NCBI RefSeq assembly: GCF_003344625.1
Contig: NZ_QPKJ02000005.1
Span: forward strand, 248,001-312,000
DNA length: 64,000 nt
Direction: 5' to 3'
Source: Solirubrobacter deserti
Lineage (GTDB): Bacteria; Actinomycetota; Thermoleophilia; Solirubrobacterales; Solirubrobacteraceae
Positions 1-64,000 of this stretch are shown piece by piece. The notes beneath the pieces were generated by a model. It had not been told where the DNA came from, did no database searches, and was given only the letters and a program-made list of their open reading frames with translations. The position numbers and the translations under genes are program-made. Position 1 is the first letter of the stretch, and every line of letters begins with the position of its first letter.

Positions 1-806
1 GCGAAGCTGCCGTCGCTCGGCACGTCGAGCGCGAGCGCGGCGTCGTCGCGGGTGGCGTCGGGGAGGGTCGTGGCGGCGTGGGTGAGCGCGTGCTCATCCG
101 AGAACTCGAGCCGGATGCGTCCGCCGGGGACGCGCCGCTTGAGCTCGGCCGGCGTGCCGTCGGCGACGATCGTGCCGCGGTCGAGCACCGCGATCCGGTC
201 TGCCAGCTGGTCGGCTTCCTCCAGGTACTGGGTGGTCAGGAAGATCGTGGTGCCGGCGGCGACGAGCTCGCGGACGATCTGCCACATCTCCACCCGGCTG
301 CGCGGGTCCAGGCCGGTGGTCGGCTCGTCCAGGAAGACGATCGACGGGCGCGAGATGAGCGTCATCGCCAGGTCCAGCCGGCGCCGCATGCCGCCCGAAT
401 AGGTCGACAGCGGCTTGCCCGCGGCCTCGGTGAGGTCGAAGCGCTCGAGCAGCTCGCGCGTGCGGCGCGCGCCCTCCTTGCGGCCGAGGTGACGCAGGTC
501 GGCCATCAGGCGCAGGTTCTCCTCGCCCGTGAGCAGGTTGTCGACGGCCGAGAACTGGCCCGTGAGCCCGATCAGGGCGCGGACGGCCTCGGGCTGCGCG
601 ACGACGTCGTGCCCGCCGACGCGCGCGACGCCTGAGTCCGGCCGCAGCAGCGTCGAGAGGATGTGGACGATCGTCGTCTTGCCGGCGCCGTTGGGCCCGA
701 GCAGGGCGAACACGCCGGCGGGGGACACGTCGAGGTCGAGCTGGTCGAGCACGACCTTCTCCCCGAAGGACTTCGAGAGCCCTTCGAGTTCGATGGCGGA
801 AGGCAT
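1..806 (-). CDS. ABC transporter ATP-binding protein, DrrA-type (partial, C-terminus off the left edge)
   Basis: About 268 codons are visible, starting at the ATG at 806. Seen: Walker A GPNGAGKT (residues ~37-44), signature YSGGM (~136-140), Walker B IVFLDEP (~156-162), and LTTQYLEEAD where most ABC ATPases have a His switch. Gln at that position and the following EADQLAD are typical of the DrrA/daunorubicin-resistance export family. The protein would power an ABC-2 exporter at the inner face of the membrane; the permease gene should lie beyond the left edge. It follows the DUF4097 gene by 9 bases on the same strand, so the two probably share a transcript with the RHH regulator upstream. Substrate unknown. 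Confidence 0.93.
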   Translation of the reverse strand, partial: MPSAIELEGLSKSFGEKVVLDQLDLDVSPAGVFALLGPNGAGKTTIVHILSTLLRPDSGVARVGGHDVVAQPEAVRALIGLTGQFSAVDNLLTGEENLRLMADLRHLGRKEGARRTRELLERFDLTEAAGKPLSTYSGGMRRRLDLAMTLISRPSIVFLDEPTTGLDPRSRVEMWQIVRELVAAGTTIFLTTQYLEEADQLADRIAVLDRGTIVADGTPAELKRRVPGGRIRLEFSDEHALTHAATTLPDATRDDAALALDVPSDGSF

Positions 807-815
807 GGTGGGTCC

Positions 816-1640
816 TCAGGAGTCGGAGCGGTGGATGTCGATGGAGCCGTAACCGGTGCGGACGTGGAGCTCGAGCGTCTGCTCGTCCGCGGCGGGGCCG
901 GCGTCGGCGGCGAGGTCGGTGCGGACGACGCCGTACTGCGAGGTCGCGTCCAACCACACCGCGGTGCCGCGGCGCACGCCGACGTCGACGCTCCCGTAGG
1001 AGCCGTCGATGCGGATGACGCCGGCGTTGGCCTGCCGCACGCGGACGCTCCCGTAGGCGGAGCGGATGGTCGCGTCGGACGCGGCGGTGCCGAGCTCCAG
1101 CGAGCCGCTGGAGGTCTTCAGCTCGGCCGGCCCGTCGACGCGGTCGACCGTGATGGGGCCGTCGGCGCCCGTCAGCTGCAGGGCGCCGCCGACGTGGCCG
1201 ACGCGCATCGAGCCGGACTTGAAGTGGATGTCGGCGTCGCCGTCGACGTTCGTGACGCGGTAGTCGCCGTGCCCGCCCTTGAGCGTGAGCCGCTCGGCGG
1301 AGTCGAGCACGAACTCGCCGAACGGGACCTCGGCGTCCACGGCCGCGAAGCGTCCCGTCATCCGCAGCGTGCCGAACTTGACGGTGGCCTCGACCGCGGA
1401 CGTCTCGGGGACCTCGACGACGAGGTCGACGGAGTCCTTGCCCGGGCCGAAGATGCGCGGCTTGTGCGGTCCGCGGATTACGACCGCGTCGCCGACCTGG
1501 TCCACGCGCACCGCCTCGGCCGAAGCACGGTCACCGGAACGGCGCGGGTTGCTCGGCGAGGCGTCGACCGCGACGTCGGAGCGCGCCTTGGCCAGCAACT
1601 GCACGTTGCCGACCTCGAGCTCGACGCGGACGGCGCTCAT
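816..1640 (-). CDS. DUF4097-family beta-helix (adhesin-like) protein
   Basis: The product has 274 residues and no signal peptide or membrane segment. It is built of repeated short beta strands with regularly spaced Asp, Gly and Val (for example VTNVDGDADIHFKSGSMRVG and GYGSIDIHRSDS), the pattern of DUF4097 beta-solenoid proteins. The ATG at 1640 overlaps the stop of the upstream RHH gene as ATGA, which decides the start over a GTG at 1649. DUF4097 proteins are commonly found beside regulators and ABC-2 transporters; their biochemical role is unknown. Here the gene lies between an RHH regulator and a DrrA-type ATPase, so it probably belongs to an export or envelope-response operon. Confidence 0.85.
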   Translation of the reverse strand: MSAVRVELEVGNVQLLAKARSDVAVDASPSNPRRSGDRASAEAVRVDQVGDAVVIRGPHKPRIFGPGKDSVDLVVEVPETSAVEATVKFGTLRMTGRFAAVDAEVPFGEFVLDSAERLTLKGGHGDYRVTNVDGDADIHFKSGSMRVGHVGGALQLTGADGPITVDRVDGPAELKTSSGSLELGTAASDATIRSAYGSVRVRQANAGVIRIDGSYGSVDVGVRRGTAVWLDATSQYGVVRTDLAADAGPAADEQTLELHVRTGYGSIDIHRSDS

Positions 1641-2122
1641 CGCACCCACCCCGTGTACGAGCTGCCGTGCGAGGGCGGCATCGGTCGCCGCGGCTCGAGC
1701 GCCGCGCCGACCGCGCGCACGAACCAGGTGTTGAGCGAGATGCCCTGCGTGGCCGCGGCGGCTTCGGCGCGGGTCTTGAGCGAGTCGGGCAGCCGGAGCG
1801 TCGTGCGGCTCGTCGTGCCGTCCTCGTCCTCGACCGGCTCATTCGGCGTGGATGACGCCGATGACACCACCGGTTCCGCGGCCGGCTTCGACACGACGAA
1901 CTCGACCTCACGGCCACGCAGGCGGACGTCCACGGAACCGGGCGCCAGCTCGCGGGTGATCTCCCCGGCGGCGTCGGAGAGCGCCTCGAAGAACGCGAGG
2001 CGGGCGGCCGCGTCGAGCGCGGCGGTCAGCCGCTCGGCGACTTCCTGCGCCTCAGCACCTCCCGCGGCGGCGGCGACGACGAGCTGCCGCTGGAGCTCTT
2101 CGACGTAGTTGGCGATCTGCAT
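1637..2122 (-). CDS. ribbon-helix-helix (Arc/HicB-antitoxin-like) transcriptional regulator
   Basis: The product has 161 residues. The C-terminal part (~107-143: TTLRLPDSLKTRAEAAAATQ followed by GISLNTWFVRAVGAAL) is an Arc-type ribbon-helix-helix DNA-binding motif. The N-terminal ~60 residues look helical and the middle is an acidic linker. The start at ATG 2122 rather than an upstream GTG is supported by a promoter whose -10 box lies 6 bases before this ATG, suggesting a leaderless message. That promoter contains a perfect palindrome, so the protein probably represses its own operon (RHH - DUF4097 - ABC ATPase). HicB-like annotation is common for this family, but no HicA toxin gene is adjacent. 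The ligand or signal is unknown. Confidence 0.82.
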   Translation of the reverse strand: MQIANYVEELQRQLVVAAAAGGAEAQEVAERLTAALDAAARLAFFEALSDAAGEITRELAPGSVDVRLRGREVEFVVSKPAAEPVVSSASSTPNEPVEDEDGTTSRTTLRLPDSLKTRAEAAAATQGISLNTWFVRAVGAALEPRRPMPPSHGSSYTGWVR

Positions 2123-2128
2123 GGCGCC

Positions 2129-2170
2129 AGTATGACACCACTTTGGTGTCATTGCAACACCAACTTGGTG
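2129..2170 (-). promoter_or_regulatory. promoter with twin palindromic operators for the RHH operon
   Basis: On the minus strand, -35 TTGCAA (2157-2152) and -10 CATACT (2134-2129) are 17 bases apart. The palindrome TGACACCAAAGTGGTGTCA fills the spacer (2132-2152 counting its outer AT pair). A second palindrome, CACCAACTTGGTG, lies at 2158-2170. Both contain CACCA-N3-TGGTG and their centres are 22 bases (two helical turns) apart, as expected for cooperative binding of an RHH dimer pair. The -10 ends 6 bases before the ATG at 2122. Confidence 0.75.
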
Positions 2171-2206
2171 GCACGTCGCGTTTGGCCGTCCCCGCCCGTG
2201 GTCCGA

Positions 2207-2241
2207 TAGCGTCCTCGCGCGTGACACCGGGGCCGCGATGA
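2207..2241 (+). promoter_or_regulatory. -10 box plus 6-codon leader ORF coupled to the 2238 gene
   Basis: A TAGCGT -10-like box (2207-2212) is followed 8 bases later by GTG at 2221, which opens a 6-codon frame (V-T-P-G-P-R) ending in TGA at 2239-2241. That stop overlaps the ATG of the next gene (2238) as ATGA. The arrangement would allow a leaderless mini-ORF to deliver ribosomes to the main gene, which has no clear Shine-Dalgarno of its own. This is inference from the layout only. Confidence 0.4.
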
Positions 2242-2687
2242 AGGCGTCAGCGCTCCTGAACAGCTCCGGTGGAGGCGACTCGGTCACCCTCACGCGGGTT
2301 GACGAGATCCTCTACGTCGTGGTCCGCTGGGTGCCACAGGGCTGGGACATGGACGATCCGCCCGAGTCCGAGATCACGCTGTACCGGCAGGGCTTGCCCG
2401 ACGCCCTGTTTCAGCTGAGCGACGATCTCGCCGCCCACCTCCACCGCCCGTTGAAGGACCTCGCCGGCGAACCCTTCGTGGGCGACTATGCGCTCGGCGC
2501 GCGGCACGCTCGGATCGCGCTGGAGTTCGCGGACGCCCCAAAGGACTTCGTCTCCACCCGGTCGAAGGGCGGAGGCATCGTCAGCGTCCGCTGGCGCTCG
2601 AACCACTCGTCCTTCGACCTCGCCATGCGCGTCGACATCACCACGCTGGACCGATTCGCCCGCCAGCTGGCGGACCTCGTGACCTAG
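2238..2687 (+). CDS. hypothetical protein, 149 aa
   Basis: I do not recognise a family. The protein is soluble, with no signal peptide or membrane segment, and has mixed alpha/beta character: an N-terminal VTLTRVDEILYVVVRWVP strand pair, a helical QLSDDLAAHLHRPLKDL stretch, and a C-terminal helix LDRFARQLADLV. Coding potential is good: strong GC3, uninterrupted, and flanked by genes on the opposite strand. It is divergent from the RHH operon and may be affected by the same operator region. Single-domain proteins of this size and composition include immunity proteins, but nothing here proves that role. Confidence 0.6.
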   Translation: MKASALLNSSGGGDSVTLTRVDEILYVVVRWVPQGWDMDDPPESEITLYRQGLPDALFQLSDDLAAHLHRPLKDLAGEPFVGDYALGARHARIALEFADAPKDFVSTRSKGGGIVSVRWRSNHSSFDLAMRVDITTLDRFARQLADLVT

Positions 2688-2718
2688 CTAGCGCTTCTCG
2701 CGAATCCGCTCGGAACGG

Positions 2719-3300
2719 TCACCGACGCACCCGATAGCGCACGTGGAGGACCCGGGTGCCTTGGATCACCACGTCGGGGTCCTCCAGCAGGTGCTGGGCC
2801 TCGACGGAGCCGAAGTAGCGCTTGCCGGACCCGAGCACCACGGGCGCGACGTCCATCGCGACCTCGTCGACGAGCCCTGCGGCCAGCATCTGTCCGCCGA
2901 CGTCGCCGGCGGAGACCTCGACCGTGCGATCGCCCGCCAGCTCCTGCGCCTTGGTCATGGCTGCCTCGACGCCGTCGGCGAAGTGGAACGGCGCCTCGGA
3001 ATCCCAGCCCTCGGGCGCCGGTCGGTGCGACACGACGACCACGTGAGCGATCCCGCCCGGCGGCTTGCCGCCCCAGCCGTCCGTCAGGTCGAAGACGTGG
3101 CGGCCGACGATCGTCACGCCGATCTCGTCCCAGTACGCCCGGGTGAGATCGAAGGACGCCTGCGACACCGTCAGCTGCCCGGTCTCGTCGAGCGGGACGT
3201 CGCCGCTCGAGAGCCAGTCGAACAGCGGCCCGGGCTGGTCCTCCGCGTCCGCGATGAAGCCGTCCACCGACACCGTGCTGTACATGACGACCTTGCCCAT
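2719..3300 (-). CDS. dihydrofolate reductase family protein (RibD C-terminal domain)
   Basis: The product has 193 residues, the usual length for this group. The N-terminus KVVMYSTVSVDGFIAD is the characteristic first strand of the RibD_C/DHFR-like fold. GVTIVGRHVFDL, a GWGGKPPGG loop, the VVVVSHRP strand and the late VVLGSGKRYFG motif follow in the family order. The family uses NADPH to reduce pteridine or pyrimidine-type substrates; the substrate of these stand-alone actinobacterial versions is not established. The start ATG at 3300 is preceded by GGAGTGAGC, a usable ribosome site. It is monocistronic, downstream of a convergent hypothetical gene. Confidence 0.85.
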   Translation of the reverse strand: MGKVVMYSTVSVDGFIADAEDQPGPLFDWLSSGDVPLDETGQLTVSQASFDLTRAYWDEIGVTIVGRHVFDLTDGWGGKPPGGIAHVVVVSHRPAPEGWDSEAPFHFADGVEAAMTKAQELAGDRTVEVSAGDVGGQMLAAGLVDEVAMDVAPVVLGSGKRYFGSVEAQHLLEDPDVVIQGTRVLHVRYRVRR

Positions 3301-3367
3301 GGGCGCTCACTCCTGTGCTCGGGGGCGCCCATCCTGGCGTGCCGGGACCGGCACGTCTTGTAGAAAA

Positions 3368-4207
3368 TCAATCGGCTGGAAGCGGTCCCACGTCGAGCAC
3401 GTGGCCGGGGTGTTCGCGCAGGAAGCGCCGTCGGACGTCGAGGTAGCGGGTGGGCGTCAGCCCTGTGAACGCGCGGAAGTCGTGCCCGAAGTGCGCCTGG
3501 TCGTAGTAGCCGGCGCGAAGGGCGAGCTGGACCCAGTCGACGGGGCGGGCGGGATCGATGGCGAGCACCGTCGCGGTGAAGCGATAGGTACGGGCAAGCC
3601 GCTTCGGCGTGACGCCGACGACCTCCTTGAACCGCTTTGCCAGGTGCGTGCTGCTGACGCCGGCCGCCGCGCTCAGCTCGCCGATCGCCACCGCTCCCGT
3701 CGCCGCCGCGATGACGCTGCTCGTGTGGCGGACCAGCGCCAGGCCGGCGGTCTCGTCGAGCATCCGCACGAGTTGGTCCTCGAGCAGCGTCAGCATCTCC
3801 TGCGGGCCGGCCGCCGTGGCCAGCCGGTCTCGCAGCGCAGCGACGGTGGGGCGGCCCCAGACGTCTTCCAGCGTCACCGGCCGGTCACGGAGCTCGCTCG
3901 CGGGCATCGGGAGGAACGGCGCCGGACCCCACGGCTTGAAGTGCACGCCGACTGACCGGGTCCCTGGCGGGTAGCCGAACTCCCAGGCGCCGGTCGGCGT
4001 GGTGACCACGACGCCGTCGGCGAACTCCGCCGCCTTCAGGTCGGTGCAGGCGCGGACGCGGAACGGCGGCCCGAGGTTCACGATGAGCAGCGCGCCCGCC
4101 ATCGCTGGCAGCGTCAGCCGGGGGTACGGGGGCGCGCCCTCCAGGTAGTAGAGGTCATCTATCAGCCCATCCAGCGGCGGTCGCGGCAGTCTGGAGACGT
4201 ACTGCAC
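3368..4207 (-). CDS. AraC-family transcriptional regulator
   Basis: The product has 279 residues with a GTG start at 4207. The C-terminal ~100 residues hold two helix-turn-helix motifs: AAGVSSTHLAKRFKEVVG, then ALRAGYYDQAHFGHDFRAFT with the signature GLTPTRYL. The N-terminal ~160 residues resemble the DUF6597-type sensor domain of small actinobacterial AraC proteins (LPPL...YLEGAPPYPRLTLPAMAGALLIVNLG style). It probably senses a small molecule and activates a nearby or distant gene. No target is obvious: the neighbours are a DHFR-like gene downstream and a tRNA upstream. Confidence 0.88.
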   Translation of the reverse strand: MQYVSRLPRPPLDGLIDDLYYLEGAPPYPRLTLPAMAGALLIVNLGPPFRVRACTDLKAAEFADGVVVTTPTGAWEFGYPPGTRSVGVHFKPWGPAPFLPMPASELRDRPVTLEDVWGRPTVAALRDRLATAAGPQEMLTLLEDQLVRMLDETAGLALVRHTSSVIAAATGAVAIGELSAAAGVSSTHLAKRFKEVVGVTPKRLARTYRFTATVLAIDPARPVDWVQLALRAGYYDQAHFGHDFRAFTGLTPTRYLDVRRRFLREHPGHVLDVGPLPAD

Positions 4208-4264
4208 GCGTCACAGCATCGCCGACGCGACGGCCGAGAGCTACGCGCCTCGGTCCGCGGAGCA

Positions 4265-4338
4265 TGGGCGATACTGGATTCGAACCAGTGACCTCACGCG
4301 TGTGAAGCGTGCGCTCTAACCAACTGAGCTAATCGCCC
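4265..4338 (-). tRNA. tRNA-Val (anticodon CAC)
   Basis: Read on the minus strand: acceptor GGGCGAT pairs with ATCGCCC; the D arm contains AGCTCAGTTGG; the anticodon stem CACGC/GCGTG holds the loop TTCACAC, giving CAC (Val, codon GTG); the T arm is ACTGG-TTCGAAC-CAGT. The discriminator base is A. The 3' CCA is not encoded. All four arms close without mismatches that matter. Confidence 0.95.
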
Positions 4339-4357
4339 TCTTGAGAGGCGAGCAAGT

Positions 4358-5008
4358 CTAGCGGCCTGCTTCGAGCTGCGTGAGGACCGCGAGGACGCGA
4401 CGGTGGTCCTCGTCGGACGGTGGAAGGTCGAGCTTGGCGAAGATGTTGTTGATGTGGTTGGAGACCGACTTCTCGGTGATGACCAGGCGTGCGGCGATGG
4501 CGGCGTTGGAGCGGCCCTCGGCCATCACGGCGAGCACCTCGCGCTCGCGTGGCGTGAGCGCGTCCAGGCCGCCGCGCTGGGTGCCCGGGCTGAGCAGCTG
4601 ACCGACGACCTCGGGGTCCAGGGCGGTGCCGCCGCTCGCCACGCGGCGCACCGCTTCGACGAATTCGCGGACGTCGCCGACGCGGCTCTTGAGCAGGTAC
4701 CCGACGCCGCCCGCGCGGTCCGACAGCAGCTCGGTCGCGTACAACGGCTCGACGTACTGGGAGAGGATCACGACCGGGAGGCCCGGGATGGCGCGGCGCG
4801 CCTCGATCGCCGCGCGCAGACCCTCGTCGGTGAACGTGGGCGGGAGGCGCACGTCGACGACCGCCACGTCCGGCCGCAGCTCCACCAGCCGCTCGGCCAG
4901 CCCCGCACCGTCCTCCAGCGCCGCGACGACCTCGAACCCGTAGGCCGTGAACATGCGCTCGAGCCCGTCGCGCAGCAGGCTCAGGTCCTCGGCTAGGACG
5001 ACGCGCAC
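4358..5008 (-). CDS. NarL/LuxR-family response regulator
   Basis: The product has 216 residues with a GTG start at 5008. The receiver domain begins VRVVLAEDLSLLRDGL with the acidic pocket near E7-D8, the phospho-acceptor Asp in PDVAVVDVRLPP, Thr/Ser in VVILSQY and Lys in YLLKSRVGD. The C-terminal LuxR helix-turn-helix is LTPREREVLAVMAEGRSNAA followed by IAARLVITEKSVSNHINNIFAKL. Its start overlaps the end of the histidine kinase gene by 16 bases, so the pair is cotranscribed and translationally coupled. Targets are unknown; the divergent serine hydrolase at 6171 is a candidate. Confidence 0.94.
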   Translation of the reverse strand: MRVVLAEDLSLLRDGLERMFTAYGFEVVAALEDGAGLAERLVELRPDVAVVDVRLPPTFTDEGLRAAIEARRAIPGLPVVILSQYVEPLYATELLSDRAGGVGYLLKSRVGDVREFVEAVRRVASGGTALDPEVVGQLLSPGTQRGGLDALTPREREVLAVMAEGRSNAAIAARLVITEKSVSNHINNIFAKLDLPPSDEDHRRVLAVLTQLEAGR

Positions 5009-6060
5009 GGCACCTCCGCCACGACCACCGTCGGCCCGCCCGCGGGGCTCGACACCCGCAGCACGCCGTCGAACGGCGCGAGCCGCGACGCCAGCCCGGA
5101 CAAGCCGCTGCCCGCGCCCATGACCGCTCCGCCGCGCCCGTCGTCGCGCACGCGCAGCACGACGCGCCCGTCCCGCTCGGCGACCTCGATCGACACCCGC
5201 GCCGCGCCGCTGTGACGGATCGCGTTCGTCAACAGCTCGACCGCGCTGAAGTACAGCGCCGACTCGATCGGTGCCGGCAGCCGACGTGTCAGCGAGACCG
5301 AGCACGTCACCGGCACGGCGCTGCGCAACGCGAGCGCCTCCAAGGCGCCGCCCAACCCGCGCTCGGCCAACAACGGCGGGTGGATCCCGCGCACGAGCGC
5401 GCGCAGTTCCGCCATGGCGGTGTTCGCACCCGACCGCGCCTCCAGCAGCAGATCGCGCGCGGCCGCCGGGTCGCGGTCGAGCATGTCCTCGGCCATCCCG
5501 AGCTGCATCGAGACCGCCACCAGCTGGGCTTGCGCGCCGTCGTGGAGATCGCGCTCGATCCGGCGCAGCTCGGACGCCGACGCGTCCAGCGCCGCCGACC
5601 GCGTCGCGGTCAGCCACTCGACGCGATCGGCCAACGTCGGCGCGAGCAGCCGCCGCGTGCGCCAGCGCTCGACCCGAAGGAACGGCCGCACCAGCAGCAG
5701 CGCGATCCAGATCATCAACGCGCCGACGGGCATCGCGAAGACGGCCAGCGCGAAGTCGTCGACGATGACCCACTGGTACCAGAGCCGGCCGTCGTCCTCG
5801 AGCGCCCACAGCAGCGGCATCGCCAACCCCATCAGCCCGGCCGCGAACAGGTCGAGCCAGAACACGGTGAGCAGCGACCCGAGCGGGGTCGCCAGCCACG
5901 CCGCGTCTCGCCACCACGCGCCGCCCGCGGGAAGCGGCGGCGTGAAGCGCGCGCGGGCCGCATCCGCGCGGGCCCGCACCCGGGCCGGGCCACCGAGCAG
6001 CACGACGAGCCCGACCAGCCCGTCGAGCCCCACGCGCAGCAGCCGCACGATGTCACGCAT
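4993..6060 (-). CDS. sensor histidine kinase (HisKA_3 / NarL-partner type)
   Basis: The product has 355 residues. The N-terminal half carries hydrophobic segments (LVGLVVLLGG, the WLATPLGSLLTVFWLDLFAA area, and FAMPVGALMIWIALLLV), so it is membrane-anchored with little extracellular sensor domain. RRIERDLHDGAQAQLVAVSM is the HisKA_3 dimerisation/phosphorylation motif (His in LHDGAQ). The HATPase core follows: ELLTNAIRHSGA (N box) and VRDDGRGG (G1). The ATG at 6060 is preferred because a TAGGTT -10 box ends 8 bases upstream on this strand. It phosphorylates the response regulator encoded next to it. Confidence 0.92.
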   Translation of the reverse strand: MRDIVRLLRVGLDGLVGLVVLLGGPARVRARADAARARFTPPLPAGGAWWRDAAWLATPLGSLLTVFWLDLFAAGLMGLAMPLLWALEDDGRLWYQWVIVDDFALAVFAMPVGALMIWIALLLVRPFLRVERWRTRRLLAPTLADRVEWLTATRSAALDASASELRRIERDLHDGAQAQLVAVSMQLGMAEDMLDRDPAAARDLLLEARSGANTAMAELRALVRGIHPPLLAERGLGGALEALALRSAVPVTCSVSLTRRLPAPIESALYFSAVELLTNAIRHSGAARVSIEVAERDGRVVLRVRDDGRGGAVMGAGSGLSGLASRLAPFDGVLRVSSPAGGPTVVVAEVPCASS

Positions 6061-6066
6061 CAACAC

Positions 6067-6078
6067 CGAACCTAGGGT
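6067..6078. promoter_or_regulatory. back-to-back -10 boxes sharing CCTAGG
   Basis: AACCTAGGGT reads TAGGTT on the minus strand (6074-6069; 8 bases before the kinase ATG) and TAGGGT on the plus strand (6073-6078; towards the serine hydrolase). The two divergent promoters would overlap almost completely, so only one could fire at a time. Confidence 0.45.
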
Positions 6079-6170
6079 GCCCCACCGCCGCGACAAGGGT
6101 GCCAGCACCTATGCGCATCCAGGTTCCTGTGCGGTCGACGCTTCGCCGTCCAGCGGCGACCTTGCAGCGC

Positions 6171-7265
6171 ATGAGCATCCATCGCCTGGTCACCGGAGCC
6201 GCCGTGGCCCTTGCCACGTTCGCGGTCGCCGCACCCACGCACGCCGCCGACACGAAGGCCGAACTCAAGACGCTCGTCAAGGAGGACGGCTATCCCGCCG
6301 CGCTGGCGTCGACCCGCACCGCCGGCGGCCGGGTCACGAACACCACGGCCGGCGTCGGCAACCTCAAGACCCGCGAGCGAGTTCCCGTCGACGGCGAGGT
6401 CCGCATCGGCTCGAACACCAAGACGTTCACCGCGGTCGTCGTGCTGCAGCTCGTCAAGGAGGGCAAGCTGGAGCTCGACGCGCCGGTCGAGCGCTACCTG
6501 CCCGGGCTGATCCCGAACGGCGCGAACATCAGCCTCCGCCAGCTGCTCAACCACACGAGCGGCCTGCCGAACTACACGAACTTCCTCGCCGAGGGCCTGC
6601 TGCCCTACCAGCACTGGTACGCCGAGCCGCGCACGCTGCTCGACATCGCGCTCAAGGACAAGCCCACGCATGAGCCCGGCGCGGCCTTCGCCTACAGCAA
6701 CACGAACTACCTCGTCGCGGGCCTGATCGTCGAGGCGATCACCCACCGCCCGATCGGCGAGCAGATCACCAACCGCATCATCCGCCCGCTCAACCTCAAG
6801 CGCACCTACTTCCCGACCCCGGGGGAGGAGCGCCTGCGCGGCCCGCACCCGCACGGCTACCACCACGACGACCCCGCGCTGCCGCTCACGGACGTCTCGG
6901 TGCAGGATCCGTCGTTCGGCTGGGCCGCGGGCCAGATGGTCTCGACGCCGAGCGAGCTCAACCGCTTCTTCGTCGCGCTGGTGAACGGTCGCCTGCTCCC
7001 GCCGAACCTCATGCGCGAGATGCTGACCACCGTCCCCGCCCCCGACTTCGGCGAGCAGGCCCGCTACGGCCTCGGCATGGTCACCCGCCCGCTGGCGTGC
7101 GGCGGCCTCTCCTACGGCCACGGCGGCACGATCACCGGCTACAGCACCACCAACGCGGCGACCGACGACGGCCGCGCCGCCGCGGTCGCCGTCACCAACC
7201 TGCCGCGCACGCAGGAGCAGCACCGCCGCATCGAGGCGGTCGTCGAGCGGGCGCTCTGCGACTAG
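6171..7265 (+). CDS. secreted serine hydrolase, beta-lactamase / D-Ala-D-Ala carboxypeptidase class C family
   Basis: The product has 364 residues. The ATG at 6171 gives a good Sec signal peptide (MSIHRLVTGAAVALATFAVA, then APTHA cleavage); an in-frame GTG at 6099 would add 24 residues without improving it. Catalytic motifs are intact: SxxK in RIGSNTKTFTAV, YxN in FAYSNTNY, and HxG in GHGGTITGY. FxQL..NHTSGLPNY is typical of the family. These enzymes act outside the membrane on peptidoglycan peptides, esters or D-amino-acid peptides; the substrate cannot be fixed from sequence. It is divergent from the two-component system at 4358-6060, which might regulate it. Confidence 0.92.
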   Translation: MSIHRLVTGAAVALATFAVAAPTHAADTKAELKTLVKEDGYPAALASTRTAGGRVTNTTAGVGNLKTRERVPVDGEVRIGSNTKTFTAVVVLQLVKEGKLELDAPVERYLPGLIPNGANISLRQLLNHTSGLPNYTNFLAEGLLPYQHWYAEPRTLLDIALKDKPTHEPGAAFAYSNTNYLVAGLIVEAITHRPIGEQITNRIIRPLNLKRTYFPTPGEERLRGPHPHGYHHDDPALPLTDVSVQDPSFGWAAGQMVSTPSELNRFFVALVNGRLLPPNLMREMLTTVPAPDFGEQARYGLGMVTRPLACGGLSYGHGGTITGYSTTNAATDDGRAAAVAVTNLPRTQEQHRRIEAVVERALCD

Positions 7266-7268
7266 CGA

Positions 7269-9437
7269 TCAGTCGCAGAGCTCGCGCGGCGTGGTCTGGT
7301 CGGGCGGCGCGCACAGCGGCTGCGTGATCGGGACCTTGCCCCGGCGCAGCGCGTAGCGGGCGATCTTGGTGTTGTAGCCCGGCGCGCCGACCCAGACCTC
7401 GACGGTCTGGCCCGCCCTGAACGTGCGCTGCTTGGCGTTCAGGGACCCGATCACCGAGGAGGCGTTGCCCTTGAGCTTGCCGGGCTTGAGCGCCTTGGTC
7501 TTGAACGGGCACTTCGCGCCCTTGCAGGTGATCTTCACCGACCACCCCGCGGGGAAGCGCTGCGTGACCTTCAGGGCCTTCAACGTGAGCTTGCGGCCGA
7601 CGACGTTCCAGCTGGTGACGACCCCGGAGTCGAGCGTCGGGAACGGGGCGACGATCCGGTCGCAGTTCTCGTCGACCGCGTTGCCCCGGACCTCGACGGC
7701 TCCCGGGCGGACCTGCGCGTCGCCGTCGTTGCAGTCCTGCGCGGCGGCGAACCCGTCCTGGTCGGCGTCGACCGGCCCGGGCAGGACAACCGGCCCGCCG
7801 CCACCGCCACCACCGCCGCCGCCACCGCCGGCGCTGGGCGCCTCGGCGACCGCGATCGACACGGTCGCGGCGGCGCCCGGCACGCCGCGTCCTTCGCCGC
7901 GGAACGTGAAGCTGTCGACGCCGCCGAAGCCGTCCCGCGGGTGGTAGACGGCCTGGCCGCCGCTGACATCGACCCGGCCCGCAGCGGGAAGTCCGACGGT
8001 CAGCGTGACGGCGTCGCCGTTGGCGTCGGTGCAGGTCAGCGGCACGGTCACCGGCGTGTTGTGCGCGGTCGCGACGCTCACCGACTGGCACGAGGGTGCG
8101 AAGTCGCGCTCGAGCGTGGCCAGCACGCCCGTGGCGAACCCGGTCGCGTACACCGACAGCCCGCGCGAGTCGATCGCGATCCGGCCCGGCCCGTCGCCGA
8201 GCGCGGCGAGCCCTTGGCAGGCGCCCGCGCTGCCGCTGTGGGAGATGCAGCCGCGCGGGCCGCCGCGCCGCGTCGGGGCTCCCGTCGTGGGGTCGATGCG
8301 ATACGACAGCAGCGCGTTCTTGCCCGCGTCGGTCGAGACCAAGGCGAGGACCTCGCTGCCGTCGGGAGTGACCTCGAGGTCGGAGAAGCCGGATGACGGC
8401 GGCCCCGCGGCGCCGGCGCACCCGGGCTTCGTGCCGCTGCAGCCGGCCTGCGTCAACAAGCCGGTCGCGGCATCGCGCGTATAGGTGACGAGGCCGTCGG
8501 TGCCGCCCACGTGCACGTGACGGCCGTCCGCGGACACGGTCGTGACCCGAGCGCTGAGGAGCGCGTCGCTGCCGTCCTTGCATTCCCCGGTGCCGCCACT
8601 GCCGTTCCAGCTGATGCACCCGCCGAGATTGCCGGCGACCGGCTGCGACAGCGCGCCGGTGGTCGAGCGGGCCAGGACCGTGATTCCGCCGGGGCTGAAC
8701 GGCACGTACAGGTGCTTGCCGTCCGGCGAGACCCGCAGCTGCAGGCCCTCGCCGGCGAGGCCGTGCGCCGCCGTCGCGCAACCCGGGATCGGGGCCGTGA
8801 CGATGCACCCGGTGGTGCCGGCCTTCTGCACGAGGCGCGAGCTGGCCGGATCGCGGTCGAAGACGGCGAGCCCGCCGTTGGTCCGCAGGTAGACGTTCTG
8901 GCTGTCCGGGCTCACGGCGATCGCCCACGCACCGGCGCTCCCGCGGGACGGGTCGCACGGCGCGGAGGGGCCGTTGCAGCCCACGTACGTCAACGCCCCG
9001 TTGGCGGGGTTGCGGGAGAAGACGGACAGGGCGCTGTTGCCGATCGCGTACACGCTCAGGCCGTCCGGGCTGACCGCCACGTCGCTCACGCCGCCGATCG
9101 CCGGGATGCCGTGCGCGAGGGTGCACGGCGTTCCGCCCGCGCCGTGACAGCCGTCGCTGCCGAAGCGCATGGTCACGGCCCCGGTCGTGGGGTTGCGGTT
9201 GAACACGTGCAGGGCGGCGTACGTCGAGTCGCCGTTCGAGGCCGTGCCCACGTACAACTGCTTGCCGTCGCTGCTGACCGCGACGCCCTGGGCGTGCGTC
9301 GGGAGGATCGCCGTGCAGCCCTGCGAAGCCACGCGCGTGAGGCAGCCGCTCAGGTACAGATCCCCGTCCGCCGCGTGGGCCGTCCCGGCCCCGACGGACA
9401 GGAGCACCGCCGCGATCAATCCGACAATCCGTGTCAA
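7269..9437 (-). CDS. secreted beta-propeller protein with Ig-like, metal-binding and C-terminal CxGxxCP modules
   Basis: The product has 722 residues. A TTG start at 9437 with GGAG 7 bases upstream is followed by a signal peptide (MTRIVGLIAAVLLSVGAGTA). Residues ~25-420 carry lactonase-like blades repeating VSPDGxxVY (for example VAVSPDGLSVYAIG, RVSPDGKHLYV). A cadherin/Big-like domain (~430-510) follows with VTVPLTCTDANGDAVTLTVG. Then come a 12-Gly linker, a MopE-like putative metal-binding motif (DADQDGFAAAQDCNDGDAQV) and a C-terminal module (ITCKGAKCPFK ... GAPGYNTKIARYALRRGK). It is exported and probably surface-associated; enzyme activity is not evident. A sigma-70-like promoter lies at 9475-9504. 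Confidence 0.85.
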   Translation of the reverse strand: MTRIVGLIAAVLLSVGAGTAHAADGDLYLSGCLTRVASQGCTAILPTHAQGVAVSSDGKQLYVGTASNGDSTYAALHVFNRNPTTGAVTMRFGSDGCHGAGGTPCTLAHGIPAIGGVSDVAVSPDGLSVYAIGNSALSVFSRNPANGALTYVGCNGPSAPCDPSRGSAGAWAIAVSPDSQNVYLRTNGGLAVFDRDPASSRLVQKAGTTGCIVTAPIPGCATAAHGLAGEGLQLRVSPDGKHLYVPFSPGGITVLARSTTGALSQPVAGNLGGCISWNGSGGTGECKDGSDALLSARVTTVSADGRHVHVGGTDGLVTYTRDAATGLLTQAGCSGTKPGCAGAAGPPSSGFSDLEVTPDGSEVLALVSTDAGKNALLSYRIDPTTGAPTRRGGPRGCISHSGSAGACQGLAALGDGPGRIAIDSRGLSVYATGFATGVLATLERDFAPSCQSVSVATAHNTPVTVPLTCTDANGDAVTLTVGLPAAGRVDVSGGQAVYHPRDGFGGVDSFTFRGEGRGVPGAAATVSIAVAEAPSAGGGGGGGGGGGGPVVLPGPVDADQDGFAAAQDCNDGDAQVRPGAVEVRGNAVDENCDRIVAPFPTLDSGVVTSWNVVGRKLTLKALKVTQRFPAGWSVKITCKGAKCPFKTKALKPGKLKGNASSVIGSLNAKQRTFRAGQTVEVWVGAPGYNTKIARYALRRGKVPITQPLCAPPDQTTPRELCD

Positions 9438-9474
9438 TTCAGTTCTCCAAGATGCTTCGCCGGGCTGAACCGCA

Positions 9475-9504
9475 ACGCTAGCCCGGCCCGCTCCGCAGCG
9501 TCAA
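9475..9504 (-). promoter_or_regulatory. sigma-70-like promoter of the beta-propeller gene
   Basis: On the minus strand: -35 TTGACG (9504-9499), an 18-base spacer, -10 TAGCGT (9480-9475). This predicts a leader of about 30 bases that contains the GGAG ribosome site before the TTG start. Confidence 0.6.
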
Positions 9505-9761
9505 TCGCGCTAGCCGTACGGACAGCTCGTCGCCGTGGTGCGGCTAGCCGACCGGGGAAACCTCAGGACCGAATCGCGGGGGCGTCACCGATGCGGTTAC
9601 CCCCCAACGGACGGAACCGCCTACACCCGGTGGCAGCGGCTGCGGTTCCCCGGCTTCATGGTGCCGCTGCGAGTGACCGTGAAGACCACCGACGAGGCGA
9701 CGACTGGGCGTGAGCGGCCTCCCGGTTCAGGACAAGCCTGTTCTCTGACGCCTCCGCGCCA

Positions 9762-9773
9762 TAGGATCGGCGC
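9762..9773 (+). promoter_or_regulatory. -10 box for a leaderless start
   Basis: TAGGAT (9762-9767) ends 6 bases before the GTG at 9774, the spacing expected when transcription begins at the start codon. No Shine-Dalgarno precedes the GTG. Confidence 0.5.
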
Positions 9774-12440
9774 GTGCAAGACGACCTCATCGAGCGCGAC
9801 GCCGAACGCGCGGCCCTCGACGAGGCCCTCGCCGCGGCCGTGAGCGGCACGGGGCGGCTGATCGTGATCGAAGCCGCCCCGGGCCTCGGCAAGACCCGGC
9901 TGCTGAAGACCCTGCATGACGCACCGGGCCGCGTCCTACGGGCGCGAGGCTCCGAGCTGGAGGCCACGTTCGCGTTCGGCGTCGTGCACCAGCTGCTCGA
10001 CGCCGTCGTGCTCGCGTCCCCCGACACCGTGTTCGAGGGCGCGGCCCGGCTCGCGCAGCCGATCTTCAGCGAGGCTCGCCCGGAGCAGGAGGACCTGCTA
10101 CCGCTGCTGCACGGGCTCGCGTGGTTGGTCACAGGCCTCGCGGCCGAGCGCCCGCTCATCCTCCTGGTCGACGACGCCCAGTGGGCGGACGAGCCGTCGC
10201 GGCGCTTTCTCGCGTTCCTGGCCAAGCGGATCGACGGCGTGCCGCTGCTGCTGGCCGTCGCCACCCGCCCCGCGCACGACGACCCGGCCCTGAGCGAGCT
10301 GATCAGCGAGCCCGACGCCCGCGTGCTGCGGCCCCGCGGGCTCACCGAGGACGGCACGCGCGCCTTCCTCGCCCGCGCGGAGCTCGATCCCGCGCTGGCC
10401 GCGTCCTGTCACGCGAGCACGGGCGGCAACCCGTTCTATCTCGGCGAGCTGGCGCGCGAGCTGCCCGCGCCGAACCCCACCGCGCTCGGCCCGCGCGCGG
10501 TGGCCGAAGCGGTCAAACGGCGCCTGGATCGCGAGGCGCTGGCGCTCGCCCGTGCAGTCGCCGTCCTGGGTGACGGGACCGACCTGGCGGCGACGTTCGC
10601 CGGCGTGGAGGACCCGGACGCCGCCACCCGCCGCCTCGTCTCCGCGGGCGTCCTCGAGCCGGATCTCACCTTCGCGCACCCGATCGTCCGCAGCGCGATC
10701 TACGCCGACATCCCGGCCGCGGAGCGCGCCGCGGCCCACGCACGCGCCGCCGCGCTGCTGGCGTCCCGCCACGCGAGCCCCGAGCGGCTCGCCGCGCACC
10801 TGCTCGAGGCGCCGCCCGCGCACGATCCGGCCACGGTCGCGACGCTCCGGCACGCCGCCCGCCGCGCCCGCGAGCTGGGCGGGGCGAGCAGCGCCGCCGC
10901 CTACCTCACCCGCGCGCTGCGGGAACCTCCGCCCGCCGACCAGCGCGCGGAGGTCCTGACCGAGCTCGGCGCCGCCGAGGCGCGCGCCGGCCACGCCGCG
11001 GCCACCGAGCATCTCGAGCAGGCGATCGAGCTCGCCGCCGACGAGCCCGCGCGCACCCGCGCCGCGATCGAGCTCGCGCGCGTGCTCAAGTTCCGCGGCG
11101 AGTCGGTGCGCGCGGTCCCGATCCTCGAGCGCCGCCACGCGGACGGGCCGCTGGGGGAGGAGCTCGAGATCGAGCGGCTCGGCCTCGCGTACCTGTCGGT
11201 CGCCGCGCGCGCCGCGATCCGCCGGTCGCTGACCGATCCGGGCGGCGTGCCGCGGACCCGGCTGGAGGCGTTCACGCTCGCCGCGCTCGCGTTCGACGCG
11301 GGTGCCCGCGGCGACCACGCCGACACGGTTGCCGACCTCGCCACCCGCGCGCTGGCCGGCGAGCTGCTCCCGCCCGACCCGCTGGGCGGCGGCTACGCGT
11401 ACCTCATCATCGGCGTCGCGCTGATGTGGGCCGACCGGCTCGACGAAGCCGCGCAGCTGTACGCGAACCTGCGCGCCGAGGCGCGCCGGCAGGGCTCCGT
11501 GGTGCTGCTGGCGACCGCGGCGGGCCAGAGCGCGCTCGTCAACGAGCGCCGCGGCGCGCTCCCCGAAGCGGCCGCCGACGCGGCGGAGGCCCTCGCGCTC
11601 GGCCGCGAGGCGACGGGCACCGAGGCCCTGCTCAACAGCGCCCGCGCGAGCGCGGTGACCGCGGCGTTGGAACGCGGCGAGGCCGTCGACGAGACCGTGC
11701 TCGACGGCGAGCCGGACACGATGCCGTACATGCTCGTCCTGCACGCGCGCGCCGAGGCGCGGGCGGCGCGCGGCGACCTGCCCGGCGCGATCGCGGACTT
11801 CCGGGCCTGCGGCGCCTACGGGCAGTCGTGGGGCGGCGAGAACCCGTCGGTGTCCGCGTGGCGCTCGCGCGCCGCGACGCTGCTCACCGACCTCGGCGAA
11901 TATGACGAGGCGCACGCGCTCGTGCGGGAGGAGCTCAAGCTCGCGCGCGCGTTCGGCGCGCCGCGGGCGATCGGCGTCGCGCTGTGCGTGGCCGGGACGA
12001 TCGGCGCCCAGCCGCCGTTGCCGGCGCTCAAGGAGGCCGTGGCCGTGCTGGAGGAGACGCCCGCGCGGCTCGAGCTCGCCCGCGCGCTGGTGAGCCTGGG
12101 CAGCGCGCTGCGCCGCGGTGGCCAGCGCGCCGCGGCGCGCGAGCCGCTCGCCCGCGGACTCGACCTCGCCACCCGCTGTGGCGCCGCCCCGCTGGTACGC
12201 CGCGCCCACGAGGAGCTGCTGGCGGCCGGCGCGCGTCCGCGGCGGATCGCGCTCAGCGGCCGCGACGCACTCACGCCCAGCGAGCGGCGGGTCGCCGAGC
12301 TCGCGGCCAGCGGGCTCACCAACCGCGGCATCGCGCAGCAGCTGTTCGTGACCGAGAAGACGGTCGAAGCGCACCTGCGCGGCGCGTTCCAGAAGCTCGA
12401 GATCAGCTCCCGGACGCGGCTGGCTCAGGTGCTCGCCTGA
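9774..12440 (+). CDS. LuxR-family regulator with N-terminal AAA ATPase and TPR-like middle (LAL/MalT-like)
   Basis: The product has 888 residues with a GTG start at 9774. The N-terminal P-loop is EAAPGLGKTRLL (~27-38) and Walker B is LILLVDDAQWADEPS (~128). The middle ~500 residues are Ala/Arg/Glu-rich helical repeats typical of TPR-like sensor regions. The C-terminal LuxR helix-turn-helix is LTPSERRVAELAASGLTNRG followed by IAQQLFVTEKTVEAHLRGAFQKL. Such large ATP-binding regulators are activated by a ligand and nucleotide and then turn on transcription. No target is evident; the gene stands alone and converges on the SRPBCC gene with a 16-base overlap. Confidence 0.93.
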   Translation: MQDDLIERDAERAALDEALAAAVSGTGRLIVIEAAPGLGKTRLLKTLHDAPGRVLRARGSELEATFAFGVVHQLLDAVVLASPDTVFEGAARLAQPIFSEARPEQEDLLPLLHGLAWLVTGLAAERPLILLVDDAQWADEPSRRFLAFLAKRIDGVPLLLAVATRPAHDDPALSELISEPDARVLRPRGLTEDGTRAFLARAELDPALAASCHASTGGNPFYLGELARELPAPNPTALGPRAVAEAVKRRLDREALALARAVAVLGDGTDLAATFAGVEDPDAATRRLVSAGVLEPDLTFAHPIVRSAIYADIPAAERAAAHARAAALLASRHASPERLAAHLLEAPPAHDPATVATLRHAARRARELGGASSAAAYLTRALREPPPADQRAEVLTELGAAEARAGHAAATEHLEQAIELAADEPARTRAAIELARVLKFRGESVRAVPILERRHADGPLGEELEIERLGLAYLSVAARAAIRRSLTDPGGVPRTRLEAFTLAALAFDAGARGDHADTVADLATRALAGELLPPDPLGGGYAYLIIGVALMWADRLDEAAQLYANLRAEARRQGSVVLLATAAGQSALVNERRGALPEAAADAAEALALGREATGTEALLNSARASAVTAALERGEAVDETVLDGEPDTMPYMLVLHARAEARAARGDLPGAIADFRACGAYGQSWGGENPSVSAWRSRAATLLTDLGEYDEAHALVREELKLARAFGAPRAIGVALCVAGTIGAQPPLPALKEAVAVLEETPARLELARALVSLGSALRRGGQRAAAREPLARGLDLATRCGAAPLVRRAHEELLAAGARPRRIALSGRDALTPSERRVAELAASGLTNRGIAQQLFVTEKTVEAHLRGAFQKLEISSRTRLAQVLA

Positions 12441-13024
12441 GCCCAGAGCGCGTCCGCGCGCGTCTCGGCCGCCGCGTACTGCTCCTCGGACGGGTCGTAG
12501 AGCGTCACGATCAGCATGCCGTCGCCGCTCGGCTTGACGCCCAGCACGGCCAGCTCGGCGCCGTCCGCGAAGCCGCGCTGGTAGCGCGACGCATGCCACT
12601 CCGTCCCCGGCAGCTCGACCATCCGCGCCTTCCCCGAGCGCGTGATCGTGCGTCGTGCGCCGTCCGGGGCGAACGCGAGCCGGTGCCGGAGCTGGTTGAG
12701 GAACGTGATCCAGCCCTCCTCGATGTCGCCGTAGACGTCCTTCCACTCGAGCGCGTCGAGATCACCCGGCTTGGTCACGCGGATCAGCGTGCGGTCTTCA
12801 CCCGCCTCGACCAGCTCGATCAGGCCGTCCTCGGGCATCTCGATCCGGTCCGGCGGCCGCAGCGTCGCGTGGTCCTCGAAGATCAGCTTGATCTCGGCCT
12901 CGAGCCCGTCGTACTCCCAGCCGAACCAGTGGCGGACCTGCTCGGGCTCGGTCAGCGCGCGCCAGACGGCGTCGCGCGGCGCGTCGACCGTGACCTCGAC
13001 GCGGAACGGCTTGTCCATGCTCAT
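12425..13024 (-). CDS. SRPBCC / AHSA1-like domain protein
   Basis: The product has 199 residues. The start of the SRPBCC fold is clear in FRVEVTVDAPRDAVWRALTE followed by PEQVRHWFGWEYD. This hydrophobic-cavity fold binds lipids or other small hydrophobic molecules. The ATG at 13024 overlaps the stop of the ArsR-type gene as ATGA. Pairing of an ArsR regulator with an AHSA1-like protein is widespread and usually annotated as activator of Hsp90 ATPase homologue, but the actual ligand is not known. The 3' end overlaps the convergent LuxR gene by 16 bases. Confidence 0.88.
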   Translation of the reverse strand: MSMDKPFRVEVTVDAPRDAVWRALTEPEQVRHWFGWEYDGLEAEIKLIFEDHATLRPPDRIEMPEDGLIELVEAGEDRTLIRVTKPGDLDALEWKDVYGDIEEGWITFLNQLRHRLAFAPDGARRTITRSGKARMVELPGTEWHASRYQRGFADGAELAVLGVKPSGDGMLIVTLYDPSEEQYAAAETRADALWAQAST

Positions 13025-13554
13025 GCCGGGTGGCCTCCGATCAGCACTCGGTACTTGCGTTCTCCGGGGCCGAGCTCGGCCGCCAGCTCGGCGATGCGGG
13101 CGGCCAGCGCGTCGGCGAAGCGCTCCAGGTCGGCGGGGCGGTTGAAGCCGACCTCCGCCTCGACCGCGAACGTGAGCAGCCGCTGCCCGCGTTCCGCGGC
13201 CGCCGAGCGGGCTGCGGCGACGTCACGCACGAGCCGCGCGCCGCCGGCCAGCAGCGTGTCCGCCGCGAACCGGTCCTGCTCCTCCGGCATCGCGCCGACG
13301 ACCGTCGGCTCCACGATCACCGCGTGGCAGCTCGCGCGCACGACGCGCTCGACGCACCCCCGCCGTGCGCGCTCCTCGACCAGCTCGACGAGCCCTTCGC
13401 GCTCGAGCGCGCGCACGTGGTAGTTGACGCGCTGGCGTGACTCGCCGAGCGCGCCCGCCACCTCCGTGGCCGAGGCCGGCGCCTCCCGCAACCGCTCCAG
13501 CACCGCGCGGCGCAGCGGCGACAGCGGTGCCGAGACCAGATCGAGCGTCGCCAT
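13021..13554 (-). CDS. ArsR-type winged-helix regulator
   Basis: The product has 177 residues starting at ATG 13554. Residues ~10-60 form a winged helix: LSPLRRAVLERLREAPASAT, EVAGALGESRQRVNYHVRAL, EREGLVELVEERAR. The C-terminal ~110 residues are an unclassified helical domain. A promoter with a perfect TTGACA -35 (13592-13587), a 17-base spacer and GAGGAT (13569-13564) ends 9 bases before the ATG, suggesting a leaderless transcript. It is cotranscribed with the SRPBCC gene and probably autoregulates the pair. Confidence 0.9.
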   Translation of the reverse strand: MATLDLVSAPLSPLRRAVLERLREAPASATEVAGALGESRQRVNYHVRALEREGLVELVEERARRGCVERVVRASCHAVIVEPTVVGAMPEEQDRFAADTLLAGGARLVRDVAAARSAAAERGQRLLTFAVEAEVGFNRPADLERFADALAARIAELAAELGPGERKYRVLIGGHPA

Positions 13555-13563
13555 ATGGGGCCT

Positions 13564-13592
13564 ATCCTCTATTAGGAAACTGAATTTGTCAA
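13564..13592 (-). promoter_or_regulatory. promoter of the ArsR-SRPBCC pair
   Basis: TTGACA -35 (13592-13587), 17 bases, GAGGAT -10 (13569-13564), in an unusually A+T-rich 40-base patch. The same patch includes TTAGGAAACT, also found in the REP-like repeat at 14242-14270. Confidence 0.5.
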
Positions 13593-13603
13593 ATGGAGTG
13601 CCG

Positions 13604-14239
13604 ATGAAGGGGTGGATGGAGCGCATCGTGATCTTCGATCTCGACGACACGCTCGTGCACTCCAGTGCCGTGCGTGAGGCGTTCGCGTGCGTCGCCCGTG
13701 AGCGCGGGATCGACCAGGCGCTCATGACCCGCACGTTGGACGCGCTTCCCGGCCGTCCGGCGCAGGACATCTTCGAGTGCCTGGGCTGCGACACGGCCGA
13801 CGCGCAGAGCGCCACCGAGCGCTTCCTCGCGCGCCTGGACGAGCTCAACGGCGTGCTGCCGACCGTCGCCTACGCCGACGCCGACGCGACGCTGCGTGAG
13901 CTCGCCGCCCGCGGCACCAAGCTCGTGCTCTCCACCGGCTCCTCCCCCGAGCGGGCCCGCCGGGTCATCGACCAGGAGGGCTGGGAGTTCGAGGTCGTCC
14001 TCGGCTCCACCGACGCCTGCCGCAAGGGCCGCGCCCACTACGAGCAGGTCAGCGCGGACATGAGCTGGACCCGCCGCGCGATCACCGTCGGCGACAGTCC
14101 GACGGACATGCGCCTCGGCGCCGAGCACGGCGTCCCGGTCCGGATCGCCATCGACCGCGACGGCGACCCCCGCCCGCTCCTGGCGGCCGGCGCGACCCAC
14201 GTGGTCCGCGCCCTCTCCGAGATCCTCACGATCGTCTGA
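13604..14239 (+). CDS. HAD-family phosphatase
   Basis: The product has 211 residues. HAD motif I is IVIFDLDDTLVHSS, motif II is LVLSTGSSPERARR, motif III includes the Lys in CRKGRAHYEQ, and motif IV is ITVGDSPTDMRLG. A cap of about 60 helical residues follows motif I (type C1). The ATG at 13604 is chosen because GGAG lies 6 bases upstream; the longer reading frame from 13424 has shadow-like composition. It hydrolyses a phosphate monoester, substrate unknown. It is divergent from the ArsR gene and its 3' end is followed by two REP-like palindromes. Confidence 0.88.
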   Translation: MKGWMERIVIFDLDDTLVHSSAVREAFACVARERGIDQALMTRTLDALPGRPAQDIFECLGCDTADAQSATERFLARLDELNGVLPTVAYADADATLRELAARGTKLVLSTGSSPERARRVIDQEGWEFEVVLGSTDACRKGRAHYEQVSADMSWTRRAITVGDSPTDMRLGAEHGVPVRIAIDRDGDPRPLLAAGATHVVRALSEILTIV

Positions 14240-14241
14240 AT

Positions 14242-14270
14242 CTAAAGGGGGACAGTCCCCTTTTAGGAAA
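14242..14270. repeat. REP-like palindrome, copy 1
   Basis: CTAAAGGGGGA-CAG-TCCCCTTTTAG, followed by GAAA. Arms are 11 bases with one G/T mismatch that would be a G-U pair in RNA. It shares the core GGGACAGTCCC and the flank TTTAGGAAA with copy 2. It lies between convergent genes and may also end transcription. Confidence 0.75.
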
Positions 14271-14286
14271 CTCAGCCGCGCCTAAC

Positions 14287-14319
14287 TTTCCTAAAGAGGG
14301 ACAGTCCCTCTTTAGGAAA
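14287..14319. repeat. REP-like palindrome, copy 2 (perfect 15-bp arms)
   Basis: TTTCCTAAAGAGGGA-CAG-TCCCTCTTTAGGAAA: 15-base perfect arms with a 3-base centre. The GGGACAGTCCC core resembles the palindromes dispersed by REP-associated (RAYT/Y1) transposases in many bacteria. It sits 5 bases from the stop codon of the convergent gene, so it could act as a two-way terminator. Confidence 0.8.
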
Positions 14320-14324
14320 AGGCA

Positions 14325-15806
14325 TCAGGCGCGGAAGGGCTTGGCGGAGGAGCGGGAGGGCTTGGAGGTGCCCGTGCCCTCGAAGAAGCCGCTGACGCGG
14401 TAGGCGCCGCGGCGCAGGCGCGGGATGTCGCGGTAGAAGCCGCCGCCCTTCTTGACCGAGCCGCGGGTGCGCATGACGACGACCCACTTGCCGCCGCGCT
14501 TGCGCTCGACGGTCAGCCGCACGTAGCCGGCGACCGCGCCCTGGACACGCCCGCTCAGACGCGTGGCGGAGCCGCGGACGGAAACCGACGTCTCGCCCGC
14601 CTGGCGCGCACCCGCGGTGCCGCTCGTACGGGCCTTGGCGGCGCCGTTGCCGCCGGTCGAGATGGTCGTGATCGGGCCGGGAGTCGGCGTGGGCGCGGGC
14701 GGCGTCGGCGCGACGGGGACGGGCGCGACCGGGGCCGGCTCCTCGAGGGGCGCGACCGGCGTCGGGGTGGGGGTCGGGGTCGGGGTCGGGGCGGGCGGGA
14801 CCTTGACGAGCACCGCGGCCTGGCCGCCCGCGAGCGTCACGGACGGCTGCTGAAGACCGTCGAGGTCCCGGTAGCCCTCGGGCACCGTGAGCGTGCGCGT
14901 CTCGCGGTACGGCTCGTTGACGAAGACGATGCCCTTCTGGAAGTCACGTCGCCACGCGCCCGCGACGACCTGCGTGCGATTGCCGGCCGCCGGCCCGAGG
15001 TCGGTGCTGTAGCCGGCCCACACGGCTCCGGGAGCGGTCGCGGCGTCGTTGGCGATCGCGGACCGGCCGAGCTGGTCGGTGAGCAACTGGCTGGCCAGGC
15101 CGTACAGGCGCGGCGCAGGCGCCGATGTCGAGTGGTCGAGGATGACGCCGGCGCCACGGAGCTGCTGGGACTCGGCCCAGGCAGCGAGGGTCTGAAAGCC
15201 GTAGGTGCCACCGCCGCTGCTGTACACGGTGCTGACGAAGCCGCCCTCGACGGACACGGCGCTCGCCGCCTGCAGCTCGCGCAGCACGTTCCCGCTGTTG
15301 CCCTTGTACCACAGCACGTCGTGGACGATCTCGGTGCTCGGCAGCGCCGCGCGCACCGCGACCATGAAGTCGGCCAGGTACTTCTGCCAGTTGCCCTCGG
15401 TCATCGTCATGCCCGTGCGCGGGTCCTTCGGGGAGCGCTGGGCGCCGCCGGACGTGTAGGTGCGGCGCTCCATGAAGACGTCGTCGATGAACAGCGCATT
15501 GCCGCCCGCCACCGCCGCCTGGGCACGCTGGATCCACCACGTGCGAAAGGCTGCGTTGCCGAAGTCCGCCGCGGGCTTGCCGTTGACGTAGAGCGGCGCG
15601 TTGCCCGTGTCGCGCAGCTGCCAGCTCGGGTTGGCGGCGACGTCGGCGGGCTCGAGCGCGTACGCGTGCAGCGTCACGGTCGCGGCGCCGCTGGGTGCGG
15701 TCTTGGAGCGCACGGTCTTCGTCGCGCCGAACGCGTCGGCGCAGCAGGTCAGCATCGATATGGCGATGAGGCCAGCGGTCAGCGGGCCCCTGGACGTACG
15801 CAGCAT
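14325..15806 (-). CDS. secreted glycoside-hydrolase-like protein (putative GHL15-type) with Thr-Pro linker
   Basis: The product has 493 residues starting at ATG 15806 with AGGAAA upstream. The signal peptide is LTAGLIAISMLTCCADAFGA; the Cys pair is not a convincing lipobox. The catalytic-like region (~45-330) has FGNAAFRTWWIQRAQ, NALFIDDVFMERR, EIVHDVLWYKGNSGN and VSVEGGF, resembling the hypothetical glycosyl hydrolase family 15 group; D/E residues in FIDDV and SVEGG are plausible catalytic residues. A PTPTPTPTPTP linker and a C-terminal beta module with basic residues follow. It is exported, probably acts on the polysaccharide made by the neighbouring locus, and is divergent from the first epimerase gene. 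Confidence 0.75.
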   Translation of the reverse strand: MLRTSRGPLTAGLIAISMLTCCADAFGATKTVRSKTAPSGAATVTLHAYALEPADVAANPSWQLRDTGNAPLYVNGKPAADFGNAAFRTWWIQRAQAAVAGGNALFIDDVFMERRTYTSGGAQRSPKDPRTGMTMTEGNWQKYLADFMVAVRAALPSTEIVHDVLWYKGNSGNVLRELQAASAVSVEGGFVSTVYSSGGGTYGFQTLAAWAESQQLRGAGVILDHSTSAPAPRLYGLASQLLTDQLGRSAIANDAATAPGAVWAGYSTDLGPAAGNRTQVVAGAWRRDFQKGIVFVNEPYRETRTLTVPEGYRDLDGLQQPSVTLAGGQAAVLVKVPPAPTPTPTPTPTPVAPLEEPAPVAPVPVAPTPPAPTPTPGPITTISTGGNGAAKARTSGTAGARQAGETSVSVRGSATRLSGRVQGAVAGYVRLTVERKRGGKWVVVMRTRGSVKKGGGFYRDIPRLRRGAYRVSGFFEGTGTSKPSRSSAKPFRA

Positions 15807-15916
15807 GGGGGTTTCCTGGTCGGGACGGTCGGAGCGAGGGCGGCGGCCCTCACCCTTGGTTTTCGGCCGCCACCGACCACTTCTGTAGACGTGCGGCCGC
15901 GCCACGCCGCGCCGTC

Positions 15917-15930
15917 TAGGCTTCCCGCCG
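15917..15930 (+). promoter_or_regulatory. -10 box for a leaderless start
   Basis: TAGGCT (15917-15922) ends 8 bases before the ATG at 15931. No Shine-Dalgarno precedes that ATG, consistent with a leaderless transcript opening the polysaccharide locus. Confidence 0.45.
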
Positions 15931-16905
15931 ATGGGACGGACGCTGATCACGGGCGGTGCGGGCTACATCGGCATCGAGCTCGCCGACGAACTGCTGAACG
16001 CCGGGCGCGAGGTGACGGTCCTCGATCGCCTCCTGCACGGCCAGACCGACCGGGCGGACGAGCTGCGTGAGCGCGGCGTCACGGTCATCGAGGGCGACAT
16101 CCGCGACCCGGTGGCGCGCGGCCACGCGCTGAAGGGCGCCGAGGCCGTCGTGCACCTGGCCGCGATCGTCGGTGACCCGGCGTGCGCCCGCGACCCGGAG
16201 CTCGCGCAGGAGGTCAACGTCGACGCGTCCCTCGCGCTCGCCGCCGAGGCGGGCGAAGCGGGCGTCGAGCACTTCGTGATGGCTTCCACGTGCTCGAACT
16301 ACGGGCGCATGGCCGACCCGACGACGCCGATCGACGAGACCGGCGTGCTCGCGCCGGTCAGTCTCTACGCCGAGCAGAAGGTGACCGTCGAGACGCACCT
16401 GCTCTCGCTGGACGCGGCACCGTTCGCGGTCACGTGCCTGCGCTTCGCCACGGTCTACGGCGTCGCGCCGCGGATGCGCTTCGACCTGACCGTCAACGAG
16501 TTCACGCGCGACCTGTGGGCGCAGCGCGAGCTCGAGGTCTTCGGCGAGCAGTTCTGGCGACCCTACGTGCACGTGCGCGACGCCGCGCGCGGCATCCGCA
16601 CCGTGCTCGAGGCGCCGCGCGAGCTGGTCGCCGGCGAGGTGTTCAACGTCGGCGACACGCGCGAGAACTACCGCAAGCTGGACCTCATCGAGCGCATCCG
16701 GGAACAGACCGACAAGGGCACGGTGTCCTTCGTCCAGCGCACGGAGGACCCGCGCGACTACAAGGTCTCCTTCGAGAAGGTCAAGGCGAAGCTCGGCTAC
16801 GAGATCACCAAGACGGTCCCGGAAGGGATCGGCGACCTGCTGGCGGCGCTCGACGCCGGCCGGTTCCCGGACGCCTTCGAGCGCCGCTATCGGAACATCC
16901 CGTGA
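15931..16905 (+). CDS. NAD-dependent epimerase/dehydratase (extended SDR)
   Basis: The product has 324 residues. The Rossmann motif TGGAGYIG is at residues ~7-14, followed by VVHLAAIVGDPACARDPELA. The usual YxxxK appears as YAEQK after a STCSNYG strand, so the catalytic Ser/Thr-Tyr-Lys set is present. FDLTVNEFTRDLW and RPYVHVRDAARGI are typical of NDP-sugar modifying members. It probably makes a dedicated sugar nucleotide for the surface polysaccharide. It overlaps the next epimerase gene by 4 bases (GTGA), so the two are coupled. The exact reaction (epimerisation, dehydration or reduction) is not determinable. Confidence 0.9.
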   Translation: MGRTLITGGAGYIGIELADELLNAGREVTVLDRLLHGQTDRADELRERGVTVIEGDIRDPVARGHALKGAEAVVHLAAIVGDPACARDPELAQEVNVDASLALAAEAGEAGVEHFVMASTCSNYGRMADPTTPIDETGVLAPVSLYAEQKVTVETHLLSLDAAPFAVTCLRFATVYGVAPRMRFDLTVNEFTRDLWAQRELEVFGEQFWRPYVHVRDAARGIRTVLEAPRELVAGEVFNVGDTRENYRKLDLIERIREQTDKGTVSFVQRTEDPRDYKVSFEKVKAKLGYEITKTVPEGIGDLLAALDAGRFPDAFERRYRNIP

Positions 16906-17801
16906 CCCGCGCACTGGTAACCGGCGGCGCCGGGTTCATCGGCTCGCACCTGGTCGACGCGCTGGTCGCGCGCGGGCACGACGTGGCCGTGATCGATCAC
17001 CTGAGCCGTGGCCACACCGACAACCTCGCGGGAGCGCTGGAAACCGGCGTGGAGCTGCACAAGGCCGATGTGACGGACGTGAACTCGATGGTGGCCGCGT
17101 TCCAGGCCTTCCGGCCGGCGGTCGTCTATCACCTCGCCGCGCAGATCGACGTCCGCCGCTCCGTGCAGGACCCGTCGACGGACGCGCACGTGAACGTCGG
17201 CGGGACCGCCGCCGTGCTGGAGGCGGCCCGCGAGGTCGGGGCGCCGCGCGTGATCCTGGCCAGCACCGCGGGCGTCTACGGCGACCCTGAGGTGCTGCCC
17301 ACGCCCGAGCATGCACCGGTGGCGCCACTCAGCCCGTACGGGGCGAGCAAGGCCGCGGCCGAAACGTACATGCAGCTGTTCGAACGCCTGCACGGGCTGT
17401 CGACGCTGTCACTGCGGATGGCCAACGTGTACGGCCCGCGCCAGGACCCGGGCGGCGAGTCGGGCGTGGTCGCGATCTTCGCCGGCGCCGCCCGCGAGGG
17501 CCGCCAGGCGGTCATCTACGGCGACGGCACGCAGACGCGCGACTACGTGCACGTCTCCGACGTCGTCGCCGCGTTCGTGGCCGCCGGGGAGTCCGCGGTC
17601 ACCGGCGCGCTCAACGTGTCGACGGGAAGCGAGACGAGCGTCATGGAGCTCGCCCGGCTGCTCGGCCTGGAGCCCGAGCAGCGTCCGGGCCGGGCCGGCG
17701 AGATCAGCCGCTCGTGCCTGGATCCGAGCCGCGCGGAGCAGGCGCTGGGCTGGCGTGCGCAGGTGCCGCTCGCGGACGCGCTGGCGGACGTCGCGGGCTG
17801 A
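16902..17801 (+). CDS. NAD-dependent epimerase (GalE-like extended SDR)
   Basis: The product has 299 residues. The GTG at 16902 overlaps the stop of the previous epimerase as GTGA. TGGAGFIGSHLVDAL binds NAD; VVYHLAAQIDVRRSVQDP and ILASTAGVYG follow; the catalytic YGASK is in SPYGASKAAAETY. LRMANVYGPRQDP and GDGTQTRDYVHVSDV are typical of UDP-glucose 4-epimerases and dTDP-glucose dehydratase relatives. At 299 residues it is slightly shorter than GalE (about 330). It supplies a sugar nucleotide to the polysaccharide pathway. Confidence 0.92.
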   Translation: MTRALVTGGAGFIGSHLVDALVARGHDVAVIDHLSRGHTDNLAGALETGVELHKADVTDVNSMVAAFQAFRPAVVYHLAAQIDVRRSVQDPSTDAHVNVGGTAAVLEAAREVGAPRVILASTAGVYGDPEVLPTPEHAPVAPLSPYGASKAAAETYMQLFERLHGLSTLSLRMANVYGPRQDPGGESGVVAIFAGAAREGRQAVIYGDGTQTRDYVHVSDVVAAFVAAGESAVTGALNVSTGSETSVMELARLLGLEPEQRPGRAGEISRSCLDPSRAEQALGWRAQVPLADALADVAG

Positions 17802-17810
17802 GCGCTCGCG

Positions 17811-18572
17811 TCAGCGACTTCCCAGGCGCCAGCGCCGCCGGCGGGGCGCGGAAGCGCTCGGCGCGGGCGGCAGCGGCTCGCCCGCGAGGATCGCGGCGGG
17901 CGCCTCGGTGACCATCCAGCGGGCTCGCGGGTGGTCCGTGGCGGCCAGCGCGTCGGCGAGCGTGGCGCGCCCGCCGACCGCGTGCGCGTCGCCCGCGATC
18001 ACGTGCGCGCGGCCCTCCGCGATCAGCGCGTGGCCGAGGGCGCACGCGCGCGAGCGCTTGCCCGCCACCAGGGAGGCCGCCGTGAGCTGGACCAGGACAC
18101 CGCCGTCGACGAGCCGTCCGAGGCGCTCGGGGTCGCGCTGGAAGGTCGGGTTGCGCTCCGGGTGCGCGAGCAGCACGCGGAAGCCGCGTGTGCGGATCCG
18201 GAACAGCAGCTCCTCGAGCACCGGCGGCAACTCGCCGTACGGCGTCTCCACGAGCAGGTCCGTGCCGCCCCCGCCGTAGGACGCGATCCGCAGCGCCTCT
18301 TCGCTCTGGTGCTGCGCCCACACGGCGTCGACCTCGCCGCCGGTGACGATCTCCAGCGCCACGCCGCGCGTCCGCACCGTCTCCTGGAGCGTGGCGACGC
18401 GCCCGGGCAGCTCCTCGACGCGCACGTCCGGGTAGTCGTGGCGCAGATGCGGGGTGGCCGCGATCGTCCGCACGCCGGAGGCCGCGAGGTGCTCGGCCAG
18501 GGCCAGCGCGCCCGCCTCGTCGGACGGGCCGTCGTCGAGCCCTGGCAGCAGGTGCGCGTGTAGGTCGATCAG
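17811..18572 (-). CDS. CpsB/YwqE-type tyrosine-protein phosphatase (PHP fold), probable CTG start
   Basis: The product has about 253 residues, matching the family. Metal-binding PHP motifs: LIDLHAHLLPGLDDGP at the N-terminus, AATPHLRHDYPD, VTGGEVDAVW, VLLAHPERNPTF and VIAGDAHA. No ATG, GTG or TTG in frame lies at the expected position: the frame reads CTG-ATC-GAC exactly where relatives have Met-Ile-Asp. A 5-codon ORF ATG...TGA (18586-18569) ends with its stop overlapping this CTG. The enzyme would dephosphorylate the BY-kinase (31076-32518) of this locus and so control chain polymerisation. Confidence 0.82.
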   Translation of the reverse strand: MIDLHAHLLPGLDDGPSDEAGALALAEHLAASGVRTIAATPHLRHDYPDVRVEELPGRVATLQETVRTRGVALEIVTGGEVDAVWAQHQSEEALRIASYGGGGTDLLVETPYGELPPVLEELLFRIRTRGFRVLLAHPERNPTFQRDPERLGRLVDGGVLVQLTAASLVAGKRSRACALGHALIAEGRAHVIAGDAHAVGGRATLADALAATDHPRARWMVTEAPAAILAGEPLPPAPSASAPRRRRWRLGSR

Positions 18573-18596
18573 GGCTCTGTCAACATCGGGAACGGG

Positions 18597-19745
18597 ATGG
18601 ACGCTACCGAACGCACCCCCGAGATCCCGCTGTTCGACCTGCGGCTGTCCGAGGACGACATCGAGGCGGTGCTCGCGGTGCTGCGCTCGGGCTGGCTGAC
18701 GATGGGGCCGCTGACCGCCGAGTTCGAGCGGACCTTCGCCGAGCACCTGGGCGTCAAGCACGCGGTCGCGGTCTCGTCCTGCACCGCCGCGTTGCACCTG
18801 GCCTACCTGGCCGCGGGCGTCGGGCCGGGCGACGAGGTGATCGTGCCCGCGCTGACCTTCGCCGCGACCGCCGCGGCGGTCGTGTACTGCGGCGCGGACC
18901 CCGTCTTCGCCGACATCGTCGGGCCGCACGAGCTGGCGCTGGACCCGGCGGCCGTCGAGCGCGCGATCACGCCGCGCACGAAGGCGGTCTGCGTCGTGCA
19001 CTTCGCGGGCTATCCCGCCCAGGTCGAAGCCCTGCGCGCGCTGTGCGACGACCGCGGCCTGGCGCTGATCGAGGACGTCGCGCACGCGCCGCACGCGCAC
19101 GTCGGCGGGCGCGCGGTCGGCTCCTTCGGCCTCGCCGGCGCGTTCTCGTTCTTCTCCAACAAGGTGCTGGCCTGCGGCGAGGGCGGCCTGCTGGCCACGG
19201 ACGACGACGCCGTCGCGGCGCTCGCCCGCTCGCGTCGCAGCCACGGCATGACCTCCGGCACGTGGAGCCGCCACACGGGCGAGACGACCACGTACGACGC
19301 CGAGGGCCTGGGCTTCAACTACCGTCTGGACGAGCCGCGCGCCGCGCTGCTGCTGTCGCGCTTCAAGCGCCTGGACGAGGAGACCGCGCGCCGGCGCGCG
19401 CTGACGCGCGCCTACCGTGCCGCGCTGGCGGACGTCGACGGCCTCGTCGTGCCCTACAGCGACGAGGACGTCGAGCGCTCCAGCTGCTACGTGATGCCGG
19501 TGCTGGTCCGCGACGTCGAGCGCCGCGACGCGATCCGGCTGGAGCTGCGCGAGCGCCACGGCGTGCAGACGTCGATCTTCTATCCGGCGGTGCACGAGTT
19601 CACCGCCTACCGCGAGCGCTACCGCGCCGAGTCGCTGCCGCATACCGAGCACGCGGCGCGCGCGGAGATCACGATCCCGCTCCACATGGCGATGGACGCC
19701 GCCGCGCAGGAACGCGTGGTGGCCGCGCTCGAGGACACCGTGTGA
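18597..19745 (+). CDS. DegT/DnrJ/EryC1/StrS aminotransferase, copy 1
   Basis: The product has 382 residues, a normal length. SGWLTMGPLTAEFE, SSCTAALHLAYLA, GDEVIVPALTFAATAAAV and FSFFSNKVLACGEGG are present; the Lys in SNK is the expected PLP Schiff-base lysine. ALIEDVAHA supplies the Asp that pairs with the pyridine nitrogen, and GFNYRLDEPRAAL is the late family motif. It transfers an amino group to a keto-sugar nucleotide. A GTGA overlap couples it to a second, clearly related copy. The N-terminus starts only 24 bases from the divergent phosphatase start. Confidence 0.93.
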   Translation: MDATERTPEIPLFDLRLSEDDIEAVLAVLRSGWLTMGPLTAEFERTFAEHLGVKHAVAVSSCTAALHLAYLAAGVGPGDEVIVPALTFAATAAAVVYCGADPVFADIVGPHELALDPAAVERAITPRTKAVCVVHFAGYPAQVEALRALCDDRGLALIEDVAHAPHAHVGGRAVGSFGLAGAFSFFSNKVLACGEGGLLATDDDAVAALARSRRSHGMTSGTWSRHTGETTTYDAEGLGFNYRLDEPRAALLLSRFKRLDEETARRRALTRAYRAALADVDGLVVPYSDEDVERSSCYVMPVLVRDVERRDAIRLELRERHGVQTSIFYPAVHEFTAYRERYRAESLPHTEHAARAEITIPLHMAMDAAAQERVVAALEDTV

Positions 19746-20872
19746 GCTGGAGCATCCCCCTGACGGACGTCGTCGTCACCGAGGAGGACCTCGCCGCGGC
19801 GCGCGCCTGCCTGGAGTCCGGCTGGCTGACGATGGGCCCCCGCACGGGTGCGTTCGAGCGCGCGATGGCCGAGTGGCACGGCGTGCCGCACGCGATCGCG
19901 GTGTCCAGCGGCACGGCGGCGCTGCACCTCGCGTGCCGCGCGCTCGGGCTCGGCCCGGGCGACGAGGTGATCGTCCCGGCGTTCACCTTCCTGGCCAGCG
20001 CCGGCTGTGTGCGCTACTGCGGCGCGACCCCGGTGCTCGCCGACGTCGTCTCGCCGGACCGCCCGAACCTCGATCCCGCCGACGTGGAACGCCGCATCAC
20101 CCCGCGCACGCGCGCCGTGATCGCCGTGCACATGTGGGGGTACCCGGCCGACATCCCCGCGCTCCGGGCGCTGTGCGAGGCGCACGGGCTGGCACTGATC
20201 GAGGACGCCGCGCAGGCGATCGGCGCGCACGTCGACGGCGACGCGCTCGCCGGCGCCGCGGGCGCGCTCGGCTGCCTCTCGTTCTTCTCCAAGAAGCAGC
20301 TCTCCGTGGGCGAGGGCGGCATGGTGCTCACCCACGACGACGGGCTGGCCGCCTCCGTGCGGTCGCTGCGCTCGCACGCGATGACGTCCGGCACATGGGA
20401 CCGGCACACCGGCCGCCAGGAGTCCTATGACGTCGTCGACTTCGGCTTCAACTACCGCATGGACGAGCTGCGAGCGGCGTTCGGCCTCGCGCGCCTGGGC
20501 CGGCTGCGGGACGAGATCGAGCACCGACGCGCCGCGGTCCGCGGGTACCGGGAGCGGCTGTCCGGGGTGCCCGGCGTGACCCTCGTGTGGGACGAAGCCG
20601 CGGTCGCGGCCGGCTCGCACTTCGCGTTCGCGGTGCTGTTCGCGGACCGCGACGCGCGCGTGCGCGCACGCGACCGACTCGCCGGACGCGGGATCCAGAC
20701 CACGCGCTACCCCGTCCTGCACGCGCTCTCGGAGTACGCGCCGTTCGCGGCCTACGGCACGCTGCCGGCCGCCGAGACGGCCGCGGACCACCACCTGGCG
20801 CTCCCGCTGTCCGCCCGCACGTCCGAGGCGGACCTGGACGCCGTCTGCGCGGCGGTGAGTGCGGCGGCATGA
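19742..20872 (+). CDS. DegT/DnrJ/EryC1/StrS aminotransferase, copy 2
   Basis: The product has 376 residues with a GTG at 19742 overlapping the stop of copy 1. It follows copy 1 almost motif for motif: SGWLTMGPRTGAFE, SSGTAALHLACRA, GDEVIVPAFTFLASAG, ALIEDAAQAIGAH, LSFFSKKQLSVGEGG (PLP Lys) and GFNYRMDELRAAF. The pair looks like a tandem duplication that has diverged; different acceptor sugars or two successive amino transfers are possible. The next gene (FkbM methyltransferase) starts inside its stop codon. Confidence 0.93.
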   Translation: MSWSIPLTDVVVTEEDLAAARACLESGWLTMGPRTGAFERAMAEWHGVPHAIAVSSGTAALHLACRALGLGPGDEVIVPAFTFLASAGCVRYCGATPVLADVVSPDRPNLDPADVERRITPRTRAVIAVHMWGYPADIPALRALCEAHGLALIEDAAQAIGAHVDGDALAGAAGALGCLSFFSKKQLSVGEGGMVLTHDDGLAASVRSLRSHAMTSGTWDRHTGRQESYDVVDFGFNYRMDELRAAFGLARLGRLRDEIEHRRAAVRGYRERLSGVPGVTLVWDEAAVAAGSHFAFAVLFADRDARVRARDRLAGRGIQTTRYPVLHALSEYAPFAAYGTLPAAETAADHHLALPLSARTSEADLDAVCAAVSAAA

Positions 20873-21735
20873 GCGAGTACGAACGCCGCACCGGCGGACC
20901 GACCGACGTCCTGCGCCACGCCTATCGGGTCGTCGGCGCGCCCCGGCTGCGGCACGTGGACGCAGCGGTGCGCCGCGGCTACCTCGAGTGGCAGCGCTGG
21001 CGGTTCGCCACGCTGCTGGCCTCGGACCTGCCGAGCTACCGGGCCTTCCGGCGCGCGGACGGGCGCGGGAAGACGCACGCCGCGACGGAGCGGGTGCGCC
21101 TCAAGCCCTTGGGTGGCCGGGCGGTGGAGCTGCGGCCCGGGACCAGCGACGCGCAGATGCTGCGCGAGACCTTCCGCGACAACGTGCACCGCCCGTCGCG
21201 GGCGCGCGTGCGGACGATCGTCGACGTCGGCGCCAACATCGGGATCACGGTCGCCGACAACGCGCTGCGCCACCCGGAGGCGCGGATCGTCGCTGTCGAG
21301 CTCGACGCGGGCAACGTCGAGCTCGCCCGGCGCAACACGGCCGAGTGGGCGGACCGCGTCGAGCTGCATCACGGCGCGGCGTGGACCGAGGACGGCCAGG
21401 TGAGCTACGTGAACGAGCGCGGACTCGAGTTCGGCTTCTACATCGACGAAGGCGGCGAAGGGCACGCGCCGGCGTTCTCGATGGACACGATCCTGGGCTT
21501 CGTGCCCGCCGGTGAGCGCATCGACTTCCTCAAGATGGACGTCGAGGGCGTCGAGGCGCAGCTGCTCACGCCGTCGGCGCCGCACTGGATCGATCGCGTC
21601 GACGAGATCGCCCTGCAGGTGCACCACGACTACACGATCGAGGACTGCGTGCGCGACCTGAGCGCGCTGGGCTTCACGGCGAGCGCCGATGCGCGGCGGA
21701 TGGACTTCGTCCGCGGTCAGCGCTCCGCGGCCTGA
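20869..21735 (+). CDS. FkbM-family methyltransferase
   Basis: The product has 288 residues. The ATG at 20869 overlaps the previous stop as ATGA. The SAM-binding motif I is TIVDVGANIGITV, with VAVELDAGNVELARRN after it; the FkbM signature DFLKMDVEGVEAQLL is near residue 220. The N-terminal ~75 residues are unrelated to the core and rich in Arg. It probably O-methylates a sugar or the growing glycan. Its 3' end overlaps the convergent nucleotidyltransferase by 19 bases. Confidence 0.92.
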   Translation: MSEYERRTGGPTDVLRHAYRVVGAPRLRHVDAAVRRGYLEWQRWRFATLLASDLPSYRAFRRADGRGKTHAATERVRLKPLGGRAVELRPGTSDAQMLRETFRDNVHRPSRARVRTIVDVGANIGITVADNALRHPEARIVAVELDAGNVELARRNTAEWADRVELHHGAAWTEDGQVSYVNERGLEFGFYIDEGGEGHAPAFSMDTILGFVPAGERIDFLKMDVEGVEAQLLTPSAPHWIDRVDEIALQVHHDYTIEDCVRDLSALGFTASADARRMDFVRGQRSAA

Positions 21736-22460
21736 CCCGTCTCCTCGCCCAGCAGCCGGTGTCGCACGCGATCGAACTCCTGCATCGCCCGCTCGTAGTC
21801 GTCGTGGCGGCCGAGGTCGAGCCAATACGCGTCCGGCCGGTGCGCCCGGACCTCCTCACCTGCGTCGATCAGCCGCAGGATCAGGTCCGGGAAGTCCAGC
21901 CGGACCTCCGGCTCGATGTGCTCGAGCACGCGCGGATGGAAGGCGTAGATGCCCATCGAGGCCTCGTAGTAGAGCGTGGGCTTCTCGGTGTAGTCCGTCA
22001 CGCGGCGGTCGTCGCCGACGTCCTGGAAGTGCATGACGCCGAGCGAGACCTCGATCGTGCGGCTGGTGGTGGCGATCGTCGCCGCCGCGTCCGACTCGCG
22101 ATGGTCGGCCATCAGCGCTTCGTAGGACATGTCGGTGAGGATGTCGCCGTTCATCACCAGGAACGAGTCGTCGAGGTCTTCGATCAGCCGCAGCGCGCCG
22201 ACCGTGCCGAGCGGCACGCGCTCGCGGAAGTAGCTGATCCGCAGGCCGTAGCTGCTGCCGTCACCGCAGAAGGCCTCGATCAGCTCGGCGAGGTAGCCCG
22301 TCGCGATCGTGACGTGCTCGACGCCCGCGCGCCGGAGCTGTCGCAGGACGATGTCCAGCACCGGCCGGTCCTTGACCGGCATCAGCGGCTTCGGGATCAC
22401 GGCCGTGTAGGGGCGCAGGCGTACGCCTTCGCCGCCCGCGAGCACCACTGCGCGGCGCAT
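21717..22460 (-). CDS. sugar-1-phosphate nucleotidyltransferase
   Basis: The product has 247 residues. The N-terminal VVLAGGEGVRLRPYTAVIPK followed by PLMPVKDRPV is the NTP-transferase signature (GGxGxRLxP....PKP). FLVMNGDILTD provides the metal-binding Asp, and YTEKPTLYYEASMGIYAF is the sugar-binding stretch. There is no left-handed beta-helix tail, so it is a short form like glucose- or mannose-1-phosphate transferases. It activates a sugar for the polysaccharide locus. It lies on the opposite strand to its neighbours, with its start 20 bases from the flippase start. Confidence 0.92.
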   Translation of the reverse strand: MRRAVVLAGGEGVRLRPYTAVIPKPLMPVKDRPVLDIVLRQLRRAGVEHVTIATGYLAELIEAFCGDGSSYGLRISYFRERVPLGTVGALRLIEDLDDSFLVMNGDILTDMSYEALMADHRESDAAATIATTSRTIEVSLGVMHFQDVGDDRRVTDYTEKPTLYYEASMGIYAFHPRVLEHIEPEVRLDFPDLILRLIDAGEEVRAHRPDAYWLDLGRHDDYERAMQEFDRVRHRLLGEETGQAAER

Positions 22461-22480
22461 CGCGCTAGTTCCGGGGGTGG

Positions 22481-23941
22481 GTGTCGGTCACGGCTGCGTC
22501 CACGGTGGTGCGGTACGTGACCGGCGCTCGCACGATCGCTCGCAACGCGCTGGTCGTCTCGGCCGCCCAGGTCCTGGGCAAGTTGGCGTCGCTCGGATTC
22601 TACGTGGCGATGGCGCGCGTGCTCGGCGAACAGGGCTTCGGTGCCTACACGTTCGCGCTCGCGCTCGCCCAGGTGACGACGATCTTCGCCAGCTTCGGCA
22701 TCGACGAGTGGACCGGGAAGACGGTCGCGCGCGACCCGCAGGCCGCGCCGCGGCTGATCACGGACGGCCTGCTGGTCAAGGCCGTCGTCGGCGTCGCGGG
22801 CTGCGTCGCGGCGGTGCTGTTCACGCGGATCGGGGGGTACTCGGCGTCCGTCCAGGCGGCGGTCGCGCTGCTGGCGCTCGGCACGCTCGCCGAGCTGTTC
22901 ATGAACACGTTCAACGCGACCTTCCAGGGGCTCGACGATCTGCGCTGGCCCGCGGCGGCGGCGATGATCGAGCGGGCCGCGATCGGCATCTTCGGCATCG
23001 TCGCGCTGCTGGCGGGCGCCGGGATCGTGGTGGTCGCGGCGATCTACCTCGCGTGCGCGCTGGCCGCGGCCGCGCTCGTCGCCGCGCGCCTGGCGGCGGT
23101 CGGCGTCCGCCCCGAGCGGTCGCCTTCAGCGGCGCGCTCGTTCGCGCTGGTGAAGATGACGTTCACGATCGGCCTGACCATCCTGCTCAACACGGCGCTG
23201 TTCCGGATCGACACCGTGCTGCTGTCGGTCATCAAGGACAACGCCGCCGTCGGCTTCTACGGCGCGGCGTATCGCCTGCTCGAGAGCCCGCTGTTCGTGG
23301 CCTACGCGTTGACCGGCGCGCTGCTGCCGTCGCTGTCACGCGCGTCGCGGACCAGCAGCCCGCCGGTCGGCGAGTACGTGACGACGGGCCTGAAGCTCAT
23401 CCTGTGCCTGATGGCGCCGCTCGGGACGGCGTACGCGCTGCTCGCCGAGCCGCTGGTGGACCTCGTGTACGGCAGCGACTACGCCCCCGCGATCCCGGCG
23501 GTGCGGTTGCTGGGCGGCGCCGCGGCGCTGTACGGCGTGGGCTACTTCGCCTCGTTGGTCCTGATCGCCCAGGGGCGGCAACGGATCCTGCCGGTGGTGG
23601 TCGCGGGCGTGCTGGCGTTCAACGTCGTCGCGAACCTGATCCTGATCCCGTCGCTGTCGTTCCGAGGCGCGGCCCTGGTCACCTCGCTGTCGGAGCTGCT
23701 GCTGGCCGCGGCGTTCCTGGTCTACGTGGTGCGCGTGGTCGGGCGCCTGCCCGCCGGCCGGATCCTGAGCGGGCCGCTCGCGGGCTGTGCGGCGATCGCG
23801 CTCGTGGTGCTGCTGATCGGGCCCACGGTCGCGGCGCTGATCGTCGCGCCGGTGGTGTACGTCGCGGTGCTGGTCGCCGTCGAGCGCTGGCGCTACCCGG
23901 AGGACGCCCGCCGCGTGTGGGCGACGCTGCGCCGCTCCTAG
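22481..23941 (+). CDS. polysaccharide flippase (Wzx / MOP superfamily)
   Basis: The product has 486 residues with a GTG at 22481. About 12-14 hydrophobic segments cover the length. The N-terminal VVSAAQVLGKLASLGFYVAM followed by ARVLGEQGFGAYTFALALAQ is typical of Wzx-like flippases, and FRIDTVLLSVIKDNAAVGFY followed by GAAYRLLE is the central family motif. It would move lipid-linked repeat units across the membrane. The start is 20 bases from the divergent nucleotidyltransferase ATG, and the 3' end overlaps the convergent glycosyltransferase by 4 bases. Confidence 0.92.
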   Translation: MSVTAASTVVRYVTGARTIARNALVVSAAQVLGKLASLGFYVAMARVLGEQGFGAYTFALALAQVTTIFASFGIDEWTGKTVARDPQAAPRLITDGLLVKAVVGVAGCVAAVLFTRIGGYSASVQAAVALLALGTLAELFMNTFNATFQGLDDLRWPAAAAMIERAAIGIFGIVALLAGAGIVVVAAIYLACALAAAALVAARLAAVGVRPERSPSAARSFALVKMTFTIGLTILLNTALFRIDTVLLSVIKDNAAVGFYGAAYRLLESPLFVAYALTGALLPSLSRASRTSSPPVGEYVTTGLKLILCLMAPLGTAYALLAEPLVDLVYGSDYAPAIPAVRLLGGAAALYGVGYFASLVLIAQGRQRILPVVVAGVLAFNVVANLILIPSLSFRGAALVTSLSELLLAAAFLVYVVRVVGRLPAGRILSGPLAGCAAIALVVLLIGPTVAALIVAPVVYVAVLVAVERWRYPEDARRVWATLRRS

Positions 23942-24891
23942 GGCAGCCGCTTGCGCAGCTTCTTGCGCAGCTGCCCGATGAGCAGGTCGACGTGCTGGCG
24001 TGTCCGCGGCCCTTCGACGGGACGCAGCACGGCGGCCGGGATCGGGCGGCGGTATTCGGCCACGTCCCCGCGCTGGGTCCAGGCCTCGCGGATGCCCTGC
24101 AGCCACGCCTTGTGATGGCCGAGGTAGGTTGCGTCGACCAGATCGAAGACGGCGTGGAACGCCATCCGCGGCACGGCCATGGCCACGGGATACCGCAGCC
24201 ACAGGTGCCACTGGTTGTTGCGGGTGCGCAGCTGCAGCGTGCGCGCCGAGGCCGGCTTGCGCGACAGCGGGCGCAGATGGTCGAAGGGCGCGTCCGGGAA
24301 GTACCGGGTCTCCCAGCCGGCGCCGGCGAGCCGCACGGTGACGTCGATCTCCGAGAGCGTGAAGAAGTACGGCGCGAAGAAGCCTCCGACCTCCAGGAAC
24401 GGCGTGCGCCGCACCATGCAGCAGCCCTCGGCGAAGAAGTAGCAGTCCATCCCCTCGGCCGGCGCGCCCGGACGGCCGCGACGGAACCACCAGTCGAACG
24501 AGCCGAGCTCCGTCGACACCAGGATCTCGCCGGAGTCCGGGTCGACGTCCCGGACCAGGCCCGTCGCGACGCCGAGACGATCGTTGGCCTCGAACGCGGC
24601 CACCAGGCGCTCGACCGCGCCGGGGCACGGGTGCGAGTCGTCGTCGAGCATCACGATCAGCTCGTTGCGGGCGGCCTCCGCGCCCAGGTTGCGGCCGGCG
24701 GCGCCCAGGTTGGGGACCGGCACCAGCCGGACCGGCTCGCCGAACGCCTGGACCGCTTCGGCGCTGCCGTCGGAGGAGGAGTCGGCGACGATGATCTCGT
24801 CGAAGACGTCGAGGCGGAGCAACTCCTCGAGCACCCCCACGAGCCGCTCTTTGCGGTTGTGGGACAGGATCACGGCGGTCACGGGCTCCAT
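23938..24891 (-). CDS. glycosyltransferase family 2
   Basis: The product has 317 residues, starting at MEPVTAVILSHNRKERL (ATG 24891). The GT-A fold has IIVADSSSDGSAEAV and the DxD-type metal motif in LIVMLDDDSHPC. FFAEGCCMVRRTPFLEVGGF is the acceptor-side motif of rhamnosyl/galactofuranosyl-type GT2s. The C-terminal ~80 residues are basic and membrane-peripheral. A TAGCCT box lies 10 bases before the start. It is divergent from the next GT2 gene, separated by 51 bases holding both promoters. Confidence 0.92.
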   Translation of the reverse strand: MEPVTAVILSHNRKERLVGVLEELLRLDVFDEIIVADSSSDGSAEAVQAFGEPVRLVPVPNLGAAGRNLGAEAARNELIVMLDDDSHPCPGAVERLVAAFEANDRLGVATGLVRDVDPDSGEILVSTELGSFDWWFRRGRPGAPAEGMDCYFFAEGCCMVRRTPFLEVGGFFAPYFFTLSEIDVTVRLAGAGWETRYFPDAPFDHLRPLSRKPASARTLQLRTRNNQWHLWLRYPVAMAVPRMAFHAVFDLVDATYLGHHKAWLQGIREAWTQRGDVAEYRRPIPAAVLRPVEGPRTRQHVDLLIGQLRKKLRKRLP

Positions 24892-24942
24892 CACGCAGGC
24901 AAGGCTAGCCGCCGGTGGAGCGCCGCTAGTGTTAGTCCGCGC

Positions 24943-25836
24943 GTGCGCCAGTCGATCGTGATCGTGACCAAGGATCGGCCGGCGCTCCTCGCCGACACCC
25001 TTGCCAGCCTTGCGGGCTGTGCGCCGCAATCGGCCGAGGTGCTCGTGGTGGACGCGTCCGATGGGGAGGCCACCCGGGACGTGGTCGGCGCCGCCGCGGC
25101 GGCGCATCCCGCGCTCGGGCTCCGCTATCTGCGTTCCGCGCCCGGGCTCTGTCGCCAGCGCAACCGCGGGCTCGACGAGGCCCAGGGTGAGATCGTCGTG
25201 TACCTGGACGACGACGTGCTGCTCGAGCCCGACGCGCTCGAGCAGCTGCTCAAGCCCTTCGAGGACCCGGGCGTGGTCGGTACCACGGGAAAGCTCGTCG
25301 AGCCGTCTTCGCGGCGGTTCTCCTTCAAGCACTCACGGCTGCGCTGCTGGCTGCCCGGTGCCGGCGCCCAGGGCACGATGACGCGCAGCGGCTATCCGAA
25401 CCGGGTGTGGTCGGTCGACGAGTGGCACACGGTCGAGACGATGTCGGGCTGCTTCATGGCGGCGCGCATGGACGATGCCCGCGCCACGCGCTTCGACGAG
25501 CGGCTCGAGGCGCCCAACGGCTACGCGTTCCTCGACGACGAGGACTTCGCGTACCGGCTCGCGCAACGTGGCCGCCTGATCTACACGCCGGAAGCCCGTC
25601 TCGTCCACCGCGCCACCGGCCTGCGCACCTCGCGCGCGCGAGAGTTCAACCGCAGGCTCGTCATCCGGCGCCACTACACGCTCGAGAAGTCCTTCTCGGA
25701 CCGGCGTGGGGCGCACGCGCATTGGTGGCTGATGATGGCGATCCACGTCGTCCACCGCGCGGTCAACACCGACTGGCAGGGGGCGCGCGGACTGCTCGAC
25801 GGGCTCTGGGACGTCGCACGGCGGAGAACCCTCTGA
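24943..25836 (+). CDS. glycosyltransferase family 2
   Basis: The product has 297 residues with a GTG at 24943. SIVIVTKDRPALLADTLASL opens the GT-A fold; EVLVVDASDGEAT and IVVYLDDDVLLEPDALEQL carry the DxD-type motif; FDERLEAPNGYAFLDDEDF followed by AYRLAQRGR is the ED-like catalytic region. TAGTGT lies 10 bases before the GTG. It transfers a sugar to the lipid-linked intermediate on the cytoplasmic face. It is followed directly by a GT4 gene. Confidence 0.92.
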   Translation: MRQSIVIVTKDRPALLADTLASLAGCAPQSAEVLVVDASDGEATRDVVGAAAAAHPALGLRYLRSAPGLCRQRNRGLDEAQGEIVVYLDDDVLLEPDALEQLLKPFEDPGVVGTTGKLVEPSSRRFSFKHSRLRCWLPGAGAQGTMTRSGYPNRVWSVDEWHTVETMSGCFMAARMDDARATRFDERLEAPNGYAFLDDEDFAYRLAQRGRLIYTPEARLVHRATGLRTSRAREFNRRLVIRRHYTLEKSFSDRRGAHAHWWLMMAIHVVHRAVNTDWQGARGLLDGLWDVARRRTL

Positions 25837-25850
25837 GCGCCCTCGCACCC

Positions 25851-26951
25851 GTGCGCGTGGCGTTCGTCTCCTCGCACGCACAACCGGGCGGATCGGAGCG
25901 CTACCTCGAGCTGTTGCTCGACGAGCTCGGGCCGCCGTGGATCGCGGAGGTCATCGTGCTGCAGGCCGGATGGCTGGTGGATCGGCTGCACTTGGCCGGG
26001 CACCCGGTGACCGTCGTGCCGGTGGGCCGGCGGCTCGACCTGCTCGCGGGCGCGGTGCGCCTACGCCGTGAGCTGCGGCGCGTCCGGCCCCGCGTCATCC
26101 ACGCCAACGGCGTGAAGGCGGCCCTGGTCGCGGGGCTCGCGACGATCGGCTCGGGCGTGCCCGTCATCTGGGTCAAGCACGACTTCTCCGGCGGCCGCTG
26201 GCTCACGAGCGTGGTCGCCGCGCTGTGCCGGCAGGTGGTCGGCGTGAGCGCGGCGGTGACGGCGGCCGTACCCGGCACCTTGTCCGCGCGCGTGCACGTG
26301 GTGCCCAACGGCACCCGGCCCGTGAGCGTGGACCGGGACGCGGCCCGGGCGGAGCTGCGCGAACGGCTCGGCCTCGACGCGTCGGCGCCGGTCGTGCTCT
26401 TCCTCGGCCGCTTGAGCCGCGTGAAGGGCGCGCGGCTGCTCGTCGCGGCCCTACCGCGGCTGCGCGAGCGCGTTCCCCGCGCGCACGTCGTGATCGCGGG
26501 GGAGCGCGACATCGCGGAGCCGGAGGTCGCGGACGAGCTGCCCGTGCAGGCAGCGGCGCTCGGCGTGCAGGGCGCGATCAGCTTCCTTCCTTGGCAGGAC
26601 GATCCCGCCCGGCTGGTCGCCGGCGCGGACGTGGTCGCGGTCCCGAGCGGGCCGCACGTCCCGGGCGGATCTCCGGGGGAGGGCTTCGGCCTGGTGGCGA
26701 TCGAGGCGATGGCGATCGGTACGCCCGTGGTGGCCGTGGCGGCGGGGGCGCTCCCGGAGGTCCTGGGCGACGCCGGGCGGCTCGTGGCGCCGACCGCCGA
26801 AGCGCTGGCCGACGGGCTCGCCGACGTGCTGCTCGACCCGGCTCTGCGCCAGCGCTTCGCGGCCGCCGGCCGGCGCCGCGTGGCCGAGTACTTCACGCTC
26901 GAGCGGATGAGCGCGCGGATGCAGGAGCGCTACCTCGAGGCCGCCCGGTGA
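25851..26951 (+). CDS. glycosyltransferase family 4 (GT-B)
   Basis: The product has 366 residues from the GTG at 25851. VAFVSSHAQPGGSERYLELL is the N-terminal Gly-rich loop; VIHANGVKAALVAG, VVLFLGRLSRVKGARLLVAA and GEGFGLVAIEAMAIGTPVVA (the E-x7-E region) follow in order. A CTG at 25833, in frame and overlapping the previous stop as CTGA, is an alternative start that would add 6 residues. It overlaps the next GT4 by 4 bases. Confidence 0.92.
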   Translation: MRVAFVSSHAQPGGSERYLELLLDELGPPWIAEVIVLQAGWLVDRLHLAGHPVTVVPVGRRLDLLAGAVRLRRELRRVRPRVIHANGVKAALVAGLATIGSGVPVIWVKHDFSGGRWLTSVVAALCRQVVGVSAAVTAAVPGTLSARVHVVPNGTRPVSVDRDAARAELRERLGLDASAPVVLFLGRLSRVKGARLLVAALPRLRERVPRAHVVIAGERDIAEPEVADELPVQAAALGVQGAISFLPWQDDPARLVAGADVVAVPSGPHVPGGSPGEGFGLVAIEAMAIGTPVVAVAAGALPEVLGDAGRLVAPTAEALADGLADVLLDPALRQRFAAAGRRRVAEYFTLERMSARMQERYLEAAR

Positions 26952-28048
26952 AGCGCATCCTGCACGTGATGCAGCCGCGCGACGGAGGCGTTCCGCAGCT
27001 CGTGACCAACGTGAGCGGCGAGCTCAGCGCGCGCGGCTGGGAGGTCGAGGTCGCCGCCTCCGAGGCGGCCGGGCCCGGCTCGCCGCAGCGCGCGCGGCTG
27101 GAGGCGGCGGGGGCGCGGGTGCACGCGCTGCCGATGACGGGGCTGATCGGCGCCGGGGACGCGCGGGCCGCCGCGCGCCTGCGCGAGTTGGACTCCGAAC
27201 GGCGCTACGACGTCATCCACGCCCATTCGTCCAAGGCCGGCGCGCTGGTCCGCGCGGCGCTGCCGCGCCCCGAGCGGATCGTGTACACGCCGCACTGCTT
27301 CGCGTTCCTGGCCGGGTTCGGCGCCGCGCGCGCCGTCTACTGGGCGGCCGAACAGGCGCTGCTGCCGCGCACCGGCGCGGTGGTGGCCTGCTCGCGCTGG
27401 GAGGCGGCGAAGAGCCGGCGGAGCCTCCTCGGCGCGCACCGGAAGCTGCGCGTCGTCCAGAACGGCGTGCCGGCCTGCGAACGCGTCGAGCCGGACCCGC
27501 GCATCACGGCCCTGCCACGCCCGATCATCGGCTTCCTGACGCGGTTGGACCCGCCGAAGGAGCCGGTGCGGCTGATCGAGGCGGCGGCGCTCGAGCGCTT
27601 TCCCGGCACGGTGGTGATCGTCGGCTCCGGGCAGTTCGAGGGCGAGGTGCGCGAGGCGATCGCGGCCCACGGCCTGGGCGAGCGGGTCCTGCATCTGCCC
27701 TTCAACCCGCCCGTGGAGCGCTTCCTGCACGGCTTCGACATGCTCGTGCTGCCCTCGCGCTGGGAGTCGCTGCCGCTCGCCATCCTCGAGGCGATGGCGT
27801 GCGGGCTGCCGACGATCGCGAGCGATGTCGGAGGGATGGCCGAAGCGATCGAGGACGGGGTCACGGGCCGGCTCGTCCCGCCCGAGGACACGCCGGCGCT
27901 GGCGGCAGCGATCGGCGCGCTGGCTCAGGACCCTGAGGGACTGCGCGCGATGGGCGCGCGCGCCCGCGAGCGCTGGTCCGAGCGGTTCTCGCTCACGCGC
28001 ATGGTGGACGAGCTCGAGGCGGTCTACGCCGAGCGCGCGGCGGCTTGA
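26948..28048 (+). CDS. glycosyltransferase family 4 (GT-B)
   Basis: The product has 366 residues; the GTG at 26948 overlaps the previous stop as GTGA. RILHVMQPRDGGVPQLVTNV opens the N-terminal Rossmann domain; YDVIHAHSSKAGALVRAAL, FLTRLDPPKEPVRLIEAA and SRWESLPLAILEAMACGLPT (donor-binding E-x7-E) follow. It resembles capsule GT4 enzymes that add hexoses to lipid-linked chains. The 3' end overlaps the convergent O-antigen-ligase-like gene by 25 bases. Confidence 0.92.
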   Translation: MKRILHVMQPRDGGVPQLVTNVSGELSARGWEVEVAASEAAGPGSPQRARLEAAGARVHALPMTGLIGAGDARAAARLRELDSERRYDVIHAHSSKAGALVRAALPRPERIVYTPHCFAFLAGFGAARAVYWAAEQALLPRTGAVVACSRWEAAKSRRSLLGAHRKLRVVQNGVPACERVEPDPRITALPRPIIGFLTRLDPPKEPVRLIEAAALERFPGTVVIVGSGQFEGEVREAIAAHGLGERVLHLPFNPPVERFLHGFDMLVLPSRWESLPLAILEAMACGLPTIASDVGGMAEAIEDGVTGRLVPPEDTPALAAAIGALAQDPEGLRAMGARARERWSERFSLTRMVDELEAVYAERAAA

Positions 28049-29391
28049 GCGCGCGCGAGCGCGACGAGCATCCCGACCTGCGCGATGAACGTCGCCGCGA
28101 CCACGTTGTTGCGCGGCGGGTAGTCGCCGAGGCTCGTCATCACGTTGCCCACCATCGATGCGGTGAGCGCGAGTCCGAGGGCGCCCGTGACCGGATCGCC
28201 GCGGGAGCGGACCGCGTGCACGACCAGGCGGCCGACGGCGGCGAGCAGCCAGAGCAGCGCGATCACGCCGGCCGTCCCGAGTTCCACGGCGAACGTCAAC
28301 ACGACGTTGTGGGCGTGCTCGTACGGCTCGCCGCCCTCGTTCAGGCCCGCTGCCAGCGAGATCAGCCGGAAGTTGGCTGCGCCGACCCCGAGCCAGGGGT
28401 GCTCGCCGAAGATCTCGGGGACCGCGCTGTAGATCTTGAACCGCGGATCGTCCCGGACGACGCTGGTGCCCTGCCCGAGGGTGCCCAGCCGCGAGGTGAC
28501 CACCTCCACCTGGTGCGATTGCGACAGCGCCCGAGCGTTCGCGAACGCGAACACGAGCAGCACCGCCAGCGCCACGAACGCCAGGCGGCGGAACGGCGGC
28601 GACAGCAGCAGCACCAGGAAGCTGAGCGCGGCGCCCAGCAGGCTCGTCCGCGACAGCGAGAGCATCAGCGCCACCACGCTCAACGCGGCCGCGACGGCCA
28701 TCACGGCGCGCAACCACACCGAGCCGCGCGTGGCCAGCACCATGGCGATCGGCAGCGTCATCAGCAGGAAGAAGCCCAGCGTGTTCGGCTGGGAGAAGCT
28801 ACCCTGCGCGCGGCCCGTGACGGCGGCGCCTCCCGCGACGAGCGTCTGCGTCCCGCTGGTGGCGATGGCGAGCAACGAGACGAGCCCGCCGGCCAGTGCC
28901 ATGCACACCAGCGTGCGTCGCACCTCGCTGAGCGGCAAGTTGGCCACCTGCGTGCCGATGACCGCGAATGCCGACCACATGACCAGGACCTTGGTCACGA
29001 GCGCGGTGTCGCGCGCGACCGTGAACCCGAGGGCGATCACGAGGCAGATGGCCGCCAGCGCGCGCAGCGCGGGTGGCACCGGAGGCACGCGGCCGAGGAT
29101 CGACCACTCGAGCAGCGTGGAGGCGGCGCTGAGCAGCAGCAACAGCTCCGTGACGCTGAACCCGGCGAGGCCGCCGGCCTTGAACGAGAAGAACTCGAGC
29201 GGCACGGCCAGCAGCGCGAGCTGCAGGCCGAGCACGGGCCGGCGGACGACGGCGATCGCGACCACGATCGCGATCGGCACGACGAACCCGGCCGGCGCGC
29301 CGAGTTGCGCCATCACCATGACCTGGGCGGCCGCCACCATGCACGCGGCGGCGATGCCACCCAACAGCAGGACGCGCGAGCCGACGGTCAC
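28024..29391 (-). CDS. O-antigen ligase / polymerase family membrane protein (Wzy-like)
   Basis: The product has 455 residues with a GTG at 29391 and about 12 hydrophobic segments. The Wzy_C signature includes GSFSQPNTLGFFLLMTLPIA, then a periplasmic loop and HPWLGVGAANFRLI with the later YEHAHNVVLTFAVELG motif, as in WaaL/Wzy proteins. It would polymerise repeat units or ligate the finished glycan outside the membrane. A second family member lies at 34241-36256, so one may be polymerase and the other ligase. Confidence 0.9.
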   Translation of the reverse strand: MTVGSRVLLLGGIAAACMVAAAQVMVMAQLGAPAGFVVPIAIVVAIAVVRRPVLGLQLALLAVPLEFFSFKAGGLAGFSVTELLLLLSAASTLLEWSILGRVPPVPPALRALAAICLVIALGFTVARDTALVTKVLVMWSAFAVIGTQVANLPLSEVRRTLVCMALAGGLVSLLAIATSGTQTLVAGGAAVTGRAQGSFSQPNTLGFFLLMTLPIAMVLATRGSVWLRAVMAVAAALSVVALMLSLSRTSLLGAALSFLVLLLSPPFRRLAFVALAVLLVFAFANARALSQSHQVEVVTSRLGTLGQGTSVVRDDPRFKIYSAVPEIFGEHPWLGVGAANFRLISLAAGLNEGGEPYEHAHNVVLTFAVELGTAGVIALLWLLAAVGRLVVHAVRSRGDPVTGALGLALTASMVGNVMTSLGDYPPRNNVVAATFIAQVGMLVALARAQAAARSA

Positions 29392-29416
29392 GCCGACGAT
29401 GGTAGGCGGCGCGGCG

Positions 29417-30874
29417 TCAGCGAGCGGCGCGTCGGGCCGCCGCCTTGCGCTTGGCGGCGGCCTTGGCGCGGGCCTTGGCCTTCGCCTTGCGTGAGACCTT
29501 GGCGGAGACCTTGCTCGTGCTGGGCCGCTTGCGCGTCTTGGCCGGCGGGCGCTTGGTCACCGGCGGCGCGGCCGGGGCCGCGGGCGGTGCCGCCGGCGCG
29601 GGGGGCGCCGGGGTGACGGGCGCGATCGGCGCCACCGGCGCCACAGGCGCGACGGGGGCCACGGGCGCCGGGGTCACCGGGGCCGGAGGCTGCGGGGCGG
29701 GCGGGACGGGGGTCAGCGGGCCCGACGGGACTTGCGGCTGTTGCGGGCCTTGAGCCGGCTGCTCTGGGCCATTCGTGAGGAACGCAGTGCCTTCTTGAAA
29801 CGCCGCCCAAGCGGGCTTGGCCGACCCGTCCCACCGCCTCAGGCCATAGTTGGAGTGCAGGTCGTTGGCGTCGCGGCCGGTGTCCTGGAGGTTGAACCAG
29901 ATCGTCGCGTCCACGAACGACCACTTGGCGATCTGCTGCACCTGCTGCTTGAGGTAGAGCGCCTGCGTCTCCTCGGTGACGCCGTTGTTCCAGCGGTCGC
30001 GGGAACGGACCGTGGACGTGCTGTAGCCGGCCTCGGTCAGCCACAGCGGCTTGTCGTCGCCGTTGGCGAGCATCACGTCGCGCACGGCGGGCACGCCGCG
30101 GATGAACGAGTAGCGGGGGTCCTGGCCGGCGACCGGGTCCAGCGGCGAGTAGTCCTCGCTGTACGGGTGGATCGAGAAGGCGTCGAAGAAGCCCTTGACG
30201 CCGAGCGTGTAGAGGCGTCCGGTGAATGCGTGGTCGGACCCGGACAGCGAACCGACGAGGACGGTCGTGCTCGGGTCGGCCGCCTTGACGGCGGGGTACG
30301 CCGCCTTGACCATCGCGGCGTACGCGGCGGCCTGATCGGGTGCCTTGAAGTAGGCGTCGTGGTTGGGCTCGTTCCAGATCTCCCACGCCTTGACGCGGCC
30401 CTTGTAGCGGGCGGCGACCTTGGCCAGGGCGCTGGCGTACGCGGCGGGGTCCTTCGGCGCGTACCGGTCCACACCACGCGACCACCACTCGCCCGCGCAG
30501 TTCTGCTTGATCGACTCGGGCGCGCTGGAAGCCCAGCACGGCGTCCACGTGAAGGTCAGCAGCAGCTTGATCCCGCGCGCCTCGGCCGCATCCACGAGCG
30601 CGTCCAGGCGGCCGAGGTGGTAGCCGCTGAACGAGCCCGGGCCGGTCTCCTGCAGCGAGGACCAGCCGACGTCGACGCGGGTGATCGTCGCGCCCGACGA
30701 CTTGACGAGATCGAGCTGACGCTTCATCTCGGCGGTGTCGACGTCGCCCCACAGCAGATGGGTCTGCATGCCGGCCAGCTTGGTGGCCGCCGCGGCCGTG
30801 CCCGGTATCAGGCACCAGGCCATGGCGGCGGCGAAGATCGCAGCAAGATATGCGCGGACTCGCGAACGTGGCAA
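29417..30874 (-). CDS. secreted clan GH-A glycoside hydrolase with Ala-Pro linker and cationic tail
   Basis: The product has 485 residues with a TTG at 30874 and GGGAG 6 bases upstream. Signal peptide: LAAIFAAAMAWCLIPGTAAA. The catalytic barrel (~33-345) has the acid/base Glu in AWEIWNEPNHDAYF and the likely nucleophile Glu in LWLTEAGYSTST, as in GH5/GH39-type enzymes. An APVAPVAPVAPIAPVTP linker and then ~45 residues extremely rich in Lys, Arg and Ala (KAKAKARAKAAAKRKAAARR) end the protein. The tail may bind anionic glycan or wall polymer. A c-di-GMP-I riboswitch lies in its leader. Confidence 0.85.
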   Translation of the reverse strand: MPRSRVRAYLAAIFAAAMAWCLIPGTAAAATKLAGMQTHLLWGDVDTAEMKRQLDLVKSSGATITRVDVGWSSLQETGPGSFSGYHLGRLDALVDAAEARGIKLLLTFTWTPCWASSAPESIKQNCAGEWWSRGVDRYAPKDPAAYASALAKVAARYKGRVKAWEIWNEPNHDAYFKAPDQAAAYAAMVKAAYPAVKAADPSTTVLVGSLSGSDHAFTGRLYTLGVKGFFDAFSIHPYSEDYSPLDPVAGQDPRYSFIRGVPAVRDVMLANGDDKPLWLTEAGYSTSTVRSRDRWNNGVTEETQALYLKQQVQQIAKWSFVDATIWFNLQDTGRDANDLHSNYGLRRWDGSAKPAWAAFQEGTAFLTNGPEQPAQGPQQPQVPSGPLTPVPPAPQPPAPVTPAPVAPVAPVAPVAPIAPVTPAPPAPAAPPAAPAAPPVTKRPPAKTRKRPSTSKVSAKVSRKAKAKARAKAAAKRKAAARRAAR

Positions 30875-30911
30875 GACGGACTCCCGTTGTGCGTCCGCCT
30901 ACGCGATGGTC

Positions 30912-30990
30912 CTGTTCGGCAGCCCGGCTGACTCCAGGGGAGTCCCGTGGCTTTGCGCCTCCGCCTCACGACGGATTTGCCCTTTCGCAG
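30912..30990 (-). promoter_or_regulatory. cyclic-di-GMP-I (GEMM) riboswitch
   Basis: On the minus strand the core runs GGGCAAATCC, a P2 hairpin capped by a GTGA (GNRA) tetraloop, the invariant GGCGCAAAGCCACGGG, the P3 arm GACT-N7-AGTC, then AGCCGGGCTGCC pairing back to GGCA. These are the defining elements of c-di-GMP-I aptamers, including the tetraloop and its receptor. Downstream, the Shine-Dalgarno GGGAGTCC (30885-30878) is exactly complementary to GGACTCCC inside P3 (30945-30938). Ligand-stabilised P3 would therefore free the ribosome site, so an ON switch is predicted. A TAGCGT box at about 31012-31007 may be its promoter -10. Confidence 0.9.
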
Positions 30991-31075
30991 GCGGGAAGTT
31001 GGCTGACGCTACCTGTTATCGGCAGGGTGCCCGCTGGACACAAGTCCAAACTTGCGATGAGCGTCCAGAATGTTC

Positions 31076-32518
31076 TCAGCGCGAACTTTCAACGGCCCGA
31101 CCGAGGCGGCCGCCGTCCTGCTCGTCCGGTGGGCCCTCGGCGTAGTAGCCGGAGGTGAACGGGCCCGGATCGACGCGGTTGACGACGACGCCGAAGATCG
31201 TGGTGTGGGAGCGGCGCAGCTGATCCACGGCCTGCTCGGCGAGCCGGCGCTGGGTACGGCGCGCGTCCACGACGAGCACCACGCCCTCGGCCACCGAGGC
31301 GATCAGGGACGCGTCGGCGGCCACCGACAGCGGCGGCGTGTCGTACAGGACGAGTTCGTAGCGCTCGCGCGCGGCGCGGTCGAAGTCCCTCAGCGCCTCC
31401 GACCCGAGCAGCGCTGCCGGGTTCGGCGGCAGCGGCCCGGCGGGCAGCAGGTCCATGCTGGAGTCCGGGACGGCCCACACCGCCTCGCCCATCGTCGCCC
31501 CGTGGACGAGCAGGCTCGAGAAGCCGCGTGGCGAGCTCGCGCCCGCGCCGCTCTTGTTGGCCAGGCTCGGCCGGCGCAGGTCCGCCTCGACCAGCAGCGT
31601 CGGCAGGTCCAGCTCGCCCGCGGCTCGGCCGACGCTGAGCGCGACGGTGGACTTGCCCTCCTGCTCGTCCGAGGACACGATGGCCACGGAGCGCGGCCGC
31701 CGGCCGACGTTCGCGAAGGTGAGGTTGGCGAGCACCAGCCGGAAGCCCTCGGCCGCCGCCCGCGCGTCGCGGCTCTGCAGGCGCTCGCCCTGCAGCAGAC
31801 GCTCGACGTCCGCGCCCGAGCCCTGCGGGATGCGCCCGATGATCGGCAGCCCGAGCACCTCGGTCATCGAGTCGGTGATCTCGAGGCGGCGGTCCAGCCG
31901 GTGCGCGGCCAGCGCGGCGCCGAGCGCGGCGAGCGCGGCCAGCAGCGCGCCGGCGGCGAGGTACAGCCGCGGTCGCGGCCGGACGGGGTTCGTCGGCAGC
32001 GTCGCGGGTTCGGCGACGCTCGCCTTGCCGGTCGAGGCGCCGGCCGACGCGAGCTGGCGCGTGCGCTCCTGGAAGACCTGCGTGTAGGTGTTGGCGAGCA
32101 ACTGCGCTGCCTCGGGCGTCTCCGCCTCGGTGGTGACGCGCAGCAGCTGCGAATCGGTCACGGCCTCGACCGTCAGCGCGTTGGCCGGCTCGGGCGGCAT
32201 GCCGGGCCGGTTCCCCACGCGCCGTTTGACCTCGTCCGCGAGGTTCTGCGTCTGCAGCAGCTGCTCGAACGTGGTCAGCAACGCCGACGAGATCTGCGTC
32301 TGCTCGAAGTCCGAGGACACCGGACGGTCCGGCGTGACGAGCATGTAGCCCGTCGCCTCGTAGGCCGGCGTCAGCGAGGCCGTCAGCGCCGCCACGGAGG
32401 CCAGCACGGCGACGAACGTGCTCAGCGCGATCCAGCGCCGCCGCCAGACGACGCCCACGATGTCATCAGCCGCCGCGCGGCGGCCGGGAGCGGCGCTCAG
32501 GCTGTCAGCGGTCGCCAC
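31076..32518 (-). CDS. Wzz-domain / BY-kinase fusion (polysaccharide chain-length regulator)
   Basis: The product has 480 residues with a GTG at 32518. The N-terminal Wzz domain has TM1 (WIALSTFVAVLASVAALTAS), an extracytoplasmic loop and TM2 (LYLAAGALLAALAALGAALA, ~195-215). The cytoplasmic kinase has Walker A SSDEQEGKSTVAL, Walker A' LLVEADLRRP and Walker B LVLYDTPPL. The C-terminus has only one YY pair (SGYYAEGP) instead of the usual Tyr cluster, so autophosphorylation capacity may be small. It controls polymer length with the Wzy protein and is the likely substrate of the CpsB-type phosphatase at 17811-18572. It overlaps the upstream gene by 14 bases. Confidence 0.92.
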   Translation of the reverse strand: MATADSLSAAPGRRAAADDIVGVVWRRRWIALSTFVAVLASVAALTASLTPAYEATGYMLVTPDRPVSSDFEQTQISSALLTTFEQLLQTQNLADEVKRRVGNRPGMPPEPANALTVEAVTDSQLLRVTTEAETPEAAQLLANTYTQVFQERTRQLASAGASTGKASVAEPATLPTNPVRPRPRLYLAAGALLAALAALGAALAAHRLDRRLEITDSMTEVLGLPIIGRIPQGSGADVERLLQGERLQSRDARAAAEGFRLVLANLTFANVGRRPRSVAIVSSDEQEGKSTVALSVGRAAGELDLPTLLVEADLRRPSLANKSGAGASSPRGFSSLLVHGATMGEAVWAVPDSSMDLLPAGPLPPNPAALLGSEALRDFDRAARERYELVLYDTPPLSVAADASLIASVAEGVVLVVDARRTQRRLAEQAVDQLRRSHTTIFGVVVNRVDPGPFTSGYYAEGPPDEQDGGRLGRAVESSR

Positions 32519-33983
32519 GGGCGAAGAGCAAGGCCGGAATCGTCTTGGCGACGATCTTCAGATCGAGGAGGGGACTCCAATTCTCGATGTAGAAATTGTC
32601 CCACTCGACCCGGTCTTGCAAAGAGGTGTCCCCGCGGAGCCCGTTCACCTGCGCCCACCCGGTCAGCCCCGATTTGACCCGGTGGCGCTCAGGGTAGCGA
32701 TAAATGGCGTCTTCGAACTGCTCGACGTAGTGCGTGATCTCCGGGCGCGGCCCGACCAGTGACATGTCGCCGCGGGCGACGTTCCACAGCTGCGGCAGTT
32801 CGTCCAGCGAGGTGCGGCGCAGCCACGCGCCCACGCGGGTGCGTCGGTCCCCATCGGCCGCCGGCTCAGCGGACATCCCGATCGCGGCCATCGCCCACGC
32901 CGCGTTGCTCTCGCCCGCCGGGCCGGGCTCGCCCGCCATGGTCCGGAACTTGAGCATGTCGAAGGCGCGCCCGTCCAGCCCGACGCGGCGCTGACGGAAC
33001 AGCACCGGCCCGGGAGAGCTGAGCTTGACGGCGATCGCGATCGCGGCCACCACCGGCGTCAGGACGAGCAGCACGAGCGACGCGATCACGCGGTCGAGCG
33101 CGTACTTGACGGTGAACTGCCACGAGTGCGGGTCGGACGGGTCCAGCGAGACGATCGGCAGCGCGCCCAGGTGCTCGACGCGGGTGCGCCGGCCCTCGAC
33201 CTCGAACAGCCGCGGCACCACGTTGACCCCGATGCCCAGCGCCCAGCAGCGCCGGACGACGTCCAGCACGACCGACGGGGGCGCGGTGGAGAAGGCGACG
33301 ATGACGTGCTCCACGTCGTGCTCGGCGACGACCTCCTCGAGATCCCACGAGGCGCCCAGCACCGGCAGCGTGAGCCCGCTGTCACCGTCGAGCGGCTCCT
33401 TGTCGAGGAAACCGATCGGCTGGAAGCCGAACTGCGGCTCGTTGAGCAGGCGCTGGGCCACGGTCTGACCGACCTGGCCGGCGCCGACGATCAGCGTCGC
33501 GTGCGCGGTCCGCGTCGTCGCGCGGCGGGTGACCGCCTCGACGCCCGCGACTCCGAGCCGACCCGTACCGACCAGCGTCGCCATCAGCAGCCACAGGCGC
33601 GCGGCGGAGTCGCCGGCGCCGACGTGGCCCGCCCCGAGCTCGAAGCACGCGGCGGAGATCGCGACGAGCGCCGGGATCGTGATCAGCTTGCGGCGCTCGG
33701 CGCCGGCGGGCAGCGTGGCGCGTGGGCGGTAACAACCGACCGCGGCGTAGGCGGCCATCGTGGCGAGGATCACGAGCGCGACGGTGCCCAGGTCGAGCGG
33801 CTGTGCGCTCCACTCGTGGGCGCCGACGGCGGCGAGCACAAAGGCGATCGCGTCCACGCTCAGCAGAGCGAGCACGCGCGCACGGTTGCCGCGGCGCGCC
33901 GCGGTGCTGGTGCGTCGGCGGCCAGGAGCGTGCAGCTCCAGCGTCCCCGAAAGCATTTCCCTTGTAGCCGTCTGATCGCTCAC
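32505..33983 (-). CDS. polyprenyl glycosylphosphotransferase (WbaP/CpsE-like, initiating enzyme)
   Basis: The product has 492 residues with a GTG at 33983. It has four N-terminal membrane segments, a CoA-binding-like Rossmann domain (LIVGAGQVGQTVAQRLLN) and a fifth hydrophobic hairpin (DRVIASLVLLVLTPVVAAIA). The C-terminal catalytic domain carries SSPGPVLFRQRRVG, FDMLKFRTM, RRTSLDELPQLWNV, GDMSLVGPRPE and KSGLTGWAQVNG. It transfers a sugar-1-phosphate to undecaprenyl phosphate, the first step of repeat-unit assembly. It is the first gene of the operon with the Wzz/BY-kinase. Confidence 0.94.
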   Translation of the reverse strand: MSDQTATREMLSGTLELHAPGRRRTSTAARRGNRARVLALLSVDAIAFVLAAVGAHEWSAQPLDLGTVALVILATMAAYAAVGCYRPRATLPAGAERRKLITIPALVAISAACFELGAGHVGAGDSAARLWLLMATLVGTGRLGVAGVEAVTRRATTRTAHATLIVGAGQVGQTVAQRLLNEPQFGFQPIGFLDKEPLDGDSGLTLPVLGASWDLEEVVAEHDVEHVIVAFSTAPPSVVLDVVRRCWALGIGVNVVPRLFEVEGRRTRVEHLGALPIVSLDPSDPHSWQFTVKYALDRVIASLVLLVLTPVVAAIAIAVKLSSPGPVLFRQRRVGLDGRAFDMLKFRTMAGEPGPAGESNAAWAMAAIGMSAEPAADGDRRTRVGAWLRRTSLDELPQLWNVARGDMSLVGPRPEITHYVEQFEDAIYRYPERHRVKSGLTGWAQVNGLRGDTSLQDRVEWDNFYIENWSPLLDLKIVAKTIPALLFARGDR

Positions 33984-34240
33984 GCGCCCGCCCTACGTCC
34001 TTGTTCCGCCGTGATTTGCGTTGCGCCGCCCCGCCGTCCCGGCCGCCGCACTACCCAAAATCAGAGCGTAGACACTCGTTCTTTCGTGGTATTGACGAAC
34101 GGTCCTTGCCATCGCGAGCGCCTCCACGCGCCTGACGTCAAATTCTGCGGGGTCCAGGGATGATTCTCGGTGTCGGCGCGGCCGTACTCAACCAGTACAT
34201 CCGTCCGTGCGACAAACTTTTGGTGCTTTCGACCGATCCC

Positions 34241-36256
34241 ATGACACCCCACTCGGTGCACGAAAGGGCAAGTCGCGCCGAGCGGGTGCGACGCCTGCTT
34301 CAGCATGCTCCCGCGCCCTTCGCGGCCGCTCTCACCTTGTTCTTGGCCTTTCGGGCAGGCGGGTTCTTCCCCGCGACGACCGCCGTCGCGGCGATCGCGG
34401 GAGCGGTCGCGCTGGTCTTACGCGTGACACTGTCCCCTGATCCGTTCGCCGGCTGGAGCCGTCTCGCGGCGGTGACGGGACTTGGCGCAGCGGGGCTCGC
34501 CTGTCTCACGCTCGTGTCCGCGGCCTGGTCGGACGCGCCCGTTCGAGCCACGGTGGAGTTCGACCGCGCGCTGCTGTATCTCGAGGTCTTCGTGCTGTTC
34601 GCGATGACGCCGCGGGGTCGCACGTCGCTGATCGTGCTGCTGCGCTGGCTGCTGCTCGCGTTCGTCGTCGTGTGCGTGGCGGGCTTGGCGAGCCGGCTGG
34701 CGCCGGACGTGTTCCCCACCTCGGGACGGTTCGTCGCCGGCCGGCTCGCCTTCCCGCTCACGTACTGGAACGCGATGGGGATCGCGAGCGCGATCGCCGC
34801 CATGCTGGCACTCGCCGGCGCGGCCGACGCGCAGCAGCCGCGGGTCCTGCGGGTGCTCAGCGCAGCGGTCGTGCCGATCGGCGCGCTGGCGCTGTACCTG
34901 TCCTTCTCGCGCGGGGCGATCGCCGCCTGCGCGGTCGGCCTCGTCCTCTACATCGTGTGCGTGCGGTCGCTGCGGCTGTGGCTGACGCTGGTCGCGGTCG
35001 CCCCGCCGACGGCGCTCGTGCTGTGGGTGGCGTACGGCGCCGAGGCGCTCGGGACCGGGAACTACGCCGAGGGTGCGGGGCCGAGCCAGGGGCATCGCGT
35101 CGCGCTCGTGCTCGCGGCGTCGATAGTCGTGGCCGCGGTGCTGGCGCTGGCGGCGCAGGCGCTGGAGCCGAAGCTGCACGGCCTGCTGCACGGCAAAGGG
35201 CCGCGGCGTCCGGCTGAGCGAGCGGGTGCGCTGCTCGCGCTCGGGCTGGTCGTGTTGGCCGGGGTGCTGTGGGTGGACGTGCCGGGGCACGCGGAGCGGG
35301 CCGTGGAGTCCTTCCGCTCCGGCACCGTCGTCCCGGACACCGGCGACGCGCGTGACCGGCTCACGCAGGTCGGCAACAACGGGCGGCTGCGCCACTGGGA
35401 GGTGGCGCTCGACGTGTGGGCGCAGCAACGCCTGCTCGGGACGGGGGCGGGGACGTTCGAGCTCGGCTGGGAGCAACGGCGGCCGTCCTTCTTCGTCGTC
35501 CGCGACGCGCACTCGCTCGCGCTCGAGATGCTCGCGGAGCTGGGCGTCGTCGGCCTCGTCCTGCTGATGGCGGTGCTGCTCACGCCGCTCGCGGTGGCGC
35601 TCGCACGCGGCCTGGTCCGGCGTTCGCCGGATCACGACGCCCACGCCGTGGTCGCCGCGGCGGGCGTCGCGCTTCTGGTGCACGCCTGCGTGGACTGGGA
35701 CTGGGAGATGCCGTCCGTGTTCGTGTGGTTCTTCGCGGCCGCTGGGGTGGTCGTCGCGGCGCCCCTGGGCGCCGCCCGCGCCGGCAACCCGGGGCGCACC
35801 GCACGGGTGCTGGCGGGGCTCGCCTGCCTGCTGCTGGCCGTGACCCCGTGGCTGGTCGCCGGCGCCGATCGCGCGCTGCAGTCGGCGTCCGCCGCGTTCG
35901 CGCGCGGCGACTGTCGCGCCACCGTCGACGCCGCCCTGACCGCGCGCGACCGGCTGCCGATCGCGCCGGAGCCGTACGAGCTGCTCGGCTACTGCAACCT
36001 GCGCGGGGGCGCGTACGAGCTCGCCGTCCAGCAGATGCAGGCCGCGCGCGACCGCGACCCCGACAACTGGCGCTACGCGTACGGCCTGGCCGTGGCCCAG
36101 GCCATCGCGGGCCAGGACCCGCGCCCGGCCGCGGCCGACGCGGCGCGGCTGAACCCGTTCGAGCCGCTGGCCCAGGACCTGCGCAAGGCGCTGGACTCGG
36201 ATGACCCGGGCAAGCGCTTCCGCGCGGCGGCGCGGGCTCAGCTCCCGGGCGGGTGA
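34241..36256 (+). CDS. O-antigen ligase-like membrane protein with C-terminal TPR-like tail
   Basis: The product has about 671 residues. The start is uncertain: an ATG at 34160 would add 27 residues of weaker coding bias; the ATG at 34241 puts MTPHSVHERASRAERVRRLL just before TM1. About 12 membrane segments are present. The Wzy_C-type region includes SFSRGAIAACAVGLVLYIV, a long periplasmic loop with GNNGRLRHWEVALDVWAQQR and VVRDAHSLALEMLAELGVVG. The last ~110 residues (LGYCNLRGGAYELAVQQMQA, ARDRDPDNWRYAYGLAVAQA) look like one or two TPR repeats outside the membrane. Upstream, 33984-34240 is a 257-base divergent region with no gene or clear promoter. Confidence 0.85.
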   Translation: MTPHSVHERASRAERVRRLLQHAPAPFAAALTLFLAFRAGGFFPATTAVAAIAGAVALVLRVTLSPDPFAGWSRLAAVTGLGAAGLACLTLVSAAWSDAPVRATVEFDRALLYLEVFVLFAMTPRGRTSLIVLLRWLLLAFVVVCVAGLASRLAPDVFPTSGRFVAGRLAFPLTYWNAMGIASAIAAMLALAGAADAQQPRVLRVLSAAVVPIGALALYLSFSRGAIAACAVGLVLYIVCVRSLRLWLTLVAVAPPTALVLWVAYGAEALGTGNYAEGAGPSQGHRVALVLAASIVVAAVLALAAQALEPKLHGLLHGKGPRRPAERAGALLALGLVVLAGVLWVDVPGHAERAVESFRSGTVVPDTGDARDRLTQVGNNGRLRHWEVALDVWAQQRLLGTGAGTFELGWEQRRPSFFVVRDAHSLALEMLAELGVVGLVLLMAVLLTPLAVALARGLVRRSPDHDAHAVVAAAGVALLVHACVDWDWEMPSVFVWFFAAAGVVVAAPLGAARAGNPGRTARVLAGLACLLLAVTPWLVAGADRALQSASAAFARGDCRATVDAALTARDRLPIAPEPYELLGYCNLRGGAYELAVQQMQAARDRDPDNWRYAYGLAVAQAIAGQDPRPAAADAARLNPFEPLAQDLRKALDSDDPGKRFRAAARAQLPGG

Positions 36257-36257
36257 G

Positions 36258-36283
36258 CGTGGGCGAGCCGGAGCTCGCCCACG
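36258..36283. terminator. bidirectional hairpin terminator
   Basis: CGTGGGCGAGC-CGGA-GCTCGCCCACG: 11-base perfect arms with a 4-base loop between the convergent genes ending at 36256 and 36293. There is no T-run. Confidence 0.6.
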
Positions 36284-36292
36284 TCGGAGCTT

Positions 36293-36853
36293 CTACTGGT
36301 CGCGCGTGCGGCGGCGCAGCACGAGGCCGCCGGTGAGCAGCGCGAGGCCGCCGAGCAGCACCGGGATCGCGGCGAAGCCGGTCACGGGCAGCTGGCTCGT
36401 GTTCTGGCCCGCGACCTGACGCTCGGGCTGCAGGTCCGTGGTGGCGGCGGCGACGCCACCGTCACCGGTCTCGTCCGCCGGGGCCGGGGTGGACTGCTCC
36501 TCGGCGGGCAGGACGCCGCCCTCCTCGGTGGGCTGCTGCTCCTCGGCGGGACGGCTCTCCTCCTCGGCCGGGAGCACCTCGCCCTGCGGCGTGGGCGTGG
36601 CGTACTGGGCGACGGATGCGTCCCCACCCGACTGCAGCCCGCTGACCGCCAGGCCGGCGCCGGCGGTGCTGAACAGCATGCCGGTGACCAGCATCGCGAG
36701 GATGGCAAAACGTGACTTCATGGACTGGTTCCCCTTCCGTGAGGGATCCGCCGCGCGGCGGCGAACTCGCTGCTTGATCTCGTCCAGCTCTCTCGCGGTG
36801 GCCTGCGGCCGTTCGTCCTCGAGGCGCCGAATGACGTCGTCGAACTCGGTCAT
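36293..36853 (-). CDS. LPxTG-like cell-surface protein with anti-sigma-like N-terminal extension
   Basis: The product has 186 residues from ATG 36853. Residues 1-50 (TEFDDVIRRLEDERPQATAR, ELDEIKQRVRRRA) are soluble and charged. From Met ~45 (MKSRFAILAMLVTGMLFSTA) there is a membrane segment or signal peptide, then an acidic Pro/Glu/Gln-rich stalk. The C-terminus has LPVTG, a hydrophobic segment (AIPVLLGGLALLTGGLVL) and RRRTRDQ, the sortase-substrate layout. An internal ATG at 36721 has AAGGGG upstream and would give a plain exported LPxTG protein. It is divergent from an ECF sigma gene, so the long form could act as its anti-sigma factor. Confidence 0.75.
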   Translation of the reverse strand: MTEFDDVIRRLEDERPQATARELDEIKQRVRRRAADPSRKGNQSMKSRFAILAMLVTGMLFSTAGAGLAVSGLQSGGDASVAQYATPTPQGEVLPAEEESRPAEEQQPTEEGGVLPAEEQSTPAPADETGDGGVAAATTDLQPERQVAGQNTSQLPVTGFAAIPVLLGGLALLTGGLVLRRRTRDQ

Positions 36854-36899
36854 CACAGACTGATACGAAGCACGCACCCGATTCCCGACTGAGAAATTT

Positions 36900-37370
36900 T
36901 TGGACGACGCCCAATTCGAGCAGCTGTATGCGGATCAAGCGGCCTCGCTGTTCTCGTTCCTGGCCTATCGGACGGGGGACCGGGCGCTCGCGGAGGATCT
37001 GCTCGCGGACGCCTTCGAGCGGGCGCTGCGGGGGCGCTTCAACCCGCGCAAGGGGTCGGCGAAGACGTGGCTGTACGCGATCGCGCTCAACGTCCTGCGC
37101 GACCACCTGCGGCGCGCGGCGGCGGAGTCGCGCGCCTACGAGAAGGTCGACGAGGGTGTCGCGCGCGATCCGTTCGCCGACGTGGAGGTACGGGATGAGC
37201 TGCTGCGCGGGCTCGCGGTCCTGTCGGCCGAGGAGCGGGAGGCGATCTCGCTCCGCTTCGGCGCCGCGCTGACCGTCCCCGAGATGGCGTCGATCCTCGG
37301 TGAGCCGCTCACGACGATCGAAGGCCGCGTCTATCGGGCGCTCCGCAAGCTGCGCGAGGCGCTAACGTAA
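36900..37370 (+). CDS. ECF-type RNA polymerase sigma factor
   Basis: The product has 156 residues with a TTG start at 36900 (no better start exists). Region 2 is FEQLYADQAASLFSFLAYRT, GDRALAEDLLADAFERAL, with KTWLYAIALNVLRDHLRRAA at region 2.4. Region 4 is LSAEEREAISLRFGAALTVP, EMASILGEPLTTIEGRVYRA, LRKLREAL. It directs RNA polymerase to a dedicated promoter set. The divergent 36293-36853 gene, only 46 bases away, is the best candidate for its regulator or target. It ends 5 bases before the SRP RNA. Confidence 0.92.
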   Translation: MDDAQFEQLYADQAASLFSFLAYRTGDRALAEDLLADAFERALRGRFNPRKGSAKTWLYAIALNVLRDHLRRAAAESRAYEKVDEGVARDPFADVEVRDELLRGLAVLSAEEREAISLRFGAALTVPEMASILGEPLTTIEGRVYRALRKLREALT

Positions 37371-37375
37371 GCAGC

Positions 37376-37644
37376 GGACCGTGCTAGGCGGGGAATTAGC
37401 GGTGCCCTGTACTCGCAATCCGCTCTAGCGGGGCCGAATTCCCTCTCGAGGGGCACGGCTCCGGGCCAACGTGCGCTGCCACGGCGTCGATGGTCGGGTC
37501 CCGCACGACGTCGGCCCGTGAACCAGGTCAGGTCCGGAAGGAAGCAGCCTTAAGCGGTCACCGGTGGGCGTAGCGGGGTCGCTCGACCGGAGCCAGTGAG
37601 GTGTGCGTCCCCGGAGGCCGACTTCGACAGAGGGTGCACGGTCC
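37376..37644 (+). ncRNA. ffs: signal recognition particle RNA, large bacterial type (4.5S/6S-like with Alu domain)
   Basis: The SRP domain apex GTCAGGTCCGGAAGGAAGCA (37529-37548 region) is the Ffh-binding loop. The Alu domain is present at the 5' end (GGGGAATTAGCGGTGCCC, CGCAATCCGCTCTAGC, GGCCGAATTCCCTCTCGAGG), closely like the Bacillus scRNA. The 5' GGACCGTGC (37376-37384) pairs with the 3' GCACGGTCC (37636-37644), closing helix 5, and a T5 run at 37647-37651 ends transcription. It forms the SRP with Ffh for co-translational membrane targeting. Confidence 0.93.
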
Positions 37645-37650
37645 ACTTTT

Positions 37651-39003
37651 TCAGCACGCGGCGTACAGCACCCAGCTGGCGTTGCGCGCCGTCTCGTCGA
37701 AGTTCCGCGGCACGGCGGCGGTGAGGCGCTTCGGGTCGCGCGGGTCGAGCGTGAAGTTGCGCTCCACGCGCTCGCTGGCGGGGTCGATGTAGCTGCCCGT
37801 CGTGGGCTGCTCGAGCTGCGCGGAAACGATCTCTCCCGGCGGGATGCCCGTCCACAGCGCGATGTGCGGCACCGGCCGGTGGTTGGGCACCGTGACCGGC
37901 TCGCACCCGAGTTCGTCGCTGATCGCGTGCAGGTCGGCGAGGATGTCGTTCTGCGTGTGCATCGCGCTGCGCAGGCTCTGGATCCGGTTGATCTGGCTGG
38001 GCGTGAAGCCGAGCGCGACGGCGATCACGACGGCGCCGATCACCGCCCAGCGGGTGCGCCACGGGTGATCGGCCGGCAGCGCGCGCCAGCCGAACACGCC
38101 CGCGCCGGCGAAGACGGCCAGCAGCGCGGCGGGCAGCAGCAGGTAGCGGCCGAGGATCGGCAGGCCGGCCCCGGCGAGCACGCAGAAGGCGCCGATGGAC
38201 ACGAACCCGGCGGCGATCGGCAGCGCGGCCCTGCGGCGCATGAACGCGAGCACGAGCAGACCGCCCGCGGCCGCGCCGAGCAGGCCCGGCTCGCGCAGGA
38301 TCTCGCCGAGCCTTCGCGGTACGGTGAGCGGGACGTCGTCGAGGCCCGTGATCCGCTGCAGGTCCTGCGCGTTGTCCTGGGTGTCGAGGAGGCTGTGCAG
38401 CGGGTTGCCGGCGATCGCCCAGTCGTGCGCCATCCAGATCACCGGCGCGGCCGCGGCGTACGGGATCAGCTTCAGGTCGCGCTGGTAGGCGGCGTAGACG
38501 ATCGCGAAGCCCCACGCCTCGGGTCTGAGCAGGCCGGCGAGCCCGAGGAGCAGCAGGACCGTGCGCGGGTCCTTGCCGCGCGCCTCGGCGAGGATCGCGC
38601 CGAGGACGAGCGCGACGTACGGGATGTCGAAGTAGGCCCGCACGCCGAAGCTCAGCACGGGGACGCGGGTGATGATCAGCAGCGCGGCGACGATCCCCGC
38701 CGCCGGGCCGAACCAGTGCGCGCCGAGCTCGTACGTGGTCCAGGCGAGCGCGCCGAGGCTCAGGAAGGCGACGAGCACCCAGATCGTCTGGCCGACGTCG
38801 CCGAACGGCGTCAGGAGCATGCCCAGCAGCGTCGCCAGCGGGTGCGGGGTGGGCGCGAGCGGCAGGTCGAAGTCGGGCCGGCGGCCGTCGAGGACGTCGC
38901 CGCCCCACAGCAGGCTGTAGGCCGTGTCGTAGTTCAGGAAGCCCGTGCCGATGAGGGCGTACGCGAGCACCGCTCCGAGCGGGATTCCGATCGCGGCGCG
39001 CAC
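37651..39003 (-). CDS. multi-spanning membrane protein, ArnT/GT39-like glycosyltransferase family
   Basis: The product has about 450 residues from a GTG at 39003. It has about 10 hydrophobic segments. The N-terminal GTGFLNYDTAYSLLWGGDVL contains the Asp-containing first periplasmic loop typical of GT-C enzymes that use polyprenyl-phosphate sugars. A C-terminal periplasmic domain (~350-450) is soluble. An N-terminally longer reading (ATG at 39066) would run into the dnaX promoter and is disfavoured. The stop codon touches the SRP RNA terminator. Sugar donor and acceptor are unknown. Confidence 0.75.
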   Translation of the reverse strand: MRAAIGIPLGAVLAYALIGTGFLNYDTAYSLLWGGDVLDGRRPDFDLPLAPTPHPLATLLGMLLTPFGDVGQTIWVLVAFLSLGALAWTTYELGAHWFGPAAGIVAALLIITRVPVLSFGVRAYFDIPYVALVLGAILAEARGKDPRTVLLLLGLAGLLRPEAWGFAIVYAAYQRDLKLIPYAAAAPVIWMAHDWAIAGNPLHSLLDTQDNAQDLQRITGLDDVPLTVPRRLGEILREPGLLGAAAGGLLVLAFMRRRAALPIAAGFVSIGAFCVLAGAGLPILGRYLLLPAALLAVFAGAGVFGWRALPADHPWRTRWAVIGAVVIAVALGFTPSQINRIQSLRSAMHTQNDILADLHAISDELGCEPVTVPNHRPVPHIALWTGIPPGEIVSAQLEQPTTGSYIDPASERVERNFTLDPRDPKRLTAAVPRNFDETARNASWVLYAAC

Positions 39004-39026
39004 GCCGACGCCGCCTCTCGCGCCAC

Positions 39027-39042
39027 TAGACTCAAACGTCCC
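39027..39042 (+). promoter_or_regulatory. -10 box of dnaX
   Basis: TAGACT (39027-39032) lies 10 bases before the TTG start of dnaX, with no Shine-Dalgarno between; a leaderless or near-leaderless message is likely. Confidence 0.45.
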
Positions 39043-41487
39043 TTGGCCGCTTCGCTGTACCGCCGTCATCGCCCCCGCACGTTCGCAGACGTGGTCGGGC
39101 AGGAGCACGTCGTCCGCACCCTGAGCAACGCGATCGAGCAGGGTCGCGTGCACCACGCGTACCTGTTCGTGGGTTCCCGCGGCACGGGCAAGACGTCCAT
39201 GGCCAAGATCCTGGCGGCTTCGCTGAACTGCCAGAACGGCGGGCCCACCGTCTCGCCGTGCGGGAAGTGCGAGTCGTGCGTCTCGATCCAGAGCGCGACG
39301 TCCCTGGACGTCGTGGAGATGGACGCCGCCTCCAACAACTCGGTCGACGACGTCCGCGACCTGCGCGAGCGCGTCGCCTTCGCCCCGGTCGGCGGCGGCT
39401 ACAAGGTCTACATCCTCGATGAGGCGCACATGCTCACGCCTCAGGCGTGGAACGCGTTCCTCAAGACGCTCGAGGAGCCGCCGCCGCACACGATCTTCGT
39501 GCTGGCGACCACCGAGGCCAACAAGGTCCTGCCGACGGTCGTGGACCGCTGCCACCGCTTCGACTTCGGCCGGCCTTCGGTACCCCAGCTCGCGCACGTG
39601 CTGCGCCGGGCCGCCGACGCGGAGTCGATCACGATCCCCGACGAGGCGATCGCCCTCGTCGCCCGGTCGGCCACGGGGTCCTTCCGCGACGCGCTGGGGA
39701 CGCTGGAGCAGCTGTTCGCCTACTCGGGCTCGTCGATCGCGCTCGAGGACGTGCTGGCCGTGCTCGGCGCCGCCGACTCGGACCTGATCTTCGGCGCCGT
39801 GGACGCCGTCCACGCCGGCGACGCCCGCTCGGCCCTGCAGGCCGCCGCCCGCCTGGCCGAGTCCGGCCGCGACCTCGGCCGCTTCTTCGGTGACCTCGAA
39901 GCCCACGCCCGCGCCCTGATGGTCGTCCAGGTGCTCGGCGAGGTCCCGCCCGAGCTGCGCGTCACCGCCGAGCAGGATGCACGCCTGGCTGAGCAGGCCG
40001 AGCGCGTCGGCCAGGCCGAGGTCGTCCGCCTGATCGAGTTGATCGCCGCCTCGATGCGCGCCATGAAGGACGGCGCCGACGCCCGCACCCAGCTCGAGCT
40101 CGCCCTCGTGAAGGCCGCGACGCCCGACCTCGAGCCCTCCGTCAAGGCCCTCCAGGCCCGCCTCGCCCGGCTCGAGTCCCGCCCGGCCGCGCCGGCGCCC
40201 CGCACGCCCGACCAGCCCCAGACGGCCGCCGGCCGCGCGACCGCGCCGACGTCGGCGGTCCCCACGGCGCCCGCGCCGACGGCGTCGCCGGCCGTCCCGG
40301 CCGCGTCTTCGCCGCCCGCCACCGAGGCGCCGATGCCGGCTCCCGCGCCGGCCGCCCCGGCCGCGTCTTCGCCGCCCGCCACGGAGGCGCCGACGCCGGC
40401 TCCCGCGCCGGCCGCCCCGGCCGCGTCTTCGCCGCCCGCCACGGAGGCGCCGACGCCGGCTCCCGCGCCGGCCGCCCCGGCCGCGTCTTCGCCGCCCGCC
40501 ACGGAGGCGCCGACGCCGGCTCCCGCGCCGGCCGCCGCTTCGTCCTCGCCGCCTGCCAGCGCGCCTTCGTCGCCCCGCGCCGAGGCGTCCTCGCCGCCCG
40601 CCGCTCCGTCCTCGCCGCCCGCCGCCGCGCTTTCGCCGCCTCCTGCCGAGGCGCCGACGCCGGCCGCCGCCGCGACCCCCGCGCCGCCCGACGCTTCCTC
40701 TTCGCCGCCCGCGCCTCCCTCCGACGGCGCCCCGGAGCACCGGTACGGCTCGCCGCCGCCCGCCCGGAACGTGGCGCCCGCGTACGGGGTCTCCGCCTCC
40801 GCCGACGACCCGCGCTACGAGTCGCCCCCCTTCATCGATCCGGGCGCTCCGCCAGCCGCGGGCGAGGAGCCCCTGCGGGGGCGCACGGCGGTCGAGATCA
40901 CGGCCGAGGTCGACGGGCAGCCGATCCAGGTGCGCACGACGTTGCCCGGCGCCGGGAACGTGGCGCCCGAGGAGGCGCAGCAGGTCGCCGACGACGCCGC
41001 GGCCGCGGTCGCGCGCGATCTCGCGACGGAGGCGGACCCGACGCCGGCGGTCGCGGCTGTCGCGCTGGTCGAGCCGGACGTGCCCGCGCCCGCTCCGAGC
41101 CTGGGCGTGTCGGTGGACATCGGTGAGCACTGGCAGGCGGTGGTGAGCTCGCTGCGCGAGGGCACGCCGATGCTGGCCGCGGCGCTCGACGACTGCTCGC
41201 CGGTGCCCGAGGGCGAGGACGGATTGACGTTGCTGTGGCCCGAGGAGTCGGCGTTCTTGAAGAAGAAGGCCGAGGCGCCCGCGAACAAGGACGCGCTGGT
41301 GCAGGCGATCCGCGCGGTGACGGGCTCTTCGCTGCGGCTCGCGTACGAGCTGCGCGCGGCGGGGGCGCCCACTCCGGCCGCTGCGGCGCTCGCGGCGGCA
41401 CCGACGCTTTCGGACGAAGACCTGGTGAAGCGATTCATGGACGAGTTCGACGCCGAACTCCTGCCCGACGAGCCCGAGGAGACCTGA
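39043..41487 (+). CDS. dnaX: DNA polymerase III subunit gamma/tau
   Basis: The product has 814 residues. The TTG at 39043 gives the canonical N-terminus LAASLYRRHRPRTFADVVGQ. Walker A GSRGTGKTS, the zinc module with CGKCESC, Walker B ILDEAHML and the sensor region LATTEANKVLPTVVDRCHRF are all present (~1-365). An exceptionally long Ala/Pro/Ser linker (~385-600) contains a 20-residue tandem repeat; a C-terminal tau-like domain (~640-814, including EHWQAVVSSLREGTPMLAAA) follows. It loads the beta clamp in the replisome. No slippery heptamer of the A-AAA-AAG kind is visible, so a separate gamma by frameshifting is not supported. It is coupled to ybaB (TGATG). Confidence 0.95.
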   Translation: MAASLYRRHRPRTFADVVGQEHVVRTLSNAIEQGRVHHAYLFVGSRGTGKTSMAKILAASLNCQNGGPTVSPCGKCESCVSIQSATSLDVVEMDAASNNSVDDVRDLRERVAFAPVGGGYKVYILDEAHMLTPQAWNAFLKTLEEPPPHTIFVLATTEANKVLPTVVDRCHRFDFGRPSVPQLAHVLRRAADAESITIPDEAIALVARSATGSFRDALGTLEQLFAYSGSSIALEDVLAVLGAADSDLIFGAVDAVHAGDARSALQAAARLAESGRDLGRFFGDLEAHARALMVVQVLGEVPPELRVTAEQDARLAEQAERVGQAEVVRLIELIAASMRAMKDGADARTQLELALVKAATPDLEPSVKALQARLARLESRPAAPAPRTPDQPQTAAGRATAPTSAVPTAPAPTASPAVPAASSPPATEAPMPAPAPAAPAASSPPATEAPTPAPAPAAPAASSPPATEAPTPAPAPAAPAASSPPATEAPTPAPAPAAASSSPPASAPSSPRAEASSPPAAPSSPPAAALSPPPAEAPTPAAAATPAPPDASSSPPAPPSDGAPEHRYGSPPPARNVAPAYGVSASADDPRYESPPFIDPGAPPAAGEEPLRGRTAVEITAEVDGQPIQVRTTLPGAGNVAPEEAQQVADDAAAAVARDLATEADPTPAVAAVALVEPDVPAPAPSLGVSVDIGEHWQAVVSSLREGTPMLAAALDDCSPVPEGEDGLTLLWPEESAFLKKKAEAPANKDALVQAIRAVTGSSLRLAYELRAAGAPTPAAAALAAAPTLSDEDLVKRFMDEFDAELLPDEPEET
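40288..40536 (+). repeat. 60-bp tandem repeat, about four copies, inside dnaX
   Basis: Units of 60 bases encode AASSPPATEAPTPAPAPAAP. Two adjacent copies (from 40381 and 40441) are identical and the flanking ones differ at a few positions (for example an M for T at 40333). The length keeps the reading frame, so copy-number change would lengthen or shorten the linker by 20 residues. Confidence 0.9.
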
Positions 41488-41933
41488 TGCCCCAGCCGCC
41501 CAACCTCCAGAAGATGCTCGCCGAAGCGCAGGCGATGCTCGCGCAGCAGCAGGAGGCCCAAGAGGCCCTGAAGGCCGAGACCGTGGACGCCAGCACCGGC
41601 GGCGGCACGGTCAAGATCGTGATGAGCGGCGACCTGCGCGTGCAGACGCTCGAGATCGACCCCGACGCGGTCGACCCCGAAGACGTCGAGATGCTCCAGG
41701 ACCTGATCATCGCCGCGCTCAACGAGGCGATCCGCAAGGCCGAGGAGCTCCAGCAGAGCCGGCTCGGCGGCGCCGAGCAGGGCGGCTTTGACCCGATGAG
41801 CGCGCTCGAGTCGCTCGGCCTGGGCGGGATGGGCGGTCTCGGCGGCCCCGGCGGCGGCGCCGCGGGCCTCCCGGGCGGCATGCCCGGTGGCGCCCCGAAC
41901 CGCGCCGCACGCCGGGCCCAGAAGAAGAAGTAA
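41487..41933 (+). CDS. ybaB: YbaB/EbfC family nucleoid-associated protein
   Basis: The product has 148 residues starting at ATG 41487, which shares a base with the dnaX stop (TGATG). NLQKMLAEAQAMLAQQQEAQ is the N-terminal helix; GGGTVKIVMSGDLRVQTLEI and DPDAVDPEDVEMLQDLIIAA followed by LNEAIRKAEEL form the conserved core (~35-90). The C-terminal ~50 residues are a Gly/Met/Pro-rich tail ending in RRAQKKK, longer than usual. It binds DNA as a dimer; the dnaX-ybaB-recR order is conserved across bacteria. Confidence 0.94.
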   Translation: MPQPPNLQKMLAEAQAMLAQQQEAQEALKAETVDASTGGGTVKIVMSGDLRVQTLEIDPDAVDPEDVEMLQDLIIAALNEAIRKAEELQQSRLGGAEQGGFDPMSALESLGLGGMGGLGGPGGGAAGLPGGMPGGAPNRAARRAQKKK

Positions 41934-41949
41934 GCCGCGGACCACTAGC

Positions 41950-42543
41950 TTGCTCGCCCCTCCCCTCCAGCGGCTCGTCACCGAGCTGTCCAAGCTGCCG
42001 GGGATCGGCAACCGCACCGCCCAGCGCCTCGCGTTCCACATGCTCCGCACCTCCGAGCAGGACGCGTTCGCGCTCGCCGAGGCGATCCGCGACGTCAAGC
42101 TCAAGATCACCCTGTGCGAGATCTGCTTCAACCTCGCCGAGGGCCCGCGCTGCACGATCTGCCTGGACGAGCGTCGCGACCTCTCCTCGTTGTGCGTGGT
42201 GGAGGAGGCGCAGGACGTGATCCCGATCGAGCGCACGCATGAGTTCCGCGGCCGCTACCACGTGCTCGGCGGGGCGCTGAGCCCGATCGACGGCGTGGAG
42301 CCCGAGGACCTGCGCCTGAGCCAGCTCTACGCGCGCATGGACGGCGTGCGTGAGGTCGTGCTGGCCACGAACCCGACCACGACGGGGGAGGCGACGGCGC
42401 TGCACATCGCGGCGGCGCTGCACGAGCGGGCGCCGGACGTCGCGGTGACGCGGCTGGCCAGCGGCTTGCCCGTGGGCGGGGACCTCGAGTACGCCGACGA
42501 AGTCACGCTCGGCCGCGCGTTCGCGGGCCGCCGGGCACTGTGA
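41950..42543 (+). CDS. recR: recombination protein RecR
   Basis: The product has 197 residues, the standard length, with a TTG at 41950. The helix-hairpin-helix is LSKLPGIGNRTAQRLAFHML (~12-31), the zinc finger is CEICFNLAEGPRCTIC, and the Toprim domain begins LCVVEEAQDVIPIERT with the later ATNPTTTGEATALHI. RecR works with RecO/RecF in loading RecA at gaps. It follows ybaB by 16 bases. Confidence 0.95.
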   Translation: MLAPPLQRLVTELSKLPGIGNRTAQRLAFHMLRTSEQDAFALAEAIRDVKLKITLCEICFNLAEGPRCTICLDERRDLSSLCVVEEAQDVIPIERTHEFRGRYHVLGGALSPIDGVEPEDLRLSQLYARMDGVREVVLATNPTTTGEATALHIAAALHERAPDVAVTRLASGLPVGGDLEYADEVTLGRAFAGRRAL

Positions 42544-42574
42544 CGCGTACGGGCGGCTCGTCGGCCTGAGGCGC

Positions 42575-42591
42575 CCGCGGCGATCCCGCGG
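42575..42591. terminator. short GC hairpin between convergent genes
   Basis: CCGCGG-CGATC-CCGCGG: 6-base arms, 5-base loop, between recR and the convergent gene at 42597. There is no T-run. Confidence 0.35.
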
Positions 42592-42596
42592 CGGAC

Positions 42597-43541
42597 CTAG
42601 CCGCTCTCGCGCTTGGCGCCGTCCGTGCCCGCTTCGCGAGCGTCCGCCAGCGCGCGGGCCAGCGCGCTCTCCGCGCGCCGCGCCGTGGCCCGGGCCCGCG
42701 TCCATGCGCGCCGGTCGCGCCGGTTCGCCGCGCGCTCGAGCGCCCGGTATGCGTCCGCGCTCGCCCGCAGGGCGCTGATCAGCGCCGGCCCGCCCTCGGC
42801 GTCGGTGGCGCTCCGCTCCAGCCGCGCAGCCGCCTTCAAGTGCGCCTGGCGCAGCCGGGCCGCGGCGCGCGCCTGGCCGCCCGGCGTCTTGGCGCGCCGG
42901 ATCGCGGTGCGGTCGTCGACCCGCGCGGTGTCGAGCTCGATCAAGGCCGCCGGCAGCTGGATCTGGAAGGCCGCGGACGCGCTCGGCGGCAGCGTCGACG
43001 CGTCCGCGACGGCGAGCCCGCGCACGCCGTTGAGGCAGCCGACCGGCAGATCGCCGGCGTTGCCAGGCACGGCGCAGGCCACGGTCACGACGCCCTGCGA
43101 GGTCGGCACGACCGCCGCGTCGAGCCGCCACCGCCCCGCGGACAACCCGCGGTAGAACCACGCGGGGATACCGGCGAGCCGCCCGGCGGACGGGCGCGGC
43201 GCGTCGCCGCGCAACCCGGCGGGCAGCAGCGTCCCGTCCTCGGCGTACTGCAAGGTCGCGACGAACACCGTGTTCAAGCCGGGATAGGGCGCGAAGCCGA
43301 GCGAACGATCGATCGCGAAGCCCGGCACGGCCGGCGCGCGGTCCAGCTGCGTCCAGCCCGGGTCGGGCTGCAGGCGCAGCCGTCCCAGGCTGACCTGCGT
43401 CGTCTCGTCCTCGCGCGGCGCGGCGGGCCCGGACTCGGGATCGTCGTCGCGCAACGCGGAGCCGACGTTGCCCGAGAGCAGGAAGCCGCCCACGATGGCC
43501 GCGGCGACCACCAGAGCGGTGGCCGCCCACTGAACCCTCAT
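42597..43541 (-). CDS. membrane-anchored hypothetical protein, 314 aa
   Basis: No family is recognised. One N-terminal membrane segment (AATALVVAAAIVGGFLLSGN) is followed by an extracytoplasmic beta-rich domain (~55-205; LGRLRLQPDPGWTQLDRAPA, AGIPAWFYRGLSAGRWRLDA, VVTVACAVPG) and a C-terminal Ala/Arg-rich helical region likely to form a coiled coil (~225-314; RAKTPGGQARAAARLRQAHL). The ATG at 43541 is preferred over a GTG at 43550. It is the last gene on this strand before recR; the upstream gene cluster (43564-45862) is 22 bases away and probably in the same operon. Confidence 0.65.
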   Translation of the reverse strand: MRVQWAATALVVAAAIVGGFLLSGNVGSALRDDDPESGPAAPREDETTQVSLGRLRLQPDPGWTQLDRAPAVPGFAIDRSLGFAPYPGLNTVFVATLQYAEDGTLLPAGLRGDAPRPSAGRLAGIPAWFYRGLSAGRWRLDAAVVPTSQGVVTVACAVPGNAGDLPVGCLNGVRGLAVADASTLPPSASAAFQIQLPAALIELDTARVDDRTAIRRAKTPGGQARAAARLRQAHLKAAARLERSATDAEGGPALISALRASADAYRALERAANRRDRRAWTRARATARRAESALARALADAREAGTDGAKRESG

Positions 43542-43563
43542 GGCCGGCACGCTAGCGCGCGGC

Positions 43564-44058
43564 TCATCCGGAGGAGTCGAAGCCCTTGCCGACGAACGAC
43601 GGGCTCTTCTTCTGCGGCGGCGCGGCGGGACGCGACGGCGTCACGGGGCGGCTCGGCGCAACCGGACGGGCGGGCGCGACGGGGGTGGAGGTCGAAGCCG
43701 GCGCTCGGGTCACCGGCGCCGCGGGGGCGGACCGCCGCGCGGGCGCGGCCGGCGCCTTCTTGCGCTTCGGCTTGCGCTTGGGCTCCTTGACGCCGTGCAG
43801 CGCCGGCAACTCCGGGACCGCCGACAGCGCCGCACGGCGCGTGTTCGACGCGGTCTCGGTGACCTGGTTGACCGCGGGCGTCCCGCTCTTGACGGCGTTC
43901 GCCGCCGAGGCGGTGGGCACGGGGTCGGCCTGGGTGCGCAACGCGGCACCGACCGTGAGCGCGAGCACGAACGCGGCGATGGCGAGCAACGGCGCGACGG
44001 TGAGCGGGCCGGCCGGCCGGCGGCGACGTCCACGGAACGAAAGAGGGAGATTGGTCAT
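43564..44058 (-). CDS. single-pass membrane protein with Pro-rich extracellular tail
   Basis: The product has 164 residues. A short basic N-terminus (SFRGRRRRPAG) is followed by one membrane segment (PLTVAPLLAIAAFVLALTVG) and a Lys/Pro/Ala/Ser-rich tail (PAAPVTRAPASTSTPVAPAR and similar). The end, SPSFVGKGFDSSG, is not Pro-rich and may be a binding motif. The ATG at 44058 overlaps the stop of the preceding secreted protein gene as ATGA. No enzymatic domain; the function is unknown, plausibly envelope scaffolding for the two paralogous secreted proteins upstream. Confidence 0.65.
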   Translation of the reverse strand: MTNLPLSFRGRRRRPAGPLTVAPLLAIAAFVLALTVGAALRTQADPVPTASAANAVKSGTPAVNQVTETASNTRRAALSAVPELPALHGVKEPKRKPKRKKAPAAPARRSAPAAPVTRAPASTSTPVAPARPVAPSRPVTPSRPAAPPQKKSPSFVGKGFDSSG

Positions 44059-44939
44059 GTCGACTTCGGACAGGCGGTGTAGGCCCCGCGGGCGGATAGG
44101 CAGCGATCGAGCCGGAAGGGCGCTTTGCCCTTGCGGATGACGAGAACGGTGGACTTGCCGTAGTAGCCGGCACGCCGGACACGGACCTCGATCCGCGTCC
44201 TGGCCGGCAGATGACGCTCGAACGCCCGCACGCGGACCGTCCGTTGACGCGTTGAGTAGGTCTTGCGCGGGCACCCCGAGCCCTTGCAGGTCACGGAGAT
44301 CGACGACCGCTTGGGGGCACGCACGGAGAAGAGCGTGATGTTCGCGCCGCGCGCGCTCAGCGTGCCGCGGAGGCGCACGGTCGGCGCGGGGCGCATCATG
44401 CGCAGGTTCGAGCCCGACTGGTGCAGGACGGTTCCCTGGGTGGGGACGGGCGTCGGCTGCGGCGGCACGGCGTCGAAGACCTGCGGCGTCGGTTCCGGCG
44501 TGGGCGTGGGCGTGGGCGTCGGCGTGGCCGTGGGCACGGGCGCCGGGCGCGGCGCCACCGCGGCCGTGGTGTCGGAGACCTTGGCGTCACGGTTGCGACC
44601 GGAGCCGACGGAGACCCACACGCGCATGAACCGGCCGAGGTCGCCGTCCTGGAGGACGTACGTCGCGTCCGGGGACGTCTGCGCGGCCTGGCACGACCAC
44701 CAGTCGCGCGGCGACTCGCAGCGCAGCCAGGAGTACGACGGCGTGAGGTGCGGCGGCGTCCAGGACGCGGACGCGGACAGCTGCTGCCCGACCTGGGCGA
44801 TGCCCGAGATCACCGGGTTGCCGCGGATGTCGGCGGCGTGTGCCGTCGAAGCGGACAGGCCGAGCGCCAGCGCCGCGGTCAGCGCCGCGGCGACACCGCG
44901 GCTCCTGGAGGCGGCGTTCACCGCGAGCCGGCGGGACAC
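44055..44939 (-). CDS. secreted protein: Ig-like domain, Thr-Pro linker, CxGxxCP module (paralogue B)
   Basis: The product has 294 residues with a GTG at 44939. Signal peptide (VAAALTAALALGLSASTAHA), then an N-terminal domain starting GNPVISGIAQVGQQLSASAS with WLRCESPRDWWSCQ, like the Ig-like repeats of actinobacterial surface proteins. A TATPTPTPTPTPEPTP linker follows. The C-terminal ~110 residues contain SVTCKGSGCPRKTY, RAFERHLPARTRIEVRVRRA and GYYGKSTVLVIRKGKAPFRL. It shares architecture with the adjacent upstream gene and overlaps it by 22 bases. Exported; function unknown. Confidence 0.75.
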   Translation of the reverse strand: MSRRLAVNAASRSRGVAAALTAALALGLSASTAHAADIRGNPVISGIAQVGQQLSASASWTPPHLTPSYSWLRCESPRDWWSCQAAQTSPDATYVLQDGDLGRFMRVWVSVGSGRNRDAKVSDTTAAVAPRPAPVPTATPTPTPTPTPEPTPQVFDAVPPQPTPVPTQGTVLHQSGSNLRMMRPAPTVRLRGTLSARGANITLFSVRAPKRSSISVTCKGSGCPRKTYSTRQRTVRVRAFERHLPARTRIEVRVRRAGYYGKSTVLVIRKGKAPFRLDRCLSARGAYTACPKST

Positions 44940-45862
44940 TTCTGCACCTTTCCGGTCGCCGGCGACAGGCAGGCGTCACTGCGCACCGGCGCCTTGCCGC
45001 GGCGGATCTTGAACACGGTCCGCTTGCCCACATAGCCCGGCTGGGTCAACGTGACGGTGAGCCGCGTGCCGGAGCGCAGGTTGCGCTCGAACGCCCGCAT
45101 GCGCGTGTTGAGGCGGCTGCGCTTGGCGGGCGACCAGCGCTTGGCCGGGCAGGAGGACGAGCCCGAGCAGGTGACGGTGAGCGTGGCGGCCCGTGGCGCC
45201 TTCACCGAGAGGGACGTGACCAGCGCGCCGTTGGTCGAGAGCACGCCGCGCATGCGGACGATCGGCGCCGGCCGCATCATCCGGTTCGACGTCGTCTCCT
45301 CCAGGACCTGACCCGTCGTGGGGACGGGCGTCGGTATCGGCGTGGCGACGAACGGCACCGGGGTCGGCTCAGGCGTGGGCGTCGGCTCGGGGGTCGCCGT
45401 GGCCGTCGGGATGGGCGTCGGCGTGGCGGCGGTCACGCGGACGGGGCCGCGGGTGGCGCTGACCGGCAGCAGGCACTCGGACGCCGGGTTGCAGTCGGCG
45501 CCGCCAGGAAACTTGATCGATCTCGCCACGGCGATGTAGCGACCGTTGTCCTCCGGCCGCAGGCGGTAGGCCTGCTGGCGCTCGGACACGACGGCGCAGC
45601 TGACCGCGAACGGACCCGGGCAGCTCCACCACTGCCACGTCGTGGACGTGTTGTTCGGGAACGGGCTGGCCCAGGTGCCGCCGCTCGCTATCAGCTGGTT
45701 GCCAACCACAGGTGTGCCGGAGATCGTCGGGAGGCTCAGGTACTGGAACACGGAGTCGCGGACCTGAGCGGCGGCCGGACCGGCACACGCCAGCGCCGCC
45801 AGGACGCTCACCGTCCCCGCCATCGCCCGTCGCGCCCGTCCTCTGGTCACCGAAGCTGCCAC
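44918..45862 (-). CDS. secreted protein: Ig-like domain, Thr-Pro linker, CxGxxCP module (paralogue A)
   Basis: The product has 314 residues from a GTG at 45862 (an ATG at 45823 gives a shorter N-terminus before the same signal peptide, GTVSVLAALACAGPAAAQ). The Ig-like domain has LPTISGTPVVGNQLIASGGT and TWQWWSCPGPFAVSC; the linker is TATPEPTPTPEPTP; the C-terminal module has TVTCSGSSSCPAKRWS, RAFERNLRSGTRLTVTLTQP and GYVGKRTVFKIRRGKAPVRS. It is the first gene of a four-gene operon (45862 to 42597). Function unknown; paralogue of the next gene. Confidence 0.75.
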   Translation of the reverse strand: MAASVTRGRARRAMAGTVSVLAALACAGPAAAQVRDSVFQYLSLPTISGTPVVGNQLIASGGTWASPFPNNTSTTWQWWSCPGPFAVSCAVVSERQQAYRLRPEDNGRYIAVARSIKFPGGADCNPASECLLPVSATRGPVRVTAATPTPIPTATATPEPTPTPEPTPVPFVATPIPTPVPTTGQVLEETTSNRMMRPAPIVRMRGVLSTNGALVTSLSVKAPRAATLTVTCSGSSSCPAKRWSPAKRSRLNTRMRAFERNLRSGTRLTVTLTQPGYVGKRTVFKIRRGKAPVRSDACLSPATGKVQKCPAGSR

Positions 45863-46009
45863 TTCCCGCCGCCTATGCCCGCCCTACCGAGTTCAATGGT
45901 GCTCTCGGACGCGAACATCCACAAGTCGTCCAATCGTCCAGGTACTTGCTCAACCCCTGGAGAGGCCGAACGTTTCACGGGTCGAGCGGCAGCCTATCCC
46001 ACCGACTCC

Positions 46010-46022
46010 TAGACTTGCCAGC
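46010..46022 (+). promoter_or_regulatory. -10 box of lysC-asd
   Basis: TAGACT (46010-46015) ends 7 bases before the GTG of lysC, which has no Shine-Dalgarno. A leaderless message is inferred. Confidence 0.5.
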
Positions 46023-47281
<1,259 letters not shown>

Positions 47282-47285
<4 letters not shown>

Positions 47286-48310
47286 GCCAGTACAAGGTCG
47301 CAGTCGTCGGCGCCACCGGCGCCGTGGGCACCGTCATGCTGCAGAAGCTGAAGGAGCGCAACTTCCCGGCGGCGGAGATCGTCCCGTTCGCGTCCGCGCG
47401 CAGCGCCGGCAAGCAGCTCGACGGGTTCGGGACGATCCGCCCACTCGACGACGAGTCCATCCAGGGCTTCGACCTCGCGCTGTTCAGCGCGGGCGCGGGC
47501 ACGAGCCGCGAGTGGGCGCACAAGTTCGTCGAGGCCGGCGCGGTCGTCGTCGACAACTCGTCCGCGTTCCGCCGCGACCCGGAGATCCCGCTCGTGGTCT
47601 CCGAGGTCAACCCGGAGGCGCTGGAGAACCACAAGGGCCTGATCGCGAACCCGAACTGCTCCACGATGCAGCTGATGGTCGCGCTGAAGCCGATCTACGA
47701 CGCGGCCGGCATCGACCGACTGAACGTCTCCACGTACCAGTCCGTCTCCGGCACCGGCGTGAAGGCCGTCGCCGAGCTCGAGGCTCAGACGCGCGCGGCG
47801 CTCAACGGCGACCCGCTGCCGGACCCCTCGATCTACCCGCACCACATCGCGTTCAACGTGCTGGGCGGCGCCGGGAACTTCCCCGAGGGCGACGACCACA
47901 CCGACGAAGAGCGCAAGATGATGTTCGAGACGCGCAAGATCCTCGGCGACGAGAGCATCCGCATCGCGGTCACGTGCGCGCGCGTGCCCGTGCGCAGCTC
48001 GCACTCGGAGTCGGTCACGCTCGAGACGCGGGATGAGCTGAGCGTCGAGGCCGCGCGCGAGCTGCTCGCCGGCGCTCCCGGGCTCGTCCTCGTCGACGAC
48101 CCGAGCACGCACGGCTACCCGACCGCGCTCGACAGCGCCGGGCGCGACGAGGTCTTCGTCGGCCGACTGCGGCGCGACCCGACGCACGAGCGCGGCCTGC
48201 AGATGTGGGTCGTGAGCGACAACCTGCTCAAGGGCGCGGCGACCAACGCCGTGCAGATCGCCGAAGTCCTCCACGAGCGATCGCTGGTTCGGGTTTCGAC
48301 CCCCGCCTGA
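47282..48310 (+). CDS. asd: aspartate-semialdehyde dehydrogenase
   Basis: The product has 342 residues. The N-terminal VAVVGATGAVGTVMLQKLKE binds NADP; the catalytic Cys is in ANPNCSTMQLMVALKP; the later acid/base His is in RVPVRSSHSESVTLET. The ATG at 47282 overlaps the lysC stop. It reduces aspartyl phosphate, the second step after lysC. The operon ends at a strong hairpin (48373-48398). Confidence 0.96.
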
Positions 48311-48372
48311 GCGGCAACACATATCTCGAGCCGATCTTCAACCAACAGGACGGCAAGGGGTACGAAACATGA

Positions 48373-48398
48373 CAGGGCGGGCCTTCGGGCCCGCCCTG
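48373..48398 (+). terminator. terminator hairpin of lysC-asd
   Basis: CAGGGCGGGCC-TTCG-GGCCCGCCCTG: 11-base perfect arms with a very stable TTCG loop, followed by CGTCCTTCTT. It lies 62 bases after the asd stop. Confidence 0.75.
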
Positions 48399-48423
48399 CG
48401 TCCTTCTTGGGTAACGGACGCAC

Positions 48424-49077
48424 ATGCGTCTGTATCCCGCGTCCGCCACGGCGCGCACCCGCACCCTCGTCCGCGACCTGGTGGTGGTCGGGCTGCTCGC
48501 CGTGTTCGCCTGGACGGGCGTGAAGACGCATGACGCGATCCTCGAGTTGACCTCGATCGGCCGCGGCATCCAGGACTCGGGCCGCGCGATCTCCGCCACC
48601 ACGCGCAACACGGCGAGTGCGGTCGACAACGCGTTCGCCGACGCGGGCAACGCCGTGAACGGCATCCCGCTGGTCGGCGGGCAGCTGGGCGGCACGCTGC
48701 GCCGGGCGCCCTCCGACGCGACGAGCGCGCTGCGCGCCGAGGGCGACGAGCAGGGCGGCCGGATCGTGCGGCTCGGAGTCGAGCAGGTGCGGCGAACCGA
48801 GCGGGCGGCGAACTGGGTCGGCTGGCTGGTCTTCCTGCTCCCGAGCGTCGTCCTGCTCGCCTGGTTCGTGCCCAAGCGGAGCCGGCAGGTGCTCGCCATG
48901 GCGACCGCGCACCGCACGCTCAGCCACGCGCCCGAGCACATCCTCGCCGCCCGGGCCGCCTACAGCCTCGACTACAAGACCCTGCGCCGCTACACCCAGG
49001 ACCCGTTCGGCGACCTCGCCGCGGGCCGCCACGACGCGCTCGTGACGGCCCTGCGCCGGGAGTCCGGGTTGCCCTAA
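48424..49077 (+). CDS. two-TM hypothetical membrane protein, 217 aa
   Basis: Unknown family. TM1 is LVVVGLLAVFAWTGVKTHDA (~20-38). An extracytoplasmic Ala/Thr/Gly-rich stretch follows (AISATTRNTASAVDNAFADA), then TM2 WVGWLVFLLPSVVLLAWFVP (~130-149), then a cytoplasmic helical tail (LSHAPEHILAARAAYSLDYK, TLRRYTQDPFGDLAAGRHDA). The ATG at 48424 lies after the lysC-asd terminator. It converges on the SDH operon with a 4-base overlap. No function can be assigned. Confidence 0.65.
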   Translation: MRLYPASATARTRTLVRDLVVVGLLAVFAWTGVKTHDAILELTSIGRGIQDSGRAISATTRNTASAVDNAFADAGNAVNGIPLVGGQLGGTLRRAPSDATSALRAEGDEQGGRIVRLGVEQVRRTERAANWVGWLVFLLPSVVLLAWFVPKRSRQVLAMATAHRTLSHAPEHILAARAAYSLDYKTLRRYTQDPFGDLAAGRHDALVTALRRESGLP

Positions 49078-49985
49078 GCCGGCGCGCCCGCGACCACCGA
49101 CGTCGACCAGTCGATGACCGACGACGGCTTGACGACGTGCTTGTTCATCCCCAGCTCCTTGGGCTCGAGCCCCATGGCGAGGCCGAGCAGCTGGGGGAGG
49201 TGCAGCACCGGCATGTTCAGCGGCCGGCCGACCGCGGCGGCCGCGGCGGGCTGCTGCAGGTCGAGGTTGAGGTGGCACAGCGGGCAGGGCGTGACCAGGC
49301 AGTCGGCCTCGGCGTCGATCGCGTCGCCCACGTGACGCCCCGCCTGCTTGAGCGAAGCCTCTTTGTTCATGGTGATGATCGGGAACCCGCAGCACTTGTA
49401 CTGGCCCGCGTAGTCGACGACCGTGCCGCCCAGCGCGTCGATCAGCTGGTGCAGGTACGTGTCGCGCGGGTGTGAGCGGTCGATGCCGAGCCGGTCGGTG
49501 GGCCGCACGATGTAGCAGCCGTAGAACGGCCCGACGCGCAGGTCCTTCAGCGGGCGCTTCACGCGCCGGCGGACCTCGTCGAGCCCGATTTCCTCGACCA
49601 GCAGCCACAGGAAGTGCTTGTTGGTGATGCCCTTCTCGTAGGTGAGCCCTTCGGCCGAGAGCGTCTCGTTGACGTGGTCGCGGTAGGGCGTGTTCGCGTC
49701 CAGGCGCTCCTGGCACTCGCTCTGCGCGCCCTGGCAGGTCGAGCAGATGTTCATCATCAGGTCGGCGCCCTTGGCGATCTCCTGCTGCGCCAGCGCGAAC
49801 GTCCGCGCGTTCAGCGTGTCCGCGAGCTCCTGGTTGTGCTCGGCGATCACGCCGGCGCCGCAGCAGGCGGCGCGGTCGAGCTCGACGAGCTCGATGTCGA
49901 ACAGCGGCGCGACTCGCGCCATGGCGCCGTGCAGCTCAGGGGCGAAGCCGCGGCTGACGCAGCCGGGCCAGTACGCGACTTTCAC
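49074..49985 (-). CDS. HdrB-like CCG-domain protein; probable membrane-anchor/quinone subunit of succinate dehydrogenase (SdhE type)
   Basis: The product has 303 residues. Two CCG-type motifs are intact: the first ending AACCGAGVIAEHNQE with upstream YWPGCVSRG and CSTCQGAQ, the second YKCCGFPIITMNKEAS with FYGCYIVRP and TPCPLCHLNLDLQ. These coordinate a noncubane [4Fe-4S] cluster in heterodisulfide reductase B and in type-E succinate/fumarate dehydrogenases. There is no hydrophobic anchor. It is the third gene after sdhA and sdhB with a 4-base overlap, and no classical SdhC/SdhD is present. Confidence 0.9.
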   Translation of the reverse strand: MKVAYWPGCVSRGFAPELHGAMARVAPLFDIELVELDRAACCGAGVIAEHNQELADTLNARTFALAQQEIAKGADLMMNICSTCQGAQSECQERLDANTPYRDHVNETLSAEGLTYEKGITNKHFLWLLVEEIGLDEVRRRVKRPLKDLRVGPFYGCYIVRPTDRLGIDRSHPRDTYLHQLIDALGGTVVDYAGQYKCCGFPIITMNKEASLKQAGRHVGDAIDAEADCLVTPCPLCHLNLDLQQPAAAAAVGRPLNMPVLHLPQLLGLAMGLEPKELGMNKHVVKPSSVIDWSTSVVAGAPA

Positions 49986-51085
49986 TGGTTCGGGCTCCTC
50001 TCGGCCGGCAGCTGGCTGCCGGCGGCGTCGGCGTGCATCGACGGCGGGTTGTCGTCCTCTTCCTCGCCCACGACGTAGAGGTTGAGCTCGTAGCGCTCCT
50101 CACGGTCGTGGACGTCGCGGAAGATCCGCTTGACCTCCTTGGAGGCCTTGTGCTTGTGCAACAGCGCCCCCGCCGGCGTGACCTTGCCGCGCTGCAGCGC
50201 GCGCAGGATCACGGGCAGCGAGGTCACGAGCTCGGGCACCGCGCGCGGGTGGAACTTGCCGCCGTAGGAGTCCGGCAGCAGGTCCGCCTCGTGCAGCAGG
50301 CCGTTCTTCTCGATGTTCTTGACGAACGCGTGCTCGTGGCGGTAGCCGTTGTTGCGGTCCTCGATGCCGTGGTCGGCGCTCGCGATCCGCCGCAGCCGCA
50401 TGATCTGGGACATCGGCGCGACGCCCTTCGGGCACGCCTCGATGCAGTTGAAGCAGTGCGTGCAGTCGTAGATGCCGTGCGGGTCCTCGGCGAGGTCGCG
50501 CAGGCGCTCCTCGTGCTGGCCGTCGCGCGGATCGCCGACGAAGCGGTACGCCTTGGCCAGCGCCGCGGGGCCGATGAACAGCGGGTCGACCTCCATCGAC
50601 AGGCAGTCCGACACGCACGCGCCGCACTGGATGCAGGCCATCGTCTGCGTGATGTCGATCATCGACTCCGGCGCGACGATGTACTCGCGCTCGGGCGGGT
50701 CCCCGTCGGGCAGCAGCCACGGCGTGACGCGCCGCATCTTCTTCCAGTGCACAGCGTCCATGTCGACGATCAGGTCCTTGAGGACCGGCATGTTGCCCAT
50801 CGGCTCCACGACGATCACGCCGTCGGGCGCGTCCTCACAGGCCTTGTCGAGGTGCATGTGGCACGCGAGGTTCGGCTTGCCGTTGATGCGTACACCGCAC
50901 GAGCCGCAGATCGCGGCGCGGCATGAACACCGGATGCCGATCGACCCGTCCTGGCGGTCCTTGGCCTGCAGGATGCCGTCGAGCACCGAGCGGTGCCCGT
51001 CCAGGTCGATCTCGAAGTCGTCCCAGTGGGCCGCCTCGCCCGATTCGGGCGAGTACCGGCGGATACGAAGCGTGTACTCAGGCAC
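49982..51085 (-). CDS. sdhB: succinate dehydrogenase/fumarate reductase iron-sulfur subunit
   Basis: The product has 367 residues, about 120 longer than classical SdhB. The [2Fe-2S] domain has IRCSCRAAICGSCGVRINGK and NLACHMH; the [4Fe-4S] and [3Fe-4S] motifs are ACIQCGACVSDCLSM and CTHCFNCIEACPKGVAP. The C-terminal extension (~265-367) is hydrophilic, ends acidic, and includes YVVGEEEDDNPP. The GTG at 51085 shares one base with the sdhA stop. It carries electrons from SdhA to the CCG subunit. Confidence 0.95.
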   Translation of the reverse strand: MPEYTLRIRRYSPESGEAAHWDDFEIDLDGHRSVLDGILQAKDRQDGSIGIRCSCRAAICGSCGVRINGKPNLACHMHLDKACEDAPDGVIVVEPMGNMPVLKDLIVDMDAVHWKKMRRVTPWLLPDGDPPEREYIVAPESMIDITQTMACIQCGACVSDCLSMEVDPLFIGPAALAKAYRFVGDPRDGQHEERLRDLAEDPHGIYDCTHCFNCIEACPKGVAPMSQIMRLRRIASADHGIEDRNNGYRHEHAFVKNIEKNGLLHEADLLPDSYGGKFHPRAVPELVTSLPVILRALQRGKVTPAGALLHKHKASKEVKRIFRDVHDREERYELNLYVVGEEEDDNPPSMHADAAGSQLPAERSPNQ

Positions 51086-52770
51086 TAGTAGGTCCTCTCC
51101 TGCGGTTCCCACTTCGTGATGGTGACGGGCGAGTAGCTGACCTTCGGCGCGTCGCCGCCGTTCATCGACAGGTCGATGTGCTTGAGCCACTCGTCGTCGT
51201 TGCGCTTGGGGAAGTCGGTGCGGAACTGCGCCCCGCGCGACTCCCTGCGCTCCAGCGCGCCGACGACGATGCACTCGGCCACATCCAGCATGTACCCGAG
51301 CTCGAGCGCTCCGAGCACGTCCTGGTTGAAGACCGTGCCGCGATCGTCGATGGTCGCGAAGCGGGCCTCGTCCTTGAGCCGGCGCACGACCTCGTGCGCC
51401 TCGGTGAGCCCCGCGTGGTCGCGGAACACGGCGACCTTCTCGTTCATCATCGTGCCGAGCTCGTCGCGGATCTCCGACACCCGCCGTCCGCCCGAGCGGT
51501 TCATCAGGTCCGCGATCTCGCGCTCCTGGTCGCGCACCTGGGCGCGGGAGGCGGTGATCGCGGGCATGCCGGCCGCGCGCGCCGCGGCGTGCTCGCCCGA
51601 GCGGCGGCCGAAGATCAACGTGTCCAGCAGCGAGTTCGCGCCCAGGCGGTTGCCGCCGTGCACGGACACGCACGCGACCTCTCCCGCCGCGTAGAGCCCC
51701 GGGATCGACGTCGCGCCGTTGATGTCGGCCTTGACGCCGCCCATGATGTAGTGGCAGCCGGGGCGGATGCGGATCGGCTCGCGGGTGATGTCCACGCCCG
51801 CGAAGTCGCGCCCGATGTTGACGATCTCGCGCAGCGCCTCGAGCGTGCGCTTGCGCGGCACCTTCGTGATGTCCAGCGCGACCGTGCCGTCGGGGAAGCC
51901 GCGGCCCTCGTTGATCTCGGTCTGCTCGGCGCGGCTCACCACGTCACGCGAGGCGAGCTCCATCTTGTTGGGCGCGTACTTCTCCATGAAGCGCTCGCCC
52001 TCGGCGTTGTAGAGGTGCGCGCCCTCGCCGCGGGCGCCCTCCGTGATCAGGATCCCGTTCCCCTGCAGCGTCGTGGGGTGGTACTGGATCATCTCCATGT
52101 CCATCAGCGGTGCGCCGATCCGGTACGCCTGCGCGATCCCGTCGCCCGTGCAGATGAGGGCGTTGGTGGTCGGCTTGAAGCACTGGCCGGCGCCGCCGGA
52201 GGCGAGGATCGTGGACTTGGCGGTGAACAGCTCCATCGCGCCGTCACGGATGTTGCGGGCGATCGCGCCGACGCAGTTGCCCTCGTCGTCCTGCGCGAGG
52301 CCGGTGATGAACCACTCCTCGTAGCGGTCGATCTGCTCGTGGTGTTTCATCAGCTGCTCGTAGAGCACGTGCAGCAACGCCTGACCGGTGATGTCGGCGA
52401 TGTAGTAGGTACGGGCGGCGGAGGCGCCGCCGAAGGCGCGAGTGCCGAGCTTGCCCTCGGCGCTGCGGTGGAACGTGACGCCCGCGTGCTCGAGCCAGAG
52501 CACCTCGTTCGGGGCCTCACGACACATGATCTCGATCGCGTCCTGGTCACCGAGGTAGTCCGACCCCTTGACGGTGTCGAACGCGTGCGATTCCCAGGAG
52601 TCGTCAGGGTTCAAGGCTGCGTTGATGCCGCCGGCGGCGGCGTTCGAATGCGACCTGACGGGGTGGACCTTGGACATGATCGCCACCGTCGCGCCCGCGC
52701 GAGCAGCTGCGAGAGCGGCCCTCTGGCCGGCCAAACCGGCACCGATGATCAACACGTCATGGACGGGCAT
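51085..52770 (-). CDS. sdhA: succinate dehydrogenase/fumarate reductase flavoprotein subunit
   Basis: The product has 561 residues. [20 protein letters not shown] binds [23 protein letters not shown] contains the His region for covalent [23 protein letters not shown] and [20 protein letters not shown] are substrate/FAD motifs. It oxidises succinate to fumarate. The ATG at 52770 opens the operon sdhA-sdhB-sdhE. The order and the CCG partner indicate a non-classical (type E) complex. Confidence 0.96.
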
Positions 52771-52811
52771 GGCCGCACCCTACTGGGCGAGGCGGGCGAA
52801 TGTGACGCTCG

Positions 52812-53978
52812 CTACGAGGGCGCGAGGCGGGCTTGTAGCGCCCGTGACACTTGGTCCAGCGTCACGACGCCACGTAAGCGGCCGTCGGCGTCCACTGCCA
52901 TCAGTGCGCCGAGGCGGCGCAACGGCTCGGACGTGATCAAGGACTCCAGCGGCGTGTCCGTGCGCACCTGCGCGGAGTCGGCGACGTGCGCGCGGACGGG
53001 CACGGCGCCGTCCTCGTGCAGCGCGGCGTGCTCGACCGCGGCGCGGTGCGCGAGGCCGACGAACGTGCCGTCGCTCTCCACGACGGCGAACCACGGCCAG
53101 CCCTGGTAGCGCAGGAAGAACTCGTCGTAGGCCCGCTCGGTCGGCGTCTCGGCCGGGATCGTCACGGGCTCTGAGTCCATGATGTCGCCGGCGGTGATGC
53201 CCTCCAGGCGCGTGATGAAGGTCGACTGCGCGACCGCGGCGCGCGCCGCGCTGCCGAGCATCCAGCCGAGGATGATGTACCAGAGGCCGCTGAACGACCC
53301 GTCTGCATCGCCGCGCGCGTCGATCAGCAGGAAGACGCCGTAGCCGATCATCAGCGCGGCGAACGCCTGCCCGACCCAGCCGGAGATCTTGGTCGCCGTG
53401 TGGCGGTTGCCGGTGGCCTTCCACACCGCCGCGCGCGCGATCCGCCCGCCGTCGAGCGGGAACGCGGGAATCATGTTGAGCACGAACAGCAGCGCGTTGG
53501 CGAGCGCGGTGAACGCGAGCGTGACCTCCAGCAGCGTGCCCGCACCCGTGCCGAACGTCGCCGCGTCGGCGAAGCGGTCGCCGGTGAGCGCCATCGCCGC
53601 CGCGCCGAACAGCAGCGTCAGCAGCAGCGTCACCGCGGGCCCGGCCGCCGCGACGCGGAACTCCTCGCCGGGCGTCTCGGAGTCGCGGTCGGCGCGCATG
53701 AAGCCGCCGAAGAAGAACAGGTCGATGCCGCCGACCCCGATGCCTTCACGGCGCGCCGCCAGCGCGTGGCCGAGCTCGTGCAGCACGATCGAGCCGAAGA
53801 ACAGGAACGCGGACACGACCACGGCCAGGAAGCCCTGGCCCTCGCCGGTCACCGCCCGGTCGAACGGTTCACGCAGCCACAGGATCCAGACGAACAGGAC
53901 AAGGAACCACGAGTAGTGGACCCCGACCCGGAAACCGAAGAGCTTGAACAGCTGGACTGAGGCGCCACCGCCGAACAC
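52812..53978 (-). CDS. site-2 protease family (M50) metalloprotease with CBS domains
   Basis: The product has 388 residues with a GTG at 53978 (the longer frame to 54056 overlaps mdh and its promoter). About six membrane segments occur in the first 240 residues. HELGHA in SIVLHELGHALAARREG binds zinc; the distal motif is NMIPAFPLDGGRI. The C-terminal ~130 residues form two CBS modules (DIMDSEPVTIPAETPTERAY and LGALMAVDADGRLRGVVTLD), a nucleotide-sensing add-on. It cleaves a membrane-embedded substrate; the substrate is unknown. Confidence 0.93.
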   Translation of the reverse strand: MFGGGASVQLFKLFGFRVGVHYSWFLVLFVWILWLREPFDRAVTGEGQGFLAVVVSAFLFFGSIVLHELGHALAARREGIGVGGIDLFFFGGFMRADRDSETPGEEFRVAAAGPAVTLLLTLLFGAAAMALTGDRFADAATFGTGAGTLLEVTLAFTALANALLFVLNMIPAFPLDGGRIARAAVWKATGNRHTATKISGWVGQAFAALMIGYGVFLLIDARGDADGSFSGLWYIILGWMLGSAARAAVAQSTFITRLEGITAGDIMDSEPVTIPAETPTERAYDEFFLRYQGWPWFAVVESDGTFVGLAHRAAVEHAALHEDGAVPVRAHVADSAQVRTDTPLESLITSEPLRRLGALMAVDADGRLRGVVTLDQVSRALQARLAPS

Positions 53979-53994
53979 GTGTGACGAATGGTGA

Positions 53995-55014
<1,020 letters not shown>

Positions 55015-55027
55015 CTGTGAGTTGAAC

Positions 55028-55052
55028 TGAGTCCCCGCACCGCGGGGACTCA
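55028..55052. terminator. bidirectional hairpin terminator
   Basis: TGAGTCCCCGC-ACC-GCGGGGACTCA: 11-base perfect arms between mdh and the convergent gene whose stop is at 55054. There is no T-run. Confidence 0.7.
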
Positions 55053-55053
55053 C

Positions 55054-55479
55054 TCACTCCTCCGCGGCGCTCTGGCGCAGATGCCAGCCGCGGCCGGACT
55101 TGGTGACCTTGCCCTCCTCGGCGAGGCCGGGCATCACGCGGTACAGGTAGTTCTGCTGGATCCCCATCGCCTCGGCGAGCTCGGGGATGGTGATCCCGGG
55201 GCGTTCCTTGACCAGGTCCAGCGCCTGCGCGGCGCGCGTGCCGCCGCCCTTGGGGCGGCCGCGGCGACCGCCGCTGGAGGACCCGCCGGAGCCGCGCCGC
55301 GTGCGGCGCGCCGGGGCCGAACTGCTCGCCGCCGCGGGACGTGCCGGAGCGGTCCCGTTGCCGATGCCGCTGAGGGCGCTGTCGGCCGCCTGGAGCAGCT
55401 CGTACTCCTCGACGTAGGGCTTGAGCTCCTTCAGGCGCGCCTGGATCTCTTTGCGCTTCTCGTCGAGAAAGTCCGCCAT
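55054..55479 (-). CDS. small DNA-binding protein: coiled coil, AT-hook-like basic linker, winged helix
   Basis: The product has 141 residues. Residues 1-35 (MADFLDEKRKEIQARLKELK, PYVEEYELLQAADSAL) are a predicted coiled coil. A Ser/Gly/Arg linker holds GRRGRPKGGG, an AT-hook-like element. Residues ~82-135 (AAQALDLVKERPGITIPELA, EAMGIQQNYLYRVMPGLAEE, GKVTKSGRGWHL) form a winged helix. It is a monocistronic gene with its ATG at 55479. It could be a nucleoid-associated or regulatory protein; no target is visible. Confidence 0.75.
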   Translation of the reverse strand: MADFLDEKRKEIQARLKELKPYVEEYELLQAADSALSGIGNGTAPARPAAASSSAPARRTRRGSGGSSSGGRRGRPKGGGTRAAQALDLVKERPGITIPELAEAMGIQQNYLYRVMPGLAEEGKVTKSGRGWHLRQSAAEE

Positions 55480-55537
55480 CTCAGTGTGACTCCGGGCAAT
55501 GGGTTAACTGGGTACCCGGAACGGTAGACCATGCAGG

Positions 55538-55559
55538 GAAAAACGGCGCACGCGCCGTT
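55538..55559 (-). terminator. intrinsic terminator of the 56928-55565 operon
   Basis: On the minus strand AACGGCGC-GT-GCGCCGTT is followed by T residues and CCC, starting 6 bases after the stop at 55565. This is a classical GC stem with a T-run, rare elsewhere in the window. Confidence 0.75.
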
Positions 55560-55564
55560 GCCGG

Positions 55565-56008
55565 TCAGTGTTCTAGTAGTGCTTTGAGTTGCTCAAGTGA
55601 GCGCTTGGCCTCACGTTCAGGCACACCTCCCACCACCACACGGGAAGCGGCCGCGCCGAGGATTCCACCCGGGGCCTTGAACTCGTTCTCGTACTCGAAA
55701 TGGGTGCCTTCACCCTTTGCGGTGAGGCGGTAGGCCGTGCGCGCGTAGGAGCCGGCGGGGCCCCGCCCCTCCCACGTCGCGCGGTGCGGGCGGTCGGCTT
55801 CGGTGAGCGTCCAGTGCACCTTGAAGTTGGCGTGTCGCAGGCACAGCGTCTGGTCCATCTCGTAGCCCATCCTCGGTTCACCGGAATCCGCTCGATTGAC
55901 CTTGCGGTGAATCGTCACCCACTCGTGCAACCGGTCTGGATCCAGCATCACCTCGTACACCTGCTCCGGGGGTGCATCGATGTCGATCTTCGCGCGCACC
56001 AGGGTCAT
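55565..56008 (-). CDS. SRPBCC-fold protein (polyketide cyclase/START-like)
   Basis: The product has 147 residues. VRAKIDIDAPPEQVYEVMLD, PDRLHEWVTIH is the opening of the SRPBCC fold; HWTLTEADRPHRATWEGRGP and YRLTAKGEGTHFEYENEF are its central strands, and the long C-terminal helix is REAKRSLEQLKALLEH. It binds a hydrophobic ligand. The ATG at 56008 overlaps the stop of the upstream SDR-like gene by 4 bases, so the two work together, and an intrinsic terminator follows. Confidence 0.88.
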   Translation of the reverse strand: MTLVRAKIDIDAPPEQVYEVMLDPDRLHEWVTIHRKVNRADSGEPRMGYEMDQTLCLRHANFKVHWTLTEADRPHRATWEGRGPAGSYARTAYRLTAKGEGTHFEYENEFKAPGGILGAAASRVVVGGVPEREAKRSLEQLKALLEH

Positions 56009-56928
56009 CGCACTTGCACCTCCATGTCGCGCAGCGCGCGCTCCACCGCCGGTTCGAAGCGGTGCAGCCGCACCCCGAACGCGGCGGCGGCGCCGTCGTC
56101 ACGAGGGAGCAGGTCGTGTTCGAGTGATTCCATCAACGGTTCGATCAGTCCCGGGTCCTCACCGGCCACCGCGGCGGCCACCACGGACGCGACCGGTGTG
56201 AGATTGAACCCCAACGACACGGCGGGACGGTCGATCATCATGACGTCAGCGATACGGCGCAGCATGTCCGCGTAGCTCATCGCGTCCGGACCGCCCACGT
56301 CCCAGGCCCGGCCCGCGTGCCGCGCCGACAGCGCCGCGCCCGCGGCGAGGAACTCGAGCACGTCGCGGCCGTCGATCGGCTGCGTGCGGTTCGTGCTCCA
56401 CGCCGGCAGCGCGAGCACCGGCAGTCGCTCCAGCAGCCGCACGAGGAAGACGAACGAGCGCGAACGGGCGCCGACGACGAGCGAGGCGCGCAGCGCCACC
56501 GACTCCGGCACGGCGTCCAGCAGCGCCTGCTCGACCGCCAGCCGCGACGCGAGATGGCGCGAGATGGAGCCGTCGTGCGGCACCAGCCCGCCGAGGTAGA
56601 CGATCCGGCGCACGCCGGCGTCCGCGGCGGTCCTCGCGAACGCCTCGGCCTGGCGGCGCTCGATGTCCACGAAGGCGCCCGGAGCGCCCTCCATCGAGTG
56701 GATCAGGTAGTAGGCGACCTCGACGCCGTCGAGCGCGCGCTCGAGTCCTTCGCCGGTGGTCGCGTCCCCGAGCACGAGCTCGTCGAGCTCGACGCCCGCC
56801 GCGCGGACGCGCTCCGCCGACCGCGCGAAGCCGCGCACGCTGTGCCCGTCGCGGACGAGGCGCGGCACGAGTGCCGCGCCGACGTAGCCCGACACGCCGG
56901 TTACCAAGGTCTGCAAGCCGCCGCCCAT
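56005..56928 (-). CDS. NAD(P)-binding atypical SDR (NmrA/complex I NDUFA9-like)
   Basis: The product has 307 residues from ATG 56928 (the frame continues upstream but composition changes). TLVTGVSGYVGAALVPRLVR is the dinucleotide-binding motif; VEVAYYLIHSM, RRIVYLGGLVPHDGSISRHL and ALRASLVVGARSRSFVFLVR are typical of NAD(P)H-binding proteins that lack the SDR Tyr-Lys pair. It may be a sensor or a reductase. It forms a two-gene operon with the SRPBCC protein. Confidence 0.85.
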   Translation of the reverse strand: MGGGLQTLVTGVSGYVGAALVPRLVRDGHSVRGFARSAERVRAAGVELDELVLGDATTGEGLERALDGVEVAYYLIHSMEGAPGAFVDIERRQAEAFARTAADAGVRRIVYLGGLVPHDGSISRHLASRLAVEQALLDAVPESVALRASLVVGARSRSFVFLVRLLERLPVLALPAWSTNRTQPIDGRDVLEFLAAGAALSARHAGRAWDVGGPDAMSYADMLRRIADVMMIDRPAVSLGFNLTPVASVVAAAVAGEDPGLIEPLMESLEHDLLPRDDGAAAAFGVRLHRFEPAVERALRDMEVQVR

Positions 56929-56955
56929 GCTCTCCAGCGTGACAGGCGCCAAAAC

Positions 56956-57054
56956 ACCCGGAGATTGCGGGGTCCCCACCCCGCACAACGGGAGGAAAAG
57001 CGGCGTTTACCCCGTATTTGCGGGGTTTTCACGGAATCCCTGCGTTTTGCGGGA
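56956..57054. repeat. three short imperfect palindromes with a TTGCGGG core
   Basis: 56956-56973 (ACCCG...TTGCGGGGT), 57009-57026 (ACCCCG-TATTTG-CGGGGT) and 57037-57054 (TCCCTGCG-TTTTGCGGGA) resemble one another. The first also starts a hairpin TGCGGGGT-CCCC-ACCCCGCA (56966-56985). They fill the 218-base gap between divergent genes; operator or transcript hairpins are both possible. Confidence 0.5.
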
Positions 57055-57146
57055 GGCGCGGCTGGGAAGCCCTTGAAGGCCCCGGGTGGCTCCGCTTTGA
57101 TCGCCCTCGTCCTGTTGCGGAGTCGTAAACGAGGGAGTCCTTCCGG

Positions 57147-57392
57147 GTGTCAGTAGTTGCAGCGCCACAGCGTGCCAAGCGGTCCAAGAAGGTCACGTGC
57201 GAAGACTGCTTCTTCGCCCGCAACGGCCTCTGCGCGCTGAACCTCGACGAGGCCTGCCCGACGTACCGGCCCGACCACCCCGACGGGCTGCGGCCGCCGA
57301 GCCAGATGCGGTTCGTGTTCCGCCAGGAGCGCCGCCGCCAGGTCGGCTGGGCGTTCCCGGACGCCCAGGAACAGGCGCGGCTGCACGGCTAG
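57147..57392 (+). CDS. small conserved-looking four-Cys protein, 81 aa
   Basis: GTG start at 57147 with GGGAG about 11 bases upstream. Basic N-terminus (APQRAKRSKKVT), then a CEDCFFARNGLCAL-x7-CP motif whose four Cys could bind metal, then RPDHPDGLRPPSQMRFVFRQ and a short C-terminal AWAF-like segment (VGWAFPDAQEQARLHG). I believe very similar small proteins occur in Solirubrobacterales, but cannot check. Its stop codon overlaps the -10 box of the downstream antiporter operon. Function unknown. Confidence 0.7.
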   Translation: MSVVAAPQRAKRSKKVTCEDCFFARNGLCALNLDEACPTYRPDHPDGLRPPSQMRFVFRQERRRQVGWAFPDAQEQARLHG

Positions 57393-57450
57393 ACTTCACG
57401 GCGGTGTGCCGGGAAGCCTGGTCGGCGATTTCGTCGCCGACCCCTGAGGT
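57390..57450 (+). promoter_or_regulatory. promoter and candidate alkali-metal-ion (Li+/Na+ type) riboswitch
   Basis: TAGACT (57390-57395) overlaps the stop of the small Cys gene and predicts a transcript beginning near 57402. The RNA would start GGTGTGCCGGGAAGCCTGG, where CCGGG-AAG-CCTGG forms a small stem, followed by the perfect hairpin GGTCGGCGA-TTTCG-TCGCCGACC (57420-57442) and CCCTGAGG, which is also the likely ribosome site for the GTG at 57457. The layout and the GCCGGGAAGCC stretch resemble the nhaA-I class (Li+-I) from memory. The antiporters encoded downstream support a cation sensor. The exact class is not certain. Confidence 0.55.
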
Positions 57451-57456
57451 TTTCCC

Positions 57457-58701
57457 GTGGCCTTCGCCATCGCCGTCTTCGTCCTCGCCCTCGCGCTCAT
57501 CGCGTCCGAGCGCGTCGACCGCACCAAGATCGCCCTGCTGGGCGCGACGCTCGTCGTCCTCGCCGGCACGCTCGACCAGGAGCAGGCGATCGAGGCGGTC
57601 GACTTCAACACGATCGGTCTGCTCGTCGGGATGATGATCATGGTCCGGGTCACCGAGACCACGGGCGTCTACACGTGGCTGGCGATCCGCGCCGGCCAGC
57701 TCTCGAAGGGCCGGCCGCTGGCCGTCGTGCTTGCGCTGGCGATCACCACGGCCGTCCTGTCGGCGTTCCTGGACAACGTCACGACGATCCTGCTCGTCGT
57801 CCCGATCACGTTTCTACTCGCCGATGCGCTCGACGTAGATCCCATCCCGCTGATCGTGATCGAGATCGTGGCGTCGAACATCGGCGGCACCGCGACGTTG
57901 ATCGGCGACCCGCCCAACATCCTCATCGCGGGCCACACCGGGCTCTCGTTCGGTGCCTTCATCGCCAACCTCGCGCCGATCGTGATCGTCACCCTCGCCG
58001 TGATCATCCCTGGGCTGTACTTGGCCTTTCGCTCCCGGCTGCAGATCGCGCCCGAAGCGCGGAAGCGTGTCATGGCGCTCGACGCCGCCAAGTCGATCGA
58101 GGACGCCGGCGAGGCCAAGCGCACGGTCCCGATCCTTGTGCTGACGATCCTCGTCTTCTTCATCCACAAGCCGCTGCATCTCGAGCCGGCCACCGTCGCG
58201 CTCGCCGGCGCCGCGGTCACCCTGCTCATGAGCCGGCAGTCGCTCGCGGGCACGGTGTCGTCGATCGAATGGCTGACGTTGTTCTTCCTGATCGGCCTGT
58301 TCGTGATGGTCGGTGCGCTGGAGGAGACGGGCGCGCTCGAGGAGGTGGCGAACGGGATCGCGAACGTCACGGACGGCAACCGCACGGCCGAGCTGCTCGG
58401 GATCCTGTGGGTGTCCGCGGTCGGCTCGGGCCTGGTGGACAACATCCCGTTCACGGCGGCGATGATCCCCGTGGTCGACTCGCTCGCGGAGGACGACGCG
58501 TACTGGTGGGCGCTCGCGCTCGGCGCGTGCTTCGGCGGCAACGCGACGATCGTCGCCGCGGCCTGCAACGTCGCCGCCTCCGGCATGGCGGCGCGGGCGG
58601 GCAACCCGATCGGCTTCGTCTTCTTCCTGCGCTGCGGGCTCCCGGTGACCGTGGTGTCATTGATCCTGGCCACCGGCTACGTGATGCTGAGGTACGCATG
58701 A
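57457..58701 (+). CDS. ArsB/NhaD-like permease (ion transporter superfamily)
   Basis: The product has 414 residues with a GTG at 57457. About 11-12 hydrophobic segments. TTILLVVPITFLLADAL and NIGGTATLIGDPPNILIAG are the signature of the ArsB/CitM/NhaD ion-transporter superfamily, and the second half mirrors it (GSGLVDNIPFTAAMIPVVDS, GNATIVAAACNVAASG). With NhaA two genes downstream, a Na+/H+ (or Li+) antiporter is more likely than arsenite export. It is the first gene of a coupled operon with CBS and NhaA. Confidence 0.9.
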   Translation: MAFAIAVFVLALALIASERVDRTKIALLGATLVVLAGTLDQEQAIEAVDFNTIGLLVGMMIMVRVTETTGVYTWLAIRAGQLSKGRPLAVVLALAITTAVLSAFLDNVTTILLVVPITFLLADALDVDPIPLIVIEIVASNIGGTATLIGDPPNILIAGHTGLSFGAFIANLAPIVIVTLAVIIPGLYLAFRSRLQIAPEARKRVMALDAAKSIEDAGEAKRTVPILVLTILVFFIHKPLHLEPATVALAGAAVTLLMSRQSLAGTVSSIEWLTLFFLIGLFVMVGALEETGALEEVANGIANVTDGNRTAELLGILWVSAVGSGLVDNIPFTAAMIPVVDSLAEDDAYWWALALGACFGGNATIVAAACNVAASGMAARAGNPIGFVFFLRCGLPVTVVSLILATGYVMLRYA

Positions 58702-59126
58702 CCCCTCCTGTGCTGCACGTCGACGACACCGTCGAGACCGCGGTGCGCACGCTCGTCGAGAGCGAGCTGTCCGCGCTGCCCGTCCTCGACGAGCGTGAGC
58801 GCTTCGCGGGGGTGTTCGGCGAGCGCGAGTTCATGGAGGCGCTGTTCCCGGGTTACCTCGGCCAGCTCAAGAGCGCCGCATTCCTACGCCACTCGATCGA
58901 CGACGCGCTCGAGAAGCGCGACACGTGCCGGACCGAGCGCGTGCGCGATCACATGAACACCGAGCACGTCGAAGTCGGCCCCGACCACTCCGACCTGCAG
59001 GTGGCCGAGATCTTCCTTCACCACCGCGTGCTGATCGTCCCGGTGGTCGACGACGGCCGCGTGGTCGGACTGATCGCGCGGCGCGAGTTCTTCCGTGAGC
59101 TCGCGCAGAAGTTCCTGCGCTCGTGA
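58698..59126 (+). CDS. stand-alone CBS-pair protein
   Basis: The product has 142 residues; its ATG overlaps the permease stop as ATGA. CBS1: VLHVDDTVETAVRTLVESEL, SALPVLDERERFAGVFGERE; CBS2: VRDHMNTEHVEVGPDHSDLQ and VLIVPVVDDGRVVGLIARRE. CBS pairs bind adenine nucleotides and often gate transporters. Placed between two antiporter genes, it probably regulates them by energy state. Confidence 0.9.
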   Translation: MTPPVLHVDDTVETAVRTLVESELSALPVLDERERFAGVFGEREFMEALFPGYLGQLKSAAFLRHSIDDALEKRDTCRTERVRDHMNTEHVEVGPDHSDLQVAEIFLHHRVLIVPVVDDGRVVGLIARREFFRELAQKFLRS

Positions 59127-60205
59127 CCGACCGCATACGCGAGTTCCTCCACGACGAGGCCGCGGGCGGGCTCGCGATCCTCGCCGCCACGATCGCCGCG
59201 CTGTTGTGGGCCAACCTCGGCCCGGACTACGACGGCTTCTGGCACACGGAGCTCGGGCCGCTGGACCTGCACCACTGGGTCAACGACGGGTTGATGGCGC
59301 TGTTCTTCCTCATCGTCGGGCTCGAGATCAAGCGCGAGGTCGTCGACGGGCGCCTCCAGGACGCGCGCACGGCCGCGCTGCCGGCGCTGGCCGCGGTCGG
59401 CGGGGTGGTCGCCCCGATCGTGATCTTCGTCGCGCTGGTCGCGGGCGGGGAGGGTGCGCAGGGCTGGGCGATCGCGTGCGCGACCGACATCGCGTTCGCC
59501 GTCGGGCTGATCGCCCTGCTCGGCGACCGCGTGAGCGACGGGACGCGCGTGTTCTTGCTCGCGGTCGCGATCGTCGACGACATCATCGCCATCGCGATCA
59601 TCGCCGTCTTCTACGCCGAGGGCGTCTCGCTCACATGGCTGCTGGCCGCGGCGGCGCTCGTGGTCGTCATCAAGCTCGTGCCCAGGCTGTGGCTCCCGCT
59701 CGGGGTCCTGCTCTGGATCGCTGTCCATGAATCCGGCGTGCACGCGACGATCGCCGGCGTCGCGGTCGGGCTGCTGCTGCCGCTGGCGATCGGGGAGCGC
59801 GTCGAGCACCGGCTGCATCCGTGGAGCGCGTTCGTGGTGGTGCCGCTGTTCGCGCTCGCGAACGCGGGCATCGAGTTCGGCGGCGGCGCACTCGGCGACG
59901 CGCTGTCGAGCACGCTGGTGTGGGCGATCGTCGCGGGGCTGGTGGCCGGCAAGCTGCTCGGCGTGAGCGGCGCCACGCTCGCCGCGCTGCGCGGCGGTGG
60001 CACGCTGCCGGCGGGCATGCCGCGGCGCGAGCTCTACGGCGTGGCCGCGGCGGCGGGCATCGGGTTCACGGTCTCGCTGTTCATCGCCGATCTGGCGTTC
60101 GACGATCCCGCGCTCGTCGAGCGGGCCAAGATCGGGATCTTCGCCGGGTCGCTGCTCAGCGGTCTGCTGGGCTGGGCGGTACTGTCCCGGGCCAGGAGGG
60201 TCTGA
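59123..60205 (+). CDS. nhaA: Na+/H+ antiporter NhaA
   Basis: The product has 360 residues; the GTG at 59123 overlaps the CBS gene stop. ATDIAFAVGLIALLGDRV contains the conserved Asp of TM4, and AVAIVDDIIAIAIIAVFY the Asp-Asp pair of TM5 that carries Na+/Li+ and protons. GGLAILAATIAALLWANLGP and GLEIKREVVDGRL are the family N-terminus. It exchanges external protons for internal Na+ or Li+ across the membrane. It is the third gene of the operon headed by the candidate metal-ion riboswitch. Confidence 0.96.
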   Translation: MTDRIREFLHDEAAGGLAILAATIAALLWANLGPDYDGFWHTELGPLDLHHWVNDGLMALFFLIVGLEIKREVVDGRLQDARTAALPALAAVGGVVAPIVIFVALVAGGEGAQGWAIACATDIAFAVGLIALLGDRVSDGTRVFLLAVAIVDDIIAIAIIAVFYAEGVSLTWLLAAAALVVVIKLVPRLWLPLGVLLWIAVHESGVHATIAGVAVGLLLPLAIGERVEHRLHPWSAFVVVPLFALANAGIEFGGGALGDALSSTLVWAIVAGLVAGKLLGVSGATLAALRGGGTLPAGMPRRELYGVAAAAGIGFTVSLFIADLAFDDPALVERAKIGIFAGSLLSGLLGWAVLSRARRV

Positions 60206-60212
60206 GAAGACG

Positions 60213-60977
60213 GTGCGCATCACGGTTCTGGGCAAGTCCCCGGCCTGGCAGGACGCCGATGGCGCCTGCTCGGGCTACCTCGTCGAAGGCGGCGGGCAGA
60301 CCGTGCTGCTCGACTGCGGGCCGGGCGTGTTCGCCAAGCTGCGCGGCGTCGTCGCCTACGAGGACGTCGACGCGATCGTCATCAGCCACCTGCACGCCGA
60401 CCACGTGATGGACCTCGTGCCGTTCGCGTCCGGCATCCGCTACCGGCCGTGGGAGGGCGAGCCGCCGCGCCCGCGCCTGTACGCCCCGCCGGGCGCGCCG
60501 GACGTGTTCACCAAGCTGTGCGAGGGCGGGAGCATGAGCCCCGACCATCTCGAGCTCGCGTTCGAGCTGTCGCAGTACGATCCGGCGGAGCCGCTCGCGC
60601 TCGGCGACCTCGCGGTGCGCTTCCAGCCCGTTCCGCACTACATCCCGGCCAACGCCGTGGAGTTCGCCGCCGACGGCGCGCGGTTCACCTTCGGCGCCGA
60701 CTGCGGGCCCAGCGAGGCGCTGTGCACGTTCGCGGAGGGCACCGACCTGTTGATGCTCGAGGCGACGCTGCTCGAGCCCGAGCCGCCGGAGGACCGCGGG
60801 CACCTGACGCCGTTCGAGGCGGGCGAGCACGCCGAGCGCGCACGCGCCAAGCGGCTGGTATTGACGCACTTCGCGGCCGAGGCGGGCGCGGACTGGGTGT
60901 GCTCGGAGGCCGCGCGCGCGTTCGGCGGGCCGGTCGAAGCCGCCCACGAAGGTGTGAGCTTCACGCTCGAAAAGTAA
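60213..60977 (+). CDS. metallo-beta-lactamase-fold hydrolase
   Basis: The product has 254 residues. The GTG at 60213 follows nhaA by 7 bases. The metal motif is SHLHADHVMDL (HxHxDH), with later His in VPHYIPANAV and LTHFAAEAGADWV, close to the RNase Z/arylsulfatase-like branch. There is no signal peptide. An AGGAGGG stretch occurs 13 bases upstream. The substrate is unknown; the link to ion homeostasis is by position only. Confidence 0.9.
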   Translation: MRITVLGKSPAWQDADGACSGYLVEGGGQTVLLDCGPGVFAKLRGVVAYEDVDAIVISHLHADHVMDLVPFASGIRYRPWEGEPPRPRLYAPPGAPDVFTKLCEGGSMSPDHLELAFELSQYDPAEPLALGDLAVRFQPVPHYIPANAVEFAADGARFTFGADCGPSEALCTFAEGTDLLMLEATLLEPEPPEDRGHLTPFEAGEHAERARAKRLVLTHFAAEAGADWVCSEAARAFGGPVEAAHEGVSFTLEK

Positions 60978-60991
60978 AGAACTTCTTACTT
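60972..60991. repeat. A+T-rich palindrome at the MBL stop / EAL start junction
   Basis: AAGTAA-AGAACTTC-TTACTT, almost fully palindromic, overlaps the MBL stop (TAA 60975-60977) and touches the TTG at 60990. It is strongly A+T-rich amid ~70% GC, so an operator or promoter element is plausible. Confidence 0.45.
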
Positions 60992-62036
60992 GCGGCCGAT
61001 CACACAGGCCGTGACCCCCGCCACCGCAGCCATGGATGGCGTTCGGCTGCTCTCCCACCGGCCGTCCGTCCTCTACAAGGTCGAGCACCTTGCGTCAGAG
61101 CCCGCCGCGGGCGACATCGCCGTCGAGGGTCTGCTGATCGCCGGTCCGGGCTGGGACGAGCGCCTGCGGTCGGTCATCAAGGCGCTGTCGATCTCCGAGC
61201 GCGCGTGCCTGTTCGCGGTGCGCCTGGCCGACGAGCAGAGCCTCCCCGTCCCCGCCGAGACGCTGCTCGATCGCACGCGCACGGACTGGTTTCCCGAGTT
61301 CCTCTCGCACGGCCGGATGCGCCCGCACTTCCAGCCGATCGTCGACCTGCGCAGCGGCCTCCCGTACGGCCGCGAGGCGCTGATGCGCGGGATGCTGGGC
61401 ACGGTCGAGCTGCGCGGCGCCGAGCTGCTGGCCGCCGCCGAGGCCCACGACGCGCTGTTCTCCTTCGACTACCGGGCGCGCACCGCCGCCCTCGAGGTCG
61501 GGCTGCCGCTGCTGCCGCCGGGCGAGATCCTGTTCGTCAACCTCGACCCGCGCGCGTCGCTGGACGTCGAGTCCTCGATGCGCACGACGTGGCCGGTCGT
61601 CGGCCGCCTGGGCGCCGACCCGTCGCGGTTGTGCCTGGAGATCGTCAAGCCCGAGCGCTGCCTGGACCGCGACCTGCTGGAGGCGATGGTCCGCGAGCAC
61701 CGCAAGCGCGGCGCGCTGGTCGCGCTCGACGATCTCTCCGGCGGCCCGGACTCGCTGGCCTGCCTGGAGCTGCTCAAGCCCGACGTGGCCAAGATCGACA
61801 CCGCGCTGACCGCCGGCATCCAGCACTCGGTCGCGCGCCGCGCGCTGGTCAAGGCGCTCGTGGCCTGCGCGCACGAGCTGGGCGCGAAGGTCGTCGCCGA
61901 GGGCGTCGAGCGCGTGGACGAGTTCCGCGCGATGGCCGAGCTCGGCGTGGATCTCGGGCAGGGCTTCTACTTCGGACAGCCGACGGAGAAGCCGATGGCG
62001 GTCGAGCCCCGGCTCGTCCGGCCTACCGCACTCTGA
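60990..62036 (+). CDS. EAL-domain protein (probable c-di-GMP phosphodiesterase)
   Basis: The product has 348 residues from a TTG at 60990; the ATG at 61032 is a possible alternative start. The N-terminal ~100 residues are unclassified. EAL domain ~108-335: FQPIVDL, EALMRG at the EAL position, FVNLDP (Asn), LEIVKPE, LVALDDLSGG (Asp-Asp), VAKIDTAL (Lys), and VVAEGVE (Glu). The main catalytic residues look intact, although DDLSGG replaces the usual DDFGTG. It would lower c-di-GMP and so could oppose the riboswitch at 30912-30990. The 3' end overlaps the convergent secreted protein gene by 14 bases. Confidence 0.88.
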   Translation: MRPITQAVTPATAAMDGVRLLSHRPSVLYKVEHLASEPAAGDIAVEGLLIAGPGWDERLRSVIKALSISERACLFAVRLADEQSLPVPAETLLDRTRTDWFPEFLSHGRMRPHFQPIVDLRSGLPYGREALMRGMLGTVELRGAELLAAAEAHDALFSFDYRARTAALEVGLPLLPPGEILFVNLDPRASLDVESSMRTTWPVVGRLGADPSRLCLEIVKPERCLDRDLLEAMVREHRKRGALVALDDLSGGPDSLACLELLKPDVAKIDTALTAGIQHSVARRALVKALVACAHELGAKVVAEGVERVDEFRAMAELGVDLGQGFYFGQPTEKPMAVEPRLVRPTAL

Positions 62037-63051
62037 GCGCGACGCTCGCGTAGCCGGCGACCTTCAGGCGCATCGTCTGCGGCGCGCGGCGCTCGAGCGA
62101 CGCGCGCGCCGCCCGGCTGAGCTTGAGCGTCAACCGCTTGGTGCCGTTCGGGCGCACCGAGACGCGCCCGCTCGCGACCCGCTTGCCCGCGCGGGTGAGC
62201 GTGACCGGCAGCGTGCACGTCTGCGTCAGCGGGCAGCGCGCGGTGAGCGTCAGCGTGCCGGCCTTCGAGACGCGCGGGCGGCTCGGGATGCGCAGGAACG
62301 AGCGCGTCGTGTAGCGCGCCTCCTGCTCGCCGAGGATCTCCAGCTCACCCGTCGGTGCCGGGGCGGGCGGGCGCACGTGCGGGCCCTGCACCGTCGGGTT
62401 CTCGAAGGTCATCGGCCAGGTCGCGACCGCGTGGTTGCCGGCGGCGTCGGTCACCAGCAGCACCAGGTCCGCCTGCTCGCCGTTGAAGCGGGCCGTGTCG
62501 AAGCGCAGCGTCTGCGTCCCGCGCGCGGGGCAGTCGACGCCCAGCGCGCGGTCGATCGTCGCGTCCGCGGGGGTGAGCTCGGTGCAGGCGCCGAAGGCGG
62601 CGGAGGCGACCGGCTGCCCGTCGATCGTCGCGACCACCCGTTCCAGTCCCACGCCGGCGTCGGCCGCGCTGACCGGCAGTTCCAGCGTCCCGCTCGCCCG
62701 GCTCGGCCGCGGGACCTCCAGCGTGGGCGCCGTGTCGTCGGTCACCGTCAGGGCCGCCGAGCGCAGCTCGATCGTCTCGGCCTCCAGCAGCAGCTCGCGT
62801 CCGCTCGCCGGCCCGGAGAACACGCCTTCGGCCGGGCCGTCCAGGCGCTCGAGCTCGCGGCCGGCGGTCGCGACGAACCGCCCCGTGACCTTCCGCTCGT
62901 AGCTCACGTGCGTGAGGTCCGCGGGCACCGTCAGCCGCAGCGAGGCCCCCGTCATGGGCTGGCTCGCCCGGAACGTGACCTCAGCGCCCTGCGCCGGCGC
63001 GGCGACGGCGAGCGCTGACAACGCGACGAGACCCACCAACGACCGGTGCAT
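62023..63051 (-). CDS. secreted beta-rich protein with C-terminal Cys-containing module
   Basis: The product has 342 residues with an ATG at 63051 and a signal peptide (MHRSLVGLVALSALAVAAPA). Ig-like repeats include LRLTVPADLTHVSYERKVTG, APTLEVPRPSRASGTLELPV and VVATIDGQPVASAAFGACTE. A PPAPAPT linker and a C-terminal module (LTLTARCPLTQTCTLPVTLT, KLSRAARASLERRAPQTMRL) follow, related in style to those of the other secreted proteins here. It may be exported to the surface. Function unknown. Confidence 0.7.
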   Translation of the reverse strand: MHRSLVGLVALSALAVAAPAQGAEVTFRASQPMTGASLRLTVPADLTHVSYERKVTGRFVATAGRELERLDGPAEGVFSGPASGRELLLEAETIELRSAALTVTDDTAPTLEVPRPSRASGTLELPVSAADAGVGLERVVATIDGQPVASAAFGACTELTPADATIDRALGVDCPARGTQTLRFDTARFNGEQADLVLLVTDAAGNHAVATWPMTFENPTVQGPHVRPPAPAPTGELEILGEQEARYTTRSFLRIPSRPRVSKAGTLTLTARCPLTQTCTLPVTLTRAGKRVASGRVSVRPNGTKRLTLKLSRAARASLERRAPQTMRLKVAGYASVALRVR

Positions 63052-63097
63052 CTCAGGAACCTAGCGCGTGGGTAGATCGTTAGCCTTGGACTTCGGT

Positions 63098-63535
63098 ATG
63101 GCACAAGAGCGGGATCTGTTCGCGAATTTCGAGCGCATGCGGCGCCAGATGGACGAGTTGTTCGACCGCGGCTTCGCGCCGCAGCGCCGCGGCGGCTTCT
63201 CGCCCGCGGTCGACGTGTTCTACGCCAGCGACCCGCCGCGGGCGATCGTGCGCGCCGACCTCGCCGGCATCGACCCCGGCCAGGTGTCGCTCGAGGTCCG
63301 CGGCCGCGAGCTGCTGCTCTCCGGCCAGCGGGAGGCCGAGCCGCCCTCCGACGACCGCGTTTACCAGCAGATGGAGATCGAGCGCGGGCCGTTCCGGCGC
63401 GTCGTCGCGCTCGGCGCCGAGGTGGACGCGGACGCCGCCGACGCCACCTACGAGGACGGCATCCTCACCGTCGAGCTCCCGTTGAGCCGCCCGTCGCGCC
63501 CCCAGACCGTCCCCATCCGCGGGACGGAGCGGTGA
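63098..63535 (+). CDS. Hsp20/alpha-crystallin small heat-shock protein
   Basis: The product has 145 residues starting at ATG 63098 (an upstream in-frame GTG at 63068 is less likely; TAGCCT lies 12 bases before the ATG). The alpha-crystallin domain runs from FSPAVDVFYASDPPRAIVRA through LRGRELLLSGQ-like strands to the C-terminal DGILTVELPLSRPSRPQTVP. It holds unfolding proteins for refolding or degradation. It overlaps lon by 4 bases (GTGA), a sensible quality-control pairing. Confidence 0.92.
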   Translation: MAQERDLFANFERMRRQMDELFDRGFAPQRRGGFSPAVDVFYASDPPRAIVRADLAGIDPGQVSLEVRGRELLLSGQREAEPPSDDRVYQQMEIERGPFRRVVALGAEVDADAADATYEDGILTVELPLSRPSRPQTVPIRGTER

Positions 63536-64000
63536 GCGCCGTCGAGGACGAACTCCCGCAGGGGCTGCCCGACCGGCTTCCGGTCCTCCCGCTCCGCGAC
63601 ACGGTCACCTACCCGGACACGCTGACGCCGCTGGCCGTCGGCCAGGAGCGCTCCATCCAGCTCGTCAACGACGTGCTCACGGGCGACCGCATGCTCGTGA
63701 TGCTCGGCTCCCAGGACCCGGACCTCGACACGCCCGGGCCCGACCAGCTGCACACGGTCGGCGTCGCGGGCGTGGTCGCGCGCATGCTCAAGGTGCCGGA
63801 CGGGTCGCTGCGGATCCTCGTCCAGGCCGGCCAGCGGGTGAAGGTCGACGAGTGGGTGGGCGAGGAGCCCTACCTGGTCGCGAAGGTGTCCGAGCTGCCC
63901 GACGAGGTGGAGGAAGGGCCCGAGCTGACCGCGCTGATGCGCAACGTGCAGCAGACGTTCACGCGCATCATCGACGAGGTCCCGTATCTGCCCGAAGAGC
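63532..64000 (+). CDS. lon: ATP-dependent protease La, N-terminal part (runs off the right edge)
   Basis: 156 codons are visible. The GTG at 63532 overlaps the Hsp20 stop. LPDRLPVLPLRDTVTYPDTL, TPLAVGQERSIQL is the Lon substrate-binding (LON) domain opening; GRVxxMLKVPDGSLRILVQA-type (VVARMLKVPDGSLRILVQAG) follows. The AAA and protease domains lie outside the window. Lon degrades misfolded and regulatory proteins. Confidence 0.93.
   Translation, partial: MSAVEDELPQGLPDRLPVLPLRDTVTYPDTLTPLAVGQERSIQLVNDVLTGDRMLVMLGSQDPDLDTPGPDQLHTVGVAGVVARMLKVPDGSLRILVQAGQRVKVDEWVGEEPYLVAKVSELPDEVEEGPELTALMRNVQQTFTRIIDEVPYLPEE

Follow-up and report, generated by a model that had tools for sequence, protein, structure and literature searches.

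c-di-GMP is the standard signal for production of the biofilm matrix. Among the c-di-GMP-I riboswitches, a useful case for comparison is Vc1 of Vibrio cholerae, which lies before gbpA. In the passages of PMC4744006 that deal with Vc1, lower c-di-GMP reduces expression, i.e. the switch is c-di-GMP-activated; the transcript starts 225 bases before the start codon, and neither a terminator nor an anti-Shine-Dalgarno (anti-SD) sequence is described as apparent. Exopolysaccharide clusters often include glycosyl hydrolase genes, according to an excerpt of PMC9075953.

The switch considered here lies in a window of 64,000 nucleotides from Solirubrobacter deserti, the whole stretch of DNA that was analysed. 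As in Vc1, set against the same passages of PMC4744006, a c-di-GMP-I aptamer precedes the gene of a secreted (in the window, probably secreted) glycan-acting protein, and neither locus shows a terminator or a convincing anti-SD. They differ in the protein concerned, GbpA being a chitin-recognising protein and not a glycosidase from the cell’s own matrix locus. Judged from its sequence, the window RNA is very probably a canonical c-di-GMP-I switch (G20/A47) that binds c-di-GMP and forms part of the leader of a PslG-like gene in a Solirubrobacter exopolysaccharide locus. It adds a new case to the known c-di-GMP-I class; of note is the repeated pairing of such switches with glycosidases of exopolysaccharide loci. 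A search of open-licence papers found no report of a c-di-GMP-I switch with a PslG-like glycosidase in Solirubrobacter. The features of the locus are listed in Table 1.

Table 1. Features of the riboswitch and its neighbouring genes, in window coordinates
Feature	Position	Strand	Basis or remark
c-di-GMP-I riboswitch aptamer	30915..30991	minus	RF01051 match; genome C390:278915-278991
GGGCAAA, its G equivalent to Vc2 G20	30976..30982	minus	sequence
GUGA tetraloop capping P2	30966..30969	minus	sequence
GCAAAGCC, its A equivalent to Vc2 A47 (canonical; the GGC variant has G)	30949..30956	minus	sequence
P3 5' arm CGGGACTCC, with CUC as putative receptor strand for the tetraloop	30939..30947	minus	RNAalifold, 33 sequences
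P3 3' arm GGAGTCAGCCG	30925..30935	minus	RNAalifold and sequence
Aptamer tail GCTGCCGAA	30915-30923	minus	sequence
P1 extension, 5' strand CCTG	30988..30991	minus	pairing possible with CAGG 30911-30914
P1 extension, 3' strand CAGG	30911..30914	minus	1-2 bases shared with the base of the predicted SD/start hairpin
Shine-Dalgarno (SD) region GGGAGTCC	30878..30885	minus	exact complement of P3 GGACTCCC 30938-30945
PslG-like glycosidase (GH39/GH5-like), 485 aa, TTG start	29417..30874	minus	Pfam and PDB PslG
Wzz-type chain-length protein, upstream gene	31076..32518	minus	Pfam Wzz 28.8 bits, cut-off 25.5
Bacterial sugar transferase	32505..33983	minus	Pfam Bac_transf 208 bits
O-antigen ligase/polymerase (Wzy_C), downstream gene	28024..29391	minus	Pfam Wzy_C 70 bits

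A sequence-only reading of the window had proposed a c-di-GMP-I aptamer at this place, and all the parts that it named are present on the minus strand. The covariance comparison with the c-di-GMP-I family upholds the assignment: the match to RF01051 (c-di-GMP-I, GEMM-Ia) scores 66.9 bits, well over the curated gathering threshold of 35. The window aptamer shares with RF01051 a P2 with a GNRA loop, P3, GGCAAA, GCAAAG and the equivalents of G20 and A47; it differs in its short P3 hairpin loop and in the gene under its control, a PslG-like glycosidase. RNAalifold, applied to 33 sequences, places changes on both sides at 15 of the 19 predicted pairs of P2 and P3, and most pairs of P3 show such both-side changes. 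The P1 extension CCUG:CAGG is formable in all three species in which the arrangement is found.

A second model, RF03167 (c-di-GMP-I-GGC), matches at 30914-30989 with 62.3 bits against a gathering threshold of 59 in a cmscan of the whole window, and it is this match, rather than RF01051, that cmscan retained as the label. Taken at its word, the label would make the aptamer a GGC variant with altered ligand preference. This is very unlikely, since the canonical model gives the higher bit score and the RF03167 consensus reads GCGAAG in the cmscan alignment, against GCAAAG in the window RNA. We take the site of this difference to be Vc2 position 47, which agrees with the name of RF03167; a G at that position is presumably what names the variant, and the window, although it scores above gathering, is without it. 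Vc2 numbers were given to the window positions with the help of the Rfam consensus line and the sequence of Vc2. The A47 equivalent is present in all 143 distinct family aptamers among the matches listed, the window included, and the G20 equivalent in 141 of the 143, the window again carrying G. According to an excerpt of PMC11218506, G20, A47 and C92 are important positions of Vc2, while a passage of PMC6456294 states that A20G turns a cGAMP aptamer into a c-di-GMP aptamer. The GGC label was dropped because position 47 is A, where G is required, and because of the bit scores; with G20 in place as well, the window RNA is, by its letters, a canonical c-di-GMP aptamer.

Candidate elements of the tetraloop-receptor contact of the class can also be named. 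All 143 distinct family aptamers have a GNRA loop on P2 (GCGA or GTGA in 137), and 117 have CTC at the corresponding position of P3; in the window the P2 loop is GUGA and P3 carries CUC, a putative receptor. GUGA-type loops dock on CU:AG pairs, and the CUC probably serves as the tetraloop receptor.

The gene that follows encodes a protein with Pfam matches to Cellulase (55.1 bits) and Glyco_hydro_39 (35.3 bits), whose closest solved relative is PslG of Pseudomonas aeruginosa (E 4.2e-21 over residues 33-386). The relationship, though seen in sequence, is distant. The NEPN and TE-G-S motifs, whose Glu residues we take to be catalytic, align with those of PslG, and TEAG[YF]S is found in all three orthologues. 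The window enzyme differs from PslG in carrying an extra Pro-rich basic tail at its C-terminus, noted by eye, and its gene in the c-di-GMP aptamer of its RNA leader; we know of no such leader for pslG. Its N-terminal segment is signal-like, again by eye, and the enzyme is probably secreted, which agrees with the secreted glycoside hydrolase of the sequence-only reading. The TTG start codon (30872-30874) is supported by the alignment, since the orthologue in one of the related species (G002) has ATG at the equivalent site.

The neighbourhood of the glycosidase comprises, by Pfam, the Wzz protein, the bacterial sugar transferase, Wzy_C proteins and a glycosyltransferase, and the claim that it is embedded in a polysaccharide locus stands. 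The Wzz-type protein has 86-88% identity in loci L190 and L191. Elsewhere in the window, a bacterial large SRP RNA (184 bits) occupies 37379-37641 on the plus strand, and a reading frame at 37603-41487, also plus, contains a Pro/Ala-rich tandem repeat (ASSPPATEAPTPAPAPAAPA); its portion past about 39000 presumably resembles DnaX. The host genome holds 51 GGDEF matches, of which 50 are over the cut-off. On contig C200 of genome G000, a c-di-GMP-I aptamer (478510-478590) and a GGDEF domain (479473-479946) lie about 0.9 kb apart.

The arrangement of riboswitch, glycosidase and locus is kept in two other Solirubrobacter species, G003 and G002, whose glycosidases are 78% and 73% identical to that of the window. 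Across the three species the block from a putative -10 element (GATAAC, by eye) into P3 is nearly invariant. No orthologue of the glycosidase was seen in G004, G005 or G006, where the top match is merely 29-40% identical; a search of the relatives’ contigs gave at least one close orthologue and at least six distant proteins among the matches listed. G004 and G005 have, instead, a c-di-GMP-I aptamer ahead of an unrelated GHL15-type glycosidase (L030 and L020). When the window proteins were compared with these genomes by tblastn, a glycosyltransferase match adjoined the GHL15 locus in both, and a further match lay within about 4 kb of it, to a sugar transferase in G004 and Wzz-like in G005. In G006 four aptamers were found, and their downstream genes belong to the CAP cluster (two), the S8 cluster and the pilin cluster. 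Five of six Solirubrobacter species thus show the link between sensor, glycosidase and exopolysaccharide, the enzymes being unrelated (PslG-like in three, GHL15 in two), and the earlier suggestion of a connection between c-di-GMP and glycan remodelling gains from this recurrence.

Beyond these species, c-di-GMP-I matches are widespread. The host genome has six; at least one is present in all seven genomes of the genus and, under stricter filters, in 89 of 146 genomes of the taxonomic family, in which the number of switches per genome ranges from 0 to 10. For comparative purposes 148 aptamers, among the matches listed, were relocated with a model built from 33; the loci of a genome of the same species (G001) were excluded. 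A start codon was found for 145, and 137 were used, the others being dropped for lack of a start (3), lack of an SD core (4), impossible spacing (1) or as duplicates (3). Starts and SDs were picked by our own scoring script, not by annotation. Switches whose aptamer and start are over 16 bases apart form the far class (97 of 137), and the remaining 40 the near class.

The first genes after the 145 aptamers encode mostly secreted or surface proteins, judged from their N-termini by eye. Single-linkage clustering of these genes gave a cluster of 29 that includes type IV pilin-like members, two of 17 (one with CAP-domain members, the other of unknown kind), one of 11 with GHL15 glycosidases and one of 9 with S8 subtilase; smaller clusters include a polysaccharide lyase (Pfam, ten representatives). 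In the GHL15 cluster (L020, L030, L041, L050 and others) all four representatives are GHL15-type by Pfam, and the start codon lies just 9-13 bases past the aptamer in 9 of 11. One gene of the S8 subtilase cluster is preceded by tandem c-di-GMP-I aptamers (L114, G074:C124, 801-881 and 894-970, minus strand) with a gap of 12 bases. By eye, the leaders of the S8 subtilase class (L008, L026, L029 and their orthologues) place the SD in the loop of a hairpin, GGCAC-AAGGAG-GUGCC; the UUUCAA segment ahead of this hairpin might pair either with a UUGAAA further downstream or with the P1 flank.

How the aptamer might control the gene was first addressed by the sequence-only reading, which proposed a visible ON mechanism: without ligand, the P3 5' arm GGACUCCC would pair with the SD (GGGAGUCC), and c-di-GMP, by stabilising P3, would free it. 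The SD region ends 3 bases before TTG (6 bases from the GGGAG core), and the exact 8-base complementarity to P3 on which the proposal was built was confirmed. Set against foreign P3 arms, the window’s own P3 ranks at 0.014, and an ensemble in which the pairing is enforced is just 2.5 kcal/mol above one in which the aptamer is enforced (-68.5 vs -71.0). The enforced state is, however, 6.9 kcal/mol above the free ensemble (-68.5 vs -75.4), and for the free RNA of each of the three species SD:P3 pairing has a predicted probability of 0.00. When P3 is forbidden (20 CDS bases), the penalty is 19.1 kcal/mol in the window, 11.7 in G003 and 12.6 in G002, and even then the best fold has no P3-SD pairing. 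The reading had named beforehand a lack of conserved SD-P3 pairing in relatives as evidence against the exchange; the orthologues (L015 and L022) keep just 5 contiguous WC pairs in G002 and 3 in G003 against the 8 of the window. The P3 arm is CGGGACTCC in both the window and G002 and CGGGACTCA in G003, and for the SD region the window has GGGAGTCC and the other two have GGGAGGTC; the own P3 ranks at 0.33 in G002 and 0.96 in G003. In the other copies of the host genome the longest WC runs between P3 and SD are 4, 5, 4, 4 and 4.

The family-wide comparison points the same way. In 60 rounds of permutation over the 137 riboswitches, 0.54% of P3/SD pairs gave a WC run of at least 8, so that about 0.7 such cases are expected and a single exact 8-mer is weak evidence alone; three were seen, namely the window (L007), L038 and L039. 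The mean WC run was 3.88 in real pairs vs 3.76 (sd 0.06) in permuted ones, a value reached by 2 of 60 permutations; the mean P3:SD energy of real pairs was no better than that of permuted pairs, 45 of 60 permutations reaching it. Ranks of 0.05 or below against the arms of other genera occurred in 11 of 97 far switches (4.9 expected) and 4 of 40 near switches (2 expected). This enrichment was largely gone once relatives were collapsed so that each combination of genus and gene family was represented by a single far-class switch (3.0 of 41, with 2.1 expected). Five of the 97 far switches and three of the 40 near ones have a predicted SD:P3 probability above 0.5, but leaders swapped between switches exceed this value as often (7.0% far, 4.8% near); the family-wide probabilities for own vs swapped leaders were 0.051 vs 0.077 in the far class and 0.072 vs 0.057 in the near class.

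Long matches do recur in two places: in genus-group g10, with 9 bp in L039 and 8 in L038 (9 by eye), and in the g19 paralogues L099, L102 and L109 of G099, where about 9-10 bp with one G-U, counted by eye, accompany predicted SD:P3 probabilities of 0.99, 0.71 and 0.71. The SD contained GAG in 97 of the 137 switches, and 86 of them were cross-tabulated by P3 base and SD base; P3 = A with SD = T alone stands out (4 of 8, three from one genus-group). The CUC:GAG core of the match comes largely free, because CTC is typical of P3 whatever the SD, and the remaining bases are the addition of this species. Far-class native leaders lean slightly to ON, as the exchange would have it. The orthologue runs, the permutations, the folding and the swapped leaders all stand against it, and it was rejected as a demonstrated mechanism. 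That it operates at the window gene is improbable, and it is unlikely to be the mechanism of a conserved function; the match could be a recent local feature of the window species.

Binding of c-di-GMP to the aptamer in the 5' leader of the glycosidase gene would instead act on translation initiation in some other way. Translational control is likely because no terminator-like site for intrinsic termination was found in 30700-31200 and the SD lies only 29 bases past the aptamer. In free folds of all three species, a hairpin starting at or just after CAGGACC encloses the SD and the start codon. The aptamer with its P1 extension (CCUG:CAGG) would compete with this hairpin, and ligand-driven competition would open it and turn the gene ON, such that at high c-di-GMP the enzyme would be added while the matrix is under construction. 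In the window, enforcing aptamer and P1 lowers the predicted cost of opening the SD-to-start region from 10.0 to 6.6 kcal/mol with 35 CDS bases and from 7.3 to 6.1 with 60; with the aptamer alone, the sign varies with construct length. The orthologues in G002 and G003 show no such drop, and their SD hairpin persists under enforced P1, on account of which this mechanism in its complete form is unlikely. Relative to shuffles, the stability of the SD hairpin has z values of -0.56 (window), -1.98 (G003) and -0.41 (G002), i.e. it is no more stable than shuffles in two of the three species. An anti-SD in the 5' leader, suggested by eye (CUUCCCG with CGGGAG(G)), was discarded, the predicted probability of SD pairing with the upstream 25 bases being 0.00 in the three species. 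Nor does the segment adjacent to the aptamer show any coupling to the SD across the family; for the stretch from -30 to -16 the count was 4.3 of 41 vs 2.1 expected, and for two P2 segments it was 4.6 and 4.3.

The opposite direction also has points in its favour; here the aptamer with its ligand, together with the flanks, would conceal the SD or the start codon, and low c-di-GMP, as in dispersal, would release the glycosidase. A transcriptional c-di-GMP-I OFF switch exists in Cd1, as described in part of PMC9262584, and a matrix-degrading enzyme made at low c-di-GMP would suit dispersal. With 35 CDS bases, opening the SD alone in the window is predicted to cost 3.8 kcal/mol in the free RNA and 5.4 with the aptamer enforced, a state in which a 9-bp helix, CCGCCUGCG:CGUAGGCGG, links the leader to the post-aptamer region. 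With P1 enforced as well, however, the cost is 3.7, and the SD-to-start region of the window opens more easily. In the orthologues the 9-bp helix is absent from the best folds and the effect is small or nil: the SD costs the same free and bound with aptamer and P1 (4.0 vs 4.0 in G003, 1.1 vs 1.1 in G002; 35 CDS bases), and the change is at most 0.4 over three CDS lengths, although in shorter constructs the G002 SD becomes up to 1.6 harder to open. The far-class signal in the family also leans to ON: the SD is freed, by more than 1 kcal/mol, in 21 of 97 native leaders vs 10% of swapped leaders and hidden in 11 of 97 vs 15% (MWU p 0.016, kinship ignored). In the near class native leaders are evenly divided, 11 ON and 9 OFF of 40 (p 0.88). 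Repression by ligand is possible but doubtful. Control at a step other than initiation, by an effect of the ligand on Rho-dependent termination or on the stability of the operon mRNA, would fit the same want of an intrinsic terminator and of a convincing anti-SD, and Vc1 before gbpA has, in the passages of PMC4744006 on it, a similarly unclear mechanism; the short distance from aptamer to SD fits initiation control better, and control of this kind seems rather unlikely. Predicted folding, then, gives no clear switch, whether ON or OFF. ON is slightly favoured over OFF because of the weak native-leader signal in the far class, one of two classes, and we hold, with low confidence, that ligand binding would turn the gene on.

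A much broader reading may be drawn. In this actinobacterial family, c-di-GMP-I switches would serve generally to coordinate secreted enzymes that cut glycans with matrix synthesis, and would have been recruited independently by two or more glycosidase families that are unrelated and lie in exopolysaccharide loci (PslG-like and GHL15); in the window species, P3 would recently have gained a dual use, as tetraloop receptor and as SD mask, giving ON without a separate expression platform. Taken jointly, these propositions have little chance of holding. The RNA sensor would place a matrix-type glycosidase under the matrix signal, inside a polysaccharide-making locus, in three Solirubrobacter species. 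This raises the question of whether the enzyme helps to build the matrix, as it would if the switch is ON, or to dissolve it, as it would if the switch is OFF. With its range of switch numbers per genome, the taxonomic family, in which similar aptamers are joined to different leaders, offers a good system for such questions.
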